NCBI GenBank assembly: GCA_001898035.1 | Contig: MKRX01000002.1 | Coordinates: 74,772-138,771, forward strand | DNA length: 64,000 bases | Direction of reading: 5' to 3' | DNA from: Armatimonadetes bacterium 55-13 | Lineage (GTDB): Bacteria > Armatimonadota > Fimbriimonadia > Fimbriimonadales > Fimbriimonadaceae | Part shown: piece by piece, positions 1 to 64,000 of the stretch | How the letters are laid out: every line of letters starts with the position of its first letter | How positions within the stretch are numbered: the first letter of the stretch is position 1 | Program-made: the position numbers and the translations under genes | The notes under the pieces: generated by a model | What the model saw: only the letters and a program-made list of their open reading frames with translations | Told to the model about the DNA's origin: nothing | Database searches by the model: none

Positions 1-1
1 G

Positions 2-1417
2 GAGCATCCCCAAGCGTTGGACCTGATGCCCAAGGAGACCTTGATCTTCGATTGGCAGTACTTCAAGAACCCAATCGAAACGAGCAGAGGTTTTGCCCAG
101 AAGGGATTTGAGGTCGTGACCTGCCCGGCCATCCATACCTACAACGCCACCTGGTGCCATCTCCCGCAAAGCGAGCAAAACGTTCGCGATTGTCTCTCCG
201 CCGCTCACGAATTGGACGCCTATGGCGTTTGTGTGACGACCTGGGAGTGTGGGCTGTTCGGCAACTACGAGACGCTGATCCCCGCGATACGCGCTTGCGG
301 TGGGTTGCTATCGCAAGAGGCGGAACAGGGCGCAGGGGGCAGGGAACAGGGGACAGAGAAGGTTGCGGCGTCTGGCAAAAAGTCGCCTATCACTTACTTG
401 CCAACCCTTCAGGACCCCGAGCCTAACGTCAACGACATATCAGTCGCATTTGCCATATGTGACTCGATCTTGATAAACGCGCTGAAGGGAGGGGCCGAAG
501 AGATCGTCCTCTTTGTTCAAGAGGATCAGATTTTTATCCAGAATGACGGCAAACCTGGTGGAAGCCTTCCAATGGAGCAGGAATCGGGCGTTTTGAACCG
601 ATTTAAGGCGCTCTCCAACATCGACATGATTGGCAAACTGCCCGTTTATCATGGTCGGTTGGCAGGTACCTATCGAGAACCTTTTGCGTTCCAAGTGGAG
701 TTTGTCAATGGACCGACTTGGAAACTAACTCTTGGATTGGAGGGCAAGCCGAAGGCTTCTGTAGCGCAGGTCGAATACAAAGAACTAACCGACGCTCCTG
801 CCTTCCTCGCCGAATACCAGAAGGAATCGGAGGCTTACGGCGAGTGGGCGCGGTTGATGGGGTGTGAACTCCAATCGGCGGGGGGAACGTTCGCGTTTGG
901 CGGGATTCGGTCTTCGATCAAGGTTCGATTGCTCTTGAATGCCAATCCTTTCCTTTGCTGGATGCACCATCAGGAAGAACTGACCGGTGAAGTAGGAGAC
1001 AAGGCGTTGGCCATCTTGGATCATGCCTTGGCGATGGGAGAAGATTCTTCCACGCGAGGAGTGGCGGAGTTTGGGAAGCTCGCTATCCAATTCGTTCGCT
1101 ACGTCGATCAGGCTCGTCAAGCCTATGCTCAAGGCTTGCCAGGGGTGGCGGTCGCCAGCTTGACCCCCTGCCGTCAGATATTCGATCAACTCGAAAAGAT
1201 CGCTACCGCAACGAACCTCAACGTGGGGGGATCGCTGGCGGACATCGAGCGTTGTAAGATCGCCCGTGAACATGTGGACCGAGTGATTCGGCGAATTCGC
1301 GACTATGGTGACGGGGCGCTGGGGTACCTGCCCGCGTTTGAGTACCTGTGCCATCCCAAGTTTGTGCCGCACGATCAAGCGGCGTGGTGGTTGATAAACA
1401 AATGGGCCAACGAATAG
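2..1417 (+). CDS. GH20-like barrel protein interrupted by a GspE-like domain, 5'-truncated
   Basis: The reading frame is open from base 2, before the first Met at 17, so the window edge cuts the gene and the true start lies upstream. Counting from that Met, residues 1-97 look like the last strands of a TIM barrel of the GH20 hexosaminidase type (DWQYF, TTWECGLFGN). Residues about 98-120 are low-complexity and match the minisatellite at 321-358. Residues about 140-225 resemble the N-terminal domain of GspE/PilB secretion ATPases (GAEEIVLFVQED, then VLNRFKALSNIDMIGKLP, compare the RIKxxAxxDIAExRLPQDGR motif), but no Walker motif follows. Residues 260-466 are helical and probably belong to the sugar-binding protein. 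The family call is by eye. I cannot name a substrate. Confidence 0.5.
   Translation, partial: EHPQALDLMPKETLIFDWQYFKNPIETSRGFAQKGFEVVTCPAIHTYNATWCHLPQSEQNVRDCLSAAHELDAYGVCVTTWECGLFGNYETLIPAIRACGGLLSQEAEQGAGGREQGTEKVAASGKKSPITYLPTLQDPEPNVNDISVAFAICDSILINALKGGAEEIVLFVQEDQIFIQNDGKPGGSLPMEQESGVLNRFKALSNIDMIGKLPVYHGRLAGTYREPFAFQVEFVNGPTWKLTLGLEGKPKASVAQVEYKELTDAPAFLAEYQKESEAYGEWARLMGCELQSAGGTFAFGGIRSSIKVRLLLNANPFLCWMHHQEELTGEVGDKALAILDHALAMGEDSSTRGVAEFGKLAIQFVRYVDQARQAYAQGLPGVAVASLTPCRQIFDQLEKIATATNLNVGGSLADIERCKIAREHVDRVIRRIRDYGDGALGYLPAFEYLCHPKFVPHDQAAWWLINKWANE
321..358 (+). repeat. GGGAACAGGGGACAG-type minisatellite inside a coding region
   Basis: Degenerate units of the form GGAACAGGG / GCAGGGGGCA / GGGAACAGGG / GACAGAG follow one another and encode the low-complexity stretch GAGGREQGTE. 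The same style of short G-rich repeat is known from intergenic and in-frame insertions in cyanobacteria and other phyla. It sits at the junction between the GH20-like and GspE-like parts of the protein. Confidence 0.5.
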
Positions 1418-1476
1418 CGAATTGCTATTTGTTGGCCTAAAAAGGACCAAACGCAGTGTTCTAGCGTTGAATCCTA

Positions 1477-1482
1477 TATACT
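1477..1482 (+). promoter_or_regulatory. Possible -10 hexamer (TATACT) for ftsK
   Basis: TATACT lies 46 bases upstream of the ftsK start, leaving room for a leader that contains the AGGAAGGA Shine-Dalgarno at about 1512-1519. No convincing -35 element is visible. Confidence 0.35.
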
Positions 1483-1528
1483 AGGTCGAGGTTGCCAAGG
1501 ATCGGCAGCTGAGGAAGGAACAACAAGG

Positions 1529-3799
1529 ATGAAGGTTTCTACGCGGACGCCCGTGGCGGGCAAGCGTAAAGCGGTGGTTGAGGCCTCGCACCGTCGAGGC
1601 GATATTGCAGGCGTGCTGTTGATCACGCTGGGCATCATCACGCTGATCTCACTTTTGATTGCCGACAACGGTGTGCTTGGAGCTGCCCTCAGTGGGTTCT
1701 TCAAGGTCATCTTCGGCAAAGCCGCCTGGACGATGCCCTTCTTCCTCATCGTTCTGGGGGCGGGCTATATCTCCGGCAAGAAGGCGCTCGGCCTCTCCCA
1801 TTTGACCTGGGGGCTGACGCTCATTTTTCTGGCCATCGTCGGAGTCCTTGCCCGACCGGTCGGAACCGACTACTTTGATCCTTCAGCGATCTCCATTTCG
1901 GGTGGCTACGTCGGCGCGTTTGTGGGCTGGATGTTCCACGCTCTCCTCGGCCAAGCGATGTTAGTAGGATTGGGCGCACTCGGTATGGTCGGCTTGATCC
2001 TCTGCGTAGATACGCCGATTCGCACCATGCTCGAGTCCGCGAAGACGCAGGCAGTGAACGTCAAGAACAAGACGATCACCCGGGGATCGGGAAGCCGTGA
2101 GACCAAGATTGCCAAGAAGGCCCTGGTCCAGATGGAATCGGACTATCAAGCCTCGCAGGTTGGAGCGAAACGACCGGTGATTGCCGATGAACCCGATGAC
2201 GCTCCGGCGGCCGCGGCGGCGGTTGCTGAGCCCGCGAAGCAAGAGAAGCTTCGAAAGATGCCGGTCTTCCGTGACAACAACCAGACTCAGGCACCCTCCG
2301 AGAATCTCACGCTTTCGACGACGACCCAAAAGGAAGGGTATCAACTTCCTCCGCTGAACCTCTTGGCTGAGGTGCCGGTGAAGACCAAGCGCAGCCAGCA
2401 GGAGATGCAGCGCAACATCGAGACTCTGGAAGGAACGCTGGAGCAGTTCGGCATTGACGCCAACGTGGTTGAAGTTGCCACCGGTCCAACGGTTACCCGG
2501 TACGAAATCCAACTTGGCCCCGGCATTCGCGTGGCGCGGATCACCTCCTTGGCGGACAACATCGCCATGAATCTGGCGGCATCGCACGTTCGTGTTGAGG
2601 CGCCCATCCCCGGCAAGTCTGCCATCGGCGTCGAGGTTCCCAACGCGGTCACGACCCCGGTGACGATCCGTGAACTGGTGGAGACCAAGGAGTTTATGGA
2701 CAACCCGTCGCGACTGGTGGTTGCCCTGGGCCAGGACGTGAGTGGCACTAACAAGTATGCGGACCTGACCAAAATGCCGCACCTGCTGATCTGCGGCGCG
2801 ACCAACTCGGGTAAGTCGATTGGTCTGGCGACCTTGATCACCTCGCTCTTGGTGCGCAATACCCCGAAGGATCTGCGCTTGGTCATGATTGACCCGAAGC
2901 GCGTGGAATTGACGCTTTTCGACCGCATCCCGCACCTCATGTGCCCGGTGATCAAGGACGTTAAGGAAGCTCCGGGTGTGCTTCGCGCCGTCTGGCGAGA
3001 AATGGACCGGCGGTACGACATGCTGAGCGAGAAGGGCGTGCGAAACATTGCCGGTTGGAATGAGCAAGCGACCTTCCAAGACCGGTTGCCCTACATCGTG
3101 GTCATCATCGACGAGTTGGCGGACCTGATGATTCAGGCGGCGGCGGAGGTGGAGACATCCATCGTTCGGTTGGCCCAGCTCGCCCGTGCCGTGGGTATCC
3201 ACTTGGTCATCGCTACTCAGCGACCTTCGGTCGACGTTATTACCGGAACGATCAAGGCAAACATTCCTTCGCGAATCGCTTTCGCCGTCTCCTCACAAAT
3301 CGACTCTCGAACGATCCTCGACCAGAAAGGCGCGGAAGACCTCATCGGTAAGGGCGACATGCTGTTTATGCCCATCGATGCCTCCAAGCCTCTGCGTGTT
3401 CAGGGCTGCTATGTCAGTGAGAAAGAGATCGACGAGGTCTGTAAGTTCTGGCGCGAGCAAGAGCAGCCGACCTTTACCATCGACCCCACCGCCGAGACAG
3501 CCCACGATCCGAAAAAGGAATCGGGCGACTTCGGCAACGAAGACGCCGATCCGTTCTGGGAAGAGGCGGTGCGATTTGTGGTGGAACGTGGTCAAGCCTC
3601 GACCTCGATGCTCCAGCGTCGGTTCTCCATTGGCTTCCAACGGGCTTCACGACTGCTCGACACGATGGAAGAGCGGGGAATTGTGGGGCAACGAGACGGA
3701 CCACGCCCGCGAGAGGTCTTGGTTGGTTTGGCCGATGTCGATTCGCTCTTTGGGAAGGGCGAGCAATATGAAGACACCGGCTGGCTCGGCGACGAATAG
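1529..3799 (+). CDS. ftsK: DNA translocase FtsK/SpoIIIE
   Basis: Septum-located motor that pumps chromosome ends during division. The 756 residues carry about four N-terminal membrane segments (roughly 25-160), a polar linker (170-290), and the RecA-like motor with Walker A GATNSGKS (423-430) and Walker B VVIIDELADL near 525. A C-terminal winged-helix gamma domain (about 672-745, with FQRASRLLDTMEERG) would read KOPS/SRS-type polarity sequences. The linker is short compared with E. coli FtsK, so the protein is nearer SpoIIIE/SftA size. Walker A has Asn where most homologues have Gly (GTTGSGKS). The start is supported by AGGAAGGA about 10 bases upstream. The next gene follows after 29 bases. 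Confidence 0.95.
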   Translation: MKVSTRTPVAGKRKAVVEASHRRGDIAGVLLITLGIITLISLLIADNGVLGAALSGFFKVIFGKAAWTMPFFLIVLGAGYISGKKALGLSHLTWGLTLIFLAIVGVLARPVGTDYFDPSAISISGGYVGAFVGWMFHALLGQAMLVGLGALGMVGLILCVDTPIRTMLESAKTQAVNVKNKTITRGSGSRETKIAKKALVQMESDYQASQVGAKRPVIADEPDDAPAAAAAVAEPAKQEKLRKMPVFRDNNQTQAPSENLTLSTTTQKEGYQLPPLNLLAEVPVKTKRSQQEMQRNIETLEGTLEQFGIDANVVEVATGPTVTRYEIQLGPGIRVARITSLADNIAMNLAASHVRVEAPIPGKSAIGVEVPNAVTTPVTIRELVETKEFMDNPSRLVVALGQDVSGTNKYADLTKMPHLLICGATNSGKSIGLATLITSLLVRNTPKDLRLVMIDPKRVELTLFDRIPHLMCPVIKDVKEAPGVLRAVWREMDRRYDMLSEKGVRNIAGWNEQATFQDRLPYIVVIIDELADLMIQAAAEVETSIVRLAQLARAVGIHLVIATQRPSVDVITGTIKANIPSRIAFAVSSQIDSRTILDQKGAEDLIGKGDMLFMPIDASKPLRVQGCYVSEKEIDEVCKFWREQEQPTFTIDPTAETAHDPKKESGDFGNEDADPFWEEAVRFVVERGQASTSMLQRRFSIGFQRASRLLDTMEERGIVGQRDGPRPREVLVGLADVDSLFGKGEQYEDTGWLGDE

Positions 3800-3828
3800 C
3801 TTGCCATCAGGGCAACCTGATCATCTCC

Positions 3829-4767
3829 ATGTTGTTTCCAAAGCTCAACCAACTGCAGGAAGCGGGATACAAGGCGCTGGAAAACCGGCAGTTCGAGCGC
3901 GCGCTGAGGATTGCGCGGCGCATCCACAAGAAGCGTAATACGTCGGCATTTGAAATTGAGGGGCGTGCCTACTGGGGTCTCGGTCGAACCGATGAGGCGA
4001 TTGCCGCTCTGGAGGCCGGGGCAGCAGCGGCGCCATCGGTCTATCTCTTCTGGTCGTATCTGGGGCACTACTATTCGGACCTGGGGAATTATGAAAAGGC
4101 GATCGAGTGCCTCAACCGGGGAATGTTCCTCGACGCTCCTGAGGGCGAATTTGAATACAACCTTGCGGTGGTTCACGGCCGCAACGGAAATCCTGAGATG
4201 GCGCTCCTTTATTTGGAGCGTTTCAACTGGCAGGATTCAGCGTTCAATCAAGCTTTGGTGCGTGCTTCACGCGCCTATTGGCTTGCCCGAGTGGATCGAG
4301 CTGAGGAAGCGCTCCAAGAATGTGATCAGGCTTCGCTTCATATCAACGAGGAAACCGATGCCGATAGTCGGTCAAGGATCGTCTCCACTCGAGCTTACGC
4401 CTATCATCTGCTAGGCAGACCAAGTGAGTCAGTGAGGCGATTAGCGCACGAGGCTTTGCAGATTCTGAAGACGGACGAGGCGGCAAGGTGGCTGTTGCGA
4501 GAGGTCGATGGGAAGCCCTCGGCATCGGCGAGAAAGGGTGTGCTGACGATTGAAGGCCGACGCTCTCACCCAACCACGGGAAAGATAGAAGCGTACACGA
4601 CGGTGTTCGCCGTTTTGGCCGAGACCGAAAAACAGGCTTTGGAGATGGTTCGTCCGTTTGAGCCCTTAGAGTCTCAGAGCACGTTGAGGGTAGTGAAGAT
4701 CGATTGGCTGGACCCGTACCCCGATGTGCCGATGGGGGTCTACGACGTCGAACTAGAAAAGCAGTAA
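3829..4767 (+). CDS. TPR-repeat protein
   Basis: A 312-residue cytosolic protein without signal peptide. Residues about 10-200 form TPR-like helical pairs (for example YWGLGRTDEAIAALEAG, then SYLGHYYSDLGNYEKAIECL), a scaffold for protein-protein contacts. Residues 235-312 form a separate alpha/beta tail beginning ARKGVLTIEGR that I do not recognise. The gene follows ftsK by 29 bases on the same strand and may be cotranscribed. There is no clear Shine-Dalgarno before the ATG. The partner is unknown. Confidence 0.75.
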   Translation: MLFPKLNQLQEAGYKALENRQFERALRIARRIHKKRNTSAFEIEGRAYWGLGRTDEAIAALEAGAAAAPSVYLFWSYLGHYYSDLGNYEKAIECLNRGMFLDAPEGEFEYNLAVVHGRNGNPEMALLYLERFNWQDSAFNQALVRASRAYWLARVDRAEEALQECDQASLHINEETDADSRSRIVSTRAYAYHLLGRPSESVRRLAHEALQILKTDEAARWLLREVDGKPSASARKGVLTIEGRRSHPTTGKIEAYTTVFAVLAETEKQALEMVRPFEPLESQSTLRVVKIDWLDPYPDVPMGVYDVELEKQ

Positions 4768-4823
4768 GACCGAGGGACCCTTGCCTTCATGCGTCGTTAA
4801 CTTCATCCCAGTCATAATATTGC

Positions 4824-5861
4824 ATGGTCTGGAGGGGATTGATCGCGGCTTTTGGCGATCGCATGAACATATCCAAGGCGGTACCGCCCGTCACGCTTTT
4901 TGAAGGGAATACCCCTCTCATCCCCGCCCCTCGCCTCGGCGCTTCTTTGGGCGTGGACCTCTTTCTCAAATACGAAGGACTGAATCCGACCGGATCTTTT
5001 AAGGACCGGGGAATGACCACTGCGATCACGCAAGCTGCCGCCGAAGGGGCGGAGACCGTCATTTGTGCCTCGACAGGCAATACAGCGGCTTCCGCAGCGG
5101 CGTATGCGTCACGAGCAGGGATGCAGTGCGTGGTGCTTATTCCGGACGGAAAGATTGCCCTGGGCAAGCTTGCGGGTGCCCTCGCCTACGGAGCGCGGGT
5201 TATCGCGATCTCCGGCTCGTTTGACGATGGATTGCGAATGGTTCGCGAGGCGTCCGACAAGGCGCCCATCGCCCTGGTGAACTCGGTCAATCCCGCCCGA
5301 CTGGAAGGGCAAAAGACAGCGGCCTGGGAAGTGACGGAGCAGCTTGGCTCGGTTCCGGATTGGTTGTGTTTGCCGGTTGGCAACGCGGGAAACATCAGCG
5401 CGTATTGGTTGGGATTCACCGAGTCGGGCGGAGATCGCCCTCGGCTCCTTGGCGCTCAAGCAGCGGGAGCGGCGCCCATTGTCCTGGGGCATGTGGTGGA
5501 CCAGCCAGAGACGATGGCGACGGCCATCCGCATCGGCAACCCTGCCCGGTGGAAGCAGGCAGAGGCGGCTTTGCAGGAGTCGAACGGGAACATCTTAGCG
5601 GTAACCGATGAAGAAATATTCGCCGCTTACCGACGTTTAGCCACAGAAGAGGGCGTTTTCTGTGAGCCTTCCTCGGCGGCGGGAGTCGCCGGCTTGATCA
5701 AGCGCATCAACGAAGATCGCACGGCCTATGAGGGCCGCAAGATTGTTTGTGTACTGACAGGGCACGGATTGAAGGATCCAGACTCGGCGGTACGAGGCAT
5801 TCCCGCGCCGGAAACGATTCCGGCGGATGTGGACGTGCTCCTGAAATCGATAGGGATGTGA
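4824..5861 (+). CDS. thrC: Threonine synthase
   Basis: Pyridoxal-phosphate enzyme converting O-phospho-L-homoserine to threonine. At 345 residues it is of the short bacterial class. The PLP lysine is Lys60 in GSFKDRGM, and the phosphate-binding glycine loop is seen in PVGNAGN. The N-terminus MVWRGLIAAFGDRM matches the usual start of this class. A CATAAT hexamer (4813-4818) lies only five bases before the ATG, so the transcript may be leaderless. thrB follows after four bases, forming the last two steps of threonine synthesis from homoserine. Confidence 0.95.
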   Translation: MVWRGLIAAFGDRMNISKAVPPVTLFEGNTPLIPAPRLGASLGVDLFLKYEGLNPTGSFKDRGMTTAITQAAAEGAETVICASTGNTAASAAAYASRAGMQCVVLIPDGKIALGKLAGALAYGARVIAISGSFDDGLRMVREASDKAPIALVNSVNPARLEGQKTAAWEVTEQLGSVPDWLCLPVGNAGNISAYWLGFTESGGDRPRLLGAQAAGAAPIVLGHVVDQPETMATAIRIGNPARWKQAEAALQESNGNILAVTDEEIFAAYRRLATEEGVFCEPSSAAGVAGLIKRINEDRTAYEGRKIVCVLTGHGLKDPDSAVRGIPAPETIPADVDVLLKSIGM

Positions 5862-5865
5862 TGCG

Positions 5866-6798
5866 ATGATTCGAGTGCGAATACCGGCAACAACGGCGAA
5901 CCTGGGACCCGGCTATGACTGTATGGGCTTGGCCCTGGACTTGTGGAATACCTTTGAACTCCACCTTGGCGACTTTGGCGGTGAGATCGTTGTCGAATCC
6001 CACGGCGAGGGCGCTTCCAAGCTTCCGAGCGACCGGTCGAACCTGATCGTCGAAACGATGCTGAGCGAGCTCTCACTGAACGGGATCGCTAAGACTCGCA
6101 ACGTCCGCATCGTCTGCCACAACACCATCCCCTGTGCCAGCGGACTGGGGTCGAGTTCCACCGCAGTCTTGGCCGGGGTTCTCTTCGCCCATTCCTTCAT
6201 TGCCGAGCGAAACCATAGCGATCCCGCCGCCATCGACCGCGCCAAGGTTTTGGAGCGGGCCGTAGCGATTGAAGGGCATGGCGACAACGTGGCTCCGGCG
6301 CTCCTTGGAGGGTTTGTGATCGTCGTTCCTGAAAATGGATCGGTCATTACCCAGCGAGTCCCTCACGTGCCGATGAAGACCGTGGTCTGCGTGCCGGACT
6401 TTCTCTATCTCACCAGCCAAGCCCGCGCTGCCTTGCCGAATGAATACAGCAAGGAAGAAGCCATCTACAACATCGGTCGGGCGATGTTGGTGGCCGAAGC
6501 TCTACGAGGCGGAGATGATGAACTGCTGAGTCGAGCGATGAATGACCGAATTCACGAGCCTTATCGAATCAAAGACATTCCTGGCGCCACAGCGGCCCGC
6601 GTGGCCGCGAAGGAAGCCGGGGCGCTATGCGTGAGCCTGAGCGGTGCAGGCCCAGGAATCATCGCGTTTGCGCGGCAGAACTATGACCGAATTGGACGGG
6701 CGATGAAGGAATCGTTCGCCGAAGCGGGACTGGAGGCTCGTTACTGGATTTTGGACGCAACTGACCAAGGCGTCCATGTGGGCCGGTTGCCCGTTTAA
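5866..6798 (+). CDS. thrB: Homoserine kinase
   Basis: GHMP-family kinase that phosphorylates homoserine, feeding the product to ThrC encoded just upstream. The 310 residues include the N-terminal PATTANLGPGYDCMGLAL motif, the glycine-rich ATP loop PCASGLGSSSTA (about 89-100) and the C-terminal GHMP motif SLSGAGPGIIAF. The start is four bases after the thrC stop, so translation is probably coupled. Length is normal for the family. Confidence 0.95.
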   Translation: MIRVRIPATTANLGPGYDCMGLALDLWNTFELHLGDFGGEIVVESHGEGASKLPSDRSNLIVETMLSELSLNGIAKTRNVRIVCHNTIPCASGLGSSSTAVLAGVLFAHSFIAERNHSDPAAIDRAKVLERAVAIEGHGDNVAPALLGGFVIVVPENGSVITQRVPHVPMKTVVCVPDFLYLTSQARAALPNEYSKEEAIYNIGRAMLVAEALRGGDDELLSRAMNDRIHEPYRIKDIPGATAARVAAKEAGALCVSLSGAGPGIIAFARQNYDRIGRAMKESFAEAGLEARYWILDATDQGVHVGRLPV

Positions 6799-6841
6799 TC
6801 TCAAGGTTCCCAATCCGGGCCGGTTCTTGTAGGCTAGTGAT

Positions 6842-8014
6842 ATGCTTCCGCTTATCGCCATGACCGTTGCTACCCAAACCGTCCTGACTCCCGTTGACTT
6901 AGCCAAACAAATCGACCCCAAGCGGATGCAGGCGACGGTCGAGAAGTTAGCCAGTTGGAACGACCGAAATACCAACAATCCCACTTGCACCGAAGCGGCG
7001 GAATGGATCGCCGGGCAATACCGCCAGATTCCGGGGCTGGAGGTCGAGATCATGAAGTATCGACTTCCGAAGATGGCGCGGGTGCCGGAGGAGAAGGAAG
7101 TCGTTCAGGTCGTCGCAACCTTGAAGGGGCAGACGGATCGGCGAATCCTTGTGGGTGGGCACTTCGATACGATCAACATGGTGGATCGTGAAAACGGGCT
7201 GAGGGCCCGAGCGCCGGGGGCAAATGACGACGCCAGCGGAACCGCTCTCGCCTTGGAACTCGCCCGGGTCATGAGTCAGCGGAAGTGGAAGAACACGTTG
7301 GTCTTCGTGGCGTTCAGCGGGGAAGAGCAAGGGCTTTATGGCTCGAAGGCGTTGGCCGAACGTGCGGTCAAGGAAGGCTGGAAGATCGATGGCGTGTTCA
7401 GCAACGATATGGTGGGGAACAGCGCGAATAAGAACGGGCAGAAGGACGATAAGCATGTGCGCGTCTTTAGCGCCGATTCCGCTGAGCCCGGCGAAGCCGA
7501 ACGCACTCAGTCTTCGCGTGAACTCGCCCGATTGATTGAGTTTCTCAGCCGAGGCACCTTTGGCGTGAAGCTCGTGTTTCGCAATGATCGCTTTGGACGT
7601 GGCGGTGACCACACGCCGTTTATGCAGGCGGGCTACTCGGCGGTCCGATTTACCGAAGTGTACGAGGAATACACCCGGCAGCACACCGGCGACGATCTGC
7701 CTCAATCCGTGGACTTCAAGTACGCCGCCAATGCGGCGAAGGTGAACTTGATCGCGATGGGAGCGATGGCCGATGCGGAGGAACCCCCCACCCGAGTGCG
7801 AATCGATCGAACCCAGGGCCACGACACGACGGTGAATTGGAAAGGGCAGCCCGGGGTGATCTACACGGTCTATTGGCGTGAGACGACTTCGCCAGTTTGG
7901 ACGGGATCAGTGGATGTGGGGCCGTATGAAACCTACACGGCCAAGAAGCTCAGTAAGGACGACTACGTCTTTGCGGTGGGAGCCCACGGGGGCATTCCTG
8001 TCGAAGCCCGATAA
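6842..8014 (+). CDS. Secreted M28-family zinc aminopeptidase
   Basis: A 390-residue metallopeptidase. The co-catalytic zinc ligands are visible: H107 in GGHFDT, D129 in GANDDASG, and the base/ligand Glu pair at 161-162 in SGEEQGLYG. Further ligands are likely D (SNDMVGN) and H in the C-terminal EYTRQHTGDD. The N-terminal hydrophobic MLPLIAMTVA is short, so export is likely but not certain. A C-terminal fibronectin-like beta tail follows the peptidase domain. TAGGCT (6830-6835) lies six bases before the ATG, suggesting a leaderless message. Substrates are probably peptides taken from the surroundings. Confidence 0.88.
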   Translation: MLPLIAMTVATQTVLTPVDLAKQIDPKRMQATVEKLASWNDRNTNNPTCTEAAEWIAGQYRQIPGLEVEIMKYRLPKMARVPEEKEVVQVVATLKGQTDRRILVGGHFDTINMVDRENGLRARAPGANDDASGTALALELARVMSQRKWKNTLVFVAFSGEEQGLYGSKALAERAVKEGWKIDGVFSNDMVGNSANKNGQKDDKHVRVFSADSAEPGEAERTQSSRELARLIEFLSRGTFGVKLVFRNDRFGRGGDHTPFMQAGYSAVRFTEVYEEYTRQHTGDDLPQSVDFKYAANAAKVNLIAMGAMADAEEPPTRVRIDRTQGHDTTVNWKGQPGVIYTVYWRETTSPVWTGSVDVGPYETYTAKKLSKDDYVFAVGAHGGIPVEAR

Positions 8015-8164
8015 GGGAGTCTGAATGCTACCGGGCCGTACCTTCTTCAAATGATCGGCAATTATAACAAATCAGTTCTTTATTCAAAAATTGTTACCGA
8101 ATCAATCCAGGGCCTCATTGGATCGAGGCTCATGCTCTTTAACCGAATCGGCGCCACCGATGAA

Positions 8165-8204
8165 ACTCAGCCTTAGGAGTGATTGGGCTTTCAAAAGGCT
8201 GAGT
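8165..8204. terminator. Inverted repeat between convergent genes
   Basis: Perfect 10-base arms, ACTCAGCCTT at 8165-8174 and AAGGCTGAGT at 8195-8204, enclose a 20-base loop. It lies between the M28 gene and the convergent unknown gene and could stop transcription from both sides. There is no strong T-run, so the terminator call is tentative. Confidence 0.45.
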
Positions 8205-8242
8205 CGATTCACTGTCTTACAGGACAGCAAGCTTCACTACGC

Positions 8243-9175
8243 TTAGTGAGTTGACTTTGAGAGACTCTTCATCATGGTTTTGACATGCTCAAGTCGAATC
8301 GAGCCTAGCATGCCGCTATCAGGTTTCTGACTGTAATCCCGTAATGAGGCAAGCGCTTTATCATTCATGCTCATGAACCGATAAGCTTGAGCTTGGATCA
8401 GACTCATGCAGGGAATATGATGGCCATTCCTTTGAATACCTCTTAGGATATCTAGCGCTTTCTGCGGATTCTTTATTCGATTTTCGTCAATGATGTACCT
8501 CTTCGTTGCCGGATCCCAAGCCGCAATTCCCGGGGTAACGGTTTTTGGTCGCTTGAGTGTTCCCAGCAACATCGATTGGGCGTTAAGCAGTTCAAGTTGC
8601 CAAAGGTTAGGCAATTCAGTCTGACTTTTTCGAAGTAGCTTTCTGGCCAAAGCACCATTGCCCCACCGAAGGCAGAAGTCTGCCATCACCACGTTGAGCA
8701 GAGGTGTTGAAATGCCGACACTAATCGGGAGTAATACTCCCTTTGACGCTTCGGAAACAAACGTCTCTTTGTCAAGATCTAAGTCGGAGGCCATGCCCGG
8801 AGTTAATGGTTTAGAGGTTTGTATGTCGAACAATGCCGCGCAACCATAGTCGAATTTGCTTCCTATTGAACTCCCTCTAGGAGGATTTTTCGAGAGATAA
8901 CTCTGGAAACTTTGTGAAGCTCCTCCTGCTGAAGCCAGAAGACTTCTTACAATGCGAAGGTCGACATTATTGACATCCTTCCTAATCGCTTCATTTAGGA
9001 GAGTCCAAGTCTCTTTGTTAATTGAGTTTCTGAATATTGGCTCTAATTTATGTCTCAATTCAACAGATAGGCAGGAGTCTATATCGATTGTCTTCAGGGA
9101 ATCTATCTTAATGGTTGAGTGGCTAACGGTTGAGGAACCGATAGCCATTATCAATATAATGATTTTGTTTCTCAT
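8243..9175 (-). CDS. Unknown secreted protein from an AT-rich patch
   Basis: A 310-residue protein with a plausible signal peptide (MRNKIIILIMAIGSSTVSHS). The C-terminal third has helical, TPR-like stretches (AYRFMSMNDKALASL). I do not recognise a family. The codon use and base composition are clearly AT-richer than the flanking genes, which suggests transfer from elsewhere. Its start lies 10 bases after the stop of the decayed reading frame at 9186-9562 on the same strand, so the two probably once formed an operon. Confidence 0.7.
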   Translation of the reverse strand: MRNKIIILIMAIGSSTVSHSTIKIDSLKTIDIDSCLSVELRHKLEPIFRNSINKETWTLLNEAIRKDVNNVDLRIVRSLLASAGGASQSFQSYLSKNPPRGSSIGSKFDYGCAALFDIQTSKPLTPGMASDLDLDKETFVSEASKGVLLPISVGISTPLLNVVMADFCLRWGNGALARKLLRKSQTELPNLWQLELLNAQSMLLGTLKRPKTVTPGIAAWDPATKRYIIDENRIKNPQKALDILRGIQRNGHHIPCMSLIQAQAYRFMSMNDKALASLRDYSQKPDSGMLGSIRLEHVKTMMKSLSKSTH

Positions 9176-9185
9176 TATGTAAGTC

Positions 9186-9562
9186 CTAATACTGCGCGAG
9201 CAAGTTTCCAGCGATATCGTAAAACTTGACTCCTGCTCTTAGAGCTGAATTGTCGGCTAAATGCTGCATGGAGGTTACGTCGCGCTCAACCAATCCTCCC
9301 TCGTCGTACTTATCAATTAGACCACCGTCCCATACTTGTGATCCACTAGCTTTTTTGTATATGTTCCACTTCCAACTACTGCTGTGTAGCTAGTGCCGAA
9401 TAAAAAGTAAGGTGCCCATCCTTCCTCACCTTCTGGATCCCATAGAGCCAATTCTGGATAGGGATATGTTTAGGATGATATGCCATTTCCGACTGAAAAG
9501 GCGGTGTGGCCAACCTTTTCGACAGTAATGTTCCAATGATTCTGGGCGGAAGTGATGTGCAT
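9186..9562 (-). pseudogene. Decayed gene fragment (in-frame stop plus frameshift)
   Basis: Read on the minus strand from the ATG at 9562, one frame gives MHITSAQNHWNITVEKVG and continues to a TAA after GNGISS. The same frame then resumes with TYPYPELALWDPEGEEG and APYFLFGTSYTAVVGS. A one-base frameshift near 9360-9375 moves to a second frame, WKWNIYKKASGSQVWDGG, which runs on through LIDKYDEGGLVERDV to LLAQY and a TAG at 9186. The pieces join into one sensible protein, so this looks like a broken C-terminal fragment and not random sequence. The family is not recognised. A sequencing error could mimic one lesion but hardly both. Confidence 0.6.
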
Positions 9563-9569
9563 GTCAAAG

Positions 9570-11411
9570 CTACTGACCGATTCCGCTGCTGCCCGCGTTG
9601 ATGATCACCGGCGGTTCCTTGTGGCCCAGCTTATCTACCTGGGCTCGCTTGCGTCGGACTTCGGCAAGGTAGGAAACACTTGCGTGGGGAGGCGTTCGGG
9701 GGTCGTTGGCAAAGGCCTGGGCAAACACCTGCCACATCGGCTCGATATCGTGCGAGAGGTCGAAGACCATCACGCCCTGGCTCGCCCCGCAGGCGCCCTG
9801 GAGTGCCGCACGGAGTCCGTCCGGATTCCCCTTGAACTGGCTGAGGGCGATTCCGGCATAAGTCCAAGATTGATCTCTGACGATGCGGTTCGCCATCTGT
9901 GCGGCTCCTTCGACGCTGTTACCAATGGGGACGCCTTGGCTCAGCGCATCGTAGATGGTCGAGGTGGGGTAGTAGCATCCGGCGATGAAGAAATCGCAAA
10001 GGGGGGCGAGGCCGGTTTGGGCGTACTCGGGGGTTAGGAACCAGAAACCTGCTTCCAAGTCTGGCGAGCCCCAGTTGCTTCCCAGGCGGGGATACTCGCC
10101 ATACCAAGACCCAGCGTAAAGCCCAAATTGCGTTCGGGGGCGAGTCGCCTTGACAGCCTTGCGAATGCGAAGCATGTAGTTCCGCAGGGTTTGGGCTCGG
10201 AATGTCATCCACGCCTCGTAATAGGGGCCGGGAATAACGCCTCGATTCAGCGCAGGACTAATGGTGAACTTAAAGACATCGTCGGGCCAAGTAATCCTTC
10301 TTCCAACGTACTTTTCGAATTGCTGTTGGGTGATCGGGCTAAAGTCGGCGTTGATACCGGCATAGCGAAGGCGATCGTCGTAGATCACTCCGTCCACATC
10401 GTAATTGGTCAAGACCTCTTTCATCAGACTCTCTTCATAGTCTTGGACTTCGGGGTTGTTGGGATTGACCATCAGCGGAACTTGCTGATCGGGTCGCTCG
10501 CTGATCTTTACAAACTTCGGAACGGAACTGAACCTGAGCTTCGAATTGATGGGTGCTTGGTTCTTGAGGAATGTTCCTGCCCCTCCTTTTCCGATGAGGA
10601 CGCTGCCTTGGACCGGCACCCGGGCGGCAGGAACGTTCGACGCTTGGTAGCTGGCGGTTACGGTTCCAAACCGATCGAGCGCCACCGCATACATGTCGGG
10701 CGTGCCTTGATCCGGCATCGCATTGCGATCGTTGTACGCACTTATCTGATCTGCACCCACGGAATTCGGGTTAAAGATGGGGTTGACGGGATAGTTGTCG
10801 TTGTAGATCGAGTACGCCGAGATGAGAGGTTCGTAAAGGGTGGTCTGCCAATCGGTCTTGGCGTAACCTGGGCCGACCTTGAAGTCTCGGTGACCCTCGC
10901 TAAACGCGTTGAGCGAAACCGCCAAGAAAAGTCCCGCATTTTTGCACTCGGAGACCATGGCGGCTAGCGGATCGAAGTCGGCAGGGAGGACCTTACCCTT
11001 CCACTCGGCTAGCCGGGGAGCGATTTTGCTGGGATACATCGTCTGACCGCTGATCGGCTTGATGTCGAAGACGACCGTGTTGAATCCCGACAGGCGGATC
11101 ATCTTGACCAAGGTGGCGACCTTTTCTGAGGTATTGACCTTATCGATATTAGCGGTCGCGTCGATCCAGAGAATCCTGGCCTGGAGGCCCTGACTTCGCG
11201 CGGTTTGCTGGGCGAGACCGTAGCTATTGCCAACCCAATCCATCATCACTCCATTAAGGCTGGGAAGGGGGGATTGAAGGCTAAACCGGCTGGCGGGCGG
11301 CGGCACATGAAGTACGGCGTCCGGAGACGGAGTGGGAAGCTTTTGAGGGGTGGTGGGATCGCCGGAATCAGCCATGATGACGGTTGCGAGACACGCGGCC
11401 AGGATGCTCAT
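9570..11411 (-). CDS. Glycosyl-hydrolase-like family 10 (GHL10/DUF187) protein
   Basis: A 613-residue secreted protein with an N-terminal signal (MSILAACLATVIMA). The core from about residue 50 is a TIM barrel of the GHL10 family, seen in SGFNTVVFDIKPISGQTMYPS, VDGVIYDDRLRYAGI and GLYAGSWYGEYPRLGSNWG. Members such as YngK are thought to act on polysaccharides, but substrates are mostly undefined. It is divergent from the small gene at 11444 with 32 bases between starts. TACAAC eight bases before the ATG is a weak -10 candidate. The stop lies seven bases from the ATG of the decayed gene, which is thus downstream on the same strand. Confidence 0.85.
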   Translation of the reverse strand: MSILAACLATVIMADSGDPTTPQKLPTPSPDAVLHVPPPASRFSLQSPLPSLNGVMMDWVGNSYGLAQQTARSQGLQARILWIDATANIDKVNTSEKVATLVKMIRLSGFNTVVFDIKPISGQTMYPSKIAPRLAEWKGKVLPADFDPLAAMVSECKNAGLFLAVSLNAFSEGHRDFKVGPGYAKTDWQTTLYEPLISAYSIYNDNYPVNPIFNPNSVGADQISAYNDRNAMPDQGTPDMYAVALDRFGTVTASYQASNVPAARVPVQGSVLIGKGGAGTFLKNQAPINSKLRFSSVPKFVKISERPDQQVPLMVNPNNPEVQDYEESLMKEVLTNYDVDGVIYDDRLRYAGINADFSPITQQQFEKYVGRRITWPDDVFKFTISPALNRGVIPGPYYEAWMTFRAQTLRNYMLRIRKAVKATRPRTQFGLYAGSWYGEYPRLGSNWGSPDLEAGFWFLTPEYAQTGLAPLCDFFIAGCYYPTSTIYDALSQGVPIGNSVEGAAQMANRIVRDQSWTYAGIALSQFKGNPDGLRAALQGACGASQGVMVFDLSHDIEPMWQVFAQAFANDPRTPPHASVSYLAEVRRKRAQVDKLGHKEPPVIINAGSSGIGQ

Positions 11412-11443
11412 AGCTTCTGGTTGTACCTGCTAAGCTTGAACGA

Positions 11444-11716
11444 ATGACGCGAATCGACCTGATCCCGCCCGGTAGCAACGACGTAATCGAGCGGTTTGAA
11501 GAGGCTTGCCGGGAGTTGGGGTTGAGGATTCACCGGGGATCGTTGGAAAAATATCCAGAATCGATGCACTGGCATCTGACGATTCCCAAGCAAAAAGGAA
11601 CGCTTGAGGCGACCTGGTGGCCGACGAACCACGCCCTATGGATGGAAGTAAGAAAGAACCGGCAAGCGGATTGGATGCTGCCGGTTGTCGAAGCGTTGAT
11701 GCTGAAGTTTGGCTAA
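11444..11716 (+). CDS. Small unknown protein, 90 residues
   Basis: A soluble 90-residue protein rich in Trp (HWHLTIPKQKGTLEATWWP) with a compact alpha/beta look. No family recognised. TAAGCT (11431-11436) lies seven bases before the ATG, the leaderless pattern common in this window. Its stop codon overlaps the stop of the convergent gene at 11713 by four bases (CTAA). Confidence 0.65.
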   Translation: MTRIDLIPPGSNDVIERFEEACRELGLRIHRGSLEKYPESMHWHLTIPKQKGTLEATWWPTNHALWMEVRKNRQADWMLPVVEALMLKFG

Positions 11717-13050
11717 CGATCGTCTTTACCGGGGGCCGCTTTGGTAGGTTGGTCGGGCCGACGGACATCGCTGAAGATGTTCAGATTGACGGGGCAGACC
11801 AGTTGATTGACATAGGAGGTCCGGATCGGATGCTCAACTTCGAACGAGGCATAGCCAATAAAGCGACGGCCCTTTTCCGTGCCTTTGTCGCAGGGCAAAG
11901 CGTCATCCACAATCCAGATCGGCACCCTGAGTAAGAATTTTTCTGGAATCTGGATATCTTTGCCAAAGTCGGCGTATTCCCCTACCAATTTCATGCCTTC
12001 CCAGGTGGGTGCCCGGAAAACGAACTTGTCATTCCAGAATCCTCCATCCATGATAGGAGCGCCGTAGGGCCGGCCGGGAGTTAGGCCTTCGATCTGCAAA
12101 CATTGAGGATCGCGCTCGATTCTGCCTTCGCCACCGGTAGTGATAGCCATGACTCCATTACGGTGGTCTACGATGACCGCTCGAAGCGTAATGGGGATGC
12201 CATTCACCGTCGTTTTCTGCGTTGCATTGCGGACAACGTCCTTGAGCACGCGTCGCTGCTGAGGTAGATCATAGAGGGGAATCCCTTTGGGCAGGGAAAA
12301 GTCGAAGATCTTCGAATCGGGCTTCGGGTATCTCCAGCGATAGGCATTCTGAGGAAACCCGTCCGTTTTAGCCTGCTCGTAGAGTGGACGATCTGAGCCT
12401 GACTCGGCATAAAGGGTGACATCCGAATGAAGAGTTTGGCCCAGGGCATCCTTTCCGTTGGATGAGATTCGATATTGATCGACCTTCTTGCCTTCCCAAA
12501 GAATGTTTCTTTGAATATCAATGTGAGGATTGGTGTGTCCCGCGAGTAAGCGCTTGATACTTGGGCTGGAATCTTTGGGTTTGTCCGTTCCAATGTAGTC
12601 TTCGGCCCCTTCTACGATGGCATAGCCTCGGTCGGTGAAATAGGTGAGCTGTCCACCCGGCCAACTCACAACATCCATGTGGGATGAAGGAATCTTGACC
12701 CTCCACTTTTTGCCTTGGACATACCTCTCCATGAGGACCTGAAATGAGCCGTCCTTGGCCTGCGTGTAAGCGATTTCGTGCCGAAAGAGGTTATCGTTGG
12801 CAGCTTGAAGTACGCGATCCAGGATCGCGGCGGAAGACTCGCGGGGCCAGACGGCGACGGCGGCGGCAATCAGCCCGGCAGTAACCAGTCCGTAGCGCAA
12901 AAGGGGAGTGCGGATTTTTACGGCGGGATTCTGACTCTTCGTTAAGGCTTGTATGAGCGACTCCGGCGTATCTTGAACCGCCGTTTCGCGTAGTTCGGAG
13001 ACCATGCGGTCGATCCGTCGATCAGCGGCATTCAATGGCTTTTTCTCCAT
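11713..13050 (-). CDS. Membrane-anchored partner of an ECF sigma factor (anti-sigma-like, LolA/RseB-like outer domain)
   Basis: A 445-residue protein with a short cytosolic N-terminus (about 1-50), one membrane segment (YGLVTAGLIAAAVAVWP, about 52-68) and a long outer domain. The outer domain begins AAILDRVLQAAND and has the extended beta pattern of LolA/RseB-like proteins. The start overlaps the end of the ECF sigma gene by 29 bases, the arrangement usual for sigma/anti-sigma pairs. No zinc-binding HxxxCxxC motif is present in the N-terminus, so it would be a non-ZAS anti-sigma factor if it is one. Function is inferred mainly from context. Confidence 0.65.
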   Translation of the reverse strand: MEKKPLNAADRRIDRMVSELRETAVQDTPESLIQALTKSQNPAVKIRTPLLRYGLVTAGLIAAAVAVWPRESSAAILDRVLQAANDNLFRHEIAYTQAKDGSFQVLMERYVQGKKWRVKIPSSHMDVVSWPGGQLTYFTDRGYAIVEGAEDYIGTDKPKDSSPSIKRLLAGHTNPHIDIQRNILWEGKKVDQYRISSNGKDALGQTLHSDVTLYAESGSDRPLYEQAKTDGFPQNAYRWRYPKPDSKIFDFSLPKGIPLYDLPQQRRVLKDVVRNATQKTTVNGIPITLRAVIVDHRNGVMAITTGGEGRIERDPQCLQIEGLTPGRPYGAPIMDGGFWNDKFVFRAPTWEGMKLVGEYADFGKDIQIPEKFLLRVPIWIVDDALPCDKGTEKGRRFIGYASFEVEHPIRTSYVNQLVCPVNLNIFSDVRRPDQPTKAAPGKDDR

Positions 13051-13597
13051 GGACGAAGTTCTCCTCAGCGGACTCTAGGATTTGTCGAAGATGGGTTCGG
13101 GCATGATGAAGACGTGACTTCACGGTGCCTTTGGGAATACGCAGGACCTGGGCCGTTTCTTCCAGACTGAGTTGCTGGACCTCAAAGAGGAGAAAGGCCT
13201 CTCGGAGCTTAGGCGGAACTTTATGCAAGGCATTGAGCAAGACCAAACCGTCTTCGCAGGTTTGGAAGCCCTCTTCCTTGACCGCCCGTTCGGTAAGCCT
13301 TAGGCTCGGTCGTTGGCGACGTCTCCAGTGGGTGTATTCGTGAAAGACAAACCGGTGAAGCCATGTTCGGAGAGTCGACTGGCCGCGAAAGCCGGCGATC
13401 GAGGCGCGGGCTTTGATGAACGCTTGTTGCGTAAGGTCCTCTGCGTCTTCCACGTTCCGAGTTAGGTGCGTGGCGAATCGCAGGACGGACGGGTAGTGTT
13501 CGGAAACAAATTCGCGAATGGCGAATTCGTTTCCTGCGGCTATACTTTGGGCTCTCTCGAAATCATTCAATGGCTGACCACCTTCTTCGGTAGCCAT
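13022..13597 (-). CDS. ECF-family RNA polymerase sigma factor
   Basis: A 191-residue sigma factor. Region 2 spans about residues 25-95 (VSEHYPSVLRFATHLTRNVEDAEDLTQQAF, then the core-binding helix) and region 4 about 120-175 (LREAFLLFEVQQLSLEETAQVLRIPKGTVKSRLHHAR). A Shine-Dalgarno GGAG lies upstream of the ATG in caggagatggctct. The overlapping downstream gene encodes a membrane protein that probably holds this factor inactive until an envelope signal arrives. The regulon is unknown. Confidence 0.92.
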   Translation of the reverse strand: MATEEGGQPLNDFERAQSIAAGNEFAIREFVSEHYPSVLRFATHLTRNVEDAEDLTQQAFIKARASIAGFRGQSTLRTWLHRFVFHEYTHWRRRQRPSLRLTERAVKEEGFQTCEDGLVLLNALHKVPPKLREAFLLFEVQQLSLEETAQVLRIPKGTVKSRLHHARTHLRQILESAEENFVHGEKAIECR

Positions 13598-13632
13598 AGA
13601 GCCATCTCCTGTCTCGGAGGTTCAGAAGAAAT

Positions 13633-13941
13633 CTAGAGCGCGGTTTGCACTCGGGCGGCAGGGTGGAGCACTACGCTCCGAAGGATGAGACCGTCGGTCG
13701 TCTCGACGAGACCAGAATCCATGAAGACCTTGCCAATGAATGCTTGCCATCGACCTTGTTTTTCGTAGCTCACCACAAAGAGGTCGTCGAGCTCAGGTGT
13801 GTCCAAACCCTCGGCGAGAATCGTAGCGGAACCTTCGTTGGAATCTACGATCCGCCCGTAATATTCGATAGTGTCTGATACACGTAACATCCGAGCCGTT
13901 GGCTGGTCGGCGAATGCTTTGGCGCTATTCATGGAACTCAT
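13633..13941 (-). CDS. Unknown 102-residue protein
   Basis: A soluble, beta-rich protein (IEYYGRIVDSNEGSATILAEGL, DLFVVSYEKQGRWQAFIGKVF). The layout recalls small beta-barrel domains such as PilZ, but the RxxxR and DxSxxG signatures are missing, so I leave it unnamed. The start at 13941 is preferred because AGGAG lies six bases upstream. A TTG six bases earlier (13947) is the alternative. It is 35 bases upstream of the sigma factor gene on the same strand. Confidence 0.6.
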   Translation of the reverse strand: MSSMNSAKAFADQPTARMLRVSDTIEYYGRIVDSNEGSATILAEGLDTPELDDLFVVSYEKQGRWQAFIGKVFMDSGLVETTDGLILRSVVLHPAARVQTAL

Positions 13942-13947
13942 ACCCAA

Positions 13948-14223
13948 CTCCTATGTTGTCCGGGGTCGAAATTGAATCTAGAGAGGCGGCTGGATCAACT
14001 CGACCCGGACGATTTTGAACCGGGGGAACGGTTCGGGGGATGCTAGTGGAGGACATCCTTGAAATAGTTGATCGGTCCCTATTTTCAAAAGTACATATTG
14101 ACCAGGAAAGATTGCGGTAAGTGCATCAAAATGTCCAATGTTTGGGCCTGATTTACGGATAGAATCGCATCCCCGGGACTTCGTCTAGGATGTTAGAGAG
14201 GCGATCTGTCAAAATCCCCTCTT
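13948..14223. other. Intergenic stretch between divergent genes
   Basis: 276 bases with no credible reading frame. It holds a small hairpin, GAACCG at 14017-14022 with CGGTTC at 14029-14034. A TAGAAT at 14160-14165 could be the -10 of proS, but no -35 is evident. Confidence 0.4.
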
Positions 14224-15744
14224 GTGAGTAAAGACTTTGGGATAACACCTCGCGGCGAGAATTACGCCGACTGGTACAACGAATTGGTCATCAAGGCCGA
14301 CTTGGCCGACTATTCCGCCGTTCGCGGCTGCATGGTCATCAAGCCTCATGGGTACGCCATGTGGGAACTGATGCAGGGCGCGCTCGATGGACTCTTTAAG
14401 GCCACCGGCCACGTAAACGCCTACTTCCCGTTGTTTATCCCCAAGTCGTTCTTCGAGAAAGAAGCTGAGCACGTGGACGGATTTGCCAAAGAATGCGCGG
14501 TTGTTACTCACCACCGCCTGAAGGCAAATCCAGATGGCCCCGGATTGATCCCAGATCCGGCGGCTGAACTGGAAGAGCCGCTCATCGTCCGCCCGACCAG
14601 CGAGACGATCATCTGGAACACGTACAAGAAGTGGATCCAAAGCTACCGCGACCTTCCCCTGTTGGTGAACCAGTGGGCGAACGTCGTGCGATGGGAGATG
14701 CGAACGCGCCTTTTCCTACGTACGGCTGAGTTCCTTTGGCAAGAAGGACACACCGCCCACGCCACGTACGATGAGGCCGAACAGGAAGCGCTGACGATTT
14801 TACATCAGTGCTACGGTCGCTTTGTAGAAGAGTGGATGGCGGTGCCGGTGATCAAGGGTGTCAAGTCGGAGGGAGAGAAATTCCCGGGAGCGGACCACAC
14901 TTACACGATGGAAGCCTTGACTCAAGACGTTCGCTCGATCCAAGCCGGTACATCTCACCACTTAGGTCAAAACTTTGCTAAGGCCTTCGATGTGACCTAT
15001 CAGTCCGCAGAAGGAAAGCTGGAGCATGTCTACGCAACGTCTTGGGGCGTTTCGACACGTTTGGTCGGAACTCTGATCATGGCCCATAGCGACGACAAGG
15101 GCCTCGTTGCGCCACCTCGACTCGCGCCGATTCAGGTGGTTATTGTTCCGATGGGCCGCGATGAAGAGACTCGGACGAAGACTCACGGAGCAAGCGATAC
15201 CCTTGCCCAGCAGTTGAGAGAGATGTCCTACGGCGGTTTACCGATTCGCGTCCATATCGATAAGCGCGAGAAAGAAAGCCCGGGCTTTAAATACAACCAT
15301 TGGGAGATGCGTGGCGTCTGTGTGCGCGTGGAGATCGGACCACGAGACCTGGAAGCGGGGGCCGTGGTCGTCGCTCGGCGAGACACGGGCGACAAACAAA
15401 CGTTGACGCTGGATGAGACCACCGCGGCTAAGATTGCCGATCTTCTTCCGGAAATTCAACAGGCCCTCTACGACCGTGCCCTTGCATTCCGCGAGGCAAA
15501 TACCCACCGAGTCGATACTTGGGAGGAGTTTGCAAAGGCGTTCGAGGGGGAAGGGGGCGGCGGTTTTGTTGTCGCCCACTGGGATGGCACTCAAGAAACA
15601 GAGGACGCCATTGCCGAAAAGACGAAGGCGACCATTCGGTGCATTCCGCTCGAACCACTTCGATCTGAAGACGCTCAGCCCGGCGTCTGTGTGTACTCGG
15701 GCAAGCCTAGCAAGCGGCGAGTCGTTTTCGCTAAGGCGTACTAA
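14224..15744 (+). CDS. proS: Prolyl-tRNA synthetase, archaeal/eukaryotic-like short form
   Basis: Class II aminoacyl-tRNA synthetase that charges tRNA-Pro. The 506 residues lack the large editing insertion of E. coli-type ProRS and match the Thermus/archaeal type. Class II motifs are seen in [22 protein letters not shown] (motif 2 precursor) and [27 protein letters not shown]. The anticodon-binding domain begins near residue 300 ([10 protein letters not shown]), and the zinc-site C-terminal domain ends in the tyrosine typical of this type (FAKAY). The start is GTG with no strong Shine-Dalgarno. Confidence 0.95.
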
Positions 15745-15748
15745 ATCA

Positions 15749-15782
15749 ATTCGGGGGATCTACGCAAACAGATCTCCCGAAT
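15749..15782 (+). terminator. Hairpin after proS
   Basis: Arms 15749-15761 and 15770-15782 pair over 13 bases with one G-T wobble around an eight-base loop, starting five bases after the proS stop. There is no U-run after it. Confidence 0.55.
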
Positions 15783-15810
15783 GACACAAATTTCAAATTT
15801 CCTTGTAAAA

Positions 15811-15863
15811 TTTGTCTACAGCATTAGACAACTTGTGATAGAGTGACTACTGCTGTAGACAAA
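15811..15863. promoter_or_regulatory. Palindromic operator cluster in front of the blaI-like gene
   Basis: TTTGTCTACAGCA (15811-15823) is repeated as its exact reverse complement TGCTGTAGACAAA (15851-15863), ending six bases before the ATG. Inside the left arm a second palindrome, TTGTCTA (15812-15818) and TAGACAA (15825-15831) with a six-base centre, forms one full site. BlaI/MecI repressors bind dyads with TACA/TGTA cores, and both TACA and TGTA occur here. The likely role is autoregulation of the repressor-protease operon. Confidence 0.7.
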
Positions 15864-15868
15864 TTGCC

Positions 15869-16261
15869 ATGGGAAAAGAAGAAAAGACACGGCTAGGTGA
15901 GCAAGAGTTGGAACTCTTGCGGTTTGTTACGGATAGGGCGCCCGTCACGGCGCGGGATGCAGTCGCGGAGTTTGGCCAGTCCAAAGGCTTGGCGAGAACG
16001 ACCGTCCTTACCATGTTGGAACGCCTCCGTAAGAAAGGATTCTTACTTCGTGAAGACGAGAATCCGCCCGCCAAGTACCGGCCGGCCCAAGCGAAGTCAG
16101 AGGTCATTCAGGGAATGATTGCGGACTTTGTCGAAAGGACGCTCGGAGGCTCCCCGGTTCCGTTCGTGGCTTATCTGGTGCAATCCAAATCGATAAAAGC
16201 AGAGGAGGCCGAGCAATTGCGTGCTCTGCTCAATGAACTGGAGCGAGAAGATGCCGACTAG
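15869..16261 (+). CDS. BlaI/MecI/CopY-family repressor
   Basis: A 130-residue winged-helix repressor. Residues 8-75 hold the DNA-binding domain (LELLRFVTDRAPVTARDAVAEFG, then TTVLTMLERLRKKGFLLRE) and the C-terminal helices dimerise. These repressors are inactivated by cleavage after their partner M56 protease senses a signal, and that partner overlaps the end of this gene. The palindromes just upstream suggest that it controls its own operon. It lacks a Cys-rich tail, so the copper-responsive CopY type is unlikely. Confidence 0.88.
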   Translation: MGKEEKTRLGEQELELLRFVTDRAPVTARDAVAEFGQSKGLARTTVLTMLERLRKKGFLLREDENPPAKYRPAQAKSEVIQGMIADFVERTLGGSPVPFVAYLVQSKSIKAEEAEQLRALLNELEREDAD

Positions 16262-17942
16262 CGCGTTGTGGCAAGCGTGCTGGCAAGGCACCCTGCTGGC
16301 GTTGGGAGTGTGGTTAGTCTGTCGGCTATTTCCAAAACTTCCGGCGTCAGCAAGGGCAACGCTCTGGTGGCTCGTCTCGCTGAAGCTCCTGGTTTGTTTC
16401 ATTCCGCTGCCCAACATCGGAATCCCGTTACTCCCCGAGGAGAGCGTTTCGTCAGGGTTTGGTCCGACCGGAGGAATGGCGGCCCCGGTCACGAGATTGT
16501 CTGAGTCAACTCAGGCCGTTCAGTCGCTGGTCGTTTCGGCGCCGGAAATGAGGTCGTCGAACTGGTTGCCCTCAATCCTGGTTGCCCTGTGGATGCTTGG
16601 AATCCTCGTCCTCGTCATTCGATATGCGCGTCACTTTGTTGAGTTTCGACAAATGGTTCGCCAATCTCATGCCGTCGAAGACCCCTGGATCCTTCAGACC
16701 GTTCTTCAAATGTCTCTCGCACTCGGTTTGAGACGAGCCCCCCGTGCGAGAATCGCAGCGACGGCCCAATCGCCCATGCTCGTGGGATTTTGGAAACCTA
16801 TCGTCCTCATGCCCCGGGACATCGCAACTTTGGGCGACCGAAGGGAGGTTGATATGCTGATCGCCCATGAATTGGCCCATGTCAAGCGCCGTGATACGCT
16901 TGCCGCATGGGTGCCCTGGTTCGCCAACCTGATCTTCTTTTTCCTTCCTACTGTCTGGATTGCCAATCGAGAGTGGGATACGGAACGGGAAGCTGCCTGC
17001 GATGCCCTTGCGCTTGAGGTCTCGGGAGCCTCTCGCGCGGACTACGGCAGGCTTTTGATGCGATTGGCGTCGGCATCCGACGCCCGAGACCCTTCCATGG
17101 CAATGGGTGCTACAGCGCAATTCCACACCTTGAGGAAGAGGCTCATCATGATCAAGAAGAAACCGTCAAGTAATCCGCGCTTGCGCGCTATCGCCATCGG
17201 GCTAATCGCTATTACATCGCTCATGGTCATTCCCTGGCAGGTTACGGCCGCCGCTCAAACACAGGAAATAGCGGTCGCTATCAAGACGTATGCGGACCAA
17301 AAGCCAGGTTACTGGAAGTTGGACGTAAAGATTCCTCTGTTCACGGACAACGGAAAAGTCGCCGCCCTGGCCAATGCCGATGCCGAAAATTTGACCAAAG
17401 AATACGATGGCTTTCTAAAGGCAGCCAAAGAGCGCGTTGCCAAGTACGATGTCAAGTACGGCTTTAGCCTGACTCGCCGGGCCGAAGTTACAGTCGCGCG
17501 AAAGAATCTCATCAGTTACTACTGGGTCTACGAAATGTGCCCTGACTACCTTCATCCGGTGCAGTATCAGCGAGCGGGAACCTACGGGATCGTGGCCGGA
17601 AAAGCCAAGAAACTAACGATCAACGATTTGTTCAAGCCCGGAGTCGATGGAGATTATCAGGTCAGTAAGGTCGTCTATGAGCGTCTAAAGGACATCTTTC
17701 CGCGACAATACACGAAGGATAGTACGATGCCTGACAATATGATCGATCGCCATATCCAGTTTTCACTGGCAAGCGACCATCTCATGGTGCATTACCAGAA
17801 AGAAGGCATGAAGGCGGCAGGAAGAACGTCAGATGGTCTGCCATTAGCCGACAAATACTCAACGACCTATTCGCTTAAAGTTCCCTACAGCGACCTTGAA
17901 GGACTCGATCCAAAAGGACCCTTGGCAGAACTCCTTCGCTAG
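16251..17942 (+). CDS. BlaR1-type M56 membrane protease with an RsiV-like sensor domain
   Basis: The start at 16251 (MPTSALWQACW) overlaps the repressor stop by 11 bases and is preferred to the ATG at 16221. The N-terminal half has several membrane helices and the zinc site HELAHVKRRD (His206), followed by the third-ligand region EREAACDALALE. After the last helix (near residue 325) comes a 230-residue outer domain. It lacks the penicillin-binding SxxK/KTG motifs. It resembles the DUF4163/DUF3298 pair of RsiV (KKLTINDLFKPG, HIQFSLASDHLMVHYQ, LKVPYSDLEGL). RsiV binds lysozyme, so the signal here may be a cell-wall enzyme or damage. That last step is inference. Confidence 0.8.
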   Translation: MPTSALWQACWQGTLLALGVWLVCRLFPKLPASARATLWWLVSLKLLVCFIPLPNIGIPLLPEESVSSGFGPTGGMAAPVTRLSESTQAVQSLVVSAPEMRSSNWLPSILVALWMLGILVLVIRYARHFVEFRQMVRQSHAVEDPWILQTVLQMSLALGLRRAPRARIAATAQSPMLVGFWKPIVLMPRDIATLGDRREVDMLIAHELAHVKRRDTLAAWVPWFANLIFFFLPTVWIANREWDTEREAACDALALEVSGASRADYGRLLMRLASASDARDPSMAMGATAQFHTLRKRLIMIKKKPSSNPRLRAIAIGLIAITSLMVIPWQVTAAAQTQEIAVAIKTYADQKPGYWKLDVKIPLFTDNGKVAALANADAENLTKEYDGFLKAAKERVAKYDVKYGFSLTRRAEVTVARKNLISYYWVYEMCPDYLHPVQYQRAGTYGIVAGKAKKLTINDLFKPGVDGDYQVSKVVYERLKDIFPRQYTKDSTMPDNMIDRHIQFSLASDHLMVHYQKEGMKAAGRTSDGLPLADKYSTTYSLKVPYSDLEGLDPKGPLAELLR

Positions 17943-17951
17943 ACGAGTCGC

Positions 17952-17979
17952 GTTGGCCCGGCCATGGGGTTGGGCCAAC
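17952..17979. terminator. Hairpin between convergent genes
   Basis: GTTGGCCC (17952-17959) and GGGCCAAC (17972-17979) form an eight-base stem between the M56 protease gene and the convergent corA gene, in position to end both transcripts. Confidence 0.6.
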
Positions 17980-17982
17980 CCC

Positions 17983-18972
17983 CTAAATCCATTTCTTCCA
18001 ACGGAAGAGCCACAGGATGCCTAGACCCGAAACAACCATAAGGATGATGGCAAAGGGGTAACCCCACCACCAATTTAATTCCGGCATTTCCTTAAAGTTC
18101 ATGCCGTAAACGCCGGCAATGAGGGCAGCGCTCATGAGGACCGTCGAGATCACGGTCATCTTCTTCATCACGTTGTTTAGATTGTTGCTGACCGTGGATA
18201 AATGAACGTCCAGGAGCGAAGTGAGCGTATCGCGGTTGACGTCCGCGATCTCAGCAATACGCAGGGTGTGATCGTAAATGTCTTGGAAATAGAGCTTGGT
18301 TGCCGGGGGTACTAGGCCAGAATTGTGTCGGAGAAGCCCGTTGAGAATGTCGCGGGTCGGAGTAATGTGCCTCCGCATTTCCATCAGCCGTTTCTTGAGG
18401 ATTAGGATATCGCTGATTCGACTTGTGTCGCCTTGGTAGATCTCATCAGCAAGCCCGTCCACCTCGTCCTCAAGCACATCGATTGCGACGAAGTACTCGT
18501 CAACAATATGATCCAAGATCGAGTGCATGAGAAACGGAGCGGCTTCATCGAAGGGATGGGGGTGCTTTTCGAACCTTCTAAACCATTCATCCAGAAGAGG
18601 AATAGGTTCTCGAACCACCGTGACGAGGCCGTTCTTGCAAAGAAAGAGACCGATCTCGGTGTAGCTTTCCCGTTCACCCTTTGTGGTCATGACCTTTGAA
18701 CCAGCCACAAAAAGATGGCTGTCGAATTCTTGAAGCGCGGGCCGCTCGTTGTCGCTGAGCGAGTCTTCCACGGCCAATTCATGGAACCCCATCTGGTTTT
18801 GAAGCAGGTCTCTGGCCGCTTCTACGTCCTTGACCACAACATTAAGCCAAATCAGCCTCTTCTCGTCGTGAAGCGCTTCTGCCGCCTGCTCGTCGCTGAT
18901 GTCACAGAAAGTGCCATCGCTTTGCAGACAGGAGAGGCAAAGGGTATAGCCTGGCTTCTCGACGACTCTCAT
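17983..18972 (-). CDS. corA: CorA-family magnesium/cobalt channel
   Basis: A 329-residue divalent-cation channel of the inner membrane. The signature YGMNF lies between the two C-terminal membrane helices, followed by the acidic loop KEMPELNWWWGYPFA. The large N-terminal domain is cytosolic. I use the ATG at 18972 (MRVVEKPG). The longer frame from 19044 would begin with TTG and overlap the DUF4838 gene by 43 bases. It lies 29 bases downstream of that gene on the same strand. Confidence 0.9.
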   Translation of the reverse strand: MRVVEKPGYTLCLSCLQSDGTFCDISDEQAAEALHDEKRLIWLNVVVKDVEAARDLLQNQMGFHELAVEDSLSDNERPALQEFDSHLFVAGSKVMTTKGERESYTEIGLFLCKNGLVTVVREPIPLLDEWFRRFEKHPHPFDEAAPFLMHSILDHIVDEYFVAIDVLEDEVDGLADEIYQGDTSRISDILILKKRLMEMRRHITPTRDILNGLLRHNSGLVPPATKLYFQDIYDHTLRIAEIADVNRDTLTSLLDVHLSTVSNNLNNVMKKMTVISTVLMSAALIAGVYGMNFKEMPELNWWWGYPFAIILMVVSGLGILWLFRWKKWI

Positions 18973-19001
18973 CTGACTAAATGGACGCAAACCATGGGAC
19001 G

Positions 19002-21296
19002 TTAGCCGCGAGGTTCCTTGACAAAGATAAGGCGATCGATCCAAATCGATCGAATCGTCTTGTTGTCAACGGGGGCGGCCCACACCATCGAGTCGGAGTT
19101 CGAATCGATCACTCCCAGATCGAAGGACTTGTAATTCGGTTGTGAACCGCCACTGACCGTGGCGGAAAGTGGCTTTCGAGCTTTGCTATCCCAAATTCCG
19201 GCGGTGAATGCTTGGGCAATATCGCCAGCCGTCTCGGTTCGAGCGCAGATGTAGACCCGCCATGCGCCGGTTTGCACTTCTTTCGGCAAGGATGCGAATG
19301 GAATCTGAAATGCCCACTCGTGGTGAGTCCCGGGCATCCAACAAGCAATTCCATCCGAAGCGAGGGGATCTGGACGAAGTTCGGCGCCTTCACCCTCCCT
19401 CCAGAGTCGCGCGAGATTGTCCTGAACGATGATGGTTTGAGCGCCGGGAGGAACTTGGATGTCCTTAGGCAGGGAAGTCGTCTTGGGACGCTTGGGCAGT
19501 TCGAATATCACCGGATCGGTGGGGTCCACGGCAAACTGGGCGACAAATGCTTGGGGCGTCAAGCCGCTTTCGCTGAGGTGAGTCATCGGGGACCAGCCTT
19601 GGGGGCCGGGACCTGTAGCAACGGCAAACCATTGGTCCGAGACTTGACGTCGAGAAACCGGCATCGGCCAATGATCCTTGGCCCTCAGTGCGGCACGCCG
19701 GAACTCCTGCCAGCGGCTCAACCATACAAATCGTATGGGAAGATGCCCCACCCTAACTCTCCAAAGTAGGTCGGGTTGGTCCCTTACCAATGCCTCAGCC
19801 GATTGCCAAAGCTCCTCCGCCTTTTTCATAACGGGATAGGAAAGGCATGCCGATCCAGTATCCGACCAAATGGTCATGTTTTCTTTGGCGGCTTCCCGAG
19901 CCATCATATCCAGATATTGCCGGATCGGCTTTGAAGCCGATCCGTAATAGCCTTTGAGAAATTCATCGACGAGCTTCATTTCGTCTTGCTGTGGATTCCA
20001 AAGAAGCTGAGCCAAAACCCAGGCTCGCAATTCGGCCATCTCGGAGCCAAAGGATTGATAGGCGCCTTGCTCAAATACTCCTTTCACTCCATTGGCCTGA
20101 AAGAACCGCAGATTGTCCCCGAGCACGAAGTAATTGGGGAAAGGCTGAACATAGTGGGGGAAATTAGTGGTGTAGTCCCAAATGTAGAGGCGGTCGGTTA
20201 GCCGGCTCCAATCCCGATTGTCGGTGGCAAAGGAAGCATTCGAGGGATCGGTCAAGGCTTTGGCAAAGTTGCACTCAATACTGCAGAGCCGCACGATGAC
20301 GTTGGGTCGTGGCTTCAGAGTTTTGGGCGCCTTCCGGGTGTACTGATAAGCAAGGGTGTCGATGGCGACCTTGGGATAGTCCTTTTCAATTCGCTCCGCC
20401 ACATAGTTTGCCAGGGCCAACACCGGGGCGGACTCCGATCCTTCCGCTTTGGCCAGCGCTTGGCATCGCTCGCATTGACAAGGGTTGTACCAATCGTTCT
20501 GAGAGACTGACACAATATTCACGTTCGGATTCTCTTTAAGCCAGTCTCTGACCCTTGCCACTACGTAATCGCGAAGCTCAGGATTGGTCGTGCAAAGCTG
20601 TGCGTACTGGGTTGTCCGCTTACCGTTAATGAGACTGAACCACTCCGGATGTTCGCCAAAGAGGCTTGGGGTAACCAGTTCGTAAAAGGTGTGGACGAAT
20701 CCTCGGTATCGGAGTTTGCCGCCATAGCTTTCGTCGAGTCGGGTTGACTGGCCGTTAGAAAAGTTATGGGCCGCCCATTGGGCATCGAAGGCATGGAACC
20801 AGAACGGATCGCGGGACTCAAAAGCTGGCTTTTCGCGCTGGTTGATCTTTGGGATGACAAGTCGACGATTCTTAGGAATGAGTGTTGCCCACGGAGTCCA
20901 CCAGCGAACGCCGCACCGTTCCTGGAGGAGACGGTAAACCCCATACAGAACACCCCTCGGACGTCCTCCAAGAACGTAGAGTCTATTGCCGATTGTTCTT
21001 TGAAGGAACTCCTCTTCGCCAAATGTGACCGAAGATAAGTCGCTCGGGAGCCATGGACCAGAACCCACTGCAATCGAATTCTCGGGGAGACGATCAAGGT
21101 CGTTGCGCACTCTAATGTCAACTCCGGTTATATCGGAAAGCGTTGTCGCCAAGTCTTTAGCGGCTCGATTCTCCGCGGCGGTCGCCGTGGGCGAAATCGC
21201 GATGACGGTGGCCGAACCCACGCGAACTTGAGCCGAATTCATAGCGGCAAGCGCAAATAGACAAGTCAGAGTGGCAAGCAACCGCCGTTGGTCCAT
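19002..21296 (-). CDS. DUF4838 protein, secreted glycoside-hydrolase-like
   Basis: A 764-residue protein with a signal peptide (MDQRRLLATLTCLFALAAMNSA). Residues 25-140 form an alpha-glucuronidase-like N-terminal domain (AVGSGPWLPSDL, YVLGGRPRGVLYGVYRLLQERCGVRWW), and residues about 150-480 the DUF4838 barrel (SVSQNDWYNPCQCERCQAL, LAYQYTRKAPKTLKPRPN). The CxCxxC cluster inside the barrel is usual for the family. A beta-sandwich tail follows. It probably acts on plant or bacterial polysaccharide. TAGACT lies six bases before the ATG (21308-21303), suggesting a leaderless message. Confidence 0.85.
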   Translation of the reverse strand: MDQRRLLATLTCLFALAAMNSAQVRVGSATVIAISPTATAAENRAAKDLATTLSDITGVDIRVRNDLDRLPENSIAVGSGPWLPSDLSSVTFGEEEFLQRTIGNRLYVLGGRPRGVLYGVYRLLQERCGVRWWTPWATLIPKNRRLVIPKINQREKPAFESRDPFWFHAFDAQWAAHNFSNGQSTRLDESYGGKLRYRGFVHTFYELVTPSLFGEHPEWFSLINGKRTTQYAQLCTTNPELRDYVVARVRDWLKENPNVNIVSVSQNDWYNPCQCERCQALAKAEGSESAPVLALANYVAERIEKDYPKVAIDTLAYQYTRKAPKTLKPRPNVIVRLCSIECNFAKALTDPSNASFATDNRDWSRLTDRLYIWDYTTNFPHYVQPFPNYFVLGDNLRFFQANGVKGVFEQGAYQSFGSEMAELRAWVLAQLLWNPQQDEMKLVDEFLKGYYGSASKPIRQYLDMMAREAAKENMTIWSDTGSACLSYPVMKKAEELWQSAEALVRDQPDLLWRVRVGHLPIRFVWLSRWQEFRRAALRAKDHWPMPVSRRQVSDQWFAVATGPGPQGWSPMTHLSESGLTPQAFVAQFAVDPTDPVIFELPKRPKTTSLPKDIQVPPGAQTIIVQDNLARLWREGEGAELRPDPLASDGIACWMPGTHHEWAFQIPFASLPKEVQTGAWRVYICARTETAGDIAQAFTAGIWDSKARKPLSATVSGGSQPNYKSFDLGVIDSNSDSMVWAAPVDNKTIRSIWIDRLIFVKEPRG

Positions 21297-21366
21297 GGGC
21301 CTAGTCTATCTCCGGGACTCTTGCAGTTTTCGTGACCTTCGGCACGAATGTTTCTTAACCGGCGTC

Positions 21367-21372
21367 TATAAT
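21367..21372 (+). promoter_or_regulatory. -10 box of the helicase gene
   Basis: An exact TATAAT lies 31 bases upstream of the start, so the hairpin at 21381-21396 would fall at or near the 5' end of the mRNA. No good -35 is visible at 16-18 bases. Confidence 0.5.
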
Positions 21373-21380
21373 CCTGCAGG

Positions 21381-21396
21381 GCCCGCAATGGCGGGC
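21381..21396 (+). promoter_or_regulatory. Leader hairpin before the helicase start
   Basis: GCCCGC-AATG-GCGGGC forms a six-base GC-only stem with a tetraloop. It is followed by TAATTTT and the ATG at 21404. There is no Shine-Dalgarno in between. Such a leader could adjust helicase translation with temperature or feedback, which is inference. Confidence 0.5.
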
Positions 21397-21403
21397 TAAT
21401 TTT

Positions 21404-23350
21404 ATGCTCCCCTCACCTGAAACAACAAACGATTTCGCCTGCCTGAAGCTTGACGAACGAATTCTTAAACAATTGAGCAAGCTTGGCTTCCAAACACCGA
21501 CTCCTATTCAGGCGGAGTCGATCCCTCATGCCCTGGAAGGGCAAGACATCATTGGCATCGCCCAGACCGGAACCGGAAAGACTCTCGCGTTCGGTCTCCC
21601 GATGCTGCAAAAGCTTTTAGACATCGATGGAACTGGACTTGTCCTTGCTCCAACGAGAGAGCTCGCCATCCAAATAGACGAGGAACTTCGTAAGGTTGGT
21701 CATGCATTCGGCCTGAAGACCGCCATCCTCATCGGTGGCGCGCCCATGAATAAGCAGATCGCCGAGCTCAGAAGACGCCCAAACATCATCGTCGCGACTC
21801 CTGGACGACTGATGGACCATCTGAATCAACGTACCGCGACGTTGAAGTTCGTTTCGATGGTCGTGCTAGATGAAGCGGACCGAATGTTCGATATGGGCTT
21901 TGCCCCCATCGTTCGTCGAATCCTGGATCAAACTCCCAAGGACCGACAGACGATGCTGTTTTCGGCAACGATGGCCCCGGAAGTGACCGACGTGGCGAAT
22001 AGCTACCTGGTCAATCCGATCCGAGTGGAAATCGCTCGCCAGGGCACGCCAGCCGAACTGATCGACCAAGAGCTTCACGTGATCGAAAAGGATCAGAAGA
22101 ACGAGTTCTTGGGCAACCTCCTTGATGCCAACCAAGGCACTATTCTCGTTTTCTCGCGAACCCGCCACGGTGCTCGAAAGGTCGCCCGAACGGTGCGCGC
22201 CATGGGCCACACGGCTGCCGAATTGCATTCAGATCGCACGTTGGCTCAACGCCGAACCGCGCTTCAAGGATTCAAGAGCGGCGAATATCGTGTGCTGGTG
22301 GCAACCGATATCGCGGCCCGTGGAATCGACGTCAAAGACATCGAACTGGTCATCAATTACGATCTGCCTGATCAGATTGAAGACTATATTCACCGCATAG
22401 GTCGCACTGGCCGTGCCGGAAGTTCGGGAAGAGCCGTCACATTCGCGTTACCAGACCAGTACAAGGATGTTCGGCAAATCGAGAGGCTGCTTGGACGAGA
22501 GATTCCGGTGATGACCGGAACGCTTCCGGTTCATCACGTGCCGAAGCACAATTCTCGCCCCAAGCCCCAAGCTGGACCACGACCTGAGCGAAAGCCTCGA
22601 CGAGATTCCGAGCCGCGATCTTTCGAAGGCCGTCGTCCTCAGGCGCCTCGACCGTTCGAGAACCGAGAATCAAGGCCGTGGCAAGACCGAGGTCGCGATG
22701 ACCGACCCCAAGGGAACAACCGGGAAGAGCGCCCAGAGAGACGACCCTCCGGTGATCGCCCTGCCCCGCAGCCAGGACGTCCTCCTTTCAAGCCGCAAGG
22801 TCGTGATTTCGACCGAGGCTCGCGCCCGTTCAAACGAGACGAGCGACCAAGTGGCCGCCCCTTTAATCGCGAAGATCGACCGTTCCAACGTGAAGATAGG
22901 CCCTATAACCGTGATGAGCGACCAGGTGGACGTCCTTTCAATCGAGATGACCGCCCCTTCAATCGCGAGAATCGACCTTTCAATCGTGAGGATAAGCCGT
23001 TCCGTGGAGGCGATCGACCCTATGGGCGCGATGAGCGACCCGGCGGGCGACCATTCAACCGAGAAGATCGGCCGTTTAACCCCGGAGATCGCCCGTTCAA
23101 ACCGAACGACCGATTCAATCGCGATGACCGACCCTATCAACCTCGCGAGAACCGAGACGAGCGGCCGCGATGGGAAGAGCGTCGCGACGACGGCCCTCGC
23201 CCTATTCACTCCAATAAGCCTCAACCCCCGTTCGGCGGCGGAAAGCCGAAGCCCTACGGAGCGAAGCCTCCGTTTGGCAGCAAGCCGAGCGGTCCCAAGT
23301 CTGGACCGAAAGAGTTCGGTCCTAAGCCGTTCAAAAAGAACGGTCGGTAA
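21404..23350 (+). CDS. rhlE: DEAD-box RNA helicase with long Arg/Asp/Phe-rich tail
   Basis: An ATP-dependent RNA helicase of 648 residues. The core (1-380) has the Q motif (FQTPTPIQ), Walker A AQTGTGKT (53-60), DEAD (VLDEADRMFDMGF), SAT (LFSATMA) and HRIGRTGRAG. Residues about 390-648 are a disordered tail of repeats such as RPFNREDRPF and RPYNRDERPGG, ending in Gly/Pro/Lys-rich sequence. Tails of this kind bind RNA and can drive condensate formation. Roles in ribosome assembly or RNA decay in the cold are typical of the family. RhlE is the nearest name, and CsdA-type function cannot be excluded. Confidence 0.9.
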   Translation: MLPSPETTNDFACLKLDERILKQLSKLGFQTPTPIQAESIPHALEGQDIIGIAQTGTGKTLAFGLPMLQKLLDIDGTGLVLAPTRELAIQIDEELRKVGHAFGLKTAILIGGAPMNKQIAELRRRPNIIVATPGRLMDHLNQRTATLKFVSMVVLDEADRMFDMGFAPIVRRILDQTPKDRQTMLFSATMAPEVTDVANSYLVNPIRVEIARQGTPAELIDQELHVIEKDQKNEFLGNLLDANQGTILVFSRTRHGARKVARTVRAMGHTAAELHSDRTLAQRRTALQGFKSGEYRVLVATDIAARGIDVKDIELVINYDLPDQIEDYIHRIGRTGRAGSSGRAVTFALPDQYKDVRQIERLLGREIPVMTGTLPVHHVPKHNSRPKPQAGPRPERKPRRDSEPRSFEGRRPQAPRPFENRESRPWQDRGRDDRPQGNNREERPERRPSGDRPAPQPGRPPFKPQGRDFDRGSRPFKRDERPSGRPFNREDRPFQREDRPYNRDERPGGRPFNRDDRPFNRENRPFNREDKPFRGGDRPYGRDERPGGRPFNREDRPFNPGDRPFKPNDRFNRDDRPYQPRENRDERPRWEERRDDGPRPIHSNKPQPPFGGGKPKPYGAKPPFGSKPSGPKSGPKEFGPKPFKKNGR

Positions 23351-23356
23351 GTAAAG

Positions 23357-23385
23357 AAATGGACCCGCTTTGAGCGGGGCCATTT
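23357..23385. terminator. Bidirectional terminator between rhlE and uvrB
   Basis: AAATGGaCCCGCT (23357-23369) pairs with AGCGGGgCCATTT (23373-23385) across a three-base loop, with one internal A-G mismatch. It is followed by TGTTT on the plus strand and an A-rich stretch lies on the other side, so it can serve both convergent genes. Confidence 0.75.
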
Positions 23386-23388
23386 TGT

Positions 23389-25458
23389 TTATCTTCGAGT
23401 TCGCTTGAGGCGGCGTTTATCCTGTCCCAGTCGGCCATCGCTGGTGCCAAGCAACTTGCGTAGTGCCTGGATTTCATCGCGCACCTGGGCTGCTTTTTCG
23501 AATTCCATCGACTTGGCCAGATCCTTCATGTCCTTCTCTAGAGAAGCGACCAGCACGGGAATGTCTTCGATCCGAATCGGATTTCCATCCTTGCCAATCT
23601 TGTCCAAGGTTTCCGAATTGTATTGGGCCATCACTTCGGCCACCGCATCGTTGGATCGAACGGTCTCTCGAACCTGCTTCATGACCGTCTGCGGCGCGGT
23701 CCCGTGTTCCTCGTTGTATCGGAGCTGAATCTGACGGCGGCGGTTGGTTTCGTCGATCGCGCGCTGCATGGAGCCCGTGATCGTGTCCGCATACATGATG
23801 ACGCGACCATTCACGTTTCGGGCAGCACGACCAATGGTCTGCACCATCGAGGTCTCGGAGCGAAGGAATCCTTCCTTGTCCGCATCGAGAATCGCAACGA
23901 GCGTGACCTCAGGAAGGTCCAAGCCTTCTCGCAGGAGGTTGACCCCGACCACAACGTCATAGACGCCCAGCCGCAAATCCCGAAGGATTTCTGGACGGTC
24001 CAGAGAGTGAACGTTCGAGTGAATGTACTGAACCTTGACGTTGAGATCCTGGAGGTAGCCGGTGAGGTCTTCGGCCATCTTCTTGGTCAAGGTCGTGACC
24101 AAGGTTCTCTGGCCCAACTCCACTCGCTTCTGGATTTCGTTGATCAAGTCATCGATCTGGCCCTTGGTCGGACGGATATCGATTTCAGGATCAACGATGT
24201 AAGTCGGACGAATGATCTGCTCGACGACTTGGTTCTGAACCTCGTTCTCAAACGGTCCCGGTGTGGCGCTCACGAAGACCACTTGCGGAACGCGCTCTAA
24301 GAACTCGTCGAACTTCAACGGCCGGTTATCCAACGCGGAGGGAAGTCGGAACCCGTAATCGACCAATACCGACTTGCGCTGCCGGTCGCCATTGAACATT
24401 GCTCTTACCTGCGGCAAGGTCACGTGGCTCTCGTCGACAAAGACGATGGCATCGCTCGGTAAGAAGTCCAGCAACGTGTAAGGCGCGGTGCCGGGGTGGC
24501 GACCATCGAAGTATCTCGAATAGTTTTCGATGCCGTTGCAGTATCCGACCTCTTTCATCATCTCAAGGTCAAACTCGGTGCGTTGTCGCAAGCGCTGAGC
24601 CTCCAAGAGCTTGCCTTGCGAAACGAAGAGCGCGGTCTGGGCTTCCATCTCCGCCCGGATCTGCTCAATCACATCATCCATGCGCTCGAGGGGCGTAACG
24701 TAGTGAGTGGCGGGGAAGACGCTGATCTTGGTGGGCTCATCCAAGACTTCTTGGGTCAGTGGGTCGAAGAGCCGAATTCGCTCCACCGTATCGCCAAAGA
24801 ACTCAATGCGCGTCACAACTTCTTCGTCTTTGGGCTGAATTTCCAAGGTGTCGCCACGCACCCGAAAGGTCCCTCGCTCCAGCACGGTGTTGTTCCGGGT
24901 GAACTGCATCTGAATCAACTTCTGCAGAGCTTCGTCTAAATCGAAGGTTTTGCCCGATTCGAAGGTTACGACTGCCTCGGCATACTCGGTTGGCGATCCA
25001 AGGCCGTAGATGCAGGAAACTGAAGCGACGATCACCACATCGCGTCGCTCCAAAAGCGCGTGGGTAGCGGCGTGGCGCAGACGTTCGATTTCGTCATTGA
25101 CGCTTGAGTCCTTCTCGATGTACAGATCCTGGCCGGGAACGTACGCTTCTGGTTGGTAATAGTCGTAGTAACTGATGAAGTACTGAACGGAGTTCTCGGG
25201 AAAGAAAGCGCGGAACTCTTGGCACAACTGCGCGGCCAATGTCTTGTTATGGGCCAAGATCAGCGCCGGTCGTTGAGTGCGCTCGATGACCGAGGCCATC
25301 GTAAAAGTCTTACCCGTACCGGTAGCGCCGAGCAAGGTCTGATAACGGTAGCCCGACTCCAGTCCATCGACCAAACCGGCGATAGCAGTGCCCTGATCTC
25401 CTTTCGGTTCAAAGTCGCCGGAAAGGCGCAAATCGTTCTCGTACGCGACGATAGACAT
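23389..25458 (-). CDS. uvrB: Excinuclease ABC subunit B
   Basis: Damage-verification helicase of nucleotide excision repair. It takes DNA from UvrA and presents it to UvrC. The 689 residues have Walker A GATGTGKT (44-51), the beta-hairpin region SYYDYYQPEAYVP, helicase motifs including DESHVTLPQ and IGRAARN, and a C-terminal UVR domain (SLEKDMKDLAKSMEFEKAAQVRDEI). TAATAT (25472-25467) lies eight bases before the ATG, consistent with a leaderless or near-leaderless message. No LexA-type box is visible in the short divergent gap. Confidence 0.97.
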   Translation of the reverse strand: MSIVAYENDLRLSGDFEPKGDQGTAIAGLVDGLESGYRYQTLLGATGTGKTFTMASVIERTQRPALILAHNKTLAAQLCQEFRAFFPENSVQYFISYYDYYQPEAYVPGQDLYIEKDSSVNDEIERLRHAATHALLERRDVVIVASVSCIYGLGSPTEYAEAVVTFESGKTFDLDEALQKLIQMQFTRNNTVLERGTFRVRGDTLEIQPKDEEVVTRIEFFGDTVERIRLFDPLTQEVLDEPTKISVFPATHYVTPLERMDDVIEQIRAEMEAQTALFVSQGKLLEAQRLRQRTEFDLEMMKEVGYCNGIENYSRYFDGRHPGTAPYTLLDFLPSDAIVFVDESHVTLPQVRAMFNGDRQRKSVLVDYGFRLPSALDNRPLKFDEFLERVPQVVFVSATPGPFENEVQNQVVEQIIRPTYIVDPEIDIRPTKGQIDDLINEIQKRVELGQRTLVTTLTKKMAEDLTGYLQDLNVKVQYIHSNVHSLDRPEILRDLRLGVYDVVVGVNLLREGLDLPEVTLVAILDADKEGFLRSETSMVQTIGRAARNVNGRVIMYADTITGSMQRAIDETNRRRQIQLRYNEEHGTAPQTVMKQVRETVRSNDAVAEVMAQYNSETLDKIGKDGNPIRIEDIPVLVASLEKDMKDLAKSMEFEKAAQVRDEIQALRKLLGTSDGRLGQDKRRLKRTRR

Positions 25459-25486
25459 CTATCTACATATTACTACGCTCGAACTC

Positions 25487-26425
25487 TTGTCGTTTTCGCC
25501 GCAGGGACATGAGTCTTACGAATCAAATCCCGAACCGGATTTAACCGTGTCACGTCGAATTGTTGACGCATCAATTACTGAACTTATAAAAATGAATCGC
25601 ATCGAACGTGGATTAAGGCATTGGCATGAAGAGAATCCCATGGCTTGCGGGCTTGCCCTCAGCACGGCCTGCCTTGTCATGCTCGCCGCCGCAAACACGT
25701 TCTTTCCCACGTTCCCGGCTCTTCGCGCTCTGTATATCTTTCCGATCTGGATTGCCACTCGGTTGGGAAGGCGGTCGGTGGGTTTGGTTTCAGTCGGCCT
25801 TGCGAGCATTGCGAATGTCTTCCTCGATCAAAAGGCGGGCAACAACGTTCAAGGCGTCTTCAGTGGGCTGATCTGGTTTGGCGTTTTTGGGGTGGTGATG
25901 CTTCTGGTCGCTCAAGTTGAAGATACGCTTCAAAAGAGCGAGCGGATGGCGCATCAAGACCCATTGACGGGTCTGTACAATCGACGCGGCCTTGAGCTTG
26001 AGGGGCATCGCCTGGTCGGTCGCGCCGCCGGTGAAAAACGTGACCTGACGGTTGTGGTGATCGATTGCGACCGATTCAAAAAAATCAACGACGATTATGG
26101 CCACAAGGCGGGCGATGAGACTCTGCGTTTTCTCGCAAGGACATTGGAGGTCAACACTCGAGAGTCAGATATCGTGGCTCGACTGGGCGGCGATGAATTT
26201 GTACTGATCTTGGCCGATACCGGCGAGTCCGAAGCGGAGAGGATAACGGCGCGAATCCAAGAAGCCTTTGGTCGAGGGATGGCGGAGCGTGGATTCAATG
26301 CCACCCTTTCGATTGGAACCGCCGAGATCACGGGAGATATTGCCGACTTGAGAACGCTCGTAACCAAGGCGGATATCGCCATGTACCAGCGCAAAGAGCA
26401 GAAGAGCCACGCGGCAGAAGCGTAA
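25487..26425 (+). CDS. Membrane-anchored GGDEF diguanylate cyclase
   Basis: Makes cyclic di-GMP from two GTP. The protein has about four membrane helices (ACGLALSTACLVMLAAANTFF to FGVFGVVMLLVAQV), then a GGDEF domain with an intact GGDEF motif and an inhibitory RxxD site (RESD) exactly five residues before it, so product feedback is expected. The start is uncertain: TTG at 25487 has TACGCT seven bases upstream, while ATG at 25591 (MNRIERGLRHW) gives a protein that begins just before the first helix. No sensor domain other than the membrane part is visible. Confidence 0.88.
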   Translation: MSFSPQGHESYESNPEPDLTVSRRIVDASITELIKMNRIERGLRHWHEENPMACGLALSTACLVMLAAANTFFPTFPALRALYIFPIWIATRLGRRSVGLVSVGLASIANVFLDQKAGNNVQGVFSGLIWFGVFGVVMLLVAQVEDTLQKSERMAHQDPLTGLYNRRGLELEGHRLVGRAAGEKRDLTVVVIDCDRFKKINDDYGHKAGDETLRFLARTLEVNTRESDIVARLGGDEFVLILADTGESEAERITARIQEAFGRGMAERGFNATLSIGTAEITGDIADLRTLVTKADIAMYQRKEQKSHAAEA

Positions 26426-26446
26426 TTTTTCCGCTAAGATGCGTAC

Positions 26447-27208
26447 ATGTTGTGCGCGCTTGCATGTGTCCTCCTTTACGGGAACGGCTCCCTGGCGAGG
26501 GAGACGAGTCTGACGGTGCTCGCCGCCGCTTCGCTCAAGAAGCCGCTGACCGAGATTGAAACCGCGTTTGAGAAAAGTCATCCCGAAGTGGCGGTAGAAA
26601 TAAGCTACGCAGGGTCGCAACAGCTAGCCAGTCAATTGAGCCTCGGTGCTCCCGGCGATCTTTTTCTCAGCGCCGATCGGGCTCAGATGGATGTCGTTAT
26701 CAAGGCCAAGAGAACTGGTGGGCGAGACGTAAAGGCGTTCGCCGGGAACAGCCTTTGCTTACTTGTCGCGAACTCAGCGAAGAATCGAATCAAAGTTTTG
26801 GCCGACTTGACGCAACCGGGAGTGAGATTATGTCTTGCTGGCGAGAGAGTGCCGGTGGGCGCCTACACGGTTGAAATGCTCAAAAAAGCGGGGAAGAAGT
26901 ATGGTCCGACTTGGGCAGATCAGGTTCGCCAACGCGTCGTCTCGTTCGAGTCGAACGTTACCGCGGTGGCAACGCGAGTAGATCTTGGAGAGGTAGATGC
27001 GGGGATCGTTTACGAGACGGACGCTCGCCAGGTTCGTAGTGCGGTCGGCTATGTGATTCCAAAGGAATTCAACGTTAAGGCTCTTTACTATTTAGCCCCG
27101 ATTAAAGACAGTCCAAACCGAGAACTCGCCAATCGATTTGCTTCGCTGGTCATGAGCAAAGACGGGCAAGCGGTTTTGGCCAAGTACGGTTTTAGTTCGC
27201 CTAAGTGA
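26447..27208 (+). CDS. modA: Molybdate-binding periplasmic protein
   Basis: Solute-binding subunit of a molybdate/tungstate ABC importer. The 253 residues include a signal peptide (MLCALACVLLYGNGSLA), the family start LTVLAAASLKKPLTEI, the oxyanion-binding region YAGSQQLASQL and GAPGDLFLSA, and the C-terminal VDAGIVYETDA. TAAGAT (26435-26440) lies six bases before the ATG, so the mRNA may have no leader. It overlaps modB by four bases. No modC ATPase gene is in this window. Confidence 0.92.
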   Translation: MLCALACVLLYGNGSLARETSLTVLAAASLKKPLTEIETAFEKSHPEVAVEISYAGSQQLASQLSLGAPGDLFLSADRAQMDVVIKAKRTGGRDVKAFAGNSLCLLVANSAKNRIKVLADLTQPGVRLCLAGERVPVGAYTVEMLKKAGKKYGPTWADQVRQRVVSFESNVTAVATRVDLGEVDAGIVYETDARQVRSAVGYVIPKEFNVKALYYLAPIKDSPNRELANRFASLVMSKDGQAVLAKYGFSSPK

Positions 27209-27987
27209 GACGCCGAGAAAGCTGGCTTTGGGGATTGGCAGGGCTCCCTGCTTTGCTTTTCATCCTCGTACCACTTGCCGCTTTGGCAGGACATACCACG
27301 GCTGAGGAACTCAGGCATTCTCTCGCGCAGCCGGAGACCCTAAAAGCGATCCTCTTGAGCTCACGCACCACGATTCTCTCCCTGGTGGTCGTGGTGATCC
27401 TTGGTCTTCCTCTCGCCTATTTTTCGGCTCGCTGGAAATCGCGGCTTTCACCGCTAATCGACGCGATTGCCGATCTTCCCATCGTCCTTCCTCCGGCCGC
27501 CGCTGGCATCGCCCTGCTGGCCGCCTTTGGCCGCATGGGATGGATCGGTGGGCCCCTATACTCTCTTGGCGTACAAATCACTTTCACCACGACCGCTGTC
27601 GTCATTGCCCAAGTGTTCGTCTCGCTGCCCTATTTTGTCCGGAGCGCGGCGGAGGGCATTCGTGCTGTCGCATCCGAGGAAATCTCCGCCGCCTCTCTCG
27701 ACGGTGCAGGATCGCTGCGGATCGCCTGGTCGGTTATCCTGCCGCAATGTCGAAGTGCGCTGCTAGCGGGAACCCTCTTAGCGTGGGCAAGGTCGCTGGG
27801 CGAATTTGGCGCAACGTTGATGTTCGCTGGGAACTTCGTGGGGCGGACCCAGACCATTCCGTTGGCCATCTATGCCGGATTCGAAGGAGACTTGTCTCAA
27901 GCGGTGGCGCTATCGATCGTTTTGCTTGTACTGGCGATTCTCGTTCTGTTCGTGGCGAGAGTCGTAGCCCGCAACGAACGTCGTTAG
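27205..27987 (+). CDS. modB: Molybdate ABC transporter permease
   Basis: Inner-membrane channel subunit of 260 residues with five or six helices. The cytosolic coupling loop EAA motif is seen in EISAASLDGAGSLRIAWSVILPQ, and GEFGATLMFAGNFVGRTQTIPLAIY is typical of ModB. It starts with GTG inside the modA stop (GTGA overlap), so the two are translationally coupled. The energising ATPase is not encoded next to it. Confidence 0.92.
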   Translation: MRRRESWLWGLAGLPALLFILVPLAALAGHTTAEELRHSLAQPETLKAILLSSRTTILSLVVVVILGLPLAYFSARWKSRLSPLIDAIADLPIVLPPAAAGIALLAAFGRMGWIGGPLYSLGVQITFTTTAVVIAQVFVSLPYFVRSAAEGIRAVASEEISAASLDGAGSLRIAWSVILPQCRSALLAGTLLAWARSLGEFGATLMFAGNFVGRTQTIPLAIYAGFEGDLSQAVALSIVLLVLAILVLFVARVVARNERR

Positions 27988-28039
27988 GAATTCAGATCGA
28001 CCTAAGATGTCTGGCATTTCGCGTACCGTAAACTAAGCT

Positions 28040-28915
28040 ATGCCCGAAACGCTCTCGGAAATCAAAAGTCGGGGCTACGCCCGTCCTGAAGCCCTCGTCA
28101 GCACTGACTGGGTCGTGGAGCACTTGAACGATCCGAACATACGCCTCATTGAGTCGAACGAAGATCCGCTTTTGTTTGCCAGTGGACATATTCCCGGCGC
28201 GGTGGAGGTGGACTGGACGCGCGACCTCAATGATCCCGTGCGACGCGACTACCTCCAGAAAGAAGCGTTTGAAGCGCTCTGTTCGCGGATTGGAATGACT
28301 CCCGATACGACGGTCGTTTTTTATGGCGATAAGAACAACTGGTGGGCGGCTTATGCACTTTGGGTGTTTCAACTCTTCGGCCACGAGAACACGAAAATCA
28401 TGGATGGAGGAAGGTTGAAGTGGCAAAAGGAGGGGAAGCCTCTCGTTCGAGAGAGTGTCGAGTATCCGGCCACGACCTATCAAGCGCACGAGCGCGATGA
28501 CCATTCGGAGCGTGCATTCCGCGAAGATGTCTTAGCACATCTGCAGAAGAACGGAAAGTTCATCGACGTTCGCTCACCGGAAGAGTTCTCCGGAGCGAGA
28601 CTTCACATGGAGGCTTATCCCAACGAGGGCGCTCTGCGTGGGGGACATATCCCTGGTGCGCGAAGCATGCCTTGGGCGAAGGCAATCAATCCCGAGACCG
28701 GCGAATTCAAAACCGCCGATGACCTGCGAACCCTGTACGAATGGGAAGCCAATCTCACCGCTGCCGACGACGTCATCGTCTACTGTCGCATCGGAGAGCG
28801 CTCCTCCCATACCTGGTTCGCCCTCAAGTACCTCCTGGGCTATGCCAACGTTCGAAACTACGATGGCTCCTGGACCGAATGGGGAAATCTCGTCGGCGTT
28901 CCGATCGAGCGCTAG
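28040..28915 (+). CDS. sseA: Two-domain rhodanese sulfurtransferase
   Basis: Thiosulfate or 3-mercaptopyruvate sulfurtransferase of 291 residues. The N-terminal rhodanese domain is inactive (loop [10 protein letters not shown] without Cys) and the C-terminal one is active, with Cys249 in the loop [11 protein letters not shown]. The CRIGERS loop is nearer thiosulfate-type enzymes than the CGSGVTA loop of E. coli SseA, so substrate choice is open. TAAACT (28029-28034) lies five bases before the ATG. The stop overlaps the stop of convergent sufE, another sulfur-handling gene. Confidence 0.88.
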
Positions 28916-29340
28916 TCGCCCTTCTTAACCGCTTCGGCTTTGACCATCCGCACCATGTTGGTCAAGCCGAGGCTCTTTCCCATTGAAAGCTCTCTTCCGA
29001 AGATTTCGTACACGACATCTTCGGAAACCTGGGCCACCTCGTCGGCAGGCTCGCCGGAGAGCGATTCGTCCAGAATCTGCGCTAACGCCATCGCCGAGAT
29101 CCCCTGCGGATTGTCGACTCCAAAGAGAAACTTCTTGCCGCGTCCCTCTGGCGTCGAGGAGATATAGACTTCGGATTCGCATCCTGGCACCCGGGTCACC
29201 GCATTGCGCTCAAGCTCATCCGGTCCCCGATTTACGAACTTTTGACCGATGGAAATCAATGCATCGATGCGCTCCGCGCGGTCGGTGAAAAACGAGAGAT
29301 CGTCAAGAAGCGATTGAAGTTTTGGCGGGTAGTCGGCCAT
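28912..29340 (-). CDS. sufE: SufE-family sulfur acceptor
   Basis: Takes persulfide sulfur from a cysteine desulfurase for iron-sulfur cluster assembly. The 142-residue form starting at 29340 ([10 protein letters not shown]) is preferred because GGAG lies just before the ATG. A longer frame reaches 29391. The acceptor Cys54 is in [10 protein letters not shown], as in the family. No SufS or SufBCD gene is near. Its convergent neighbour is a sulfurtransferase. Confidence 0.9.
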
Positions 29341-29425
29341 ATCTCCATTCTGACGCGGCCAAGAGAATAAGAATTCCGAAAGCACCTGCAACCGTTGTAC
29401 TTGGCGATACGTCCTACTCCCTTAA

Positions 29426-30199
29426 ATGGACTTATTTAGCTGGCTGAGCGACCCGAGCGCGTGGGTCGCTCTTTTGACGTTAACGGTTCTTGAGATCGTC
29501 TTGGGAATCGACAATATCGTCTTTATCTCCATCCTCTCCGGCAAGCTCAAACCGGAAGAACAAGGCAAGGCGCGCCAACTCGGGTTGCTCTTGGCGTTGG
29601 TCTCGCGCATCCTCCTCTTGCTCTCCATCAACTGGGTGAAGAGCGCCACCGCCACCGTCTTCACTTTACCGATCCCGTTCCTCCCGGCCGACGGGCAAAA
29701 CTTCTCTTGGCGAGACATCATTTTGGGCATCGGCGGTCTCTTCCTGATCTGGAAGTCGGTGAAGGAGATTCACGCCAAGCTTGAAGGTGAGGAAGGACAT
29801 GGCGAAGCTAAGACGATGCCGTCTTTAGCCGCAGTCCTGGCTCAGATCATGGTCCTGGACGTCGTCTTCTCCCTCGACTCGGTCATCACTGCCGTCGGAA
29901 TGGCCGACCAAATTGGCGTCATGATCATGGCTGTCGTGATCGCGGTCGGATTCATGCTCGTCTTCTCCGGGGTCATTTCCAAGTTTGTGGAGCGGCACCC
30001 CACGGTGAAGATCCTGGCTCTCTCCTTCCTGATCTTGATCGGCGTCAACCTCGTCGCTGAATCAACCGGCGCCCATATTCCCAAGGGATACACCTACTTC
30101 GCCATGGCGTTCGCGGTCTTGGTGGAGATGTTGAACTTGAAAGTGAGAAAGAACTCGGAGGAGCCGGTCAAGCTCCACGAGTCCTTTCCTGACAAATAA
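29426..30199 (+). CDS. TerC-family membrane protein
   Basis: A 257-residue integral membrane protein with about seven helices. Conserved acidic residues sit inside helices (LGIDNIVFISILSG and VFSLDSVITAVGMAD), the hallmark of TerC/Alx/YkoY proteins, which export manganese or other metals or protect exported metalloproteins. I looked for a yybP-ykoY manganese riboswitch in the 85 bases upstream and saw none. The convergent gene ends five bases later. Confidence 0.88.
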   Translation: MDLFSWLSDPSAWVALLTLTVLEIVLGIDNIVFISILSGKLKPEEQGKARQLGLLLALVSRILLLLSINWVKSATATVFTLPIPFLPADGQNFSWRDIILGIGGLFLIWKSVKEIHAKLEGEEGHGEAKTMPSLAAVLAQIMVLDVVFSLDSVITAVGMADQIGVMIMAVVIAVGFMLVFSGVISKFVERHPTVKILALSFLILIGVNLVAESTGAHIPKGYTYFAMAFAVLVEMLNLKVRKNSEEPVKLHESFPDK

Positions 30200-30204
30200 C
30201 CCGA

Positions 30205-31110
30205 CTAAGTAAGTCCAACCCAATCGGGCTCGCTGACTTCTTTCCAGCGGGCCCGAATGGCGTCAATCTCTTCCAGCGGGAGCGATCCCTGGGCCACCAC
30301 CGCCGCATTCTGTGACCAGCGGTCAGGATTCGTCGTCCCAACGATCATCGTGCAGACCCCAGGCTGGGACAGTGTGAATCGTAACGCCTTCCCGGCAGTC
30401 TCGGAGAGTGAGCCCTTCAGAATATCGAGCTTCAGCTTTTGGAGTCGATCCCAATAGGCGTTGCCGTACGATCGACTAGGAGGATTGTCACCGTTGTGCC
30501 ACGCAATGTTAGCGACCGGCCGCTTGGCAATGACTCCTATCCCGTGCTGGACGCAGTAAGGAAGGAGGAGATCGATCGACTGCTGATCGGCGATGTTTAC
30601 CGAAGTCTGGAGGGAATCAAATACTCCAAGTTCAAGGGCGTATCGGGCGGCGGCGCCATCACCGCTATAGCCAATAAATCGCGTCTTGCCCGCCTCCTTA
30701 GCCTTCACCAATTCACTCACCACATCGCCCTGCTGAAGAACTTCTAGGGAACAGGAGTGAAGGTGAACCAAGTCCACCCGATCCGTCTGGAGCTTCCGTA
30801 GACTGTTCTCGATGGAACGCCCGACGATGTCCTTGTGCCAGTCCGGAAGATCCACTCCTGAATGCGAAGCGTGTCCGCACTTGGTAAAGAGATAGAAGTC
30901 GTCTCTTCGGCCACTTACCGCTTTCCCGATCTTTATCTCGGAGTCCATGTAGCATTCGGCGGTGTCAATGACGCTTAAGCCAGCGTCAAGCGCACGATTG
31001 AGGAGTGTCTCCACCGTGCTTTGATCGGTCTCCATAAAACCGATTTCCGATCCGCCGAATCCGAGAACGCTCGTTTGCATCCCCGTTTTCCCATAGGCCC
31101 GTCTCTCCAC
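30205..31110 (-). CDS. Aldo/keto reductase
   Basis: NAD(P)H-dependent oxidoreductase of 301 residues with a TIM-barrel fold. The catalytic set is present: Asp and Tyr in VIDTAECYMD, Lys in LFTKCGH, His in LVHLHS. The cofactor loop is recognisable near IVGTTNPDRW. It starts with GTG, sharing one base with the stop of the upstream ChaN-like gene, so the two are cotranscribed. Substrate unknown. Confidence 0.88.
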   Translation of the reverse strand: MERRAYGKTGMQTSVLGFGGSEIGFMETDQSTVETLLNRALDAGLSVIDTAECYMDSEIKIGKAVSGRRDDFYLFTKCGHASHSGVDLPDWHKDIVGRSIENSLRKLQTDRVDLVHLHSCSLEVLQQGDVVSELVKAKEAGKTRFIGYSGDGAAARYALELGVFDSLQTSVNIADQQSIDLLLPYCVQHGIGVIAKRPVANIAWHNGDNPPSRSYGNAYWDRLQKLKLDILKGSLSETAGKALRFTLSQPGVCTMIVGTTNPDRWSQNAAVVAQGSLPLEEIDAIRARWKEVSEPDWVGLT

Positions 31111-32000
31111 TACTTCTTAGCCTCGGTCAAATAGACGAAATCGCCAATTCCCTTGGCGACCGAAGATTGACCCGCTGCCTGTCCCATGGCGACCGTAATT
31201 CCCGATTGCCCCGTGCGCCGTTTGATGCGGTAGTTGATGCCTTGCCCGTACATGACGTGCCCCACCCCCGCAACCACCACAAAAACGGTTTTGTCGTCCT
31301 TGGGAATGCGATCCAGCCACTTGATGGCGGTGTCCGCCATCCCTTCATCCCATAGCACCTGGGCGGCGTAGATGTTGTTCCCTTGAGTCCCCGTCATCGG
31401 GTGCCCGCCCATCAGGCCCTCAAAGACCTTCTTGTGATCCGCGTTGCCCAAAAAGAGGTCGGCGGGCAGCTGGAGCTTCTGCTCGTTGGTCAGACCGGCA
31501 AATCCCCTCTGACCCACTCGTCGAACCCAATCGCGAGGAACATTGAGAGCCACCATCGGGATTTGCTTGGACTTCGCCACCTCAAACAACGGTCGATAGA
31601 AATCGTAGGAAAAGCCCCACTGAGTCTTCCACTCGCTTTTCTCCAAGAACTCTTCTTCGGAGAGGGACCCGGCGCTCCACTGGTCCAGCCAATCCTGTTT
31701 AGGACGGGTGTACATTTCGAGCCCAACGATGACTTTCCGCCCCCGAGCCTCAAGTGCCGCCACCATATCGGCTTCCAGTTGCTGATGCTCTTTGGTCGCA
31801 TGATTCTCACCCAAAAAGACAAACCGCTTGCCGTCGGCAGCCTTTGCGATGTCATCGACGGTCACCGTTTTGCCCGTCCGGGTCGAATAGATCGAGCCCA
31901 ATGAAACTTCAATTTCGCCTTTGGTTCCGATGGGTAATCGGAGTGGGTTCACCTCACCCTGTATCCAGCCCAACATGAACGCAGTAACCGCTAGGGACAT
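31110..32000 (-). CDS. ChaN/DUF399-family protein (haem-binding or Tiki-like)
   Basis: A 296-residue exported protein with an N-terminal hydrophobic segment (MSLAVTAFMLGWIQG). Family motifs are FVFLGENHATKEHQQLEADM near residue 60 and GLEMYTRPKQDWLDQW, with a C-terminal VAGVGHVMYGQGI. ChaN of Campylobacter binds haem at the outer membrane, and related Tiki proteins are proteases that use the same Glu/His residues. Which applies here cannot be told. TAGAAT (32012-32007) lies six bases before the ATG. The divergent lipoprotein gene starts 41 bases away. Confidence 0.8.
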   Translation of the reverse strand: MSLAVTAFMLGWIQGEVNPLRLPIGTKGEIEVSLGSIYSTRTGKTVTVDDIAKAADGKRFVFLGENHATKEHQQLEADMVAALEARGRKVIVGLEMYTRPKQDWLDQWSAGSLSEEEFLEKSEWKTQWGFSYDFYRPLFEVAKSKQIPMVALNVPRDWVRRVGQRGFAGLTNEQKLQLPADLFLGNADHKKVFEGLMGGHPMTGTQGNNIYAAQVLWDEGMADTAIKWLDRIPKDDKTVFVVVAGVGHVMYGQGINYRIKRRTGQSGITVAMGQAAGQSSVAKGIGDFVYLTEAKK

Positions 32001-32040
32001 GGTTCGATTCTACGCGGAATACGAGGTACATTGCGCAAGC

Positions 32041-32598
32041 ATGAAGAGAACGCTGACCCCCTGGCTGTTGGTTTTGATCGCGCTGGGCGGCTGTAGTTCC
32101 AAACCACCGGAATCGACGGTCTCGGATGGCACAAAGTCTCCCGTTGAAGAGCAAAAGACTCCGCAAGAGACCTTGCACGAGCAACTGCGAAGCGGCATTT
32201 TTCAACTGGGCGCGGGCTTGGACTCAATCGAATCGGCCCTGAACGAGGCTCATAAAACCAAGGCAACGAGTCAGGAAATCAAGGAGGCGTTGGCCGACCT
32301 GGAAGACGCCATCAACGACGCGGGCGGCACCTTGGCCGAAGAAGATGACGACGCCCCTACGCTCGAAAGAGTCACCGCCGATATGCCTACCTACGAGGCC
32401 CGGCGAAAGAAGCTTTGCGACCTCATCAATGACTCGCTCCATTCCCTGAACGATGCTCGAGGCATTGTGGATGGGTTGGCGCCTTCGGACGATCAAGAGA
32501 GCCCACTGGAACCGGTAGGGCAGAAGATCGACGTCGCCATGGACGATCTGCGAGGAGCGCTGGAAGCGCTTGGCGGTCAAGAAGAGACCGACGAATAA
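32041..32598 (+). CDS. Small coiled-coil lipoprotein
   Basis: A 185-residue protein with a lipoprotein signal and lipobox ending LGGC (Cys near residue 18). The rest is helical and strongly acidic (LADLEDAINDAGGTLAEEDDDAP), probably coiled coil. The start at 32041 is chosen because it puts the signal peptide at the N-terminus. A longer frame upstream overlaps the divergent gene. TACATT (32027-32032) lies eight bases before the ATG. Function unknown. Confidence 0.75.
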   Translation: MKRTLTPWLLVLIALGGCSSKPPESTVSDGTKSPVEEQKTPQETLHEQLRSGIFQLGAGLDSIESALNEAHKTKATSQEIKEALADLEDAINDAGGTLAEEDDDAPTLERVTADMPTYEARRKKLCDLINDSLHSLNDARGIVDGLAPSDDQESPLEPVGQKIDVAMDDLRGALEALGGQEETDE

Positions 32599-32599
32599 G

Positions 32600-32685
32600 T
32601 GGTGCCGGGGGCGGGACTCGAACCCGCACTGGTTTAACCCAAGTGGTGTTTGAGACCACCGCGTCTACCATTCCGCCACCCCGGC
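32600..32685 (-). tRNA. tRNA-Leu(CAA)
   Basis: The minus strand folds into a full cloverleaf: acceptor GCCGGGG/CCCCGGC, anticodon loop CTCAAAC giving anticodon CAA (reads UUG), a long class II variable arm, T-loop GGTTCGAGTCC, and an encoded CCA at 32602-32600. Its 3' end is one base from the stop of the convergent lipoprotein gene. Confidence 0.95.
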
Positions 32686-32735
32686 GCGGAAGGATAGGAT
32701 ACCACGCGCATCTGCGCGTTGCGCGGGTCCTAGAA

Positions 32736-32755
32736 GGTCTTAGAAAATTAAGACC
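32736..32755. promoter_or_regulatory. Palindrome in the divergent tRNA/lipoprotein promoter region
   Basis: GGTCTTA (32736-32742) and TAAGACC (32749-32755) form a perfect seven-base dyad with centre GAAAAT, 50 bases upstream of the tRNA and 80 upstream of the gene at 32835. It could be an operator or part of a hairpin leader. Confidence 0.35.
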
Positions 32756-32834
32756 CTCTCCGGTGTCCTTCTGCCATTAAGATGCACTGTTCGGTCGGAA
32801 CAAGAGCCGGTCGGATATCCACAGGAGGTTTGTT

Positions 32835-33299
32835 ATGAACAAGCTCAAAGCGGTCCTGCTCGGACTCGCTCTCTTCCTACCTATCTTCCTCTACGGCTGT
32901 GACCCTGTTCACGCCGCCGCCGCGTCTGCCGTCAAGGTGACGTCGGTGAAGGTTGAGGAGTGGAAGAACCCCAAAGATGGCGAAACCTACCTCGTCGCGC
33001 TTCCCACGTGGAAGAACGATGGAGAAGTAGCCGTTCGCCAAGTCATGTTCGTTGCTGGATTGAAGGGCGGTCAGGAGGGATCGTTCACTACGGAGCAGCC
33101 AAAGGAACCCCAGTTCTATGGCGCGATTGTGGAGCCCGGCACCACGATCACTCCCCAGCGCGTGCCGGAAGACGGCGTGATCCTCGGGAACAAGAAAGAC
33201 CTGGAGGAAAAGTACGGCAAGATCGATTCCGATCGTGTCGAAGTTGAAGGTATCGGCTCGCCTGACGAGTTCGTGCCAGAACATAAATCTAACGCCTGA
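32835..33299 (+). CDS. Small lipoprotein of unknown function
   Basis: A 154-residue exported protein. The signal segment ends in LYGC, a fair lipobox with Cys near residue 22. The mature part is beta-rich (YLVALPTWKNDGEVAVRQVMFVAGL), an immunoglobulin-like pattern, with no known motif. It has one of the best Shine-Dalgarno sites in the window (AGGAGG, seven bases before the ATG) and so contrasts with the leaderless-looking neighbours. It probably is expressed at a high level. Confidence 0.75.
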   Translation: MNKLKAVLLGLALFLPIFLYGCDPVHAAAASAVKVTSVKVEEWKNPKDGETYLVALPTWKNDGEVAVRQVMFVAGLKGGQEGSFTTEQPKEPQFYGAIVEPGTTITPQRVPEDGVILGNKKDLEEKYGKIDSDRVEVEGIGSPDEFVPEHKSNA

Positions 33300-33306
33300 T
33301 GACGGA

Positions 33307-33328
33307 CTGCCCTCAATGGCGAGGGCAG
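33307..33328 (+). terminator. Hairpin after the lipoprotein gene
   Basis: CTGCCCTC (33307-33314) pairs with GAGGGCAG (33321-33328) around AATGGC, seven bases after the stop, followed by the pyrimidine-rich CATCCTTTCGTT. Confidence 0.65.
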
Positions 33329-33395
33329 CATCCTTTCGTTAGGGAACGGCTAAGTCCCCTGCTTCTCCCTCTCCGCTAAGATAAACTTCAGGGTC

Positions 33396-34604
33396 ATGAA
33401 AGTTTTGGTGGCGGATAAGTTTGAGCAAAGTGGCCTGGACGGCCTCACGGGTTTGGGAGTGGAGGTCGTTTACAGTCCTGACCTCGCCGATAGCTCTCTT
33501 TCCGATGCCCTCAAGGAGACTCAGGCCGATGTCCTCGTCGTTCGTTCCACGAAGGTGACGGAGCCCATGATGGATGGCTCCAAGCTGGGCGTCATCATTC
33601 GCGCGGGTGCGGGCTACAACACCATCGACGTCGCCGCCGCTAGTGATCGCGGCATCTTGGTCACCAACTGCCCGGGTAAGAACTCCCAGGCCGTAGCTGA
33701 ACTCGCTTTTGGCCTGATCCTCGCCTTGGACCGCCACATCGCGGACAACGTCATCGAACTCCGCGCCGGCAAGTGGAACAAGAAGAAATACTCCAAGGCA
33801 AAGGGCGTGTATGGTCGCACTCTCGGTCTTATCGGTATGGGCAAGATCAGCCAGGAAATGATCCCCCGCGCCAAGGCCTTCGGCATGAATGTCGTCGCCT
33901 TCTCGCGCTGGATGACCCCCGACATCGCCGCCGCCCTCGGCATCGGCCGAGCGGGCACCCTAGAAGAACTGGCCGCGATGAGCGACGTCGTCTCGATCCA
34001 CGTCAGCCTCAATGCCGCGACGAAGGGAATGCTCGGCGAGTCGTTCTTCAGCGCGATGAAGAAGGGCGCGATGTTCGTCAATACCAGTCGAGGCGAAGTC
34101 GTCGATCAATCCGCCCTCCTCAAGGCCATTGAAGAGAAGGGAATTCTCGCCGGTCTCGACGTCTTCGAGAACGAACCCACCGGCGGCGAAGGCGAGTACG
34201 ATGGCCCGCTGAAGGACAATGCCAACGTCTACTGCACTCACCACATCGGCGCCAGCACCGATCAAGCCCAAGAGGCGGTCGCGGCAGAGGCGGTTCGCAT
34301 CGTTAGAGAGTACAAGAACACCGGCGTCGTGCCGAACGTGGTCAACGTCAAGCGCGCCGACAACGCTACGCATCTGCTGGTCGTTCGGCACTTGGACCGA
34401 GTCGGCGTCCTCGCCCACGTTCTCAGCGTCCTCAAGGACGAGGGAGTCAACGTTCAGGAGATGGAGAACATCGTGCTCGGTGGTGCAAAATCGGCTATCG
34501 CGCAGATCTCCCTGGACAAGGAACCCACCGCCAACGCTCTGCTCAAGGTCAAGATGAACGAGAACGTCTTCGACGCGAGCGTTTTCCCCATCGAGCGAGA
34601 CTAA
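33396..34604 (+). CDS. serA: D-3-phosphoglycerate dehydrogenase with ACT domain
   Basis: First step of serine synthesis, oxidising 3-phosphoglycerate with NAD. The 402 residues include the catalytic Arg/Glu/His set (IIRAGAGYNTID; EDV region VFENEP; THHIGAST) and a C-terminal ACT domain (LLVVRHLDRVGVLAHVLSVLKDEGVNV) that usually senses serine. The nucleotide loop reads GMGKIS, with Ser in the place of the third Gly of GxGxxG. TAAACT (33382-33387) is eight bases before the ATG. Confidence 0.93.
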   Translation: MKVLVADKFEQSGLDGLTGLGVEVVYSPDLADSSLSDALKETQADVLVVRSTKVTEPMMDGSKLGVIIRAGAGYNTIDVAAASDRGILVTNCPGKNSQAVAELAFGLILALDRHIADNVIELRAGKWNKKKYSKAKGVYGRTLGLIGMGKISQEMIPRAKAFGMNVVAFSRWMTPDIAAALGIGRAGTLEELAAMSDVVSIHVSLNAATKGMLGESFFSAMKKGAMFVNTSRGEVVDQSALLKAIEEKGILAGLDVFENEPTGGEGEYDGPLKDNANVYCTHHIGASTDQAQEAVAAEAVRIVREYKNTGVVPNVVNVKRADNATHLLVVRHLDRVGVLAHVLSVLKDEGVNVQEMENIVLGGAKSAIAQISLDKEPTANALLKVKMNENVFDASVFPIERD

Positions 34605-34610
34605 GCTCGA

Positions 34611-35453
34611 TTACCGCGCTCGTCGGCCACTTTCCGACGAGCGCGACATTTGTGCCAGCTTCGTGGCCAACTCGTGATGCATCTGGTCGATCGTCACGAA
34701 TCGATACCCCTTCTGGCGAAGCGCCTTAATCATGCCCGGCAACACGTCCAACGTCTGTTGGATTCCGTCATGAAGCAAGATGATCGCGCCGTTATGACCG
34801 CAGTGCATTAAGCGCTTTTGAATCACTCCATCGCCGGGCTTGGCATAGTCGCCCGGGTCTTCCGTCCATAGAACGGTGGTCAGTCCCAACTTCTCGGTGG
34901 TCTGAATCACGTCGTGGTCATATTGCCCACCCGGAGGTCGGCAATAGCTCATGTGCCGTCCCGTGATGCGATGGATGGCCTCATCGCACATTCGATATTC
35001 CGAAGCCACCTCGTTGGCAGGAATGTTGGTCAGATTCACGTGGTGGTAGGTGTGATTAGCCAGTTGGTGACCATCCGCCAATTCTTGCCGAATCAGATTC
35101 GGATACCGCTCCGCCATCTTTCCAACGACAAAGAAAGTCGCCCGAACGTGATTCGCGCGAAGGAGGTTGAGAAGCTGCTTGGTCCAGTGTTGATGCGGCC
35201 CATCGTCAAACGTAAGCGCAATCTCCTTGGAGGTCGGATCACCCTTGATGAGCTTCAGATACTTCATTCCCTGCCGCAGCTCCGCCTCGTCTTGGGCCTT
35301 GAGTTCGCCGGGAGAGCGATAGATCTCTTTCTCCGCTCGCTTTTCAAACCCTTCCTCTCTTTGCGCGAGAGAGGGGTGTTGGCGAGAGAGAGCGACCGGG
35401 GCAAGGCAGAGAACAAGGCCGGAGAGCAGAATGAATCGAGTGCGATGCAACAT
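34611..35453 (-). CDS. Secreted polysaccharide deacetylase
   Basis: NodB-homology enzyme that removes acetyl groups from peptidoglycan or a polysaccharide. The start at 35453 gives a signal peptide (MLHRTRFILLSGLVLCLAPVALS) and 280 residues. The longer frame to 35708 lacks one and overlaps the divergent gene. The metal site is seen as TFDDGP with the HxxxH-type ANHTYHH, and the later motifs RPPGGQYD and ILLHDG are intact. The serA terminator hairpin lies inside its last codons. Confidence 0.88.
   Translation of the reverse strand: MLHRTRFILLSGLVLCLAPVALSRQHPSLAQREEGFEKRAEKEIYRSPGELKAQDEAELRQGMKYLKLIKGDPTSKEIALTFDDGPHQHWTKQLLNLLRANHVRATFFVVGKMAERYPNLIRQELADGHQLANHTYHHVNLTNIPANEVASEYRMCDEAIHRITGRHMSYCRPPGGQYDHDVIQTTEKLGLTTVLWTEDPGDYAKPGDGVIQKRLMHCGHNGAIILLHDGIQQTLDVLPGMIKALRQKGYRFVTIDQMHHELATKLAQMSRSSESGRRAR
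34615..34645 (+). terminator. serA terminator embedded in the convergent coding end
   Basis: Twelve-base perfect arms (34615-34626 and 34634-34645) enclose CCACTTT, beginning 10 bases after the serA stop. The hairpin encodes the last residues of the deacetylase on the other strand. Confidence 0.6.
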
Positions 35454-35555
35454 GGTGGGGGCTCTTAACGGACGGTCAATCACTACAACGGAACGTCTCT
35501 GGAACTTGGTTCCGGTCCCGCACGAAAGCCTCTTCGCCAAGTAGAATCTTGGATT

Positions 35556-37457
35556 GTGCTGCTCAACGTCGCCAACGTCACCAAGGCGTTCGGACCGGAC
35601 GATATTCTCACCGGTGTCACCTTCCGAATCGATTCCCGCGAAAAGGTCGCGCTCGTGGGTCGTAACGGCACGGGGAAGACCACGCTCCTCAAGATCCTGA
35701 CGGGGCAATACGAGCCCGATACCGGTTCCGTCGCTCTCGCCCGAGGCGCTCGAATTGGCTACCTAAGGCAAGAAGCCGCGATCACCGGCGATCTCACCGT
35801 GCTTGAGGAAGCGCAAAGCGCCATCGCTCACCAGATCGAACTCAAGAAACGCTTGGAAGAGATCGAAGCCCGACTTGAAGATGGCGCAACCGAAGAGGAC
35901 CTAGAAGAGTACGCCGTCCTCCACGAACACTTTCTAGAAGCCGAGGGCTATTCCGTCGAGAGCGACGTCAAAGTGGTTCTTCAGAAGATGGGGTTCACCG
36001 AGGACGAATTCAACAAAAAGACCTCCAAACTGAGCGGCGGAGAAAAGACGCGCCTGGCGGTGGCGAAGCTTCTTCTTGAAGAGCCAGATCTCCTGATCCT
36101 CGACGAACCTACCAACCACATGGACCTCCAAGCCACCGAATGGCTGGAAGGTTGGATTCGGGGTTATCACGGGGCGGTATTACTTGTTTCTCACGACCGC
36201 GCCTTCTTGGACAGCACTGCCGAGCGCGTCATCGAGATGAAGGGCGGATCGGTCAAGACTTACCCAGGGCCGTTTCCTAAATTCCTCCAGCTTCGCGCCG
36301 AAGAAGATGCTCGACTGGCGGAAGTCGCCCGCCGACAAGATCAAGAAATCGCCAAGCTTGACGAATATGTCCGGCGCTTCATGAACTCCCAGCGCACGGC
36401 CCAGGCCCGCGGGCGACTCAAGATGATGAATCGTCTGATCGAGGGCAAAGTGGATGCGCCGAAGTCGGACAAGGGCATTAAGGGAGGATTTGGCGATTCC
36501 AAACGCTCGGGCGATCTGGTGATCGAGTGTGAAAAGCTGGGCATCGGCTTCCCGGATGCCGATCTCTTCCACGGTTTGAACTGGACCGTTCGCAATGGCG
36601 AGCGGTGGGGCGTCGTCGGCGAAAATGGAGCCGGAAAATCCACCCTGATCAAAGTCGTACTGGGACTCCTGGAAGCAAAGGAGGGCCGAGCGCGTCTGGG
36701 CTCCAATGTCGTCGCGGGCTATTTCAGCCAAGACGTCAGCGACATTGACGTGGAACTGTCCCCGCTAGACTTCATGGTCTATGAGTGCGACATGCTTCCC
36801 GCCGACGCCCGAAACTTGCTGGGCCGGTTCCTCTTCCATGGCGACGATGTTTACCGCCCGATCAAGACCTTCAGCGGTGGCGAAAAGAACAAACTTGCCC
36901 TTGCCCGTCTGACCAACCTCAATCCCAACCTCTTGGTCCTGGACGAGCCCACCAACCACCTCGACATGGCTTCCCGAGAAGCCCTCGCCGAGATTCTGAA
37001 AGAGTACAAGGGAACCCTGGTGCTCATCAGTCACGACCGCTGGCTTCTGGGGCAAGTAACCGACCACATCCTGGACGTCAAAAAGTCCGGTCCCATCGGC
37101 TATCCGGGCTCCTACGACGAGTATCGGTCCGGCAAGAAACCGGCAGAGTCCGCCCCAAAGCAGAAGTCGAAAACCCCCGTTCAGGAAGAACCGGAAAAAC
37201 CGGCGATGACGCCTCGTGAACTCAGCAAAGAGATTCAGCGGGTCGAGCGACTGATCGCAAGTTTGGAAGACGACGTCGCCTCGGCAGAGGAAGACATTAA
37301 GTTGATTGAGGAAAAACTGGCGAATGTCGATCCCACCGCCGATATCCTATCTCTGACCAAGGAACACGCCCAAGCCCAAGAGCATTTAGCGGGCATCATG
37401 TCGGCTTGGGAAGAAAATAGCCTGAAGCTGGAAGAGCTTCAGGCGATGAGGGGTTAA
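35556..37457 (+). CDS. ABC-F family ATPase (Uup/EttA-like)
   Basis: A soluble twin-ATPase of 633 residues that acts on the ribosome, not in transport. First cassette: Walker A GRNGTGKTT, signature LSGGEKTRLAVA, Walker B LLILDEPTNHMD. Second: GENGAGKST, FSGGEKNKLALA, LLVLDEPTNHLD. The linker between them (P-site tRNA interaction motif) is rich in charged helix. The C-terminal 100 residues are a coiled coil as in Uup. It starts with GTG, eight bases after TAGAAT (35542-35547). Confidence 0.9.
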   Translation: MLLNVANVTKAFGPDDILTGVTFRIDSREKVALVGRNGTGKTTLLKILTGQYEPDTGSVALARGARIGYLRQEAAITGDLTVLEEAQSAIAHQIELKKRLEEIEARLEDGATEEDLEEYAVLHEHFLEAEGYSVESDVKVVLQKMGFTEDEFNKKTSKLSGGEKTRLAVAKLLLEEPDLLILDEPTNHMDLQATEWLEGWIRGYHGAVLLVSHDRAFLDSTAERVIEMKGGSVKTYPGPFPKFLQLRAEEDARLAEVARRQDQEIAKLDEYVRRFMNSQRTAQARGRLKMMNRLIEGKVDAPKSDKGIKGGFGDSKRSGDLVIECEKLGIGFPDADLFHGLNWTVRNGERWGVVGENGAGKSTLIKVVLGLLEAKEGRARLGSNVVAGYFSQDVSDIDVELSPLDFMVYECDMLPADARNLLGRFLFHGDDVYRPIKTFSGGEKNKLALARLTNLNPNLLVLDEPTNHLDMASREALAEILKEYKGTLVLISHDRWLLGQVTDHILDVKKSGPIGYPGSYDEYRSGKKPAESAPKQKSKTPVQEEPEKPAMTPRELSKEIQRVERLIASLEDDVASAEEDIKLIEEKLANVDPTADILSLTKEHAQAQEHLAGIMSAWEENSLKLEELQAMRG

Positions 37458-37464
37458 GCTTGGC

Positions 37465-38133
37465 TCAGGCTTTGAGCTTGAATAGGTTGGCGTCCAGCTT
37501 GGGATTCAGCTCGAACTTGGTCACCTTGTGATCCTGAAGAATCTCGGTGGTGTCTTCCAAGTTGTAAACCACCGTTCGAACGATGTACTTGGTCGCCGGG
37601 TCGATGAAATAGCGCACGAAGACTTTGCTGCGCTCTGCCTTCTCTTCCAGCACCATGTAGTCCTTGTCTTTCCAAGTCTCCTTCTTGAGAAGGCGGAGCT
37701 TGCTGTCGTGCATATTCATGCCCGCCGCCGTCGAAAGTTGGCGCTTATAGTCCCAGAAGCAGAGGGATTCTAGATTGAGCGGCACGGCTACTTCGTCGGC
37801 ATCGAACTTCTTGGTGCTTGACTTCCCATCGGGAGTTCGAACGAGCGCCTGCTTGCTATCGGTCACGTAGAGCAAGTAGCTGCCAGGCATTGTTGGACCC
37901 TTCGCCACGATTCGAACCGAGCCAGGTCCCTTGTAGCTCATGACGGAGTTCAACGAGATGTCGCTCCCGGACTCTGGGTCGGCAATCACCGAGGTTACTT
38001 CGAGTCGGGCGGTCTTCACCTTCTGGTAATTCTCGCGGAGGGTCTTTAAGATGGCCTCAACATCTTTGTCGGCGGCATGCGCGCCGGATGCCACTACGGC
38101 GAGCAACGAAAGCGATAAGACACGAAATCTCAT
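37465..38133 (-). CDS. LolA-like outer-membrane lipoprotein carrier domain protein
   Basis: A 222-residue exported protein with a clear signal peptide (MRFRVLSLSLLAVVASGAHA). The body is an unclosed beta-barrel pattern of the LolA/LppX superfamily (ILKTLRENYQKVKTARLEVTSV, SVRIVAKGPTMPGSYLLYVTD). It may carry lipid or lipoprotein in the periplasm. The sequence similarity is weak, so LolA itself is not claimed. The stop lies seven bases from the convergent ABC-F gene and the start is 36 bases from the divergent DUF1287 gene. Confidence 0.65.
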   Translation of the reverse strand: MRFRVLSLSLLAVVASGAHAADKDVEAILKTLRENYQKVKTARLEVTSVIADPESGSDISLNSVMSYKGPGSVRIVAKGPTMPGSYLLYVTDSKQALVRTPDGKSSTKKFDADEVAVPLNLESLCFWDYKRQLSTAAGMNMHDSKLRLLKKETWKDKDYMVLEEKAERSKVFVRYFIDPATKYIVRTVVYNLEDTTEILQDHKVTKFELNPKLDANLFKLKA

Positions 38134-38169
38134 GAACCTACATACGAATAGAAACGTTGGTAAAGTACC

Positions 38170-38754
38170 GTGAATTCAATGTTTGCGTCGATTTGTATGT
38201 TCGCGCTTCTCGCCGCGCCTCCGTTAGCCCCGGTTGGCGCGGCGGAAAAAATCTTGGCGGGCGCCAAGATTCAGGCCCGGGAAGGCGCGATGTATACCGT
38301 GGGTTATTTCAAGATCGGCTACCCCAACGGCGATCTTCCTCGAGATCAAGGCGTCTGCACGGATGTGGTGATTCGCTCGCTTCGCCGCGCCGGGTTTGAC
38401 CTTCAAAAGCTCATCCATGAGGACATGAAGACGCGGTTCAAAACCTATCCTCGTCGAGAGAAACGTCCCGATTCAAACATTGATCACCGCCGATGCCCAA
38501 ATCAAATCTGGTTCTTCAAAACCTACGGAAAGACCCTCACCACCACGGTCAAGTCGCAGACCTTGAGCCAGTGGAAGCCGGGCGATATCGTGTATTGGAA
38601 GCTGGACAACGGGCTAGATCACACCGGAATCGTCTCAGATCGGCTTAACGCCAAGGGCGAGCCCTATGTCATTCACAACATCAGCCAGTGCAAAGAGGAA
38701 GATGTCCTGACCACCTGGAAGATCGTTGGGCACTACCGGTACCCAAAGAGTTAG
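38170..38754 (+). CDS. DUF1287 (YijF-like) secreted protein
   Basis: A 194-residue exported protein of the DUF1287 family, which belongs to the NlpC/P60-like papain fold. Visible motifs are DQGVCTDVVIRSLRRAG (Cys as putative nucleophile) and DIVYWKLDNGLDHTGIVSD (His). A cell-wall amidase or similar role is plausible but not shown. The GTG at 38170 or ATG at 38179 may start it, and TAAAGT lies just before. The stop overlaps the stop of convergent exbD by four bases. Confidence 0.82.
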   Translation: MNSMFASICMFALLAAPPLAPVGAAEKILAGAKIQAREGAMYTVGYFKIGYPNGDLPRDQGVCTDVVIRSLRRAGFDLQKLIHEDMKTRFKTYPRREKRPDSNIDHRRCPNQIWFFKTYGKTLTTTVKSQTLSQWKPGDIVYWKLDNGLDHTGIVSDRLNAKGEPYVIHNISQCKEEDVLTTWKIVGHYRYPKS

Positions 38755-39164
38755 GGCTGTGTCGCAATCGCGAAGTGGGTGATCCCGGCATTTCGCGCCT
38801 CATCGATGCACTTCACGACATAGCCGTGAGAGACGGCGGTGTCCGCATTGATGATGATCGAGACGTCTTCTAGCTTCTGACCCGTTGCCGCCACCTGGCT
38901 ATTAAGTTGATTCGCCAAGCTCGCAAATCCCGTTTCGTCCTTGTTCAAAAAGATTCGTTGATCTTTGTCGATGGTCAGCGTGAGCTTGTTCGAATCCTGG
39001 CTGGGGGCGCTCCCCGCCGGCGGCAGATTGACAGGCAGCCCCATCATCTTCGTGAGGGCCAGGGAAGAGAGCATGAAGAACACGAGGAGGAAGAACATCG
39101 TGTCGATCATCGGAATGATCTCGATCTTCGTACGCTTGAGCTCGGAACTGCTCTTGAACTTCAC
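38751..39164 (-). CDS. exbD: ExbD/TolR-family proton-channel subunit (second copy)
   Basis: A 137-residue protein with one N-terminal helix holding the proton-carrying Asp (IEIIPMIDTMFFLLVFFM) and a periplasmic domain. With ExbB it converts the proton gradient into movement of TonB. It starts with GTG, 43 bases after tonB, and is the last gene of the receptor-exbB-exbD-tonB-exbD operon. Its first half is nearly identical to the other ExbD encoded at 40116-40544, so the two arose by duplication. Confidence 0.93.
   Translation of the reverse strand: MKFKSSSELKRTKIEIIPMIDTMFFLLVFFMLSSLALTKMMGLPVNLPPAGSAPSQDSNKLTLTIDKDQRIFLNKDETGFASLANQLNSQVAATGQKLEDVSIIINADTAVSHGYVVKCIDEARNAGITHFAIATQP
39021..39143 (-). 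repeat. Direct repeat shared by the two exbD genes (copy at 40401-40523)
   Basis: The stretch matches 40401-40523 at a fixed offset of 1380 bases. Positions 39061-39120 differ from 40441-40500 at only two of 60 bases, and similarity fades on both sides. This is a recent duplication or gene conversion across the membrane-helix coding part. Confidence 0.8.
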
Positions 39165-39173
39165 AAAGAGTTA

Positions 39174-39209
39174 GACCGCACCAATTCCCAAAAGGGTGCG
39201 GTCCTTTTT
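39174..39209 (+). terminator. Hairpin with T-run between tonB and the second exbD
   Basis: GACCGCACC (39174-39182) pairs with GGTGCGGTC (39195-39203), followed by CTTTTT on the plus strand. The T-run direction suits a transcript running rightwards through the DUF1287 end. For the leftward tonB operon it may act as a partial attenuator before the second exbD. Confidence 0.55.
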
Positions 39210-40113
39210 AGCCAACCTCGAATTCGAACTTGAACCGTTGGGTTGATTTCACCGGTTCGCCATCCTTGAGTGCCGCTTTCCATTTCCATTTCTTCAGAGC
39301 ATCCAAGACTCGCCTATCCACTTCCTGATTCCCAGAACTGGTGCGAAGGGTGACCTCAAACGAGCCATCCGCATCAATCTCCACCACCACGCGAACGAAC
39401 GATTTAAAGTCCTGGTTCTTCAGGCTGTCCGGAATCTCGGGCAAGACCTGCTTCATGGGCTCTGCATCCTTGGAAGGCCCCTTCGGTTTGGGAGGATCTG
39501 CCGGAGGTTTCGCCGGTGGCTCTACTGGCGGATCGTTCTTGGGAGGATCTTGCTTGGGCGGGTCCTGTTTCGGAGGCTCCTGCTTGGGAGGTTCTTGCTT
39601 CGGCGGATCTTGTTTAGGGGGATCAGGCGGATTCACCTTCGCATCGCGGGAGTTTTGCCCGGTGGTGGGCTTCCCAACATCCGCGTTACCACCGCCCAAA
39701 GCCGTAAAGTCGTGGGGATTCGGCTTTTGTCCGTCGTTGGTCGGAGGAGCGGTAATGACTTTGTTGTGCGCTCCCTGGGGCGGTGGTGGTGTTGCCTCGG
39801 TTTTGGGTTGGGGTTTCGAATGCTGAGGGGGTGGAACCGTCTCTTTCTTTTCGGGTTCCTTTGGCTTGGGAGGGACGATCTTCTTCTCCTCCACCAGCTT
39901 CTTGATCTTCTGCTCGATTTCTTTGGGTTTGACGATCTTCTCGACCTTCTTCCCCGAGTTGTCGATCTCGACCCGGCGAACCTCGACGGTGTGATAATCG
40001 GGCGTCTTTGCAATCTGGCTCGCGCCCAGGGACATCAAGAAGAACAGCCCCCCGTTCACGGCGATCGATCCTATCGCCGCCAACCCAAAGTTTCGGGAGA
40101 AGTTCTCTTTCAT
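39208..40113 (-). CDS. tonB: TonB energy transducer
   Basis: A 301-residue protein that spans the periplasm and drives outer-membrane receptors. It has an N-terminal anchor (FGLAAIGSIAVNGGLFFLM), a Lys/Pro-rich stiff region (about 55-215) including a run of PPKQD/PPKQE units, and the C-terminal TonB domain (VVVEIDADGSFEVTLRTSSG, then LKKWKWKAAL). Start ATG is three bases after the upstream exbD stop. Order and spacing make it a dedicated transducer for the receptor at 41252. Confidence 0.93.
   Translation of the reverse strand: MKENFSRNFGLAAIGSIAVNGGLFFLMSLGASQIAKTPDYHTVEVRRVEIDNSGKKVEKIVKPKEIEQKIKKLVEEKKIVPPKPKEPEKKETVPPPQHSKPQPKTEATPPPPQGAHNKVITAPPTNDGQKPNPHDFTALGGGNADVGKPTTGQNSRDAKVNPPDPPKQDPPKQEPPKQEPPKQDPPKQDPPKNDPPVEPPAKPPADPPKPKGPSKDAEPMKQVLPEIPDSLKNQDFKSFVRVVVEIDADGSFEVTLRTSSGNQEVDRRVLDALKKWKWKAALKDGEPVKSTQRFKFEFEVG
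39531..39622 (-). repeat. In-frame 15-base repeats coding PPKQD/PPKQE in tonB
   Basis: About six consecutive units encode PPKQ[DE] or PPKN[D], forming a rigid proline rod. Codon-level variation between the units argues for selection on the protein. Confidence 0.75.
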
Positions 40114-40115
40114 CC

Positions 40116-40544
40116 TTACTGCACCGCCGCGTCGGGAGTGGTGGCAATCGCAAAGTGGCTCACGCCAACGCTGCGGGCTTCATCGATACATTTCACCACC
40201 AACCCATGAGGAACGGCCAAATCGGCATTGATCACCACCGAGACTTCATCTAGCTTTGCGTCCGGCCCACCCGCTTTCGCCAGAAGTTGGGGCGCCAGGT
40301 CGGTCAGGCTCACTTCGTTCTTGTTGAGAAAGACTTTCTGATCCTTGTCGATCGTCACCGTGAGGTCGGTGGCGTTCTGCTTCGGCGCCGTGCTGGCCTT
40401 GGGCAGATTCACGGGCAGGCCCATCATCTTGGTGAGGGCCAGGGAAGAGAGCATGAAGAACACGAGGAGAAAGAACATCGTGTCGATCATCGGGATGATC
40501 TCGATCTTCGTCTTCTTAAGCTCTCGTCGCCGCTTAAACGTCAT
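40116..40544 (-). CDS. exbD: ExbD/TolR-family proton-channel subunit (first copy)
   Basis: A 142-residue inner-membrane protein with the same helix and Asp as its sister (IEIIPMIDTMFFLLVFF). The periplasmic part differs more (ASTAPKQNATDLTVTIDKD against GSAPSQDSNKLTLTIDKD). It starts two bases after exbB and ends two bases before tonB, so translation is coupled. Two ExbD types in one operon are known where a receptor needs a specialised motor. Confidence 0.94.
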   Translation of the reverse strand: MTFKRRRELKKTKIEIIPMIDTMFFLLVFFMLSSLALTKMMGLPVNLPKASTAPKQNATDLTVTIDKDQKVFLNKNEVSLTDLAPQLLAKAGGPDAKLDEVSVVINADLAVPHGLVVKCIDEARSVGVSHFAIATTPDAAVQ

Positions 40545-40546
40545 GG

Positions 40547-41206
40547 CTAGGCGACCCCTACCGTTTCCTTTCGAGGAGACTGAGCTCGCAGAAGATTAAT
40601 CAGCTTGGTGGCCGACTGTTCCATCTCCGCGGTGGCGCGCCGTTGCCGGGCGTTGAAGTAGTTGTAGGCGACAAAACAAACGACGGCGATGGTCAGACCC
40701 GTCGCGGTGGCATAGAGCGCTTCGCCGACGCCGGAAAGAATCGAATCGTTCGCGCCCGAGTTCTTGGCCGCAGCGATCGCCTGGAAGGTTCCGATCATGC
40801 CGAACAAGGTTCCGAGCAGTCCCAAGAGGGGAGAGATCGTGGTGGTCGTGTCCAGCAGCGGCAGGTACTTCTCCAACTTAATGAAGTAGTCCTCACCCAC
40901 TTCCTGCACGTTTCGCTCGATATCCTCCACCGGCATTTGTCGATGCTGAATCACCGTCGCAAGACAGGCGGCCACCGGGCCGGGCTGCCCAATGCACATC
41001 TTGTGAGCCTCTTCGAATCGTCCCTGATCAACCAGTTGAGAAACTTGAGTGAGGAGCCGGGGGGCGACGTGAGCCAAGGTTCGGTAGGAAAGGGCGCGTT
41101 CAATGATGACCGCGATGGAGGCGAGGGAGAGGGCCAAAAGCGGCCACATCACCCAGCCACCGGCTTGAAAATAATGCTTGATACTATCCATACGGGGGTA
41201 GGGCAC
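40547..41206 (-). CDS. exbB: ExbB/TolQ/MotA-family proton-channel protein
   Basis: A 219-residue inner-membrane protein with three helices (VMWPLLALSLASIAVIIERAL; LLDTTTTISPLLGLLGTLFGMIGTF; LYATATGLTIAVVCFVAYNYF). The conserved TxxPLLGLLGTVxGM motif is clear. It forms the pentameric pore around ExbD. The GTG at 41206 is one start option and the ATG at 41191 (MDSIKHYFQ) the other. It lies 45 bases after the receptor gene. Confidence 0.93.
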   Translation of the reverse strand: MPYPRMDSIKHYFQAGGWVMWPLLALSLASIAVIIERALSYRTLAHVAPRLLTQVSQLVDQGRFEEAHKMCIGQPGPVAACLATVIQHRQMPVEDIERNVQEVGEDYFIKLEKYLPLLDTTTTISPLLGLLGTLFGMIGTFQAIAAAKNSGANDSILSGVGEALYATATGLTIAVVCFVAYNYFNARQRRATAEMEQSATKLINLLRAQSPRKETVGVA

Positions 41207-41251
41207 CTTGGCCCCTTCTTGTTATAGCGCAAAAAGGGGCCGGTTTGGTTC

Positions 41252-43717
41252 CTAGAACTTGCCATTCAGGGAAAGCAGAATTCTTCGGCCCTGCTGGAAG
41301 CGGGTGCCGCTGAACGCTGACTGGAAGTTCATCAGAGCGCGTTGATCGAAGAGATTCTCGACTTCGAGAGAGAGGCCCACATTGCCAAAGAGGTTCGCCT
41401 TTGCAACCCGGAAGTTGACCTGAGTTCGCGAAGATCGCTTGCCCGAGTCTTCGTCCAAAACGCTGGATGCGAATCCGCTGCCGTAGTAAACGCTCAGACC
41501 GGTCGTCCAATCGTTGTCAAAGGTGTAGTTGAGTCCACCAGAGATCGTATTGAGTTGATCGTGGTCGTTGTAAGCATCGTCCACTTCCTCCCCGGTGTTC
41601 GTCGTACCACTCGGCTTGGCTAAGGCGTTCGCCCACGTTGCATAAGCGCTGAACCCGCGATTGTTCTTCGGCGCGAGCTCGTAGGTGAACTCTAAACCGC
41701 GAACCTGACCTTTGCCCAGTGAGACCGACGTGTAAGCACCGATCTGAGTGCCTTCAACCAAAAGACCGGTATCGATCTGATCTTCGATGTCCTTGTAGTA
41801 GGCGGCCGCTTTCAGGGTCTGTCGAGACCCGATCTGGTGCTCGACGCTGAAGTCGAACTGATGCAATCGCTCGGGCTTGATCTGAGATCCCAGGAACGAG
41901 CCCTGAGCCAATGGGGGCTGAATGAACAACCGGTTGTAGGAAGCCCGAACGACCGTCTTGGGAGTCAGCGCATACGCCATGTTCAATCGCGGAGAGAGTT
42001 GGCTCTCGTTGACGCTAGAGTCCTCGTTCGATCCATCGGTCGCCTTGGCGTTTTGATCCTGTTTGAAAGTATCGAACCGAAGGCCGTAGTTCACCGTGAG
42101 CTTGGGCGTTGCCTTCCAAGTGTCCTGAATGTAGCTGGCGAAGTAGTAGCCCTCTCGCTTCATTTTCAGGGTGGCTGGCGTGTCGCCGTCAGGGACCAAT
42201 CGCGGGTCGAGCTCCATCAGGGCATCGAGGGCTGCTTGGCTGGCAGGAATCAGTTGGTAACTCTCGTTGCCGGTTTGGTTGTCATAAACGAACCCAAACT
42301 TGAGGTTGTGGCCATTGATCGAGTGGCTAACCGACCCCTGGATCTCAGAGTTGTGAGCGTTTCGAATGATCGTCGGATTGAACTCGATGGAGCTGTTCTC
42401 CGGAAGGTCGTTCAGATCCACATCTGGGTTGTTGTTCGTAATGTCGAGGCCGGAGTGGACGACGCCAAAGGAGAGGAAAGAACTGGTGTTGGGACCAAGA
42501 TTGCGCCGCCAACTCAGGACTCCCATCGAGTTCCGGTCTTCCTGCTCAATGTCCTGCCCCGCGTCTTGTTGAGAGACAATTCCTAAAAGATCTGCCTCTT
42601 CCTTTGAGAGCGTGCCTCCATAACCGTAGCCCTGCCCATAGGCCGCGTATCTGCTCGGCAAACCAGTTCGGTTGGCCACCTGAGTCTTCGCAGGGTTGGT
42701 GCTCAACATGAGCCCAAAGGTGTCTTGGGAGGTTGCTTCGTATTCCAGATTAGAAAACCCGGTGAAAGATCGGCCTTGGTTATGGGCCATCTGATCGTCC
42801 GGCTGTGGCGGCTCCAACTGGTTGTCGGTCCGGCGGGCGCTGAAATCAAAAAGGTAGCGCAGCCGTCGAGCCGAGCGTCCGTTGGCGTCGGGCGCGCCGA
42901 GCGCCTCTCCCGTCTGTCCGCCAAAGGTGAGACCACCATAGAAGGTCCCATACCCGCCACCTTGGACGTCGTAGCTGGCAAACGGCGCCATCGGCCCACT
43001 CTTGAGCTTTACATTCAAAATCGCTGCCGTCTCGCTGCCGTACTCAGGGGCATAGCCACCGGTCAAAAGATCGAGGCTCTCAATAGCTCCAGGAGCTAAG
43101 ACCTGTCCGGCTCTTCCCTGAAACGCGCCGGGAAGCTGAAAACCGTTGATATAGATGGTCGTCGAAGAGTGCTCGCCGCGAGGATGGACCTGGCCGTTCG
43201 AGTCTTCCGCCAGTCCGGGGTTGGATCGCAAGAACTTAGACAGGCTTTGCGGGTTTCCGGCGGTCGCGGGGAAGCGCTTGACGAAGTCCTGGTCTCGGCG
43301 GACTCCGGTCGAGGGATCGGTAACTTTGATCAAGATCTTATCGCCTTTGATCTTGATAACCTTTTCGTTTTGCGGCTCCAGAAGGACTTCGATGTCGCTG
43401 GTGGTGTCGGCCACGACCGTAAAGTCGCGCTCATCTTTGTCGAAAGCATCCATCGTGACCGTCACCTTCCAGGCTCGCGCCTCCAGGGGACCGGTGTTGA
43501 CGATGCCATTTGCATCCGAGGTGAGGGTGATATCGGCCTTAACGCTTGCCGAGTCGTGCAGTACGACCTTGGCCCCCGCAACCGGCTTTTCGTCGTCCGC
43601 GTTCTTCACCACGATCTTGAGTCGCCCAAATACATCAGCGTGGGCGACGGAAGCGATGGCGAAGAGCCCGACCGCAAGCGCAGCGTGGCGGCTCCATCGA
43701 TTGAATAATCCGTTCAT
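41252..43717 (-). CDS. TonB-dependent outer-membrane receptor with carboxypeptidase-regulatory-like domain
   Basis: An 821-residue importer. Signal peptide (about 1-27), a CarboxypepD-reg-like beta domain (28-115), a plug (about 125-260, with TTIYINGFQLPGAFQGRAGQ and YAPEYGSETAAILNVKLKSG), and a 22-strand barrel ending RRILLSLNGKF with the usual terminal Phe. Substrate is unknown. The leader holds AAGGA as Shine-Dalgarno. The promoter contains palindromes like the csoR operator, so the cargo may be a metal complex. It heads the exbB-exbD-tonB-exbD operon. Confidence 0.92.
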   Translation of the reverse strand: MNGLFNRWSRHAALAVGLFAIASVAHADVFGRLKIVVKNADDEKPVAGAKVVLHDSASVKADITLTSDANGIVNTGPLEARAWKVTVTMDAFDKDERDFTVVADTTSDIEVLLEPQNEKVIKIKGDKILIKVTDPSTGVRRDQDFVKRFPATAGNPQSLSKFLRSNPGLAEDSNGQVHPRGEHSSTTIYINGFQLPGAFQGRAGQVLAPGAIESLDLLTGGYAPEYGSETAAILNVKLKSGPMAPFASYDVQGGGYGTFYGGLTFGGQTGEALGAPDANGRSARRLRYLFDFSARRTDNQLEPPQPDDQMAHNQGRSFTGFSNLEYEATSQDTFGLMLSTNPAKTQVANRTGLPSRYAAYGQGYGYGGTLSKEEADLLGIVSQQDAGQDIEQEDRNSMGVLSWRRNLGPNTSSFLSFGVVHSGLDITNNNPDVDLNDLPENSSIEFNPTIIRNAHNSEIQGSVSHSINGHNLKFGFVYDNQTGNESYQLIPASQAALDALMELDPRLVPDGDTPATLKMKREGYYFASYIQDTWKATPKLTVNYGLRFDTFKQDQNAKATDGSNEDSSVNESQLSPRLNMAYALTPKTVVRASYNRLFIQPPLAQGSFLGSQIKPERLHQFDFSVEHQIGSRQTLKAAAYYKDIEDQIDTGLLVEGTQIGAYTSVSLGKGQVRGLEFTYELAPKNNRGFSAYATWANALAKPSGTTNTGEEVDDAYNDHDQLNTISGGLNYTFDNDWTTGLSVYYGSGFASSVLDEDSGKRSSRTQVNFRVAKANLFGNVGLSLEVENLFDQRALMNFQSAFSGTRFQQGRRILLSLNGKF

Positions 43718-43742
43718 GATTTCGTCCTTCGGGAATGTGCCT

Positions 43743-43757
43743 TACCCTGGGAGGGTA
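43743..43757. promoter_or_regulatory. Downstream palindrome at the receptor promoter (TACCCT-GGG-AGGGTA)
   Basis: Perfect six-base arms with a three-base centre, located between the transcription start and the receptor ATG. It shares the TACCC/GGGTA arms with the csoR operator at 61014-61029. Confidence 0.55.
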
Positions 43758-43771
43758 TAAAAGCAAAATCT

Positions 43772-43799
43772 ACTATACCCATGCACGGTATCTTGTCAA
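43772..43799 (-). promoter_or_regulatory. Sigma-70-type promoter of the receptor operon with operator in the spacer
   Basis: On the minus strand an exact TTGACA (43799-43794) and TATAGT (43777-43772) are 16 bases apart. Positions 43775-43791 form ATACC-N7-GGTAT, so a bound repressor would sit between -35 and -10. This is the strongest promoter I see in the window. Confidence 0.75.
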
Positions 43800-43898
43800 C
43801 TGCGCCCATCACAAAAAACGTCCTGGCATTTTCGCGGGATCGCTGTCTGCCAAACGGGCTAAAGGTCTGCCTACCAACTGCCGATAAAAACACCGGGT

Positions 43899-44807
43899 AT
43901 GAGCGACGCAATTCTTGTGGAGGACCTGCAGGTCCGCTATCGCTCCAAAAAGGGTCGATGGATAGAAGCCGTTAAAGGCCTTAGCTTTCAGGTTGCGCCT
44001 GGCGAGGTCGTAGGCTTTCTTGGCCCAAATGGAGCGGGTAAGAGCAGCACACTAAAAGCCCTCATGGGCTTCGTAGCGCCTAATTCAGGGCGATGCGAGA
44101 TCTTTGGTATTTCAGCCGGAACCCTCGCCGCCAAAAGCCGAATCGGCTACCTGCCGGAAGTGGCGATGTACTACCCTTATCTCAACCCCGTTGAGACCCT
44201 CATGCTCTATGGCGAATTACAGGGTTTGGGAGGAAAAAAACTCAAAGAAGAAACGCACCACTTGCTAGAGGTCGTCGGTCTCAAAGACGCCAAGAAGAAG
44301 CTCAATAAGAGTCTAAGCAAGGGGATGTTGCAGCGGGTAGGGATCGCTCAATCGCTCTTGGGAGACCCAGATTTGTTGATTCTCGACGAAGTCACCAGCG
44401 GACTCGATCCAGTCGGACGCAAGGAACTTCGACACCTCCTTCTTGAGCGCAAGAATGCGGGAGCAACGCTGTTTTTTTCAAGCCACGAGCTGTCTGAGGT
44501 CGATATGCTTTGCGACCGAATTCTGCTGATCAATCAAGGAAAAATGGTCGAAGAACGACTGATGGCGCCACTGAAAGACGAATTGCGAAACTATTCCATC
44601 GCGTTCCGAGGTCAAGCACCCTTGCACGATCTCACCCAAGACTTAGACGCTCAGGGCGAAATTCACCGCGCTCGATTCCAAACCAAAGATGCCCTCATGC
44701 AGGCCGTTGCCCGCGTTCAAGCTGCGGGCGGGGAACTGGTTGATATCGTATCGCAAGAGGGATCGCTGGAAGACTATTTCATCAACACCATCGAGAGGGC
44801 TGCGTAG
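43899..44807 (+). CDS. ABC-2 type transporter ATP-binding protein
   Basis: A 302-residue ATPase of the exporter class. Walker A is GPNGAGKSS, the signature reads LSKGMLQRVGIAQSLL (KGM in place of GGQ, as in NatA/CcmA-like ATPases), Walker B LLILDEVTSGLD. A C-terminal regulatory domain follows. The next gene, its permease, starts immediately after the stop. Substrate unknown, since the TPR partner downstream has no known role. Confidence 0.9.
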   Translation: MSDAILVEDLQVRYRSKKGRWIEAVKGLSFQVAPGEVVGFLGPNGAGKSSTLKALMGFVAPNSGRCEIFGISAGTLAAKSRIGYLPEVAMYYPYLNPVETLMLYGELQGLGGKKLKEETHHLLEVVGLKDAKKKLNKSLSKGMLQRVGIAQSLLGDPDLLILDEVTSGLDPVGRKELRHLLLERKNAGATLFFSSHELSEVDMLCDRILLINQGKMVEERLMAPLKDELRNYSIAFRGQAPLHDLTQDLDAQGEIHRARFQTKDALMQAVARVQAAGGELVDIVSQEGSLEDYFINTIERAA

Positions 44808-45590
44808 ATGTTTGCCCGAGTAAAAACATACAAAGCTCTGGCCCGTGGCGTTGTTTTGGAATCCATTCGCAGAAAAGACCTTTGGGTGGTGGCCATTTTG
44901 GGCTTCCTTATCCTCATTGGCTCCGGTGCTCTAGGCTTCTTTGGCGTAGACGGAATGCAGGTTTTCGTGAAGGACCTGGCGGTAACCGTACTTGGCGCAT
45001 TTTCGACGATCGTCGCCGTCATGACGTCCACCCGATTACTGCCGGAAGAAATCAAACAAAGAACGTTGTATCCGCTCCTTGCACGACCGATCAGTCGGTT
45101 AGATCTCTTGATCGGTAAATTGGCGGGGGCCATCGCCGTTACCTGGCTCGCCTTTTTCTTGCTCGCGTCCCTCACCTCGGTCGCTTTGCTGAGCTTCCAC
45201 GTTAGGTTCGAGGCGATCATGGTGCAATACATGGTGGCCAAGATGATGGGGCTCGCGCTGATGTGCGCCTTTGGCGTCATGCTCAGCGTCTACATGACCC
45301 CTTCCGCCGCCGCCACGACTGCTTTTGTTTTTACATTCGGGTCTTCGATCTTGATTCGAGCGATGACTTCCGCCTACGAGGTGGCGAGCCCCGGTATGCA
45401 GTTCGTGTTCAAATTCATCAACGCGATCTTGCCTCAATTCACGTTGTTCGACATGGGAGGGCGCGCCGCCAATGTCGGATGGGACCCTGTTCCCATGTGG
45501 GTAATGGCGTTTCTCCTGGTCTATCTCGTCATTTACGGCTCGGGTTTGGTTACCATTGCCTGGACCCGGTTTAACCGGAGAGCGCTGTGA
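44808..45590 (+). CDS. ABC-2 type permease
   Basis: A 260-residue inner-membrane protein with six helices (for example LWVVAILGFLILIGSGALGFF and MVAKMMGLALMCAFGVML), typical of ABC-2/NosY-like exporters. PEEIKQRTLYPLLARPISR is the cytosolic elbow that meets the ATPase. It abuts the ATPase gene and overlaps the next one by four bases. Confidence 0.88.
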   Translation: MFARVKTYKALARGVVLESIRRKDLWVVAILGFLILIGSGALGFFGVDGMQVFVKDLAVTVLGAFSTIVAVMTSTRLLPEEIKQRTLYPLLARPISRLDLLIGKLAGAIAVTWLAFFLLASLTSVALLSFHVRFEAIMVQYMVAKMMGLALMCAFGVMLSVYMTPSAAATTAFVFTFGSSILIRAMTSAYEVASPGMQFVFKFINAILPQFTLFDMGGRAANVGWDPVPMWVMAFLLVYLVIYGSGLVTIAWTRFNRRAL

Positions 45591-46456
45591 AGATTTGGTA
45601 CGCGCCATTTGCCGCCGTCAGTTTAATGGCGGCCATTGGGTGGAGCACCGACGAAGTGACGCCGAAGGTGAATCCGCCGATTCGTCGCGAGCGCTCGGAT
45701 GCAGGCGACTCGTCTTTGGGGAGCCAAATCCAAACCAGCGCATCGGGATGGTTGTGGGCATATACCGAGGTCTATCTGGCAAATGGAATCAAAATGCGTC
45801 GGATGACCCAAAAGGAAGCCGCCGAAAACGGCTTTAACGATGGTCGCGACCACGGCACTACCGTGATTCCGCCTCCCGCAAAGGACTTCCGGGGAATCTT
45901 TGGCGATGTCGACCGCTCTGTCAACGCCTGGAATGCGGTTCAAAGGTTTAAGCAAAACGATCCCAGACAGTGCCTTCCTCTGTTTCGGCTCATGACCTGG
46001 TTGGACCCCAATTTCGTCGAAGCCTGGACTAACGGCGCCATGGTAATCGCTATGGATCGAACGGAAAAGGCCAACCAAATGGCGATGGAATTCCTCAGAG
46101 AAGGCTACAAGCGCAATCCCGACTGCGTGGATATCCCCACCACCTTTGGAATGCTCGAAATCACTCGCCACCGTGACTTCGATAAGTCGATCGGCTTCTT
46201 CCAAAAGGCGGTTGAGAACGGTCAGAGGAGATTTGATGCGCTGAGCGAGAATGAGAAGCAGGCGTTCTTGAGCGCATACCGATGGCTAACGCTTGCCTAT
46301 CGAAACACCGGCCGCTTGAAGCAGATGAATCAGGCGATTCGAGAGGGGCTAACCTATTTCCCGGACGACCAAGTGATGCCCGGCACTGGGCGACCTAGCA
46401 TCGTTCCTCCCGCCAGCTATCAGCCTCCCATAGGCGTAACGACCCGAGCCCTCTAA
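45587..46456 (+). CDS. Membrane-anchored TPR-like protein in the exporter operon
   Basis: A 289-residue protein that starts with GTG inside the permease stop. The N-terminus is hydrophobic (YAPFAAVSLMAAIGWST). Residues about 120-270 have TPR-like helices (CLPLFRLMTWLDPNFVEAW, KSIGFFQKAVENGQ). Probably an accessory subunit facing the periplasm that gathers exporter substrates or partners. No family name is recognised. Confidence 0.7.
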   Translation: MKIWYAPFAAVSLMAAIGWSTDEVTPKVNPPIRRERSDAGDSSLGSQIQTSASGWLWAYTEVYLANGIKMRRMTQKEAAENGFNDGRDHGTTVIPPPAKDFRGIFGDVDRSVNAWNAVQRFKQNDPRQCLPLFRLMTWLDPNFVEAWTNGAMVIAMDRTEKANQMAMEFLREGYKRNPDCVDIPTTFGMLEITRHRDFDKSIGFFQKAVENGQRRFDALSENEKQAFLSAYRWLTLAYRNTGRLKQMNQAIREGLTYFPDDQVMPGTGRPSIVPPASYQPPIGVTTRAL

Positions 46457-46488
46457 CGGATTCGATTCTGAGTTTGTATGCTAGTCGC

Positions 46489-48810
46489 ATGCGAAAGCGT
46501 CTTGCGTTTCTTTGGCTTTTGACAATCTTGGCGACAACGGTGTTTGCCGACCCCGTCACCTTCGATCTTTCTCAAGGTGGCGCGAAGATTGGCCAAAACA
46601 CTTATGAGCGCAAAGCCGACGGCTCTTTCACCTCTGTTACCAACATCAGCGTAAGCGGTGTGACGATCGACAGCAAGTTGTCGGGCAAGTTCGTCGACAA
46701 TAAGCTCACCGAATTCACCCTCATCCAGGAGGCTCGAGGAACAAAGGTCTCCATGTCTTTCAAATCGGGGAAATTGATGGTCTCGGTGAATGGAAAGGAC
46801 CAACCCGAAGCGACAATATCGCTGCAACCATCGCTTTACTCCAACTACCATCCCGGCATCGCCTCGTCCATCCTCGCCAATCTCGATACCAGCGTTCAGG
46901 GCACTCGTCCGATCAAAGTATCTGTCGTCGATAACGGTGGAGTTCCCATCGATGCCACGGTCACGCCCAAGAGCCCACGCAAGATCAAGGTCGAGGGCAA
47001 AGAAGTCACTCTTCGCCCCTTCGTACTTAATCTTTCCGGAATTGATATCGAATTCGTGGCTGACCCTCAAGGCGAGATCAAGGGCGAGAACGTGGCCATA
47101 CAAAAGGCCCTGTTCATCCCAAAGGGATATGAAGACGCTTTCGAGGATCCGGTCGCCAAATACAAGGAACTGAGTCAACCCACGCACGAGGTCAAGACAT
47201 TGACCGCTCAAAAGGTCAAGATGCGAGATGGCGTCGAACTCGTTTGCGATATCGCGATGCCTGCGGAGGACGGCAAGTATCCTGCCATCCTGGTCCGGAC
47301 CCCCTATGGCCGGGCAGGGCAGATGTTAGGTGCAAATTGGTGGGCTAAACGAGGTTATGTGTATATGGTGCAGGACTGCCGAGGTCGCCAAGACAGCGGC
47401 GGCGCCTGGGATCCATTCGTCCCTGAGCGGAAGGATGGAAAGGACACCATCGACTGGATGGCAAAGCAGCCCTGGTCGAACGGAAAAGTCGGGATGATCG
47501 GCGCCAGCTACGGAGGCTACGTCCAGTGGGCGGCCGCGGTGGAACGGCCCGCGGCACTCAAATGCATCATCCCTCAAGTGTCGCCGCCCGACGCCATGCG
47601 GAATATTCCTTACGAAAACGGCGTCTTCACCCTTCTTCCCAATCTCTGGTGGACCAACATCGTTCGAGATAAGCAAACGCACCTGGAGAGAGCAACCCAA
47701 CCGCTGCCCAATGGGGATAAGCTCAAAACCCTCCCGCTCTCCAAACTAGACGATGTCATTTTTGGTGAGAATGTACCTTTCTGGGACAACTGGCTCAAAC
47801 GGGAAGGAATGGCTAAATGGGCCAAGGGCTACGACACCATTTCCGATATGCCGAAAGTTACGATCCCTGCTCTGCACATTAGTGGTTGGTGGGATGGAGA
47901 CGGCATTGGCACCAAAACCAACTGGGCCACCATGCGCGCCGCCGGTCGAACGAATCAGTGGTTGATTTATGGTCCCTGGCCCCATGCCTTTAACACCTCA
48001 ACCCAATTTGGCGATGTTGATTACGGTCCGAAGTCCGTGTTAGAACTCGATTCCGTCTATCTTCGCTGGTTTGATACGTGGCTCAAAGGCAAACCGGTCG
48101 GGTTTGACAAAATTCCGCACGTCCAGGCCTTTCTGACCGGAGCAAACAAGTGGCTAAACCTGAGCGACTGGCCACTCAAGTCTTCTCCCGTGAAGCGACT
48201 CTATTTCCAAGACGCCAAATCATTGACCGAAAAACCGGTCAAGAATGGCAAGCAGGCGCGATATACCTACGATCCCGCCGCCGTTCAAATTCCACCGCAA
48301 CTGAAGGGCAACCTTATGGCCCAATCCACCACAAAAGCTCCGATCGGCAAATCGAACGGCAAGCAGTTGGTCTATCGCTCGGCCCCCCTCAAGTCGGACA
48401 TGGCTCTGGGTGGGCCGATTTCAGTGGAGTTGTATTTCTCAACCAACGTCGTCTCGACCGACTTTTATGCCCTTCTCCTCGATGAAGACGAAAAGGGAGA
48501 CACCCGCATCGTCTGCTTGCCTGGAAAACTGGACGTCCGATACCTTCAAGGGCTCGACAAACCCCGATTGATCACTCCTGGCAAGACGTATAAGGCAACG
48601 ATTAACCTTTGGGACACTGCTCACCTCTTCAAGAAGGGGCACCGCGTCACAGTGGCCATTACGTCGGATATGTTCCCTGGGACCGCCCGTAACTTGAACA
48701 CTGGAGAACCCCTTTTCAGTGCGACCAAGATGAAGGTGGCCAAGCAGGTGATCTACCAAGACGCAAAACGGCCAAGCTGTCTTACCTTCCGCTTGCTGCC
48801 CGTCAAATAA
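46489..48810 (+). CDS. CocE/NonD-type hydrolase (X-Pro dipeptidyl-peptidase-like)
   Basis: A secreted alpha/beta hydrolase of 773 residues counted from the ATG at 46489 (signal RKRLAFLWLLTILATTVFA). After a 220-residue N-terminal beta domain of unknown type comes the catalytic domain with the oxyanion region VRTPYGRAG, nucleophile Ser in GASYGGYVQW, and Asp/His in SGWWDGDG and WPHAFNTS. A jelly-roll domain (PF08530-like) closes the protein. Acts on esters or on X-Pro peptides. TATGCT (46477-46482) is six bases before the ATG. Confidence 0.85.
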   Translation: MRKRLAFLWLLTILATTVFADPVTFDLSQGGAKIGQNTYERKADGSFTSVTNISVSGVTIDSKLSGKFVDNKLTEFTLIQEARGTKVSMSFKSGKLMVSVNGKDQPEATISLQPSLYSNYHPGIASSILANLDTSVQGTRPIKVSVVDNGGVPIDATVTPKSPRKIKVEGKEVTLRPFVLNLSGIDIEFVADPQGEIKGENVAIQKALFIPKGYEDAFEDPVAKYKELSQPTHEVKTLTAQKVKMRDGVELVCDIAMPAEDGKYPAILVRTPYGRAGQMLGANWWAKRGYVYMVQDCRGRQDSGGAWDPFVPERKDGKDTIDWMAKQPWSNGKVGMIGASYGGYVQWAAAVERPAALKCIIPQVSPPDAMRNIPYENGVFTLLPNLWWTNIVRDKQTHLERATQPLPNGDKLKTLPLSKLDDVIFGENVPFWDNWLKREGMAKWAKGYDTISDMPKVTIPALHISGWWDGDGIGTKTNWATMRAAGRTNQWLIYGPWPHAFNTSTQFGDVDYGPKSVLELDSVYLRWFDTWLKGKPVGFDKIPHVQAFLTGANKWLNLSDWPLKSSPVKRLYFQDAKSLTEKPVKNGKQARYTYDPAAVQIPPQLKGNLMAQSTTKAPIGKSNGKQLVYRSAPLKSDMALGGPISVELYFSTNVVSTDFYALLLDEDEKGDTRIVCLPGKLDVRYLQGLDKPRLITPGKTYKATINLWDTAHLFKKGHRVTVAITSDMFPGTARNLNTGEPLFSATKMKVAKQVIYQDAKRPSCLTFRLLPVK

Positions 48811-48815
48811 AGAAA

Positions 48816-48842
48816 AGCCCGGCGAGTTAACTCCGCCGGGCT
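48816..48842. terminator. Strong bidirectional terminator
   Basis: AGCCCGGCG (48816-48824) pairs with CGCCGGGCT (48834-48842) and the centre AGTTAACT extends the stem. It lies between the convergent CocE and glycine-rich genes, with A-rich sequence on the left serving as a U-run on the minus strand. Confidence 0.8.
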
Positions 48843-48854
48843 ATCAAGGAACGA

Positions 48855-50117
48855 TTACCAGCGAGTTTCGTTCGTTCCGAACTCTCGAATCACCCAATCC
48901 CGGCCTTCTTGCTCAAGTCGGAAGTAGTGATAAACCGAGGTTCGGCGTCCCCACGGATCTTCGTAGTCATGACGAGCCCAGACGGCGGCTCCGTCTCGAC
49001 TTGTCTTGATGTCCATGATCCGGTAATCGCGTGTTCGAGTGTTGTAAACGGCATCCATGAACGTGTCATAGAAGTCGTCTGCATTCATGCTATAAGCGTA
49101 TCGATCTTCGATGATGATCGCAACGCGACCATTTCGTGGGACCAGACGGCTTACCGCTCGACGATCGTTGTCCTCAAACGCATGAACGATATCGTCGATC
49201 GCATAGTCGAGGTCGCTGTACCGTCGATCTCCCCAATAGCTGCGGCTGGGCGCGCTCCACGTATAGGAGATTCCTACAAACGGGCTCCATACATAGGTGC
49301 CCACGTAGCAGCGGGTAGCCGAGTAGTAGGGAGGAAGCTGGGGATAGAAATACCACGGCGAACACACGCTGGCCCGGGCATAGGGGTCAAACGCGTAATA
49401 CGGGTAGTAGAAGTAGTCGTCGCACCATCGGGAGTCGTAGTGGGTATAGCCAAATCGAATCTTGCTGCCGCCAACCCGAATCTCGTCCGCACGACGTACT
49501 TGATTTCCAAGCGTTCCGCGAACGATGTCGACGGGCGCGCGACCGATCACAACCGGGCCGCCGTTTCTATCTCGATTGCTGTTGGTGCCGTAACGCGTCG
49601 TGCCACTACGTCCGTTGCCTTGCTTGCGGAGACCGCTATCTCCGTCACCCCGGCTGGCGGGAGTGTAGATGGTGCTGCCACCGCTACGGGTAACCGTAAC
49701 GTCGCCTCCTCCTCCACCACGTCGGTCGGGCCACGTCGGTCCGCCATTCGTGGTGCTTCCGCCACCGCCTCCGCGAGATCCGCCGCCGGATGAACTGCCG
49801 CCGGACGAGGAGCCTCCACCACGGGAACCTCCGCCGGAAGAGGAGCCACCTCGTCCGCCTTCGTTGCCTCCGCCGCCACGCTTAGGAGGGTCGCCGCGCT
49901 GGACATCGGGACCACCGCCGCCTCCGCGTTGGCCGCCACCAGAGGAACCTCCTCCGCTATTGCCGCCACCGCCGGAACCGCCGCCTCCTCGCTGGCCGCC
50001 ACCGGATCCTCCCCCGCCTTTCTTACCTGGTGGGTCGTCGCCTAATGCAGTGGTGAGCGCGAGACCCATACAAGCGGCAAGCGCTAGGAAAGAGAATAAA
50101 TGCTTGCGTGTGGTCAT
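48855..50117 (-). CDS. Secreted glycine-rich protein with a C-terminal NTF2-like domain
   Basis: A 420-residue exported protein. After the signal peptide, residues about 28-190 are made of Gly/Ser/Arg runs (SGGGQRGGGGSGGG and similar). Residues 225-290 are Tyr-rich (DDYFYYPYYAFDPYA), and the last 110 residues form a domain with the DLDYAIDDIVHAFEDNDRRAV pattern of NTF2/SnoaL folds. It probably sits at the cell surface. TAGAAT (50129-50124) lies six bases before the ATG. The repetitive part may be long-term variable. Function unknown. Confidence 0.75.
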   Translation of the reverse strand: MTTRKHLFSFLALAACMGLALTTALGDDPPGKKGGGGSGGGQRGGGGSGGGGNSGGGSSGGGQRGGGGGPDVQRGDPPKRGGGGNEGGRGGSSSGGGSRGGGSSSGGSSSGGGSRGGGGGSTTNGGPTWPDRRGGGGGDVTVTRSGGSTIYTPASRGDGDSGLRKQGNGRSGTTRYGTNSNRDRNGGPVVIGRAPVDIVRGTLGNQVRRADEIRVGGSKIRFGYTHYDSRWCDDYFYYPYYAFDPYARASVCSPWYFYPQLPPYYSATRCYVGTYVWSPFVGISYTWSAPSRSYWGDRRYSDLDYAIDDIVHAFEDNDRRAVSRLVPRNGRVAIIIEDRYAYSMNADDFYDTFMDAVYNTRTRDYRIMDIKTSRDGAAVWARHDYEDPWGRRTSVYHYFRLEQEGRDWVIREFGTNETRW

Positions 50118-50207
50118 GATTGCATTCTACGACGGATGTCTTTCATCGGCGTTTCATATCTTTAGGTCTTTCCAAGGATGACAATAAAAAGCCAACATTA
50201 CTAATAG

Positions 50208-51221
50208 ATGAGTAAGCGAAAAATTGCCCTAATCCCTGGCGATGGTATCGGACCCGAGATCACCGCCGCCGTTCTCAGAGTCTTGGACGCCACCGGATTC
50301 GAGGCGGAGTGGGTCTATCTGGAGGGCGGTTTGGGCGCCATCGAAAAAGGCCTGCCGGCCATGCCTGAGTCCACGATCGAAGCGATTCGAGAGATTGGCA
50401 TTGCTCTGAAAGGTCCCACCACGACCCCCATTGGCGGTGGCCATGTCAGTGCGAACGTCGCCCTCCGCAAGGCATTGGACCTCTACGCTAACGTCCGACC
50501 CGCCAAAACCCTGCCCGGCGTCAAGGGCCATTTCGCGAATACGAACATCGATGTCATCATCGTTCGGGAGAACACGGAAGACCTCTATGCGGGAATCGAG
50601 TTCATGCCCCACCCGGACATGGCCCAGGCCATTAAGGTCATCACCCGTCCCGGCTGTAAACGCCTCTGCGAGTTCGCCTTCGACATGGCACGTAAGCAAG
50701 GCCGAAAGCGCGTGACCGCTATTCACAAGGCCAACATCATGAAGCTTGCCGACGGTCTCTTCCTGGAAGAGTTCCGCAAAGCCGCCGTCAAGTATCCCGA
50801 TATCCAAGCCGACGACATCATCGTCGATAACTGCTGTATGCAGTTGGTGACCAAGCCGGAGCAGTTCGACGTCATGGTCACGGAGAACCTCTATGGGGAC
50901 ATCGTGAGCGACCTGTGCGCTGGCCTCGTCGGTGGACTCGGTCTTGCCCCTGGCGCCAATATCGGAGAGCATGGTGCGGTATTCGAAGCCGTGCACGGCT
51001 CGGCTCCCGACATTGCGGGAATGGGAATCGCGAACCCAACCGCGCTTCTTTCCAGCGCGGTGATGATGCTGCGCCACCTGGGTGAATACGACAAGGCGGA
51101 TCGAATCGCCGCCGCCATCCTCAAAGTATGCGGAGAAGGCAAGACCGTCACCGGGGACCTCGGAGGAACTGCAACAACCGATCAATACACCGACGCCATT
51201 ATCAAAGAGGTTGTCGGATGA
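50208..51221 (+). CDS. NAD-dependent isocitrate dehydrogenase
   Basis: TCA-cycle decarboxylating dehydrogenase of 337 residues from the isocitrate/isopropylmalate family. IPGDGIGPE opens the fold. The substrate loop GGGHVSANVALRKALDLYANVRP has the Ser/Asn pair of isocitrate enzymes and not the Leu of LeuB. KANIMK and the Asp-rich metal region NLYGDIVSDLCAG are intact. The small size is typical of the NAD type. It overlaps the VOC gene by four bases (ATGA). Confidence 0.9.
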   Translation: MSKRKIALIPGDGIGPEITAAVLRVLDATGFEAEWVYLEGGLGAIEKGLPAMPESTIEAIREIGIALKGPTTTPIGGGHVSANVALRKALDLYANVRPAKTLPGVKGHFANTNIDVIIVRENTEDLYAGIEFMPHPDMAQAIKVITRPGCKRLCEFAFDMARKQGRKRVTAIHKANIMKLADGLFLEEFRKAAVKYPDIQADDIIVDNCCMQLVTKPEQFDVMVTENLYGDIVSDLCAGLVGGLGLAPGANIGEHGAVFEAVHGSAPDIAGMGIANPTALLSSAVMMLRHLGEYDKADRIAAAILKVCGEGKTVTGDLGGTATTDQYTDAIIKEVVG

Positions 51222-51589
51222 AATTGAAGCGAGAAGACGCGGTCTATTACGTCCAGAATCTGGACGCGGCCATCGCCTTCTATGAGCAAAAGCTCGGCTT
51301 CAAACTGAAATTCAAAGAAGATTGGGGCTTCGCCCTGATCGAAGTAAGCGAGGACGACTATATCGGCCTGATGACCGTGGCGAACTACCAAAAGGAGTTT
51401 CCCGAACATGCTGACGACCTTCGTCCTCGCACAGTTTTTCGGGCCGAAGACCTTGATTACGAGGTAGAGCGGTTGAAATCGAACGGCGTGCGCGTGAGCA
51501 ACGTTTTCGGAGAATCGGGCGGCCCGCGCTCGGCGCTCTTCTGGGATCTGGATAACAATCCATACTTCATGTATTCGCTTCCTGATTGA
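51218..51589 (+). CDS. VOC/glyoxalase-fold protein
   Basis: A 123-residue vicinal-oxygen-chelate fold protein with two beta-alpha-beta3 halves (VYYVQNLDAAIAFYEQKLGFK; FRAEDLDYEVERLKSNGVRV). Metal ligands are uncertain, so it may be an enzyme, a resistance protein or a binding protein. The ATG overlaps the isocitrate dehydrogenase stop, so the start at 51218 is secure. Confidence 0.85.
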   Translation: MKLKREDAVYYVQNLDAAIAFYEQKLGFKLKFKEDWGFALIEVSEDDYIGLMTVANYQKEFPEHADDLRPRTVFRAEDLDYEVERLKSNGVRVSNVFGESGGPRSALFWDLDNNPYFMYSLPD

Positions 51590-51594
51590 AAGCC

Positions 51595-52458
51595 ATGAAG
51601 GTCCTCGTGCTTGGTGCTTCGGGAATGCTCGGTACGGATTTGGTTCAGGAGCTGAAAGCCTCCGGACATGAAGTTCTAACGCCTACCTCGAAAGAGCTAG
51701 ATATCGTAGATCCTGGTTCGGTTGCGCAGATGGCCGATATGTCTGGACTGGACTGGGCTATCAATTGCGCCGCCTACACGGCGGTTGACAAAGCGGAAGA
51801 AGAGGTCCAACCGGCCACCGAGCTAAATGCCCTTGCGCCTGGCTATTTGGCCCGTGTCTGTGCGATGTCCAGCATCAATTTCGCTCACATCAGCACGGAC
51901 TTCGTGTTTGATGGTGAGGCGACCGAACCGTACTCAGAAGATGCGCCCACCCATCCCCAAAGCGTCTACGGTCGCACCAAAAGAGAGGGCGAGGAAGCGG
52001 TAATCGCGGCAAATCCCATGTCCCTCGTCTTCAGAACGGCTTGGCTGTATGGCGCTCAGGGAAAGAGCTTCCCCCGGACCCTCATTAACGCTTGGTTGGC
52101 AGGAAAAAACCTGCGCGTAGTGGCGGACCAGGTAGGTAGCCCGACTTGTACCATCGACCTGGCGAAGTCCATTCGTCTCTCAATTGAAAAGGACATCTTT
52201 CCCGGTATCTATCACGCCACCGGACCCGATCAAATGAGTTGGTACGCATTCGCCCACCTCGCGATCGAGGTCTATCGCGAATATAAGGGTATGGATAAGT
52301 CCATAGAAATGGAACCAATTAGAACCCAAGACTGGCCCACCCCCGCCAAGCGTCCCAAATTCAGTGTGCTTTCCAATCAAAAACTCCAACAAGCGGGAGT
52401 GCCCTCTATGAGACCGACCGCTGCATGCCTTGCCGAATTTGTGCGAAATCTAGTCTAA
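51595..52458 (+). CDS. rfbD: dTDP-4-dehydrorhamnose reductase (RfbD/RmlD-like)
   Basis: Short-chain dehydrogenase of 287 residues (290 if it starts at the TTG at 51586). It has the nucleotide loop GASGMLGTDL, the ISTDFVFDG and Tyr/Lys pair in YGRTKREGE, and RTAWLYG. It makes dTDP-L-rhamnose for surface glycans. RfbA, B and C are not adjacent, which leaves some doubt about the exact sugar. The VOC gene ends six bases upstream. Confidence 0.82.
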   Translation: MKVLVLGASGMLGTDLVQELKASGHEVLTPTSKELDIVDPGSVAQMADMSGLDWAINCAAYTAVDKAEEEVQPATELNALAPGYLARVCAMSSINFAHISTDFVFDGEATEPYSEDAPTHPQSVYGRTKREGEEAVIAANPMSLVFRTAWLYGAQGKSFPRTLINAWLAGKNLRVVADQVGSPTCTIDLAKSIRLSIEKDIFPGIYHATGPDQMSWYAFAHLAIEVYREYKGMDKSIEMEPIRTQDWPTPAKRPKFSVLSNQKLQQAGVPSMRPTAACLAEFVRNLV

Positions 52459-52509
52459 GCGTGTTCGGGACAAACGGGCCCAAGAAGGCAAAACGGGTAC
52501 CCTGACGCT

Positions 52510-53433
52510 GTGGCGAGCGATCTACTTGGCCGGACGAACCGAGCGTTTCCGCATGTATGGCTGAGCTTATCCACGCCTTACGATTCATGGTCGGAAACCT
52601 GGCCCAAGGAGTTGGTCGAAGCCGCCATCGCCGCCAATACGGTCATTGATATCTCCGGGAATCCGGGACTCTTCGGCGGGCAAATGCGAGGGACCGACGC
52701 GTGCCTTATGGCCAAGGGAACTCTCGACATTGAACGTGCATCCGATCAAAACCACGCCTGCGACCTCGTTCAAGCTCATTTGATTCAAACACTCAGTGCG
52801 ATCGGCCGAGAGAATATCGACTTCTACTTCCTTCGGGTAAGAAAGCCGCTTCAAGAGTTTCAAATTCAGGGTGCGTTGGAAGCAATGGAAAGCGCAAAAC
52901 AAGACGGTCACATCGGTTTTGTCGGCCTAAGCTCAGAGGGAGCGCCATTAACCACGCTGGGGCTCTGGCAGTTTCATGACGCATTCGAAGTTATCCTCAC
53001 GCCGCGAAACCACTACAGCGACGAATCCTACCGAACGCTTCAGCCCATGGCCGCCGAACGCCGAGTGGGCGTGATTACTTCTCAACCGCTGAATTGGGGT
53101 TACGGTCTACCTTTCGTCCAGATTCCTGACCTCTGGCGTCTTCGTAATCTGACCCAGTCTTTTTATGGCCTCACCCTGGCGCAGGCTGCCATCGCCGACC
53201 TTGCGAAGGATCATCCAGTACTCGTCGGAGTTCGCAACCTGGCCGAGATTCAGGCCGCCATTGAAGCTCCGTCAAGAAATCTGCCGAATGGGCTCGACGC
53301 GATGCTAGAGCCATTCAGAGAGACCTTTGACGACGACGAATTTTGGACCGGCCTTCTGGATTCGGTTCGACCTGAACTAAAGCAAGCTGCCGAGCGCCGA
53401 CGGGCCGACATTCTTACCGGGAGCGCCTCTTGA
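52510..53433 (+). CDS. Degenerate aldo/keto-reductase-like protein
   Basis: A 307-residue barrel of the aldo/keto reductase family (DLVQAHLIQTLSAIGRENIDFYFLR; AMESAKQDGHIGFVGLSS; PVLVGVRNLAEIQAAI). The catalytic Tyr of the DxxxxY motif is missing (VIDISGNPGLFGG) and the His of VxLHS is replaced (YFLRVR). It probably lost reductase activity and may be structural or regulatory. GTG start, six bases after TACCCT (52498-52503). It opens a four-gene overlapping operon. Confidence 0.75.
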   Translation: MASDLLGRTNRAFPHVWLSLSTPYDSWSETWPKELVEAAIAANTVIDISGNPGLFGGQMRGTDACLMAKGTLDIERASDQNHACDLVQAHLIQTLSAIGRENIDFYFLRVRKPLQEFQIQGALEAMESAKQDGHIGFVGLSSEGAPLTTLGLWQFHDAFEVILTPRNHYSDESYRTLQPMAAERRVGVITSQPLNWGYGLPFVQIPDLWRLRNLTQSFYGLTLAQAAIADLAKDHPVLVGVRNLAEIQAAIEAPSRNLPNGLDAMLEPFRETFDDDEFWTGLLDSVRPELKQAAERRRADILTGSAS

Positions 53434-53699
53434 CCCAGGACGAGTTCAATATTTTTCTCCTCTCATCGGCTATTCTCTGCTTCGTGCTGGCCGCCGTCAA
53501 TCTCTTACGCAGAAAGTCGCGCGGCTCGGGTGCGCATTGGCTGAGTGCGGCGTGCGCAGTCCTCGGAGGGGCAATCCTAGCCGTTCGTCAGAACCTCCCG
53601 ATGCCAATGATTGTGGCCCTCGGCGTGGTGGTGTTCGTCTTGCTGGTCATTGATTTTGCGGTCCGAGCCAGAGATCGTCATCCTGGGAGTAAATCTTGA
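53430..53699 (+). CDS. Small two-helix membrane protein
   Basis: An 89-residue protein with membrane helices at about 7-25 (FLLSSAILCFVLAAVNLL) and 60-80 (MIVALGVVVFVLLVIDFAV), with a possible third between. It starts with TTG inside the upstream stop (TTGA) and the next gene begins inside its own stop, so it is fixed in this operon. It may anchor the neighbouring oxidoreductase to the membrane. Confidence 0.7.
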   Translation: MTQDEFNIFLLSSAILCFVLAAVNLLRRKSRGSGAHWLSAACAVLGGAILAVRQNLPMPMIVALGVVVFVLLVIDFAVRARDRHPGSKS

Positions 53700-54982
53700 C
53701 GGTCGGTGTCGTAGGACTGGGAATCGCCGGTCTGAGGACTGCCATGTTGCTGGCCCGCAAGGGCTTTGACGTCAAACTCTTCGAGGCTCGCGGACGACCT
53801 GGCGGTCGTCTCCACACCAGTGACGAAGGCGAGGGCGCGCTTTATGAAGCGGGCGGAGAGTGGATCGATTCCGATCACTTTCGCATCATCGATCTCCTCA
53901 AAGAGTTCGGAATGGAGCCAGAAGGAAGGCCCACTTGGCCGCGCCGGGTCGTTTTTCGAGGCAAAACCACCACTGAAGACGAACTTTGGAACGACGCCCT
54001 GGAAGACGACCTGCGAGTGGAGGCTGCGGCTCGCGAACTCTGCCGGGATCTCGTCAACCCCGCGTGGCTAAACAAAAACCACGGCGATCTGGACCGCCGA
54101 ACCCTTGGTGACTTCCTTCGTGAGCACACACAGAGCGACGCAGGGCTGTGGTGGGTGACATCCAACTATCGAAGCGACGAAGGAGATGACCCTGATCGTA
54201 TTGGTCTCCTCGGCTGGCTAACCGGATACATGCATTACTTGGAACGTGATGGCGATGTTATGAGCGCTTACCGCGTGCCGGGAGGATTCCGAAGCCTTTG
54301 CGAAAAGATGCTCGGTTCCATTACCGTTGCTCCCTATTTTGGAGCGGTCCTTCAAAAAGTGTCCCAAGACGATTCTGGGGTCTGGCTCCATTTCGAGCGC
54401 TCGAAAGAAAGAGTCGATCACGTCGTCCTCACCCTTCCCCCGCCCGCCCTAGAACGAGTCGTATTTGAGCCTGCGCTCGACGTCACCAAGAGGTGCGCCA
54501 TTGAAGCCTGCGGCATGAGCCGGGCCATCAAAATCTGTTGGCAGTTCGACAAGGACTGGTGGCATGAGGAAGGCTGGGGTGGTTCCATGCATTGCGATGG
54601 CCCTCTTCAGCAAACGTGGGATGGCTCTCTAGGAGAGGCTCCCATTCTCACCGCTTATGTTTGCGGTGAACAGGCCGCCGACTGGATCAAATTAGGTGAT
54701 CCGGTCAAGGCCGGCCTTTATGAACTTACTCAGATTTGCCCGCAAGCTTCCGAACATTTTGCGAGGGGGTGGTGGCATGACTGGATCTCCGACCGTTACG
54801 CCCTGGGAGCATTCTCCCACCTAGCGCCGGGATACGTTCTGGAGCACATGGAATACGCATCGACCCCTGAATCGCGGATTCACTTCGCTGGAGAACACAC
54901 GGCAACCTGGATCGGATTCATCGAAGGTGCGTTAGAAAGCGCCGAACGTGTAGTCGCCGAAATAGAAAAAACCGAGTCGTGA
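53696..54982 (+). CDS. FAD-dependent amine-oxidase-like protein
   Basis: A 428-residue flavoenzyme of the monoamine oxidase/phytoene desaturase superfamily. The FAD-binding motif GVVGLGIAGLRTAMLLARKG opens the protein, followed by EARGRPGGRLHT. The C-terminal FAD motif reads IHFAGEHTATWIGFIEGALESAERV, as in amine oxidases. Start TTG overlaps the stop of the small membrane gene. Likely oxidises an amine, whose product may be handled by the amidohydrolase downstream. Confidence 0.85.
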   Translation: MTVGVVGLGIAGLRTAMLLARKGFDVKLFEARGRPGGRLHTSDEGEGALYEAGGEWIDSDHFRIIDLLKEFGMEPEGRPTWPRRVVFRGKTTTEDELWNDALEDDLRVEAAARELCRDLVNPAWLNKNHGDLDRRTLGDFLREHTQSDAGLWWVTSNYRSDEGDDPDRIGLLGWLTGYMHYLERDGDVMSAYRVPGGFRSLCEKMLGSITVAPYFGAVLQKVSQDDSGVWLHFERSKERVDHVVLTLPPPALERVVFEPALDVTKRCAIEACGMSRAIKICWQFDKDWWHEEGWGGSMHCDGPLQQTWDGSLGEAPILTAYVCGEQAADWIKLGDPVKAGLYELTQICPQASEHFARGWWHDWISDRYALGAFSHLAPGYVLEHMEYASTPESRIHFAGEHTATWIGFIEGALESAERVVAEIEKTES

Positions 54983-56505
54983 TCAAACTCTACAGAGATT
55001 TTATCTGGTGGCGAACCGGCGAGCGACAGTCGATGCTCGTGGAAGGTGATCGCGTCATTTGGCGGGGACATGGAGAGGCTCCGCACGCCGAGGTCGTCGA
55101 TCTTAGCGGAAAAACCCTCTACCCAGCTTTTATTGATAACCACTGCCATATCCTTCCTACTGGGCTTGACCTCCAGAAACTCCACCTAGGCGCTTGCCAG
55201 ACTCATCAAGACGTCCTTGACGCGGTCCGAGATCGCCTCGCCGAAACTACGCCCGGCAAATGGCTATTGGCCGTCCACTACGACCAAACCCGTTATGAAG
55301 GGGGGCGACATCTCACTCGATTTGAGTTAGACCAGGTGAGTCCAAGCGTCCCCATCCTGCTTCGCCATGTGAACGGCCACGCCAGTGTGGCAAACTCGGC
55401 CGCCCTCCAAGCCGCTGGGATACCGGAGGATGTTGAAAATCCCGCTGGAGGAACGTTTGATCGCGATTCTAGCAGTCGGCTTTCTGGCGTACTTCTGGAA
55501 AGCGCTCATGAACTGGTCACCCACAAAGCCTCGATGCCGAGCCTGGATGAAATGGTCGATGCCATTCTAACCGCCGGAAATCACATGGCGAGCCTGGGGA
55601 TATCTGGCGCCAGCGACATGATGACCGGACGCTTCGATCTTCTGAAGGAATTAAGAGCCTACGATCTCGCTGCGCAACGAGGCTGCCGAATTAGAACGCG
55701 CCTTTATCTCCAGTGGGGTGAAGTATTTCGAAAGGATGGAAATTGGCGCTCCCCCGAGGTTCAATCGGCCATTGAATCATATGGTGACAAGATCGATTGT
55801 CGGATTGCGGGCATCAAAATCTTCGCCGATGGAGCGATCGGATCCGCTACCGCCGCTATTTACGGTCATTACTCCGGCGCCGAGCCCGCTGGACACGCCA
55901 TCAGCCACCACGCTCGAGATGCTTCTCAACACGCTCCCGAGGGGAAATTCACCAGCGGGCAATTGATCTATTCGCCTGAACGACTGAAAGAAATGGTGCG
56001 AATTGCCGATCAAGCGGGATTCTCCATTGCGATTCACTCCATAGGCGACTACTCAACCGATTTGGTGATGGATGCCTTTGAAAGTTTGCCAGATCCCCGA
56101 AAACACCGGATCGAGCACGCCATGTTGTTGAGCGACGCCCAAATCGAAAGGCTCGGCAAACTTGGATGTTTCTGCACGATGCAACCGGAATTCCTGATGC
56201 GCTTCGGTCACAGCTACCTTCGGCAGCTTGGTCCAGTAAGAGCCTCAAAACTTGAACGATTCCGCTCGGTGAAAGACGCGGGAATTCCGTTAAGTCTAAG
56301 TTCGGACCGCCCTATCGTTGCCGGGGACCCTCGGGATGGCGTGAAGATGGCTCACCAACGGCCAGAGGCATTTGATTCTTCGGAGAATTTGACGCTTGAA
56401 GAAGCTATCGATGGCTACACGACACGCGCCGCCGAGCCAACGAACGATTCGGCTTTGATGGGTGGCCTAAATCCCGGTCAACTCGCTGAATTTCGAGTCG
56501 AGTGA
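54979..56505 (+). CDS. Amidohydrolase of the YtcJ type
   Basis: A 508-residue metal-dependent hydrolase. The first metal ligands are in DNHCHILPTG (HxH), further ones in IKIFADGAIGS, IAIHSIGD and HRIEHAM, and the last Asp in LSSDRPIV. YtcJ-like enzymes (amidohydro_3) act on N-substituted amides and related compounds. GTG start overlaps the flavoenzyme stop. It closes the operon, with the copper island starting 60 bases later. Confidence 0.87.
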   Translation: MIKLYRDFIWWRTGERQSMLVEGDRVIWRGHGEAPHAEVVDLSGKTLYPAFIDNHCHILPTGLDLQKLHLGACQTHQDVLDAVRDRLAETTPGKWLLAVHYDQTRYEGGRHLTRFELDQVSPSVPILLRHVNGHASVANSAALQAAGIPEDVENPAGGTFDRDSSSRLSGVLLESAHELVTHKASMPSLDEMVDAILTAGNHMASLGISGASDMMTGRFDLLKELRAYDLAAQRGCRIRTRLYLQWGEVFRKDGNWRSPEVQSAIESYGDKIDCRIAGIKIFADGAIGSATAAIYGHYSGAEPAGHAISHHARDASQHAPEGKFTSGQLIYSPERLKEMVRIADQAGFSIAIHSIGDYSTDLVMDAFESLPDPRKHRIEHAMLLSDAQIERLGKLGCFCTMQPEFLMRFGHSYLRQLGPVRASKLERFRSVKDAGIPLSLSSDRPIVAGDPRDGVKMAHQRPEAFDSSENLTLEEAIDGYTTRAAEPTNDSALMGGLNPGQLAEFRVE

Positions 56506-56541
56506 GCAAAAAGGTCCTCCCAACTGGCACTTAAACGGACC

Positions 56542-56547
56542 TATAAT
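56542..56547 (+). promoter_or_regulatory. -10 box (TATAAT) in front of the copper island
   Basis: An exact TATAAT lies 17 bases before the GTG at 56565, which would give a leader of about ten bases. No CsoR-type palindrome and no -35 are seen here. Confidence 0.5.
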
Positions 56548-56564
56548 CGTTTTGGTATCCAACG

Positions 56565-57020
56565 GTGAAGCTCAGAGTCCTTGCATCCATCGCGGCTAAA
56601 TTGACTCTCGCCATGCTCGTCATGGTGGCGGCCTCCGTTGCTTCCGCCGGTTCGATCCGCTGTTATCTCGGCCTGCCGATGAAGGATTGCTTCATGACAC
56701 CGGTTGGCACAAAGACGCCCGTTGTCCAACCTGCGCCAGAAGCGGATTCCTGTTGCCATCCCAAGGCGACTATCGTCAAGCAGGCGCCCAAGCCCAACGA
56801 ATGCTGTTGCATCGAAGCGATGAAGCAGCCCCATACAAACGGTATCCAAGCGGCGGCTCCCGAGTTCCGACTTGACTTCGCGATCATTTTGGTCGCGCCA
56901 CTTGAGGTTCCGGTCTGCCATACCGAGCCAGCCGTTACGCAAATTCGGTGGCCCGAAATTCACGGCCCGCCCGGCATTGAACGTACGCCCGATTCTCCTC
57001 GGGCGCCTCCTGTGATCTGA
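56565..57020 (+). CDS. Cys-rich secreted protein at the head of the copper island
   Basis: A 151-residue exported protein (signal LTLAMLVMVAASVASA). The mature part has Cys in RCYLGLPMKDCF, SCCHPKA and ECCCIEAM, with His and Met among them, a soft-metal-binding look. No family is recognised. It starts with GTG and is followed, across two hairpins, by the YHS protein. A periplasmic copper-binding role is inferred from composition and position. Confidence 0.65.
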   Translation: MKLRVLASIAAKLTLAMLVMVAASVASAGSIRCYLGLPMKDCFMTPVGTKTPVVQPAPEADSCCHPKATIVKQAPKPNECCCIEAMKQPHTNGIQAAAPEFRLDFAIILVAPLEVPVCHTEPAVTQIRWPEIHGPPGIERTPDSPRAPPVI

Positions 57021-57042
57021 TTCGCCGACCCTCCAGAGGGCA

Positions 57043-57056
57043 GGACTTGTCCTGTC
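57043..57056 (+). terminator. Short hairpin after the Cys-rich gene
   Basis: CAGGAC-TT-GTCCTG is a perfect small dyad about 23 bases after the stop, without a T-run. It could be a weak terminator or mRNA-stabilising end. Confidence 0.35.
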
Positions 57057-57077
57057 GGCGTCGGTTATCTCGCCCTT

Positions 57078-57098
57078 GCATCGAACAAGCTTCGATGC
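57078..57098 (+). promoter_or_regulatory. Leader hairpin before the YHS gene
   Basis: GCATCGAA (57078-57085) and TTCGATGC (57091-57098) form an eight-base stem with a five-base loop, 24 bases before the ATG. The Shine-Dalgarno AGGA lies after it. Either attenuator or processing site. Confidence 0.5.
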
Positions 57099-57122
57099 CC
57101 GGCCATTTCACAGGAATCATCA

Positions 57123-57827
57123 ATGTTTTTAACCGCAATTGCAATGCTCGTCGTGGGTCAGGCGACCCCTATGTCTTGCCCCGTAATGGGAAATCCTCTT
57201 CACGGCGAGGGGGGCGAAAAGCTCACCTATAAGGGAGCCGAGTACACCACCTGTTGCGCCGGATGTGGCGCCAAGTTCCAAGCCGAGCCGGAGAAGTACC
57301 TCAAGACCCAGGCTAAAGAGGGCCATGTAGTTGGAACCTTCCTCTTTGATCCCACAACCGGCCTGCGAATCGAATCCAAAAACGCCAAGGCTAGTTCTGA
57401 CTTTGGCGGCCTTCGCTACTACTTCGCCTCCGAATCCTCCAAGAAGACCTTCGACGCGAATCCTAAGAAGTTTGTAGTCACTCCTGCGAAAGAGGCTCTC
57501 TTCTGCCCCGTCTCGAAAGAAGCGGTGAAGGACTACGCCGCCGCTTCCGGGTACGGAGACTACAAGGGCGTTCGCTATTTCTTCTGCTGCGGCGGTTGTG
57601 AGAAGCCCTTCTCCGAGAACCCTGCCAAGTACGCGCCAAACGCCGCCAAGGCCGTCCATGCTCCTAAGGTCGTCATGCAGACCTCCGAGAAAATGGCCGA
57701 CATGGCGTTCAACTGCAAGCACTGTGGTCGAAAGATGACGGTGAAGGCGGGCGAGATGGCCGAGAAGTGCAGCGTGTGCAAGTGCGGACAAGCTAACTCT
57801 GCCTGCAAGCCGGCAGGAACCAAGTAA
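57123..57827 (+). CDS. Exported multi-YHS (TRASH-like) metal-binding protein
   Basis: A 234-residue protein with a short hydrophobic N-terminus. Two full YHS-type units carry paired cysteines: CPVMG with TCCAGCGAKF (about 18-60), and FCPVS with FFCCGGCEKPF (about 125-165). A middle unit (65-120) keeps the fold without Cys. The C-terminus is a zinc-ribbon-like knuckle (FNCKHCGRKM and KCSVCKCG). YHS domains bind copper and occur in copper chaperones and CopA-type ATPases. AGGA serves as Shine-Dalgarno. The next gene starts at the very next base. Confidence 0.8.
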   Translation: MFLTAIAMLVVGQATPMSCPVMGNPLHGEGGEKLTYKGAEYTTCCAGCGAKFQAEPEKYLKTQAKEGHVVGTFLFDPTTGLRIESKNAKASSDFGGLRYYFASESSKKTFDANPKKFVVTPAKEALFCPVSKEAVKDYAAASGYGDYKGVRYFFCCGGCEKPFSENPAKYAPNAAKAVHAPKVVMQTSEKMADMAFNCKHCGRKMTVKAGEMAEKCSVCKCGQANSACKPAGTK

Positions 57828-58976
57828 ATGCGTACCTGGGCGCTCACCTTGGGCGCCCTACTCGCCCTTTCGGGGACGGCGAGTTGGGCGCAAGACAATC
57901 CCACGGTCAAGGCGGGCAAATACGTCGTTGAATTCCGAGTACCGGAAGAAGGCGTCTTTGCCCAAGAGGAAATCGATATCGAATTCCGCCTGATGGACTC
58001 GACCATGAACGACGAGATTCTCGGCATGGCCGGAGTCCCAAACGCTGCGGTCAAGGCCACCACCACCATGCCGGAAATGCCCGGAATGCCGGAGGCAAAA
58101 CCACCGATCCACACGGAAGGAGTTCCGGGTGACTACGGAGTCACCTTCTTCTTCCCCCATGGCGGGAAGTATCAAGTCGACCTGAAAATCACCCCTCCCG
58201 GGGGCCAAGAGTTTCTCGCGAAGTTTGACCTGAACGTCAAAGATGAACGAGCGACCAAGGGCGGTAAGCGGGTCCTCCCGTACCGTCTGGACCTGAACAA
58301 CGGTTCAACGGCGAAAGTGGGCCAGCCATTCCCCCTCAAACTCCAGATCAAGGACTCTAAATCGGGAGAGACCGTAAAAGCCTTCGATATCGCGCACGAG
58401 AAGTACTTCCATCTTCTCATTGCCAGCAAGGACTTCGAATGGTTCCTGCACGAGCATCCCGTGATGGAGCCAGACGGAACCTGGGTGATCAATGTCGCCT
58501 TTCCGGCGGAAGGCGAATACCTTGTCTACGGCGATGTTGCTCCGGTCGGCAAAGGCTCCATGATCTTGATGAACAAGCTCAAGGTCTCGGGAGAGAAGCC
58601 GACTTGGAAGGTCAATTGGACCGCAAACAAGGGCCCGGTCACTGATGGAACCATCACCGCCACATTGGGTGGAGATATCCAAATTGGACGCATGTCTCAA
58701 TTGGTCTTCGACCTCAAGGACGCGACCACGGGCCAGCCGGTGACTCAGCTAGAGCAATACCTTGGCGCCCATGGTCACCTCATGATCTTTAGCCAAGACG
58801 GCATGTCCACCGTCCATAGCCACCCCGCCAGCGGAAAGGCCACCGATGATCTCCTTGCTCAAGGGAAGGTCGCGTTTAACGCGCGTATCCCCAAAGCCGG
58901 CAAATATCGAGCCTTTGCGCAGTTCCAGCGGGACGGCAAGATCATGACCTTTAAGTTCACCTTGGACGTGAAGTAA
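57828..58976 (+). CDS. Secreted two-domain protein with His motifs (copper-related)
   Basis: A 382-residue exported protein (signal MRTWALTLGALLALSGTASWA). The N-terminal part is an immunoglobulin-like FixH/YtkA-type domain (TMPEMPGMPEAKPP is a Met-rich loop). Later parts have HEHPVMEPDGTW and YLGAHGHLMIFSQDG with VHSHP, His motifs known from uncharacterised proteins encoded next to copper-export genes. Met and His together suit Cu(I)/Cu(II) binding. It abuts the YHS gene and shares a base with the next one. Confidence 0.72.
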   Translation: MRTWALTLGALLALSGTASWAQDNPTVKAGKYVVEFRVPEEGVFAQEEIDIEFRLMDSTMNDEILGMAGVPNAAVKATTTMPEMPGMPEAKPPIHTEGVPGDYGVTFFFPHGGKYQVDLKITPPGGQEFLAKFDLNVKDERATKGGKRVLPYRLDLNNGSTAKVGQPFPLKLQIKDSKSGETVKAFDIAHEKYFHLLIASKDFEWFLHEHPVMEPDGTWVINVAFPAEGEYLVYGDVAPVGKGSMILMNKLKVSGEKPTWKVNWTANKGPVTDGTITATLGGDIQIGRMSQLVFDLKDATTGQPVTQLEQYLGAHGHLMIFSQDGMSTVHSHPASGKATDDLLAQGKVAFNARIPKAGKYRAFAQFQRDGKIMTFKFTLDVK

Positions 58977-59119
58977 TGGAAGTCGCCGTCGTGGTTGGGG
59001 TCATCTCTATCAGCGCAATTCTCCTGGTTTGGAGATTGGCGCGGAAGGCCGGAATCGGCCTAGATCGTCCCGACTGCGGCTGCGGACACTGCGCGGAGAA
59101 GCGCAAGGAATCGATTTGA
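58976..59119 (+). CDS. 47-residue membrane protein with a CxCxxC tail
   Basis: A small gene that starts on the last base of the upstream stop (TAATG) and whose stop overlaps the next start (TTGA). The protein has one helix (VAVVVGVISISAILLVW) and then DRPDCGCGHCAEKRK. The layout matches the FeoB-associated Cys-rich membrane proteins, but no feoB is present. It may hand copper or electrons across the inner membrane. Overlaps at both ends make this a real gene. Confidence 0.75.
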   Translation: MEVAVVVGVISISAILLVWRLARKAGIGLDRPDCGCGHCAEKRKESI

Positions 59120-60954
59120 AACGAATCCCTATCCTAATGCTGATGGCATTGCTGTTCGCAGCCCTCGCCTCGGCTCACCCTATCACCAAATTCAAATTCC
59201 CCAGTAAAGCGGCCAAACAACTCCTCGCTGCCTCAAAGGAACTGGAAGCCTACAAGTCGGATCTCGATAAAGCAGGGAAATACTCCTGCTGTATGAAAGC
59301 TCCCACCGGGAGCCGAGTCGACGGCTGTAACATGTGCGCCGTCCAAAACGGTTCATGCTCCTGCGGCGCAAACCTTGCCCAAGGCAAAGGCGTTTGCGGC
59401 GAGTGCAAAGGCGCATGGCTCAACGGCAAGGGGGGCATGAATCTGAAGGAAGTGGGCATCGCCAATGCAGAAGCGATCCCCGTCTTGCCCAGTCAGCACC
59501 AATCGATGGCCGACGTCAAGCAGGACGAATCCAATCCTCACCTCAAGAAGTACCGCGAGCTGATCCTGTCCTCAAAGAAGGTTCTCGTCACCGAAAAGCG
59601 ATTCAATTGCTGCGTTGGAAAGGGCGGGTGCGATGAGTGTGCCCTGGAGCAATACTGCGGATGCGCCGTTAACCTCAACGAAGACCTCAAGAAGAAAGAC
59701 GGCGAGAAGAAGGACGGTATCTGCGCCCAATGCCTAGATGGTCAGCACGCCGGCCATGGACGTATCCCAGGTGTGGACCCAAATAAAGTCGCCGTGATGT
59801 CCATGGACATGAACATGAAAGGCGCGATTGGAACCGACATGTCCCAAGAGGGAAGCGGCACCACTTGGCTCCCGGCAAACTCCCCCATGTACATGAAGAA
59901 CCTCGGCGTGTTCGGCGGCTACGACGTCAACTTCATGGGCCTCGGCACCGTCAACTTTGCCGACTCCGGCGGCAAGCGCGGTGAAAGTCAGTGGTTCTCC
60001 AATTCCATGCTGATGTTCATGGCTCAAAAGGAGATCGGTGAAGACACCCTCGCCTTCCGATTCATGGGCTCGCTCGATCCCTTTGCCGATGGTAAGAAGG
60101 GCTATCCCAATCTCTTCCAAACGGGAGAGACCGCCTTTGGCGAACCCCTAAAGGATCGGCAGCATCCGCACGATCTCATCATGGAACTCGCCGCAACCTA
60201 CTCCAAACCCCTATCGGAGAACGTTCGCGGATTCCTCTACCTCGCCCCGGTCGGAGAGCCCGCCCTCGGAACCAGCGCTTTCCAACATCGCCCAAGTTCA
60301 TGGGAGATGCCCGAGGCTCCGATCAACCACCACTGGAATGACGGCACTCATATCAGTTCAGGCGTCGTGACCGCCGGAGTCAACATCGGCGAAACCTGGA
60401 AGATCGATGCGTCCCTCTTCACCGGACGAGAGCCCGATGAAAACCGCTACGACATCGATCCAATCAAACTCGATTCCGCCTCCGGAAGAATCACTTTCAA
60501 CCCAACTCGGAACTGGTCGCTTAGCGCCTCCTACGGATTCCTCAATGATCCCGAATCGCTTGAACCCGGCGTCGATGTTCACCGAATCGTCCTGAGCGCC
60601 CTTCATCAGCGTGGCGATCTCTCGCTCGGTGCGGTCTGGGCCAGAAACATCAAGCATGGCGAGAACTCGGATGCCTTCTCACTAGAAGGCACTTATGCAA
60701 ACGCCGGCGGAAGCCTCTTTGCTCGTTTCGAGCATGTGGACAAGGATGAATTGGTAGATGTCCCCGAAGGAATCTACAAGATCAACAAGTTCACCCTTGG
60801 CGGAGTGAAAAACTTTGCCCGTTCCGGCGGTTTCGAATACGGTGTCGGCGCCTATCTCGCCCTCTACTCTTTCCCGTCCAGCTTGAACGACTACTACGGA
60901 AAGAACCCCGTCTCATTTGGCATCTTCCTCCGGGTTCGCCCCGAGAAGATGTAG
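59116..60954 (+). CDS. Outer-membrane barrel with two N-terminal 8-Cys domains
   Basis: The TTG at 59116 gives a signal peptide (KRIPILMLMALLFAALASA) and 613 residues. The frame extends to 59029, but that start overlaps the small gene fully. Two repeats follow, each CC-x(7-12)-C-x2-C-x(6)-C-x-C-x(n)-C-x2-C: the first with GCNMC, SCSCG, VCGEC, the second with GCDEC, YCGCA, ICAQC. From about residue 240 the protein is Met-rich (MSMDMNMKG), then a barrel of beta strands with HPHD and the His-rich NHHWNDGTH motif, ending at RVRPEKM. Barrels of this type occur beside copper genes. The fused Cys domains are unusual. Confidence 0.72.
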   Translation: MKRIPILMLMALLFAALASAHPITKFKFPSKAAKQLLAASKELEAYKSDLDKAGKYSCCMKAPTGSRVDGCNMCAVQNGSCSCGANLAQGKGVCGECKGAWLNGKGGMNLKEVGIANAEAIPVLPSQHQSMADVKQDESNPHLKKYRELILSSKKVLVTEKRFNCCVGKGGCDECALEQYCGCAVNLNEDLKKKDGEKKDGICAQCLDGQHAGHGRIPGVDPNKVAVMSMDMNMKGAIGTDMSQEGSGTTWLPANSPMYMKNLGVFGGYDVNFMGLGTVNFADSGGKRGESQWFSNSMLMFMAQKEIGEDTLAFRFMGSLDPFADGKKGYPNLFQTGETAFGEPLKDRQHPHDLIMELAATYSKPLSENVRGFLYLAPVGEPALGTSAFQHRPSSWEMPEAPINHHWNDGTHISSGVVTAGVNIGETWKIDASLFTGREPDENRYDIDPIKLDSASGRITFNPTRNWSLSASYGFLNDPESLEPGVDVHRIVLSALHQRGDLSLGAVWARNIKHGENSDAFSLEGTYANAGGSLFARFEHVDKDELVDVPEGIYKINKFTLGGVKNFARSGGFEYGVGAYLALYSFPSSLNDYYGKNPVSFGIFLRVRPEKM

Positions 60955-60964
60955 ATCGACCTAG

Positions 60965-60987
60965 GCCCTCCGGTCCCTCCGGAGGGC
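60965..60987 (+). terminator. GC-rich hairpin before csoR
   Basis: GCCCTCCGG (60965-60973) pairs perfectly with CCGGAGGGC (60979-60987) around TCCCT, ten bases after the barrel gene stop. No T-run. It probably separates the envelope genes from the csoR operon. Confidence 0.6.
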
Positions 60988-61013
60988 GAATCGTCATCAC
61001 CTGGAACGAATTG

Positions 61014-61029
61014 ATACCCCATGGGGTAT
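61014..61029. promoter_or_regulatory. CsoR operator
   Basis: ATACCCC-AT... the full 16-base perfect palindrome ATACCCCATGGGGTAT. It matches the known style of CsoR sites (TACCCC arms, GGGGTA). TATAAG at its right edge may be the -10, five bases before the GTG of csoR, so a bound repressor would block transcription of csoR-copZ-copA until Cu(I) is bound. Confidence 0.8.
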
Positions 61030-61037
61030 AAGAAGGT

Positions 61038-61328
61038 GTGAGCGCACAAGACACCAAAAACATCGATCGGCGGCTGGCTCGGGTAGAGGGACAGATCCGA
61101 GGGATCCGGCGCATGGTCGATGAAGGAGAATACTGCTGCGATATCTTGACTCAGTTAACGGCCGTTAAGTCCGCTGTCGAGCAAATATCCGCCGCCGTCG
61201 CTTCGTCGCACATCAAGCACTGCATCGTGGATCATGGCCAAGGTAAGGGCCACGCGAAGGCGGAAGCGATGTCGAAAGACGAACTCCTGGACGAACTAGA
61301 CGAGGTTCTTGGGCGCTTGATGCGATGA
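61038..61328 (+). CDS. csoR: Copper-sensing repressor CsoR
   Basis: An all-helical DUF156-family repressor of 96 residues. The Cu(I) ligands fit the classic spacing: Cys33 (EYCCDIL), His58 and Cys62 (SHIKHC), giving C-x24-H-x3-C. Cu(I) binding releases the operator just upstream. GTG start. copZ and copA follow on the same strand. The extra Cys34 is not usual. Confidence 0.93.
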   Translation: MSAQDTKNIDRRLARVEGQIRGIRRMVDEGEYCCDILTQLTAVKSAVEQISAAVASSHIKHCIVDHGQGKGHAKAEAMSKDELLDELDEVLGRLMR

Positions 61329-61352
61329 GATACCCATAGGAGTATTTTGAAA

Positions 61353-61559
61353 ATGACAACCAAACTGACTGTAACCGGCATGACCTGCCAAAACTGCGTC
61401 AAGCACGTAACCGAAGCCCTTGCCGCCCTCCCGGACGTTCAAAGCGTTCAGGTCTCCCTAGAAGGAGAATCCGCCGTCGTTGAGCACAGCGAAGACACCA
61501 ACATCGAAACGCTGATTCACGCGGTGGAAGAGGAGGGCTACGAAGCCAAGGAGGCATAA
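61353..61559 (+). CDS. copZ: Copper chaperone CopZ
   Basis: A 68-residue heavy-metal-associated domain with the binding motif GMTCQNC (Cys11/Cys14 or one step on, depending on the start). It carries Cu(I) to CopA or to CsoR. AGGAG lies upstream. The ATG at 61353 and the TTG at 61347 are both possible starts. It ends right before copA. Confidence 0.9.
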   Translation: MTTKLTVTGMTCQNCVKHVTEALAALPDVQSVQVSLEGESAVVEHSEDTNIETLIHAVEEEGYEAKEA

Positions 61560-63779
61560 ATGGCCACCGCACCCCACGACCACCATCCCGCCGAACACGA
61601 AACTCAACTCCAGATCCAGGGAATGACTTGTGCATCCTGCGTGAGGAGGGTTGAAAAGGCGCTCACGAAGACCCCTGGGGTCGCCAGCGCAAACGTGAAC
61701 TTTGCCACCCACGAGGCGACGGTCACCCACGAAGCCCCCATCGATGCGAACCTCCTCGTCAAGGCGGTCACCGACGCGGGTTATGAAGCCAGGCCGATCG
61801 AGGCCGACGTTCACGCTCACCACACCCCGAGCGAACACGCCGAGCACCTGCGACAAGAGTCCGCCTCAGAGATGAGGAAGATCCAGATCAACCTTTGGAT
61901 CGCCGCCATCCTGACGCTGCCAGTCTTCGTACTCTCGATGGCTTGGCACCCACGCCCGGAGTGGGCGAACTGGATGCTCTTCGTGCTGGCCACCCCCATC
62001 ATCTTTGGATCGGGACGACAGTTCTTCGTCGTTGCCGCCAAGGCCGCGCGGCACTTCAGTGCAACCATGGACACCCTTGTCGCCATGGGCGCGGGAGCCG
62101 CCTGGCTCTACAGCACCTATTCGCTGTTCGCCAACCGGGGTAACTCGCACCTGCAAAGCGAGCATATTTACTTCGAGACGGGCGCCGTCATCGTGACGCT
62201 CATCCTGTTTGGCCGATACCTGGAAGCCAAAGCCAAGTCGCGAATGTCCGACGCGATCCGCAAACTCATGGACCTCTCCCCCAAGAAGGCGACCAAGGTT
62301 GTTGACGGGAAGGATATTGAAGTCTCCGTTGACCAAATCAAAGTTGGAGACCAAATCCGAGTTCGACCGGGTGAAAGAATCGCCGTAGACGGAAGCGTCA
62401 CTGAGGGCGAGTCCTTTGTGGACGAGTCCATGATCACTGGCGAACCTATTCCCGTCTCCAAACAGGCTGGAGATTCGGTCACCGGTGGAACCGTCAATGA
62501 TCGCGGCTCGCTCATCTTCCGAGCCGAACGCGTCGGATCGGAAACAACGCTTGCCCAGATTGCTAAGATGGTCAGTCATGCGCAGGGTTCCAAGGCGCCC
62601 ATGCAGAGCCTTGCCGACAAGGTCTCATCCGTCTTTGTCCCCGTGGTTATCGCAATCGCACTGGTCACTGCTATCGTCTACTTTGTGCTTGGGAACTCCT
62701 GGGATCAGGCCCTGATGCCCGCCGTCGCCGTCCTCGTCATCGCCTGCCCTTGCGCGCTAGGACTCGCCACCCCCACCGCCCTCATGGTCAGTACCGGTCG
62801 CGGGGCTGAACTCGGAATCCTGGTGAAGAACGGCGAGGCGCTCGAACGTGCCGGAGCCGTCAAGACCGTCTTACTCGATAAGACCGGAACCCTGACGGAA
62901 GGAAAGCCAAGGCTGACCGACGTCAAAGTGTTCGGCGACTGGTCAGAAGAAGAAGCCCTCGCCGTCTCCGCTGCCGTAGAGTCTCAAAGCGAACACCCCA
63001 TCGGCCAAGCGGTCGTCAAGGGCGCTGGCGAACGAAATCTGCAAGTTCCCCCGGTCACCGCCTTTGAATCCGAGCGTGGTCTTGGCGTGAAGGGAACGGT
63101 CGCAGACCGCCTCATCAAGATCGGCCGCCTTCGCTATCTGCCTGAATCCGCTCAGCAACTCTCCGAGCCAATGGCCAACCTGGAAGCCGAAGGGAAGACG
63201 GTCTTTGGCGTCTACCGTGAAGATGGCGCAATGGCCATCCTCGCCGTTTCCGATGTCGTCGGAGAACATAGTGCCGAAGCCATCCAATTGCTGAAAGAAC
63301 TGGAGATCCGCCCGGTGATGGTTACCGGCGACAATCAACGCACCGCCGAAGCGGTTGCTAGGAGCGTCGGCATCGACCAAGTCGAGGCCCAGGTCCTTCC
63401 CGCCGATAAGGCAAACATCGTTCGCCGCTACCAGGAGCAATCACCGGCGGCGATGGTGGGAGATGGCGTGAACGATGCCCCCGCCCTGGCTCAAGCCGAT
63501 CTCGGTATTGCCATGGGCACCGGAACGGATGTCGCCATGGAAACCGCCGGGGTGACCCTGCTGCGGTCGGACCTTCGTGGCGTCCCCACTGCGATCAACC
63601 TTGCGAGAAAAACCCTTGCCACCATCCGCCAGAACCTTTTCTGGGCGTTTGTCTATAACGTGGTCATGATCCCGCTCGCCGCCTTCGGCATCATGAGCCC
63701 CATGCTCGCCGCCGGCGCCATGGCCTTCTCCAGCGTCTCCGTCATCCTCAATTCACTCCGACTCAAGCGGTTCCATTGA
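61560..63779 (+). CDS. copA: Copper-exporting P1B-type ATPase
   Basis: Inner-membrane Cu(I) pump of 739 residues. One N-terminal metal domain with GMTCASC (Cys24, Cys27), preceded by a His-rich start (HDHHPAEHE) and followed by a His-rich linker ([12 protein letters not shown]). The membrane part has the CPC ion site at 396-398, the phosphorylated Asp440 in DKTGT, and TGE (MITGEP), the nucleotide HP motif (SEHPIG) and [10 protein letters not shown]. Last gene of csoR-copZ-copA, starting on the next base after copZ. Confidence 0.96.
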
Positions 63780-64000
63780 GGCTGACTCATGCGCTGGGGC
63801 CAGATGCTTCACTTTGGTTGGAGAGTCGGTTGGTGGAGCAAGCCCCCTACGCCCTCTTCGGCCTCTGCCCCTGGGACCCTACATCACCGCCATTGGCGTT
63901 TCGATATTCAGAAAGAAGTCAAAGGGAAATTGCAAGATGCTCCAGTCCAGAAGTCGCCCAGAAGATGCCGGTCACCCATGAGGTTTAGGCGTCCAAAAGA
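63780..64000. other. Right-hand end with no clear gene
   Basis: The 221 bases after copA contain only a 70-codon plus-strand frame (63776-63988) that begins with TTG over the copA stop and has no recognisable features. A hydrophobic minus-strand stretch ends at a stop near 63882 but has no start. I see no terminator hairpin for copA. Confidence 0.4.

Follow-up and report, generated by a model that had tools for sequence, protein, structure and literature searches.

The window, i.e. the whole 64,000-nucleotide stretch of DNA that was analysed, comes from a bacterium related to Fimbriimonas. It harbours a co-directional run of forward-strand genes starting with an ORF recognized by its sequence as coding for a small Cys-rich exported protein (56565-57020), whose product carries the motifs SCCHPK and ECCCIEA and is 41% conserved in the sister contig L002. 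Next come genes for a protein that combines metal-binding stretches of the YHS (TRASH-like) type, identified with Pfam, with a CxxC/CxxC tail (57123-57827), and for a 382-residue YtkA/FixH-like protein, assigned by Pfam and neighbour comparison (57828-58976). A 47-codon ORF (58976-59119), whose product weakly matches FeoB-associated Cys membrane peptides, below the cut-off, overlaps the YtkA-like gene by 1 bp, and its stop shares four bases with the TTG start of the next gene. The latter (59116-60954) is open throughout and codes for a 612-residue protein with a signal peptide, two domains of eight Cys residues each (hereafter 8-Cys heads), a Met-rich linker and an outer-membrane barrel modelled with 16 strands. 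A FeoB-associated-like Cys membrane peptide (47-51 residues) adjoins a YtkA-like gene in the related locus L119 as well (10736-10891).

Downstream of the barrel gene, a pattern search revealed a perfect CsoR-type palindrome, ATACCCCATGGGGTAT (61014-61029). It precedes the forward-strand genes for a CsoR/RicR-family copper-sensing repressor (61038-61328; Pfam and NCBIfam), a CopZ-like HMA copper chaperone with an MTCxxC motif (61347-61559; sequence comparison) and a CopA-type Cu(I) P1B ATPase (61560-63779; Pfam and NCBIfam). The same search found a second, degenerate copy of the palindrome with two mismatches before copZ (61330-61345), and no sequence fitting the pattern used in the related loci. 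As the 4.5-Mb genome encodes approximately four to five CopA-type ATPases, we estimate the likelihood of chance linkage at ~2% per locus. Genes for such ATPases were also present in the fetched stretches of the barrel loci L116, L119, L121, L127, L131 (a short fragment), L028 and L029; among loci with 8-Cys barrels, copA was in reach only in the window and L116, several of the contigs being short. Relatives of the barrel are encoded beside copper P-type ATPases on Sphingobium baderi and Pontibacter plasmids. A preliminary description of this DNA had placed barrels of this type beside copper genes, in agreement with the csoR-copZ-copA genes, the palindrome, the YtkA-like neighbour and the plasmid relatives. 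As judged from gene neighbourhoods, the copper context of the fusion is well supported.

Architecture and predicted structure of the barrel protein

The signal peptide (residues 1-20, 59116-59175) was delimited from the sequence, its cleavage site between LKRIPILMLMALLFAALASA and HPITK being predicted by inspection only. The Cys residues of head 1 (residues 33-112, 59212-59451) are at positions 58, 59, 71, 74, 81, 83, 94 and 97, and those of head 2 (residues 141-222, 59536-59781), delimited by profile and model, at positions 165, 166, 172, 175, 181, 183, 203 and 206. The CC/CxxC/CxC/CxxC succession occurs exactly twice in the protein, amounting to 16 Cys, and the strict pattern never arose when the head region was shuffled 20,000 times. 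A single profile, whose 15 rows include both repeats, matches them with E values of 3.9e-27 and 4.3e-27, and their direct alignment shows 24% identity; at the sequence level, the two repeats are homologous. No additional copy of the domain was found in the genome by profile search. The Met-rich linker (residues 226-242, 59791-59841), with Met residues at positions 228, 230, 232, 234 and 242, leads to the barrel (59890-60951), which contains no Cys. In an alignment of 34 sequences, two His motifs of the barrel, QHPHD (residues 349-353) and HHWNDGTH (residues 405-412), are largely invariant. The twin Cys repeats, the linker and the His-bearing barrel had all been noticed in the preliminary description, and these analyses bear them out.

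The full-length AF2 model, computed from an alignment that excluded the plasmid sequences, has a mean pLDDT of 88.7, a pTM of 0.71 and approximately 16 barrel strands. The 50 best Foldseek matches to this model were all general porins (E values down to 6.5e-13), with target TM scores of 0.58-0.68 for OmpF, Omp32 and OmpU. The barrel is predicted to have the 16-strand fold of these porins, with which it shares ~8-13% sequence identity; the protein differs from them in its periplasmic heads and its His-bearing L2 and L3 loops. QHPHD would be in the long loop L2 (residues 319-354, 60070-60177), numbered by strand order. H391, H405, H406 and H412 would belong to the long loop L3 (residues 381-413, 60256-60354), at the likely position of the porin constriction loop; the invariant residues of L3 are H391, R392, H405, W407, D409 and H412.

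This model differs from the 12-strand barrel of the PcoB/CopB type. Membership in the CopB/PcoB family (PF05275) was ruled out by profile and by strand count, i.e. 12 strands in PcoB/CopB (PMC12509749) versus ~16 in the predicted model. The CopB profile had no match in the window genome, while it matched the Caulobacter control. By analogy, PcoB is nevertheless the closest functional parallel. The two have in common an outer-membrane barrel, a periplasmic N-terminus rich in metal ligands, a location in a copper locus and an upstream partner gene with an overlap of four bases, as described for pcoA-pcoB (PMC12509749). However, the N-terminus of PcoB is a disordered His/Met tail, required for copper resistance (PMC12509749), rather than ordered 8-Cys heads, and its partner is a multicopper oxidase rather than a YtkA-like protein. 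The 612-residue protein matched no Pfam family at E≤10 and none in NCBIfam, and hence the fusion does not correspond to a named family of these databases. A search of the openly accessible literature yielded no description of the fusion or the 8-Cys domain.

In the AF2 model of the head region (pLDDT 87.9, pTM 0.82), a long helix opens each head, and turns carrying the Cys residues, together with short helices, make up the rest. Profile comparison with PDB sequences gave a best E value of 0.2, for unrelated chains, and Foldseek, which is weak on small Cys-rich domains, gave a best E value of 7.4 against PDB folds. The predicted head fold thus looks new. The genome harbours two VKOR-family genes, and periplasmic Cys residues may therefore be oxidized, which makes disulfides, and even disulfide-only heads, possible.

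Distribution of the 8-Cys domain and of the barrel

A class-wide search with the window protein matched 22 of 113 genomes. Many matches corresponded to the barrel alone with a different N-terminus, and some to isolated 8-Cys domains in small exported proteins. Using profile A1, built on 15 domains, we found the 8-Cys domain in 30 of the 291 genomes of the phylum. Tandem-head barrels are present in Armatimonadota families f1, f12 and f13 (eight complete or near-complete proteins and one contig-end fragment), and five single-head barrels, whose head is of the head 2 type, are found in a fourth family, f10. Sixteen standalone heads were read from profile-matched loci and, by inspection, carry a signal peptide or a lipoprotein-like sequence. 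The eight Cys residues and a G-x-G motif are invariant across the 15 aligned domains, and all eight Cys are kept in every further domain found. The paired-head fusion is thus widespread in the phylum rather than singular. A one-off fusion or an assembly artefact was ruled out by its recurrence in independent genomes and deep branches.

In a 36-row tree of the barrels, the 8-Cys state requires three changes. The f12 fusions are in a deep clade separate from that of the f1, f10 and f13 fusions, and therefore the set of head, barrel and partner may either be old, with losses, or have moved as a unit; the tree accommodates both histories. The headless barrels of Fimbriimonadia, Sphingobium and Pontibacter are homologous to the window protein (~39-60% identity) and have the same HPHD and HHW motifs, but in place of 8-Cys heads their N-termini are YtkA-like, Met/His-rich or made of another Cys domain. 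Those on plasmids are annotated as hypothetical proteins. A 5.23-Mb single-contig genome (G014) likewise encodes the barrel together with the YtkA-like protein but no 8-Cys heads.

Beyond the phylum, our searches covered plasmids, viral contigs and one strict genome scan. The plasmid search for the head gave a sole match outside the phylum, a Fusobacteria protein with all eight Cys (profile E value 8.1e-16), whose gene has as neighbours one for a heavy-metal ATPase and one for a metal-resistance protein of PF13801. This protein, encoded on a plasmid of Fusobacteria bacterium ZRK30 beside the heavy-metal P-type ATPase (L061, 2875-3396), has a His-rich tail. A new search starting from it retrieved only itself, and no match to the head was found in the viral contigs.

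The standalone heads had only sub-threshold noise against Pfam and NCBIfam. Their flanks contain 15.8% Met residues compared with 2.2% in long ORFs, a count in which one flank of the 16 (L091) wrongly includes the domain core. No CopA-type ATPase gene was found in the fetched stretches of the standalone-head loci of the phylum. At 10 of the 16 loci (L093, L094, L095 and L098-L104), the head gene adjoins an ECF sigma factor gene, and several of these loci also encode a zf-HC2 anti-sigma factor; as five of the ten are close relatives, the independent cases are fewer than ten. This gene association points to a possible envelope metal-stress circuit. A control link of this kind, together with the chemical feasibility of four-Cys tetrahedral Zn sites, would fit heads that bind or sense zinc or another metal, copper being incidental. 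We consider this quite improbable, given that the copper-type neighbours of the fusion and the Met-rich flanks speak for Cu(I) or Ag(I).

Bufferins (DUF2282), which are MNIO-modified copper-binding RiPPs, are likewise exported Cys-containing proteins, with a Cys pattern that differs from that of the 8-Cys domain. A bufferin-type RiPP was ruled out, as the MNIO enzyme family PF05114 is absent from the window genome while the controls were matched. The ECF sigma link of the standalone 8-Cys genes is shared with a bufferin-type operon, the DUF2282 operon of Caulobacter, which adjoins sigF and is under sigF control (PMC3511200); by analogy this is a parallel, not homology.

The YtkA/FixH-like partner and putative copper handling

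We compared 48 loci, including up to ~9 kb on each side, with the window genes. A gene for a YtkA/FixH-like protein of 380-430 residues is present upstream in all 14 fusions with a readable 5' flank, i.e. the window, the sister contig L002 and 12 other 8-Cys barrel loci. It directly adjoins the barrel gene in the latter 12, with a four-base overlap in nine and apparent mis-set starts in three, and in the window the 47-codon ORF stands in between. For headless barrels, an upstream YtkA-like gene is clear in L119 only, and a weak match lies 0.4 kb upstream of the barrel gene in L138. Nine other headless barrels (L009, L010, L011, L012, L013, L014, L016, L131 and L134) include a YtkA domain in the barrel protein itself, at the N-terminus in eight and at the C-terminus in one, and from this fusion pattern the YtkA protein and the barrel appear to work together. 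The Bacillus subtilis member of the YtkA family (PF13115), CtaK, has been implicated in CuA assembly (PMC13344008). Family members occur here as an obligate partner and as an alternative barrel-fused domain, whereas the 8-Cys head has no YtkA match. An ordinary porin whose N-terminal extension is structural, and whose copper neighbours are accidental, would agree with the general-porin fold of the modelled barrel. This is most unlikely in view of the 14/14 YtkA-like linkage over deep branches, the P-type ATPase neighbours on the plasmids as well, and the invariant His residues in two loops.

Because this design recurs in distant relatives, always beside the same copper-chaperone-like gene, the fusion probably represents a copper channel of a new type and is a putative metal binder. 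As the best explanation, to which we give roughly even chances, the protein would be a porin-like outer-membrane channel belonging to a copper-associated family of barrels without a name, with putative Cu(I)-capturing heads that feed the pore. CopA would export Cu(I) to the periplasm, where the YtkA/FixH-like product of the upstream gene would shuttle it, and the thiolate-rich heads would capture it. Via the Met linker, Cu(I) would then reach the invariant His residues in the loops of the pore, and from there leave the cell. This scheme supposes Cu(I) binding, not disulfide formation, by the head Cys residues, contact between heads and partner with hand-over of Cu(I) from the latter, and a presumably outward flow of copper. 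More tentatively, and with a rather lower likelihood, the 8-Cys domain might be a new small fold that holds, on the periplasmic side, a polynuclear cluster of Cu(I) and thiolates, in which case the fusion would define a new class of outer-membrane metal channels, with metallothionein-like heads loading the pore. A polynuclear cluster of Cu(I) or zinc in the heads had been put forward as a possibility in the preliminary description.

The heads might instead be docking modules, each stabilized by four disulfides, that keep the YtkA-like protein at the outer membrane, with copper handled by this partner and the His loops only. Encoded VKOR, strictly even numbers of Cys per domain that never vary, and an obligate partner gene are consistent with such a role, as are the headless barrels, in which YtkA is part of the barrel protein, as though the head took the place of such a covalent connection. 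However, sets of CxxC, CxC and CC with Met-rich flanks are typical of soft-metal sites, and most standalone heads have neither a barrel nor a YtkA gene nearby. We regard docking as a minority possibility.

The passage of copper across the outer membrane is unsettled, and two studies of PcoB disagree on its direction (PMC12509749, PMC9210255). Isolated PcoB sensitized cells to copper and passed it down a gradient in vitro, and as it was read as an importer (PMC9210255), the direction of flux is contested. By the same token, the barrel described here might admit copper to the periplasm, with the heads buffering or storing it, and an energy source that could drive outward flow is not evident. We deem import unlikely, since the neighbouring csoR-copZ-copA genes serve export and detoxification, and loss of the PcoB N-terminus in Caulobacter raised cell copper (PMC12509749). 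The genome also encodes RND transporters, which could perform the copper export in place of the proposed channel.

The 8-Cys domain would give the exported metal-binding proteins a further named family, perhaps with a new fold. One barrel type exists in natural variants with interchangeable periplasmic modules, namely one or two 8-Cys heads, a YtkA domain or a Met/His tail, and these variants allow a direct test of whether the periplasmic part loads the pore. Two further variants of the barrel protein were observed. The headless barrel protein of L006 (1450-3168) begins with a different Cys domain, with CAHCG and CMLC motifs, which is possibly NosL-like and has no Pfam match, and the barrel protein of L132 (5192-7027) has a linker of GMKGM-type tandem repeats that Pfam reads as collagen-like.
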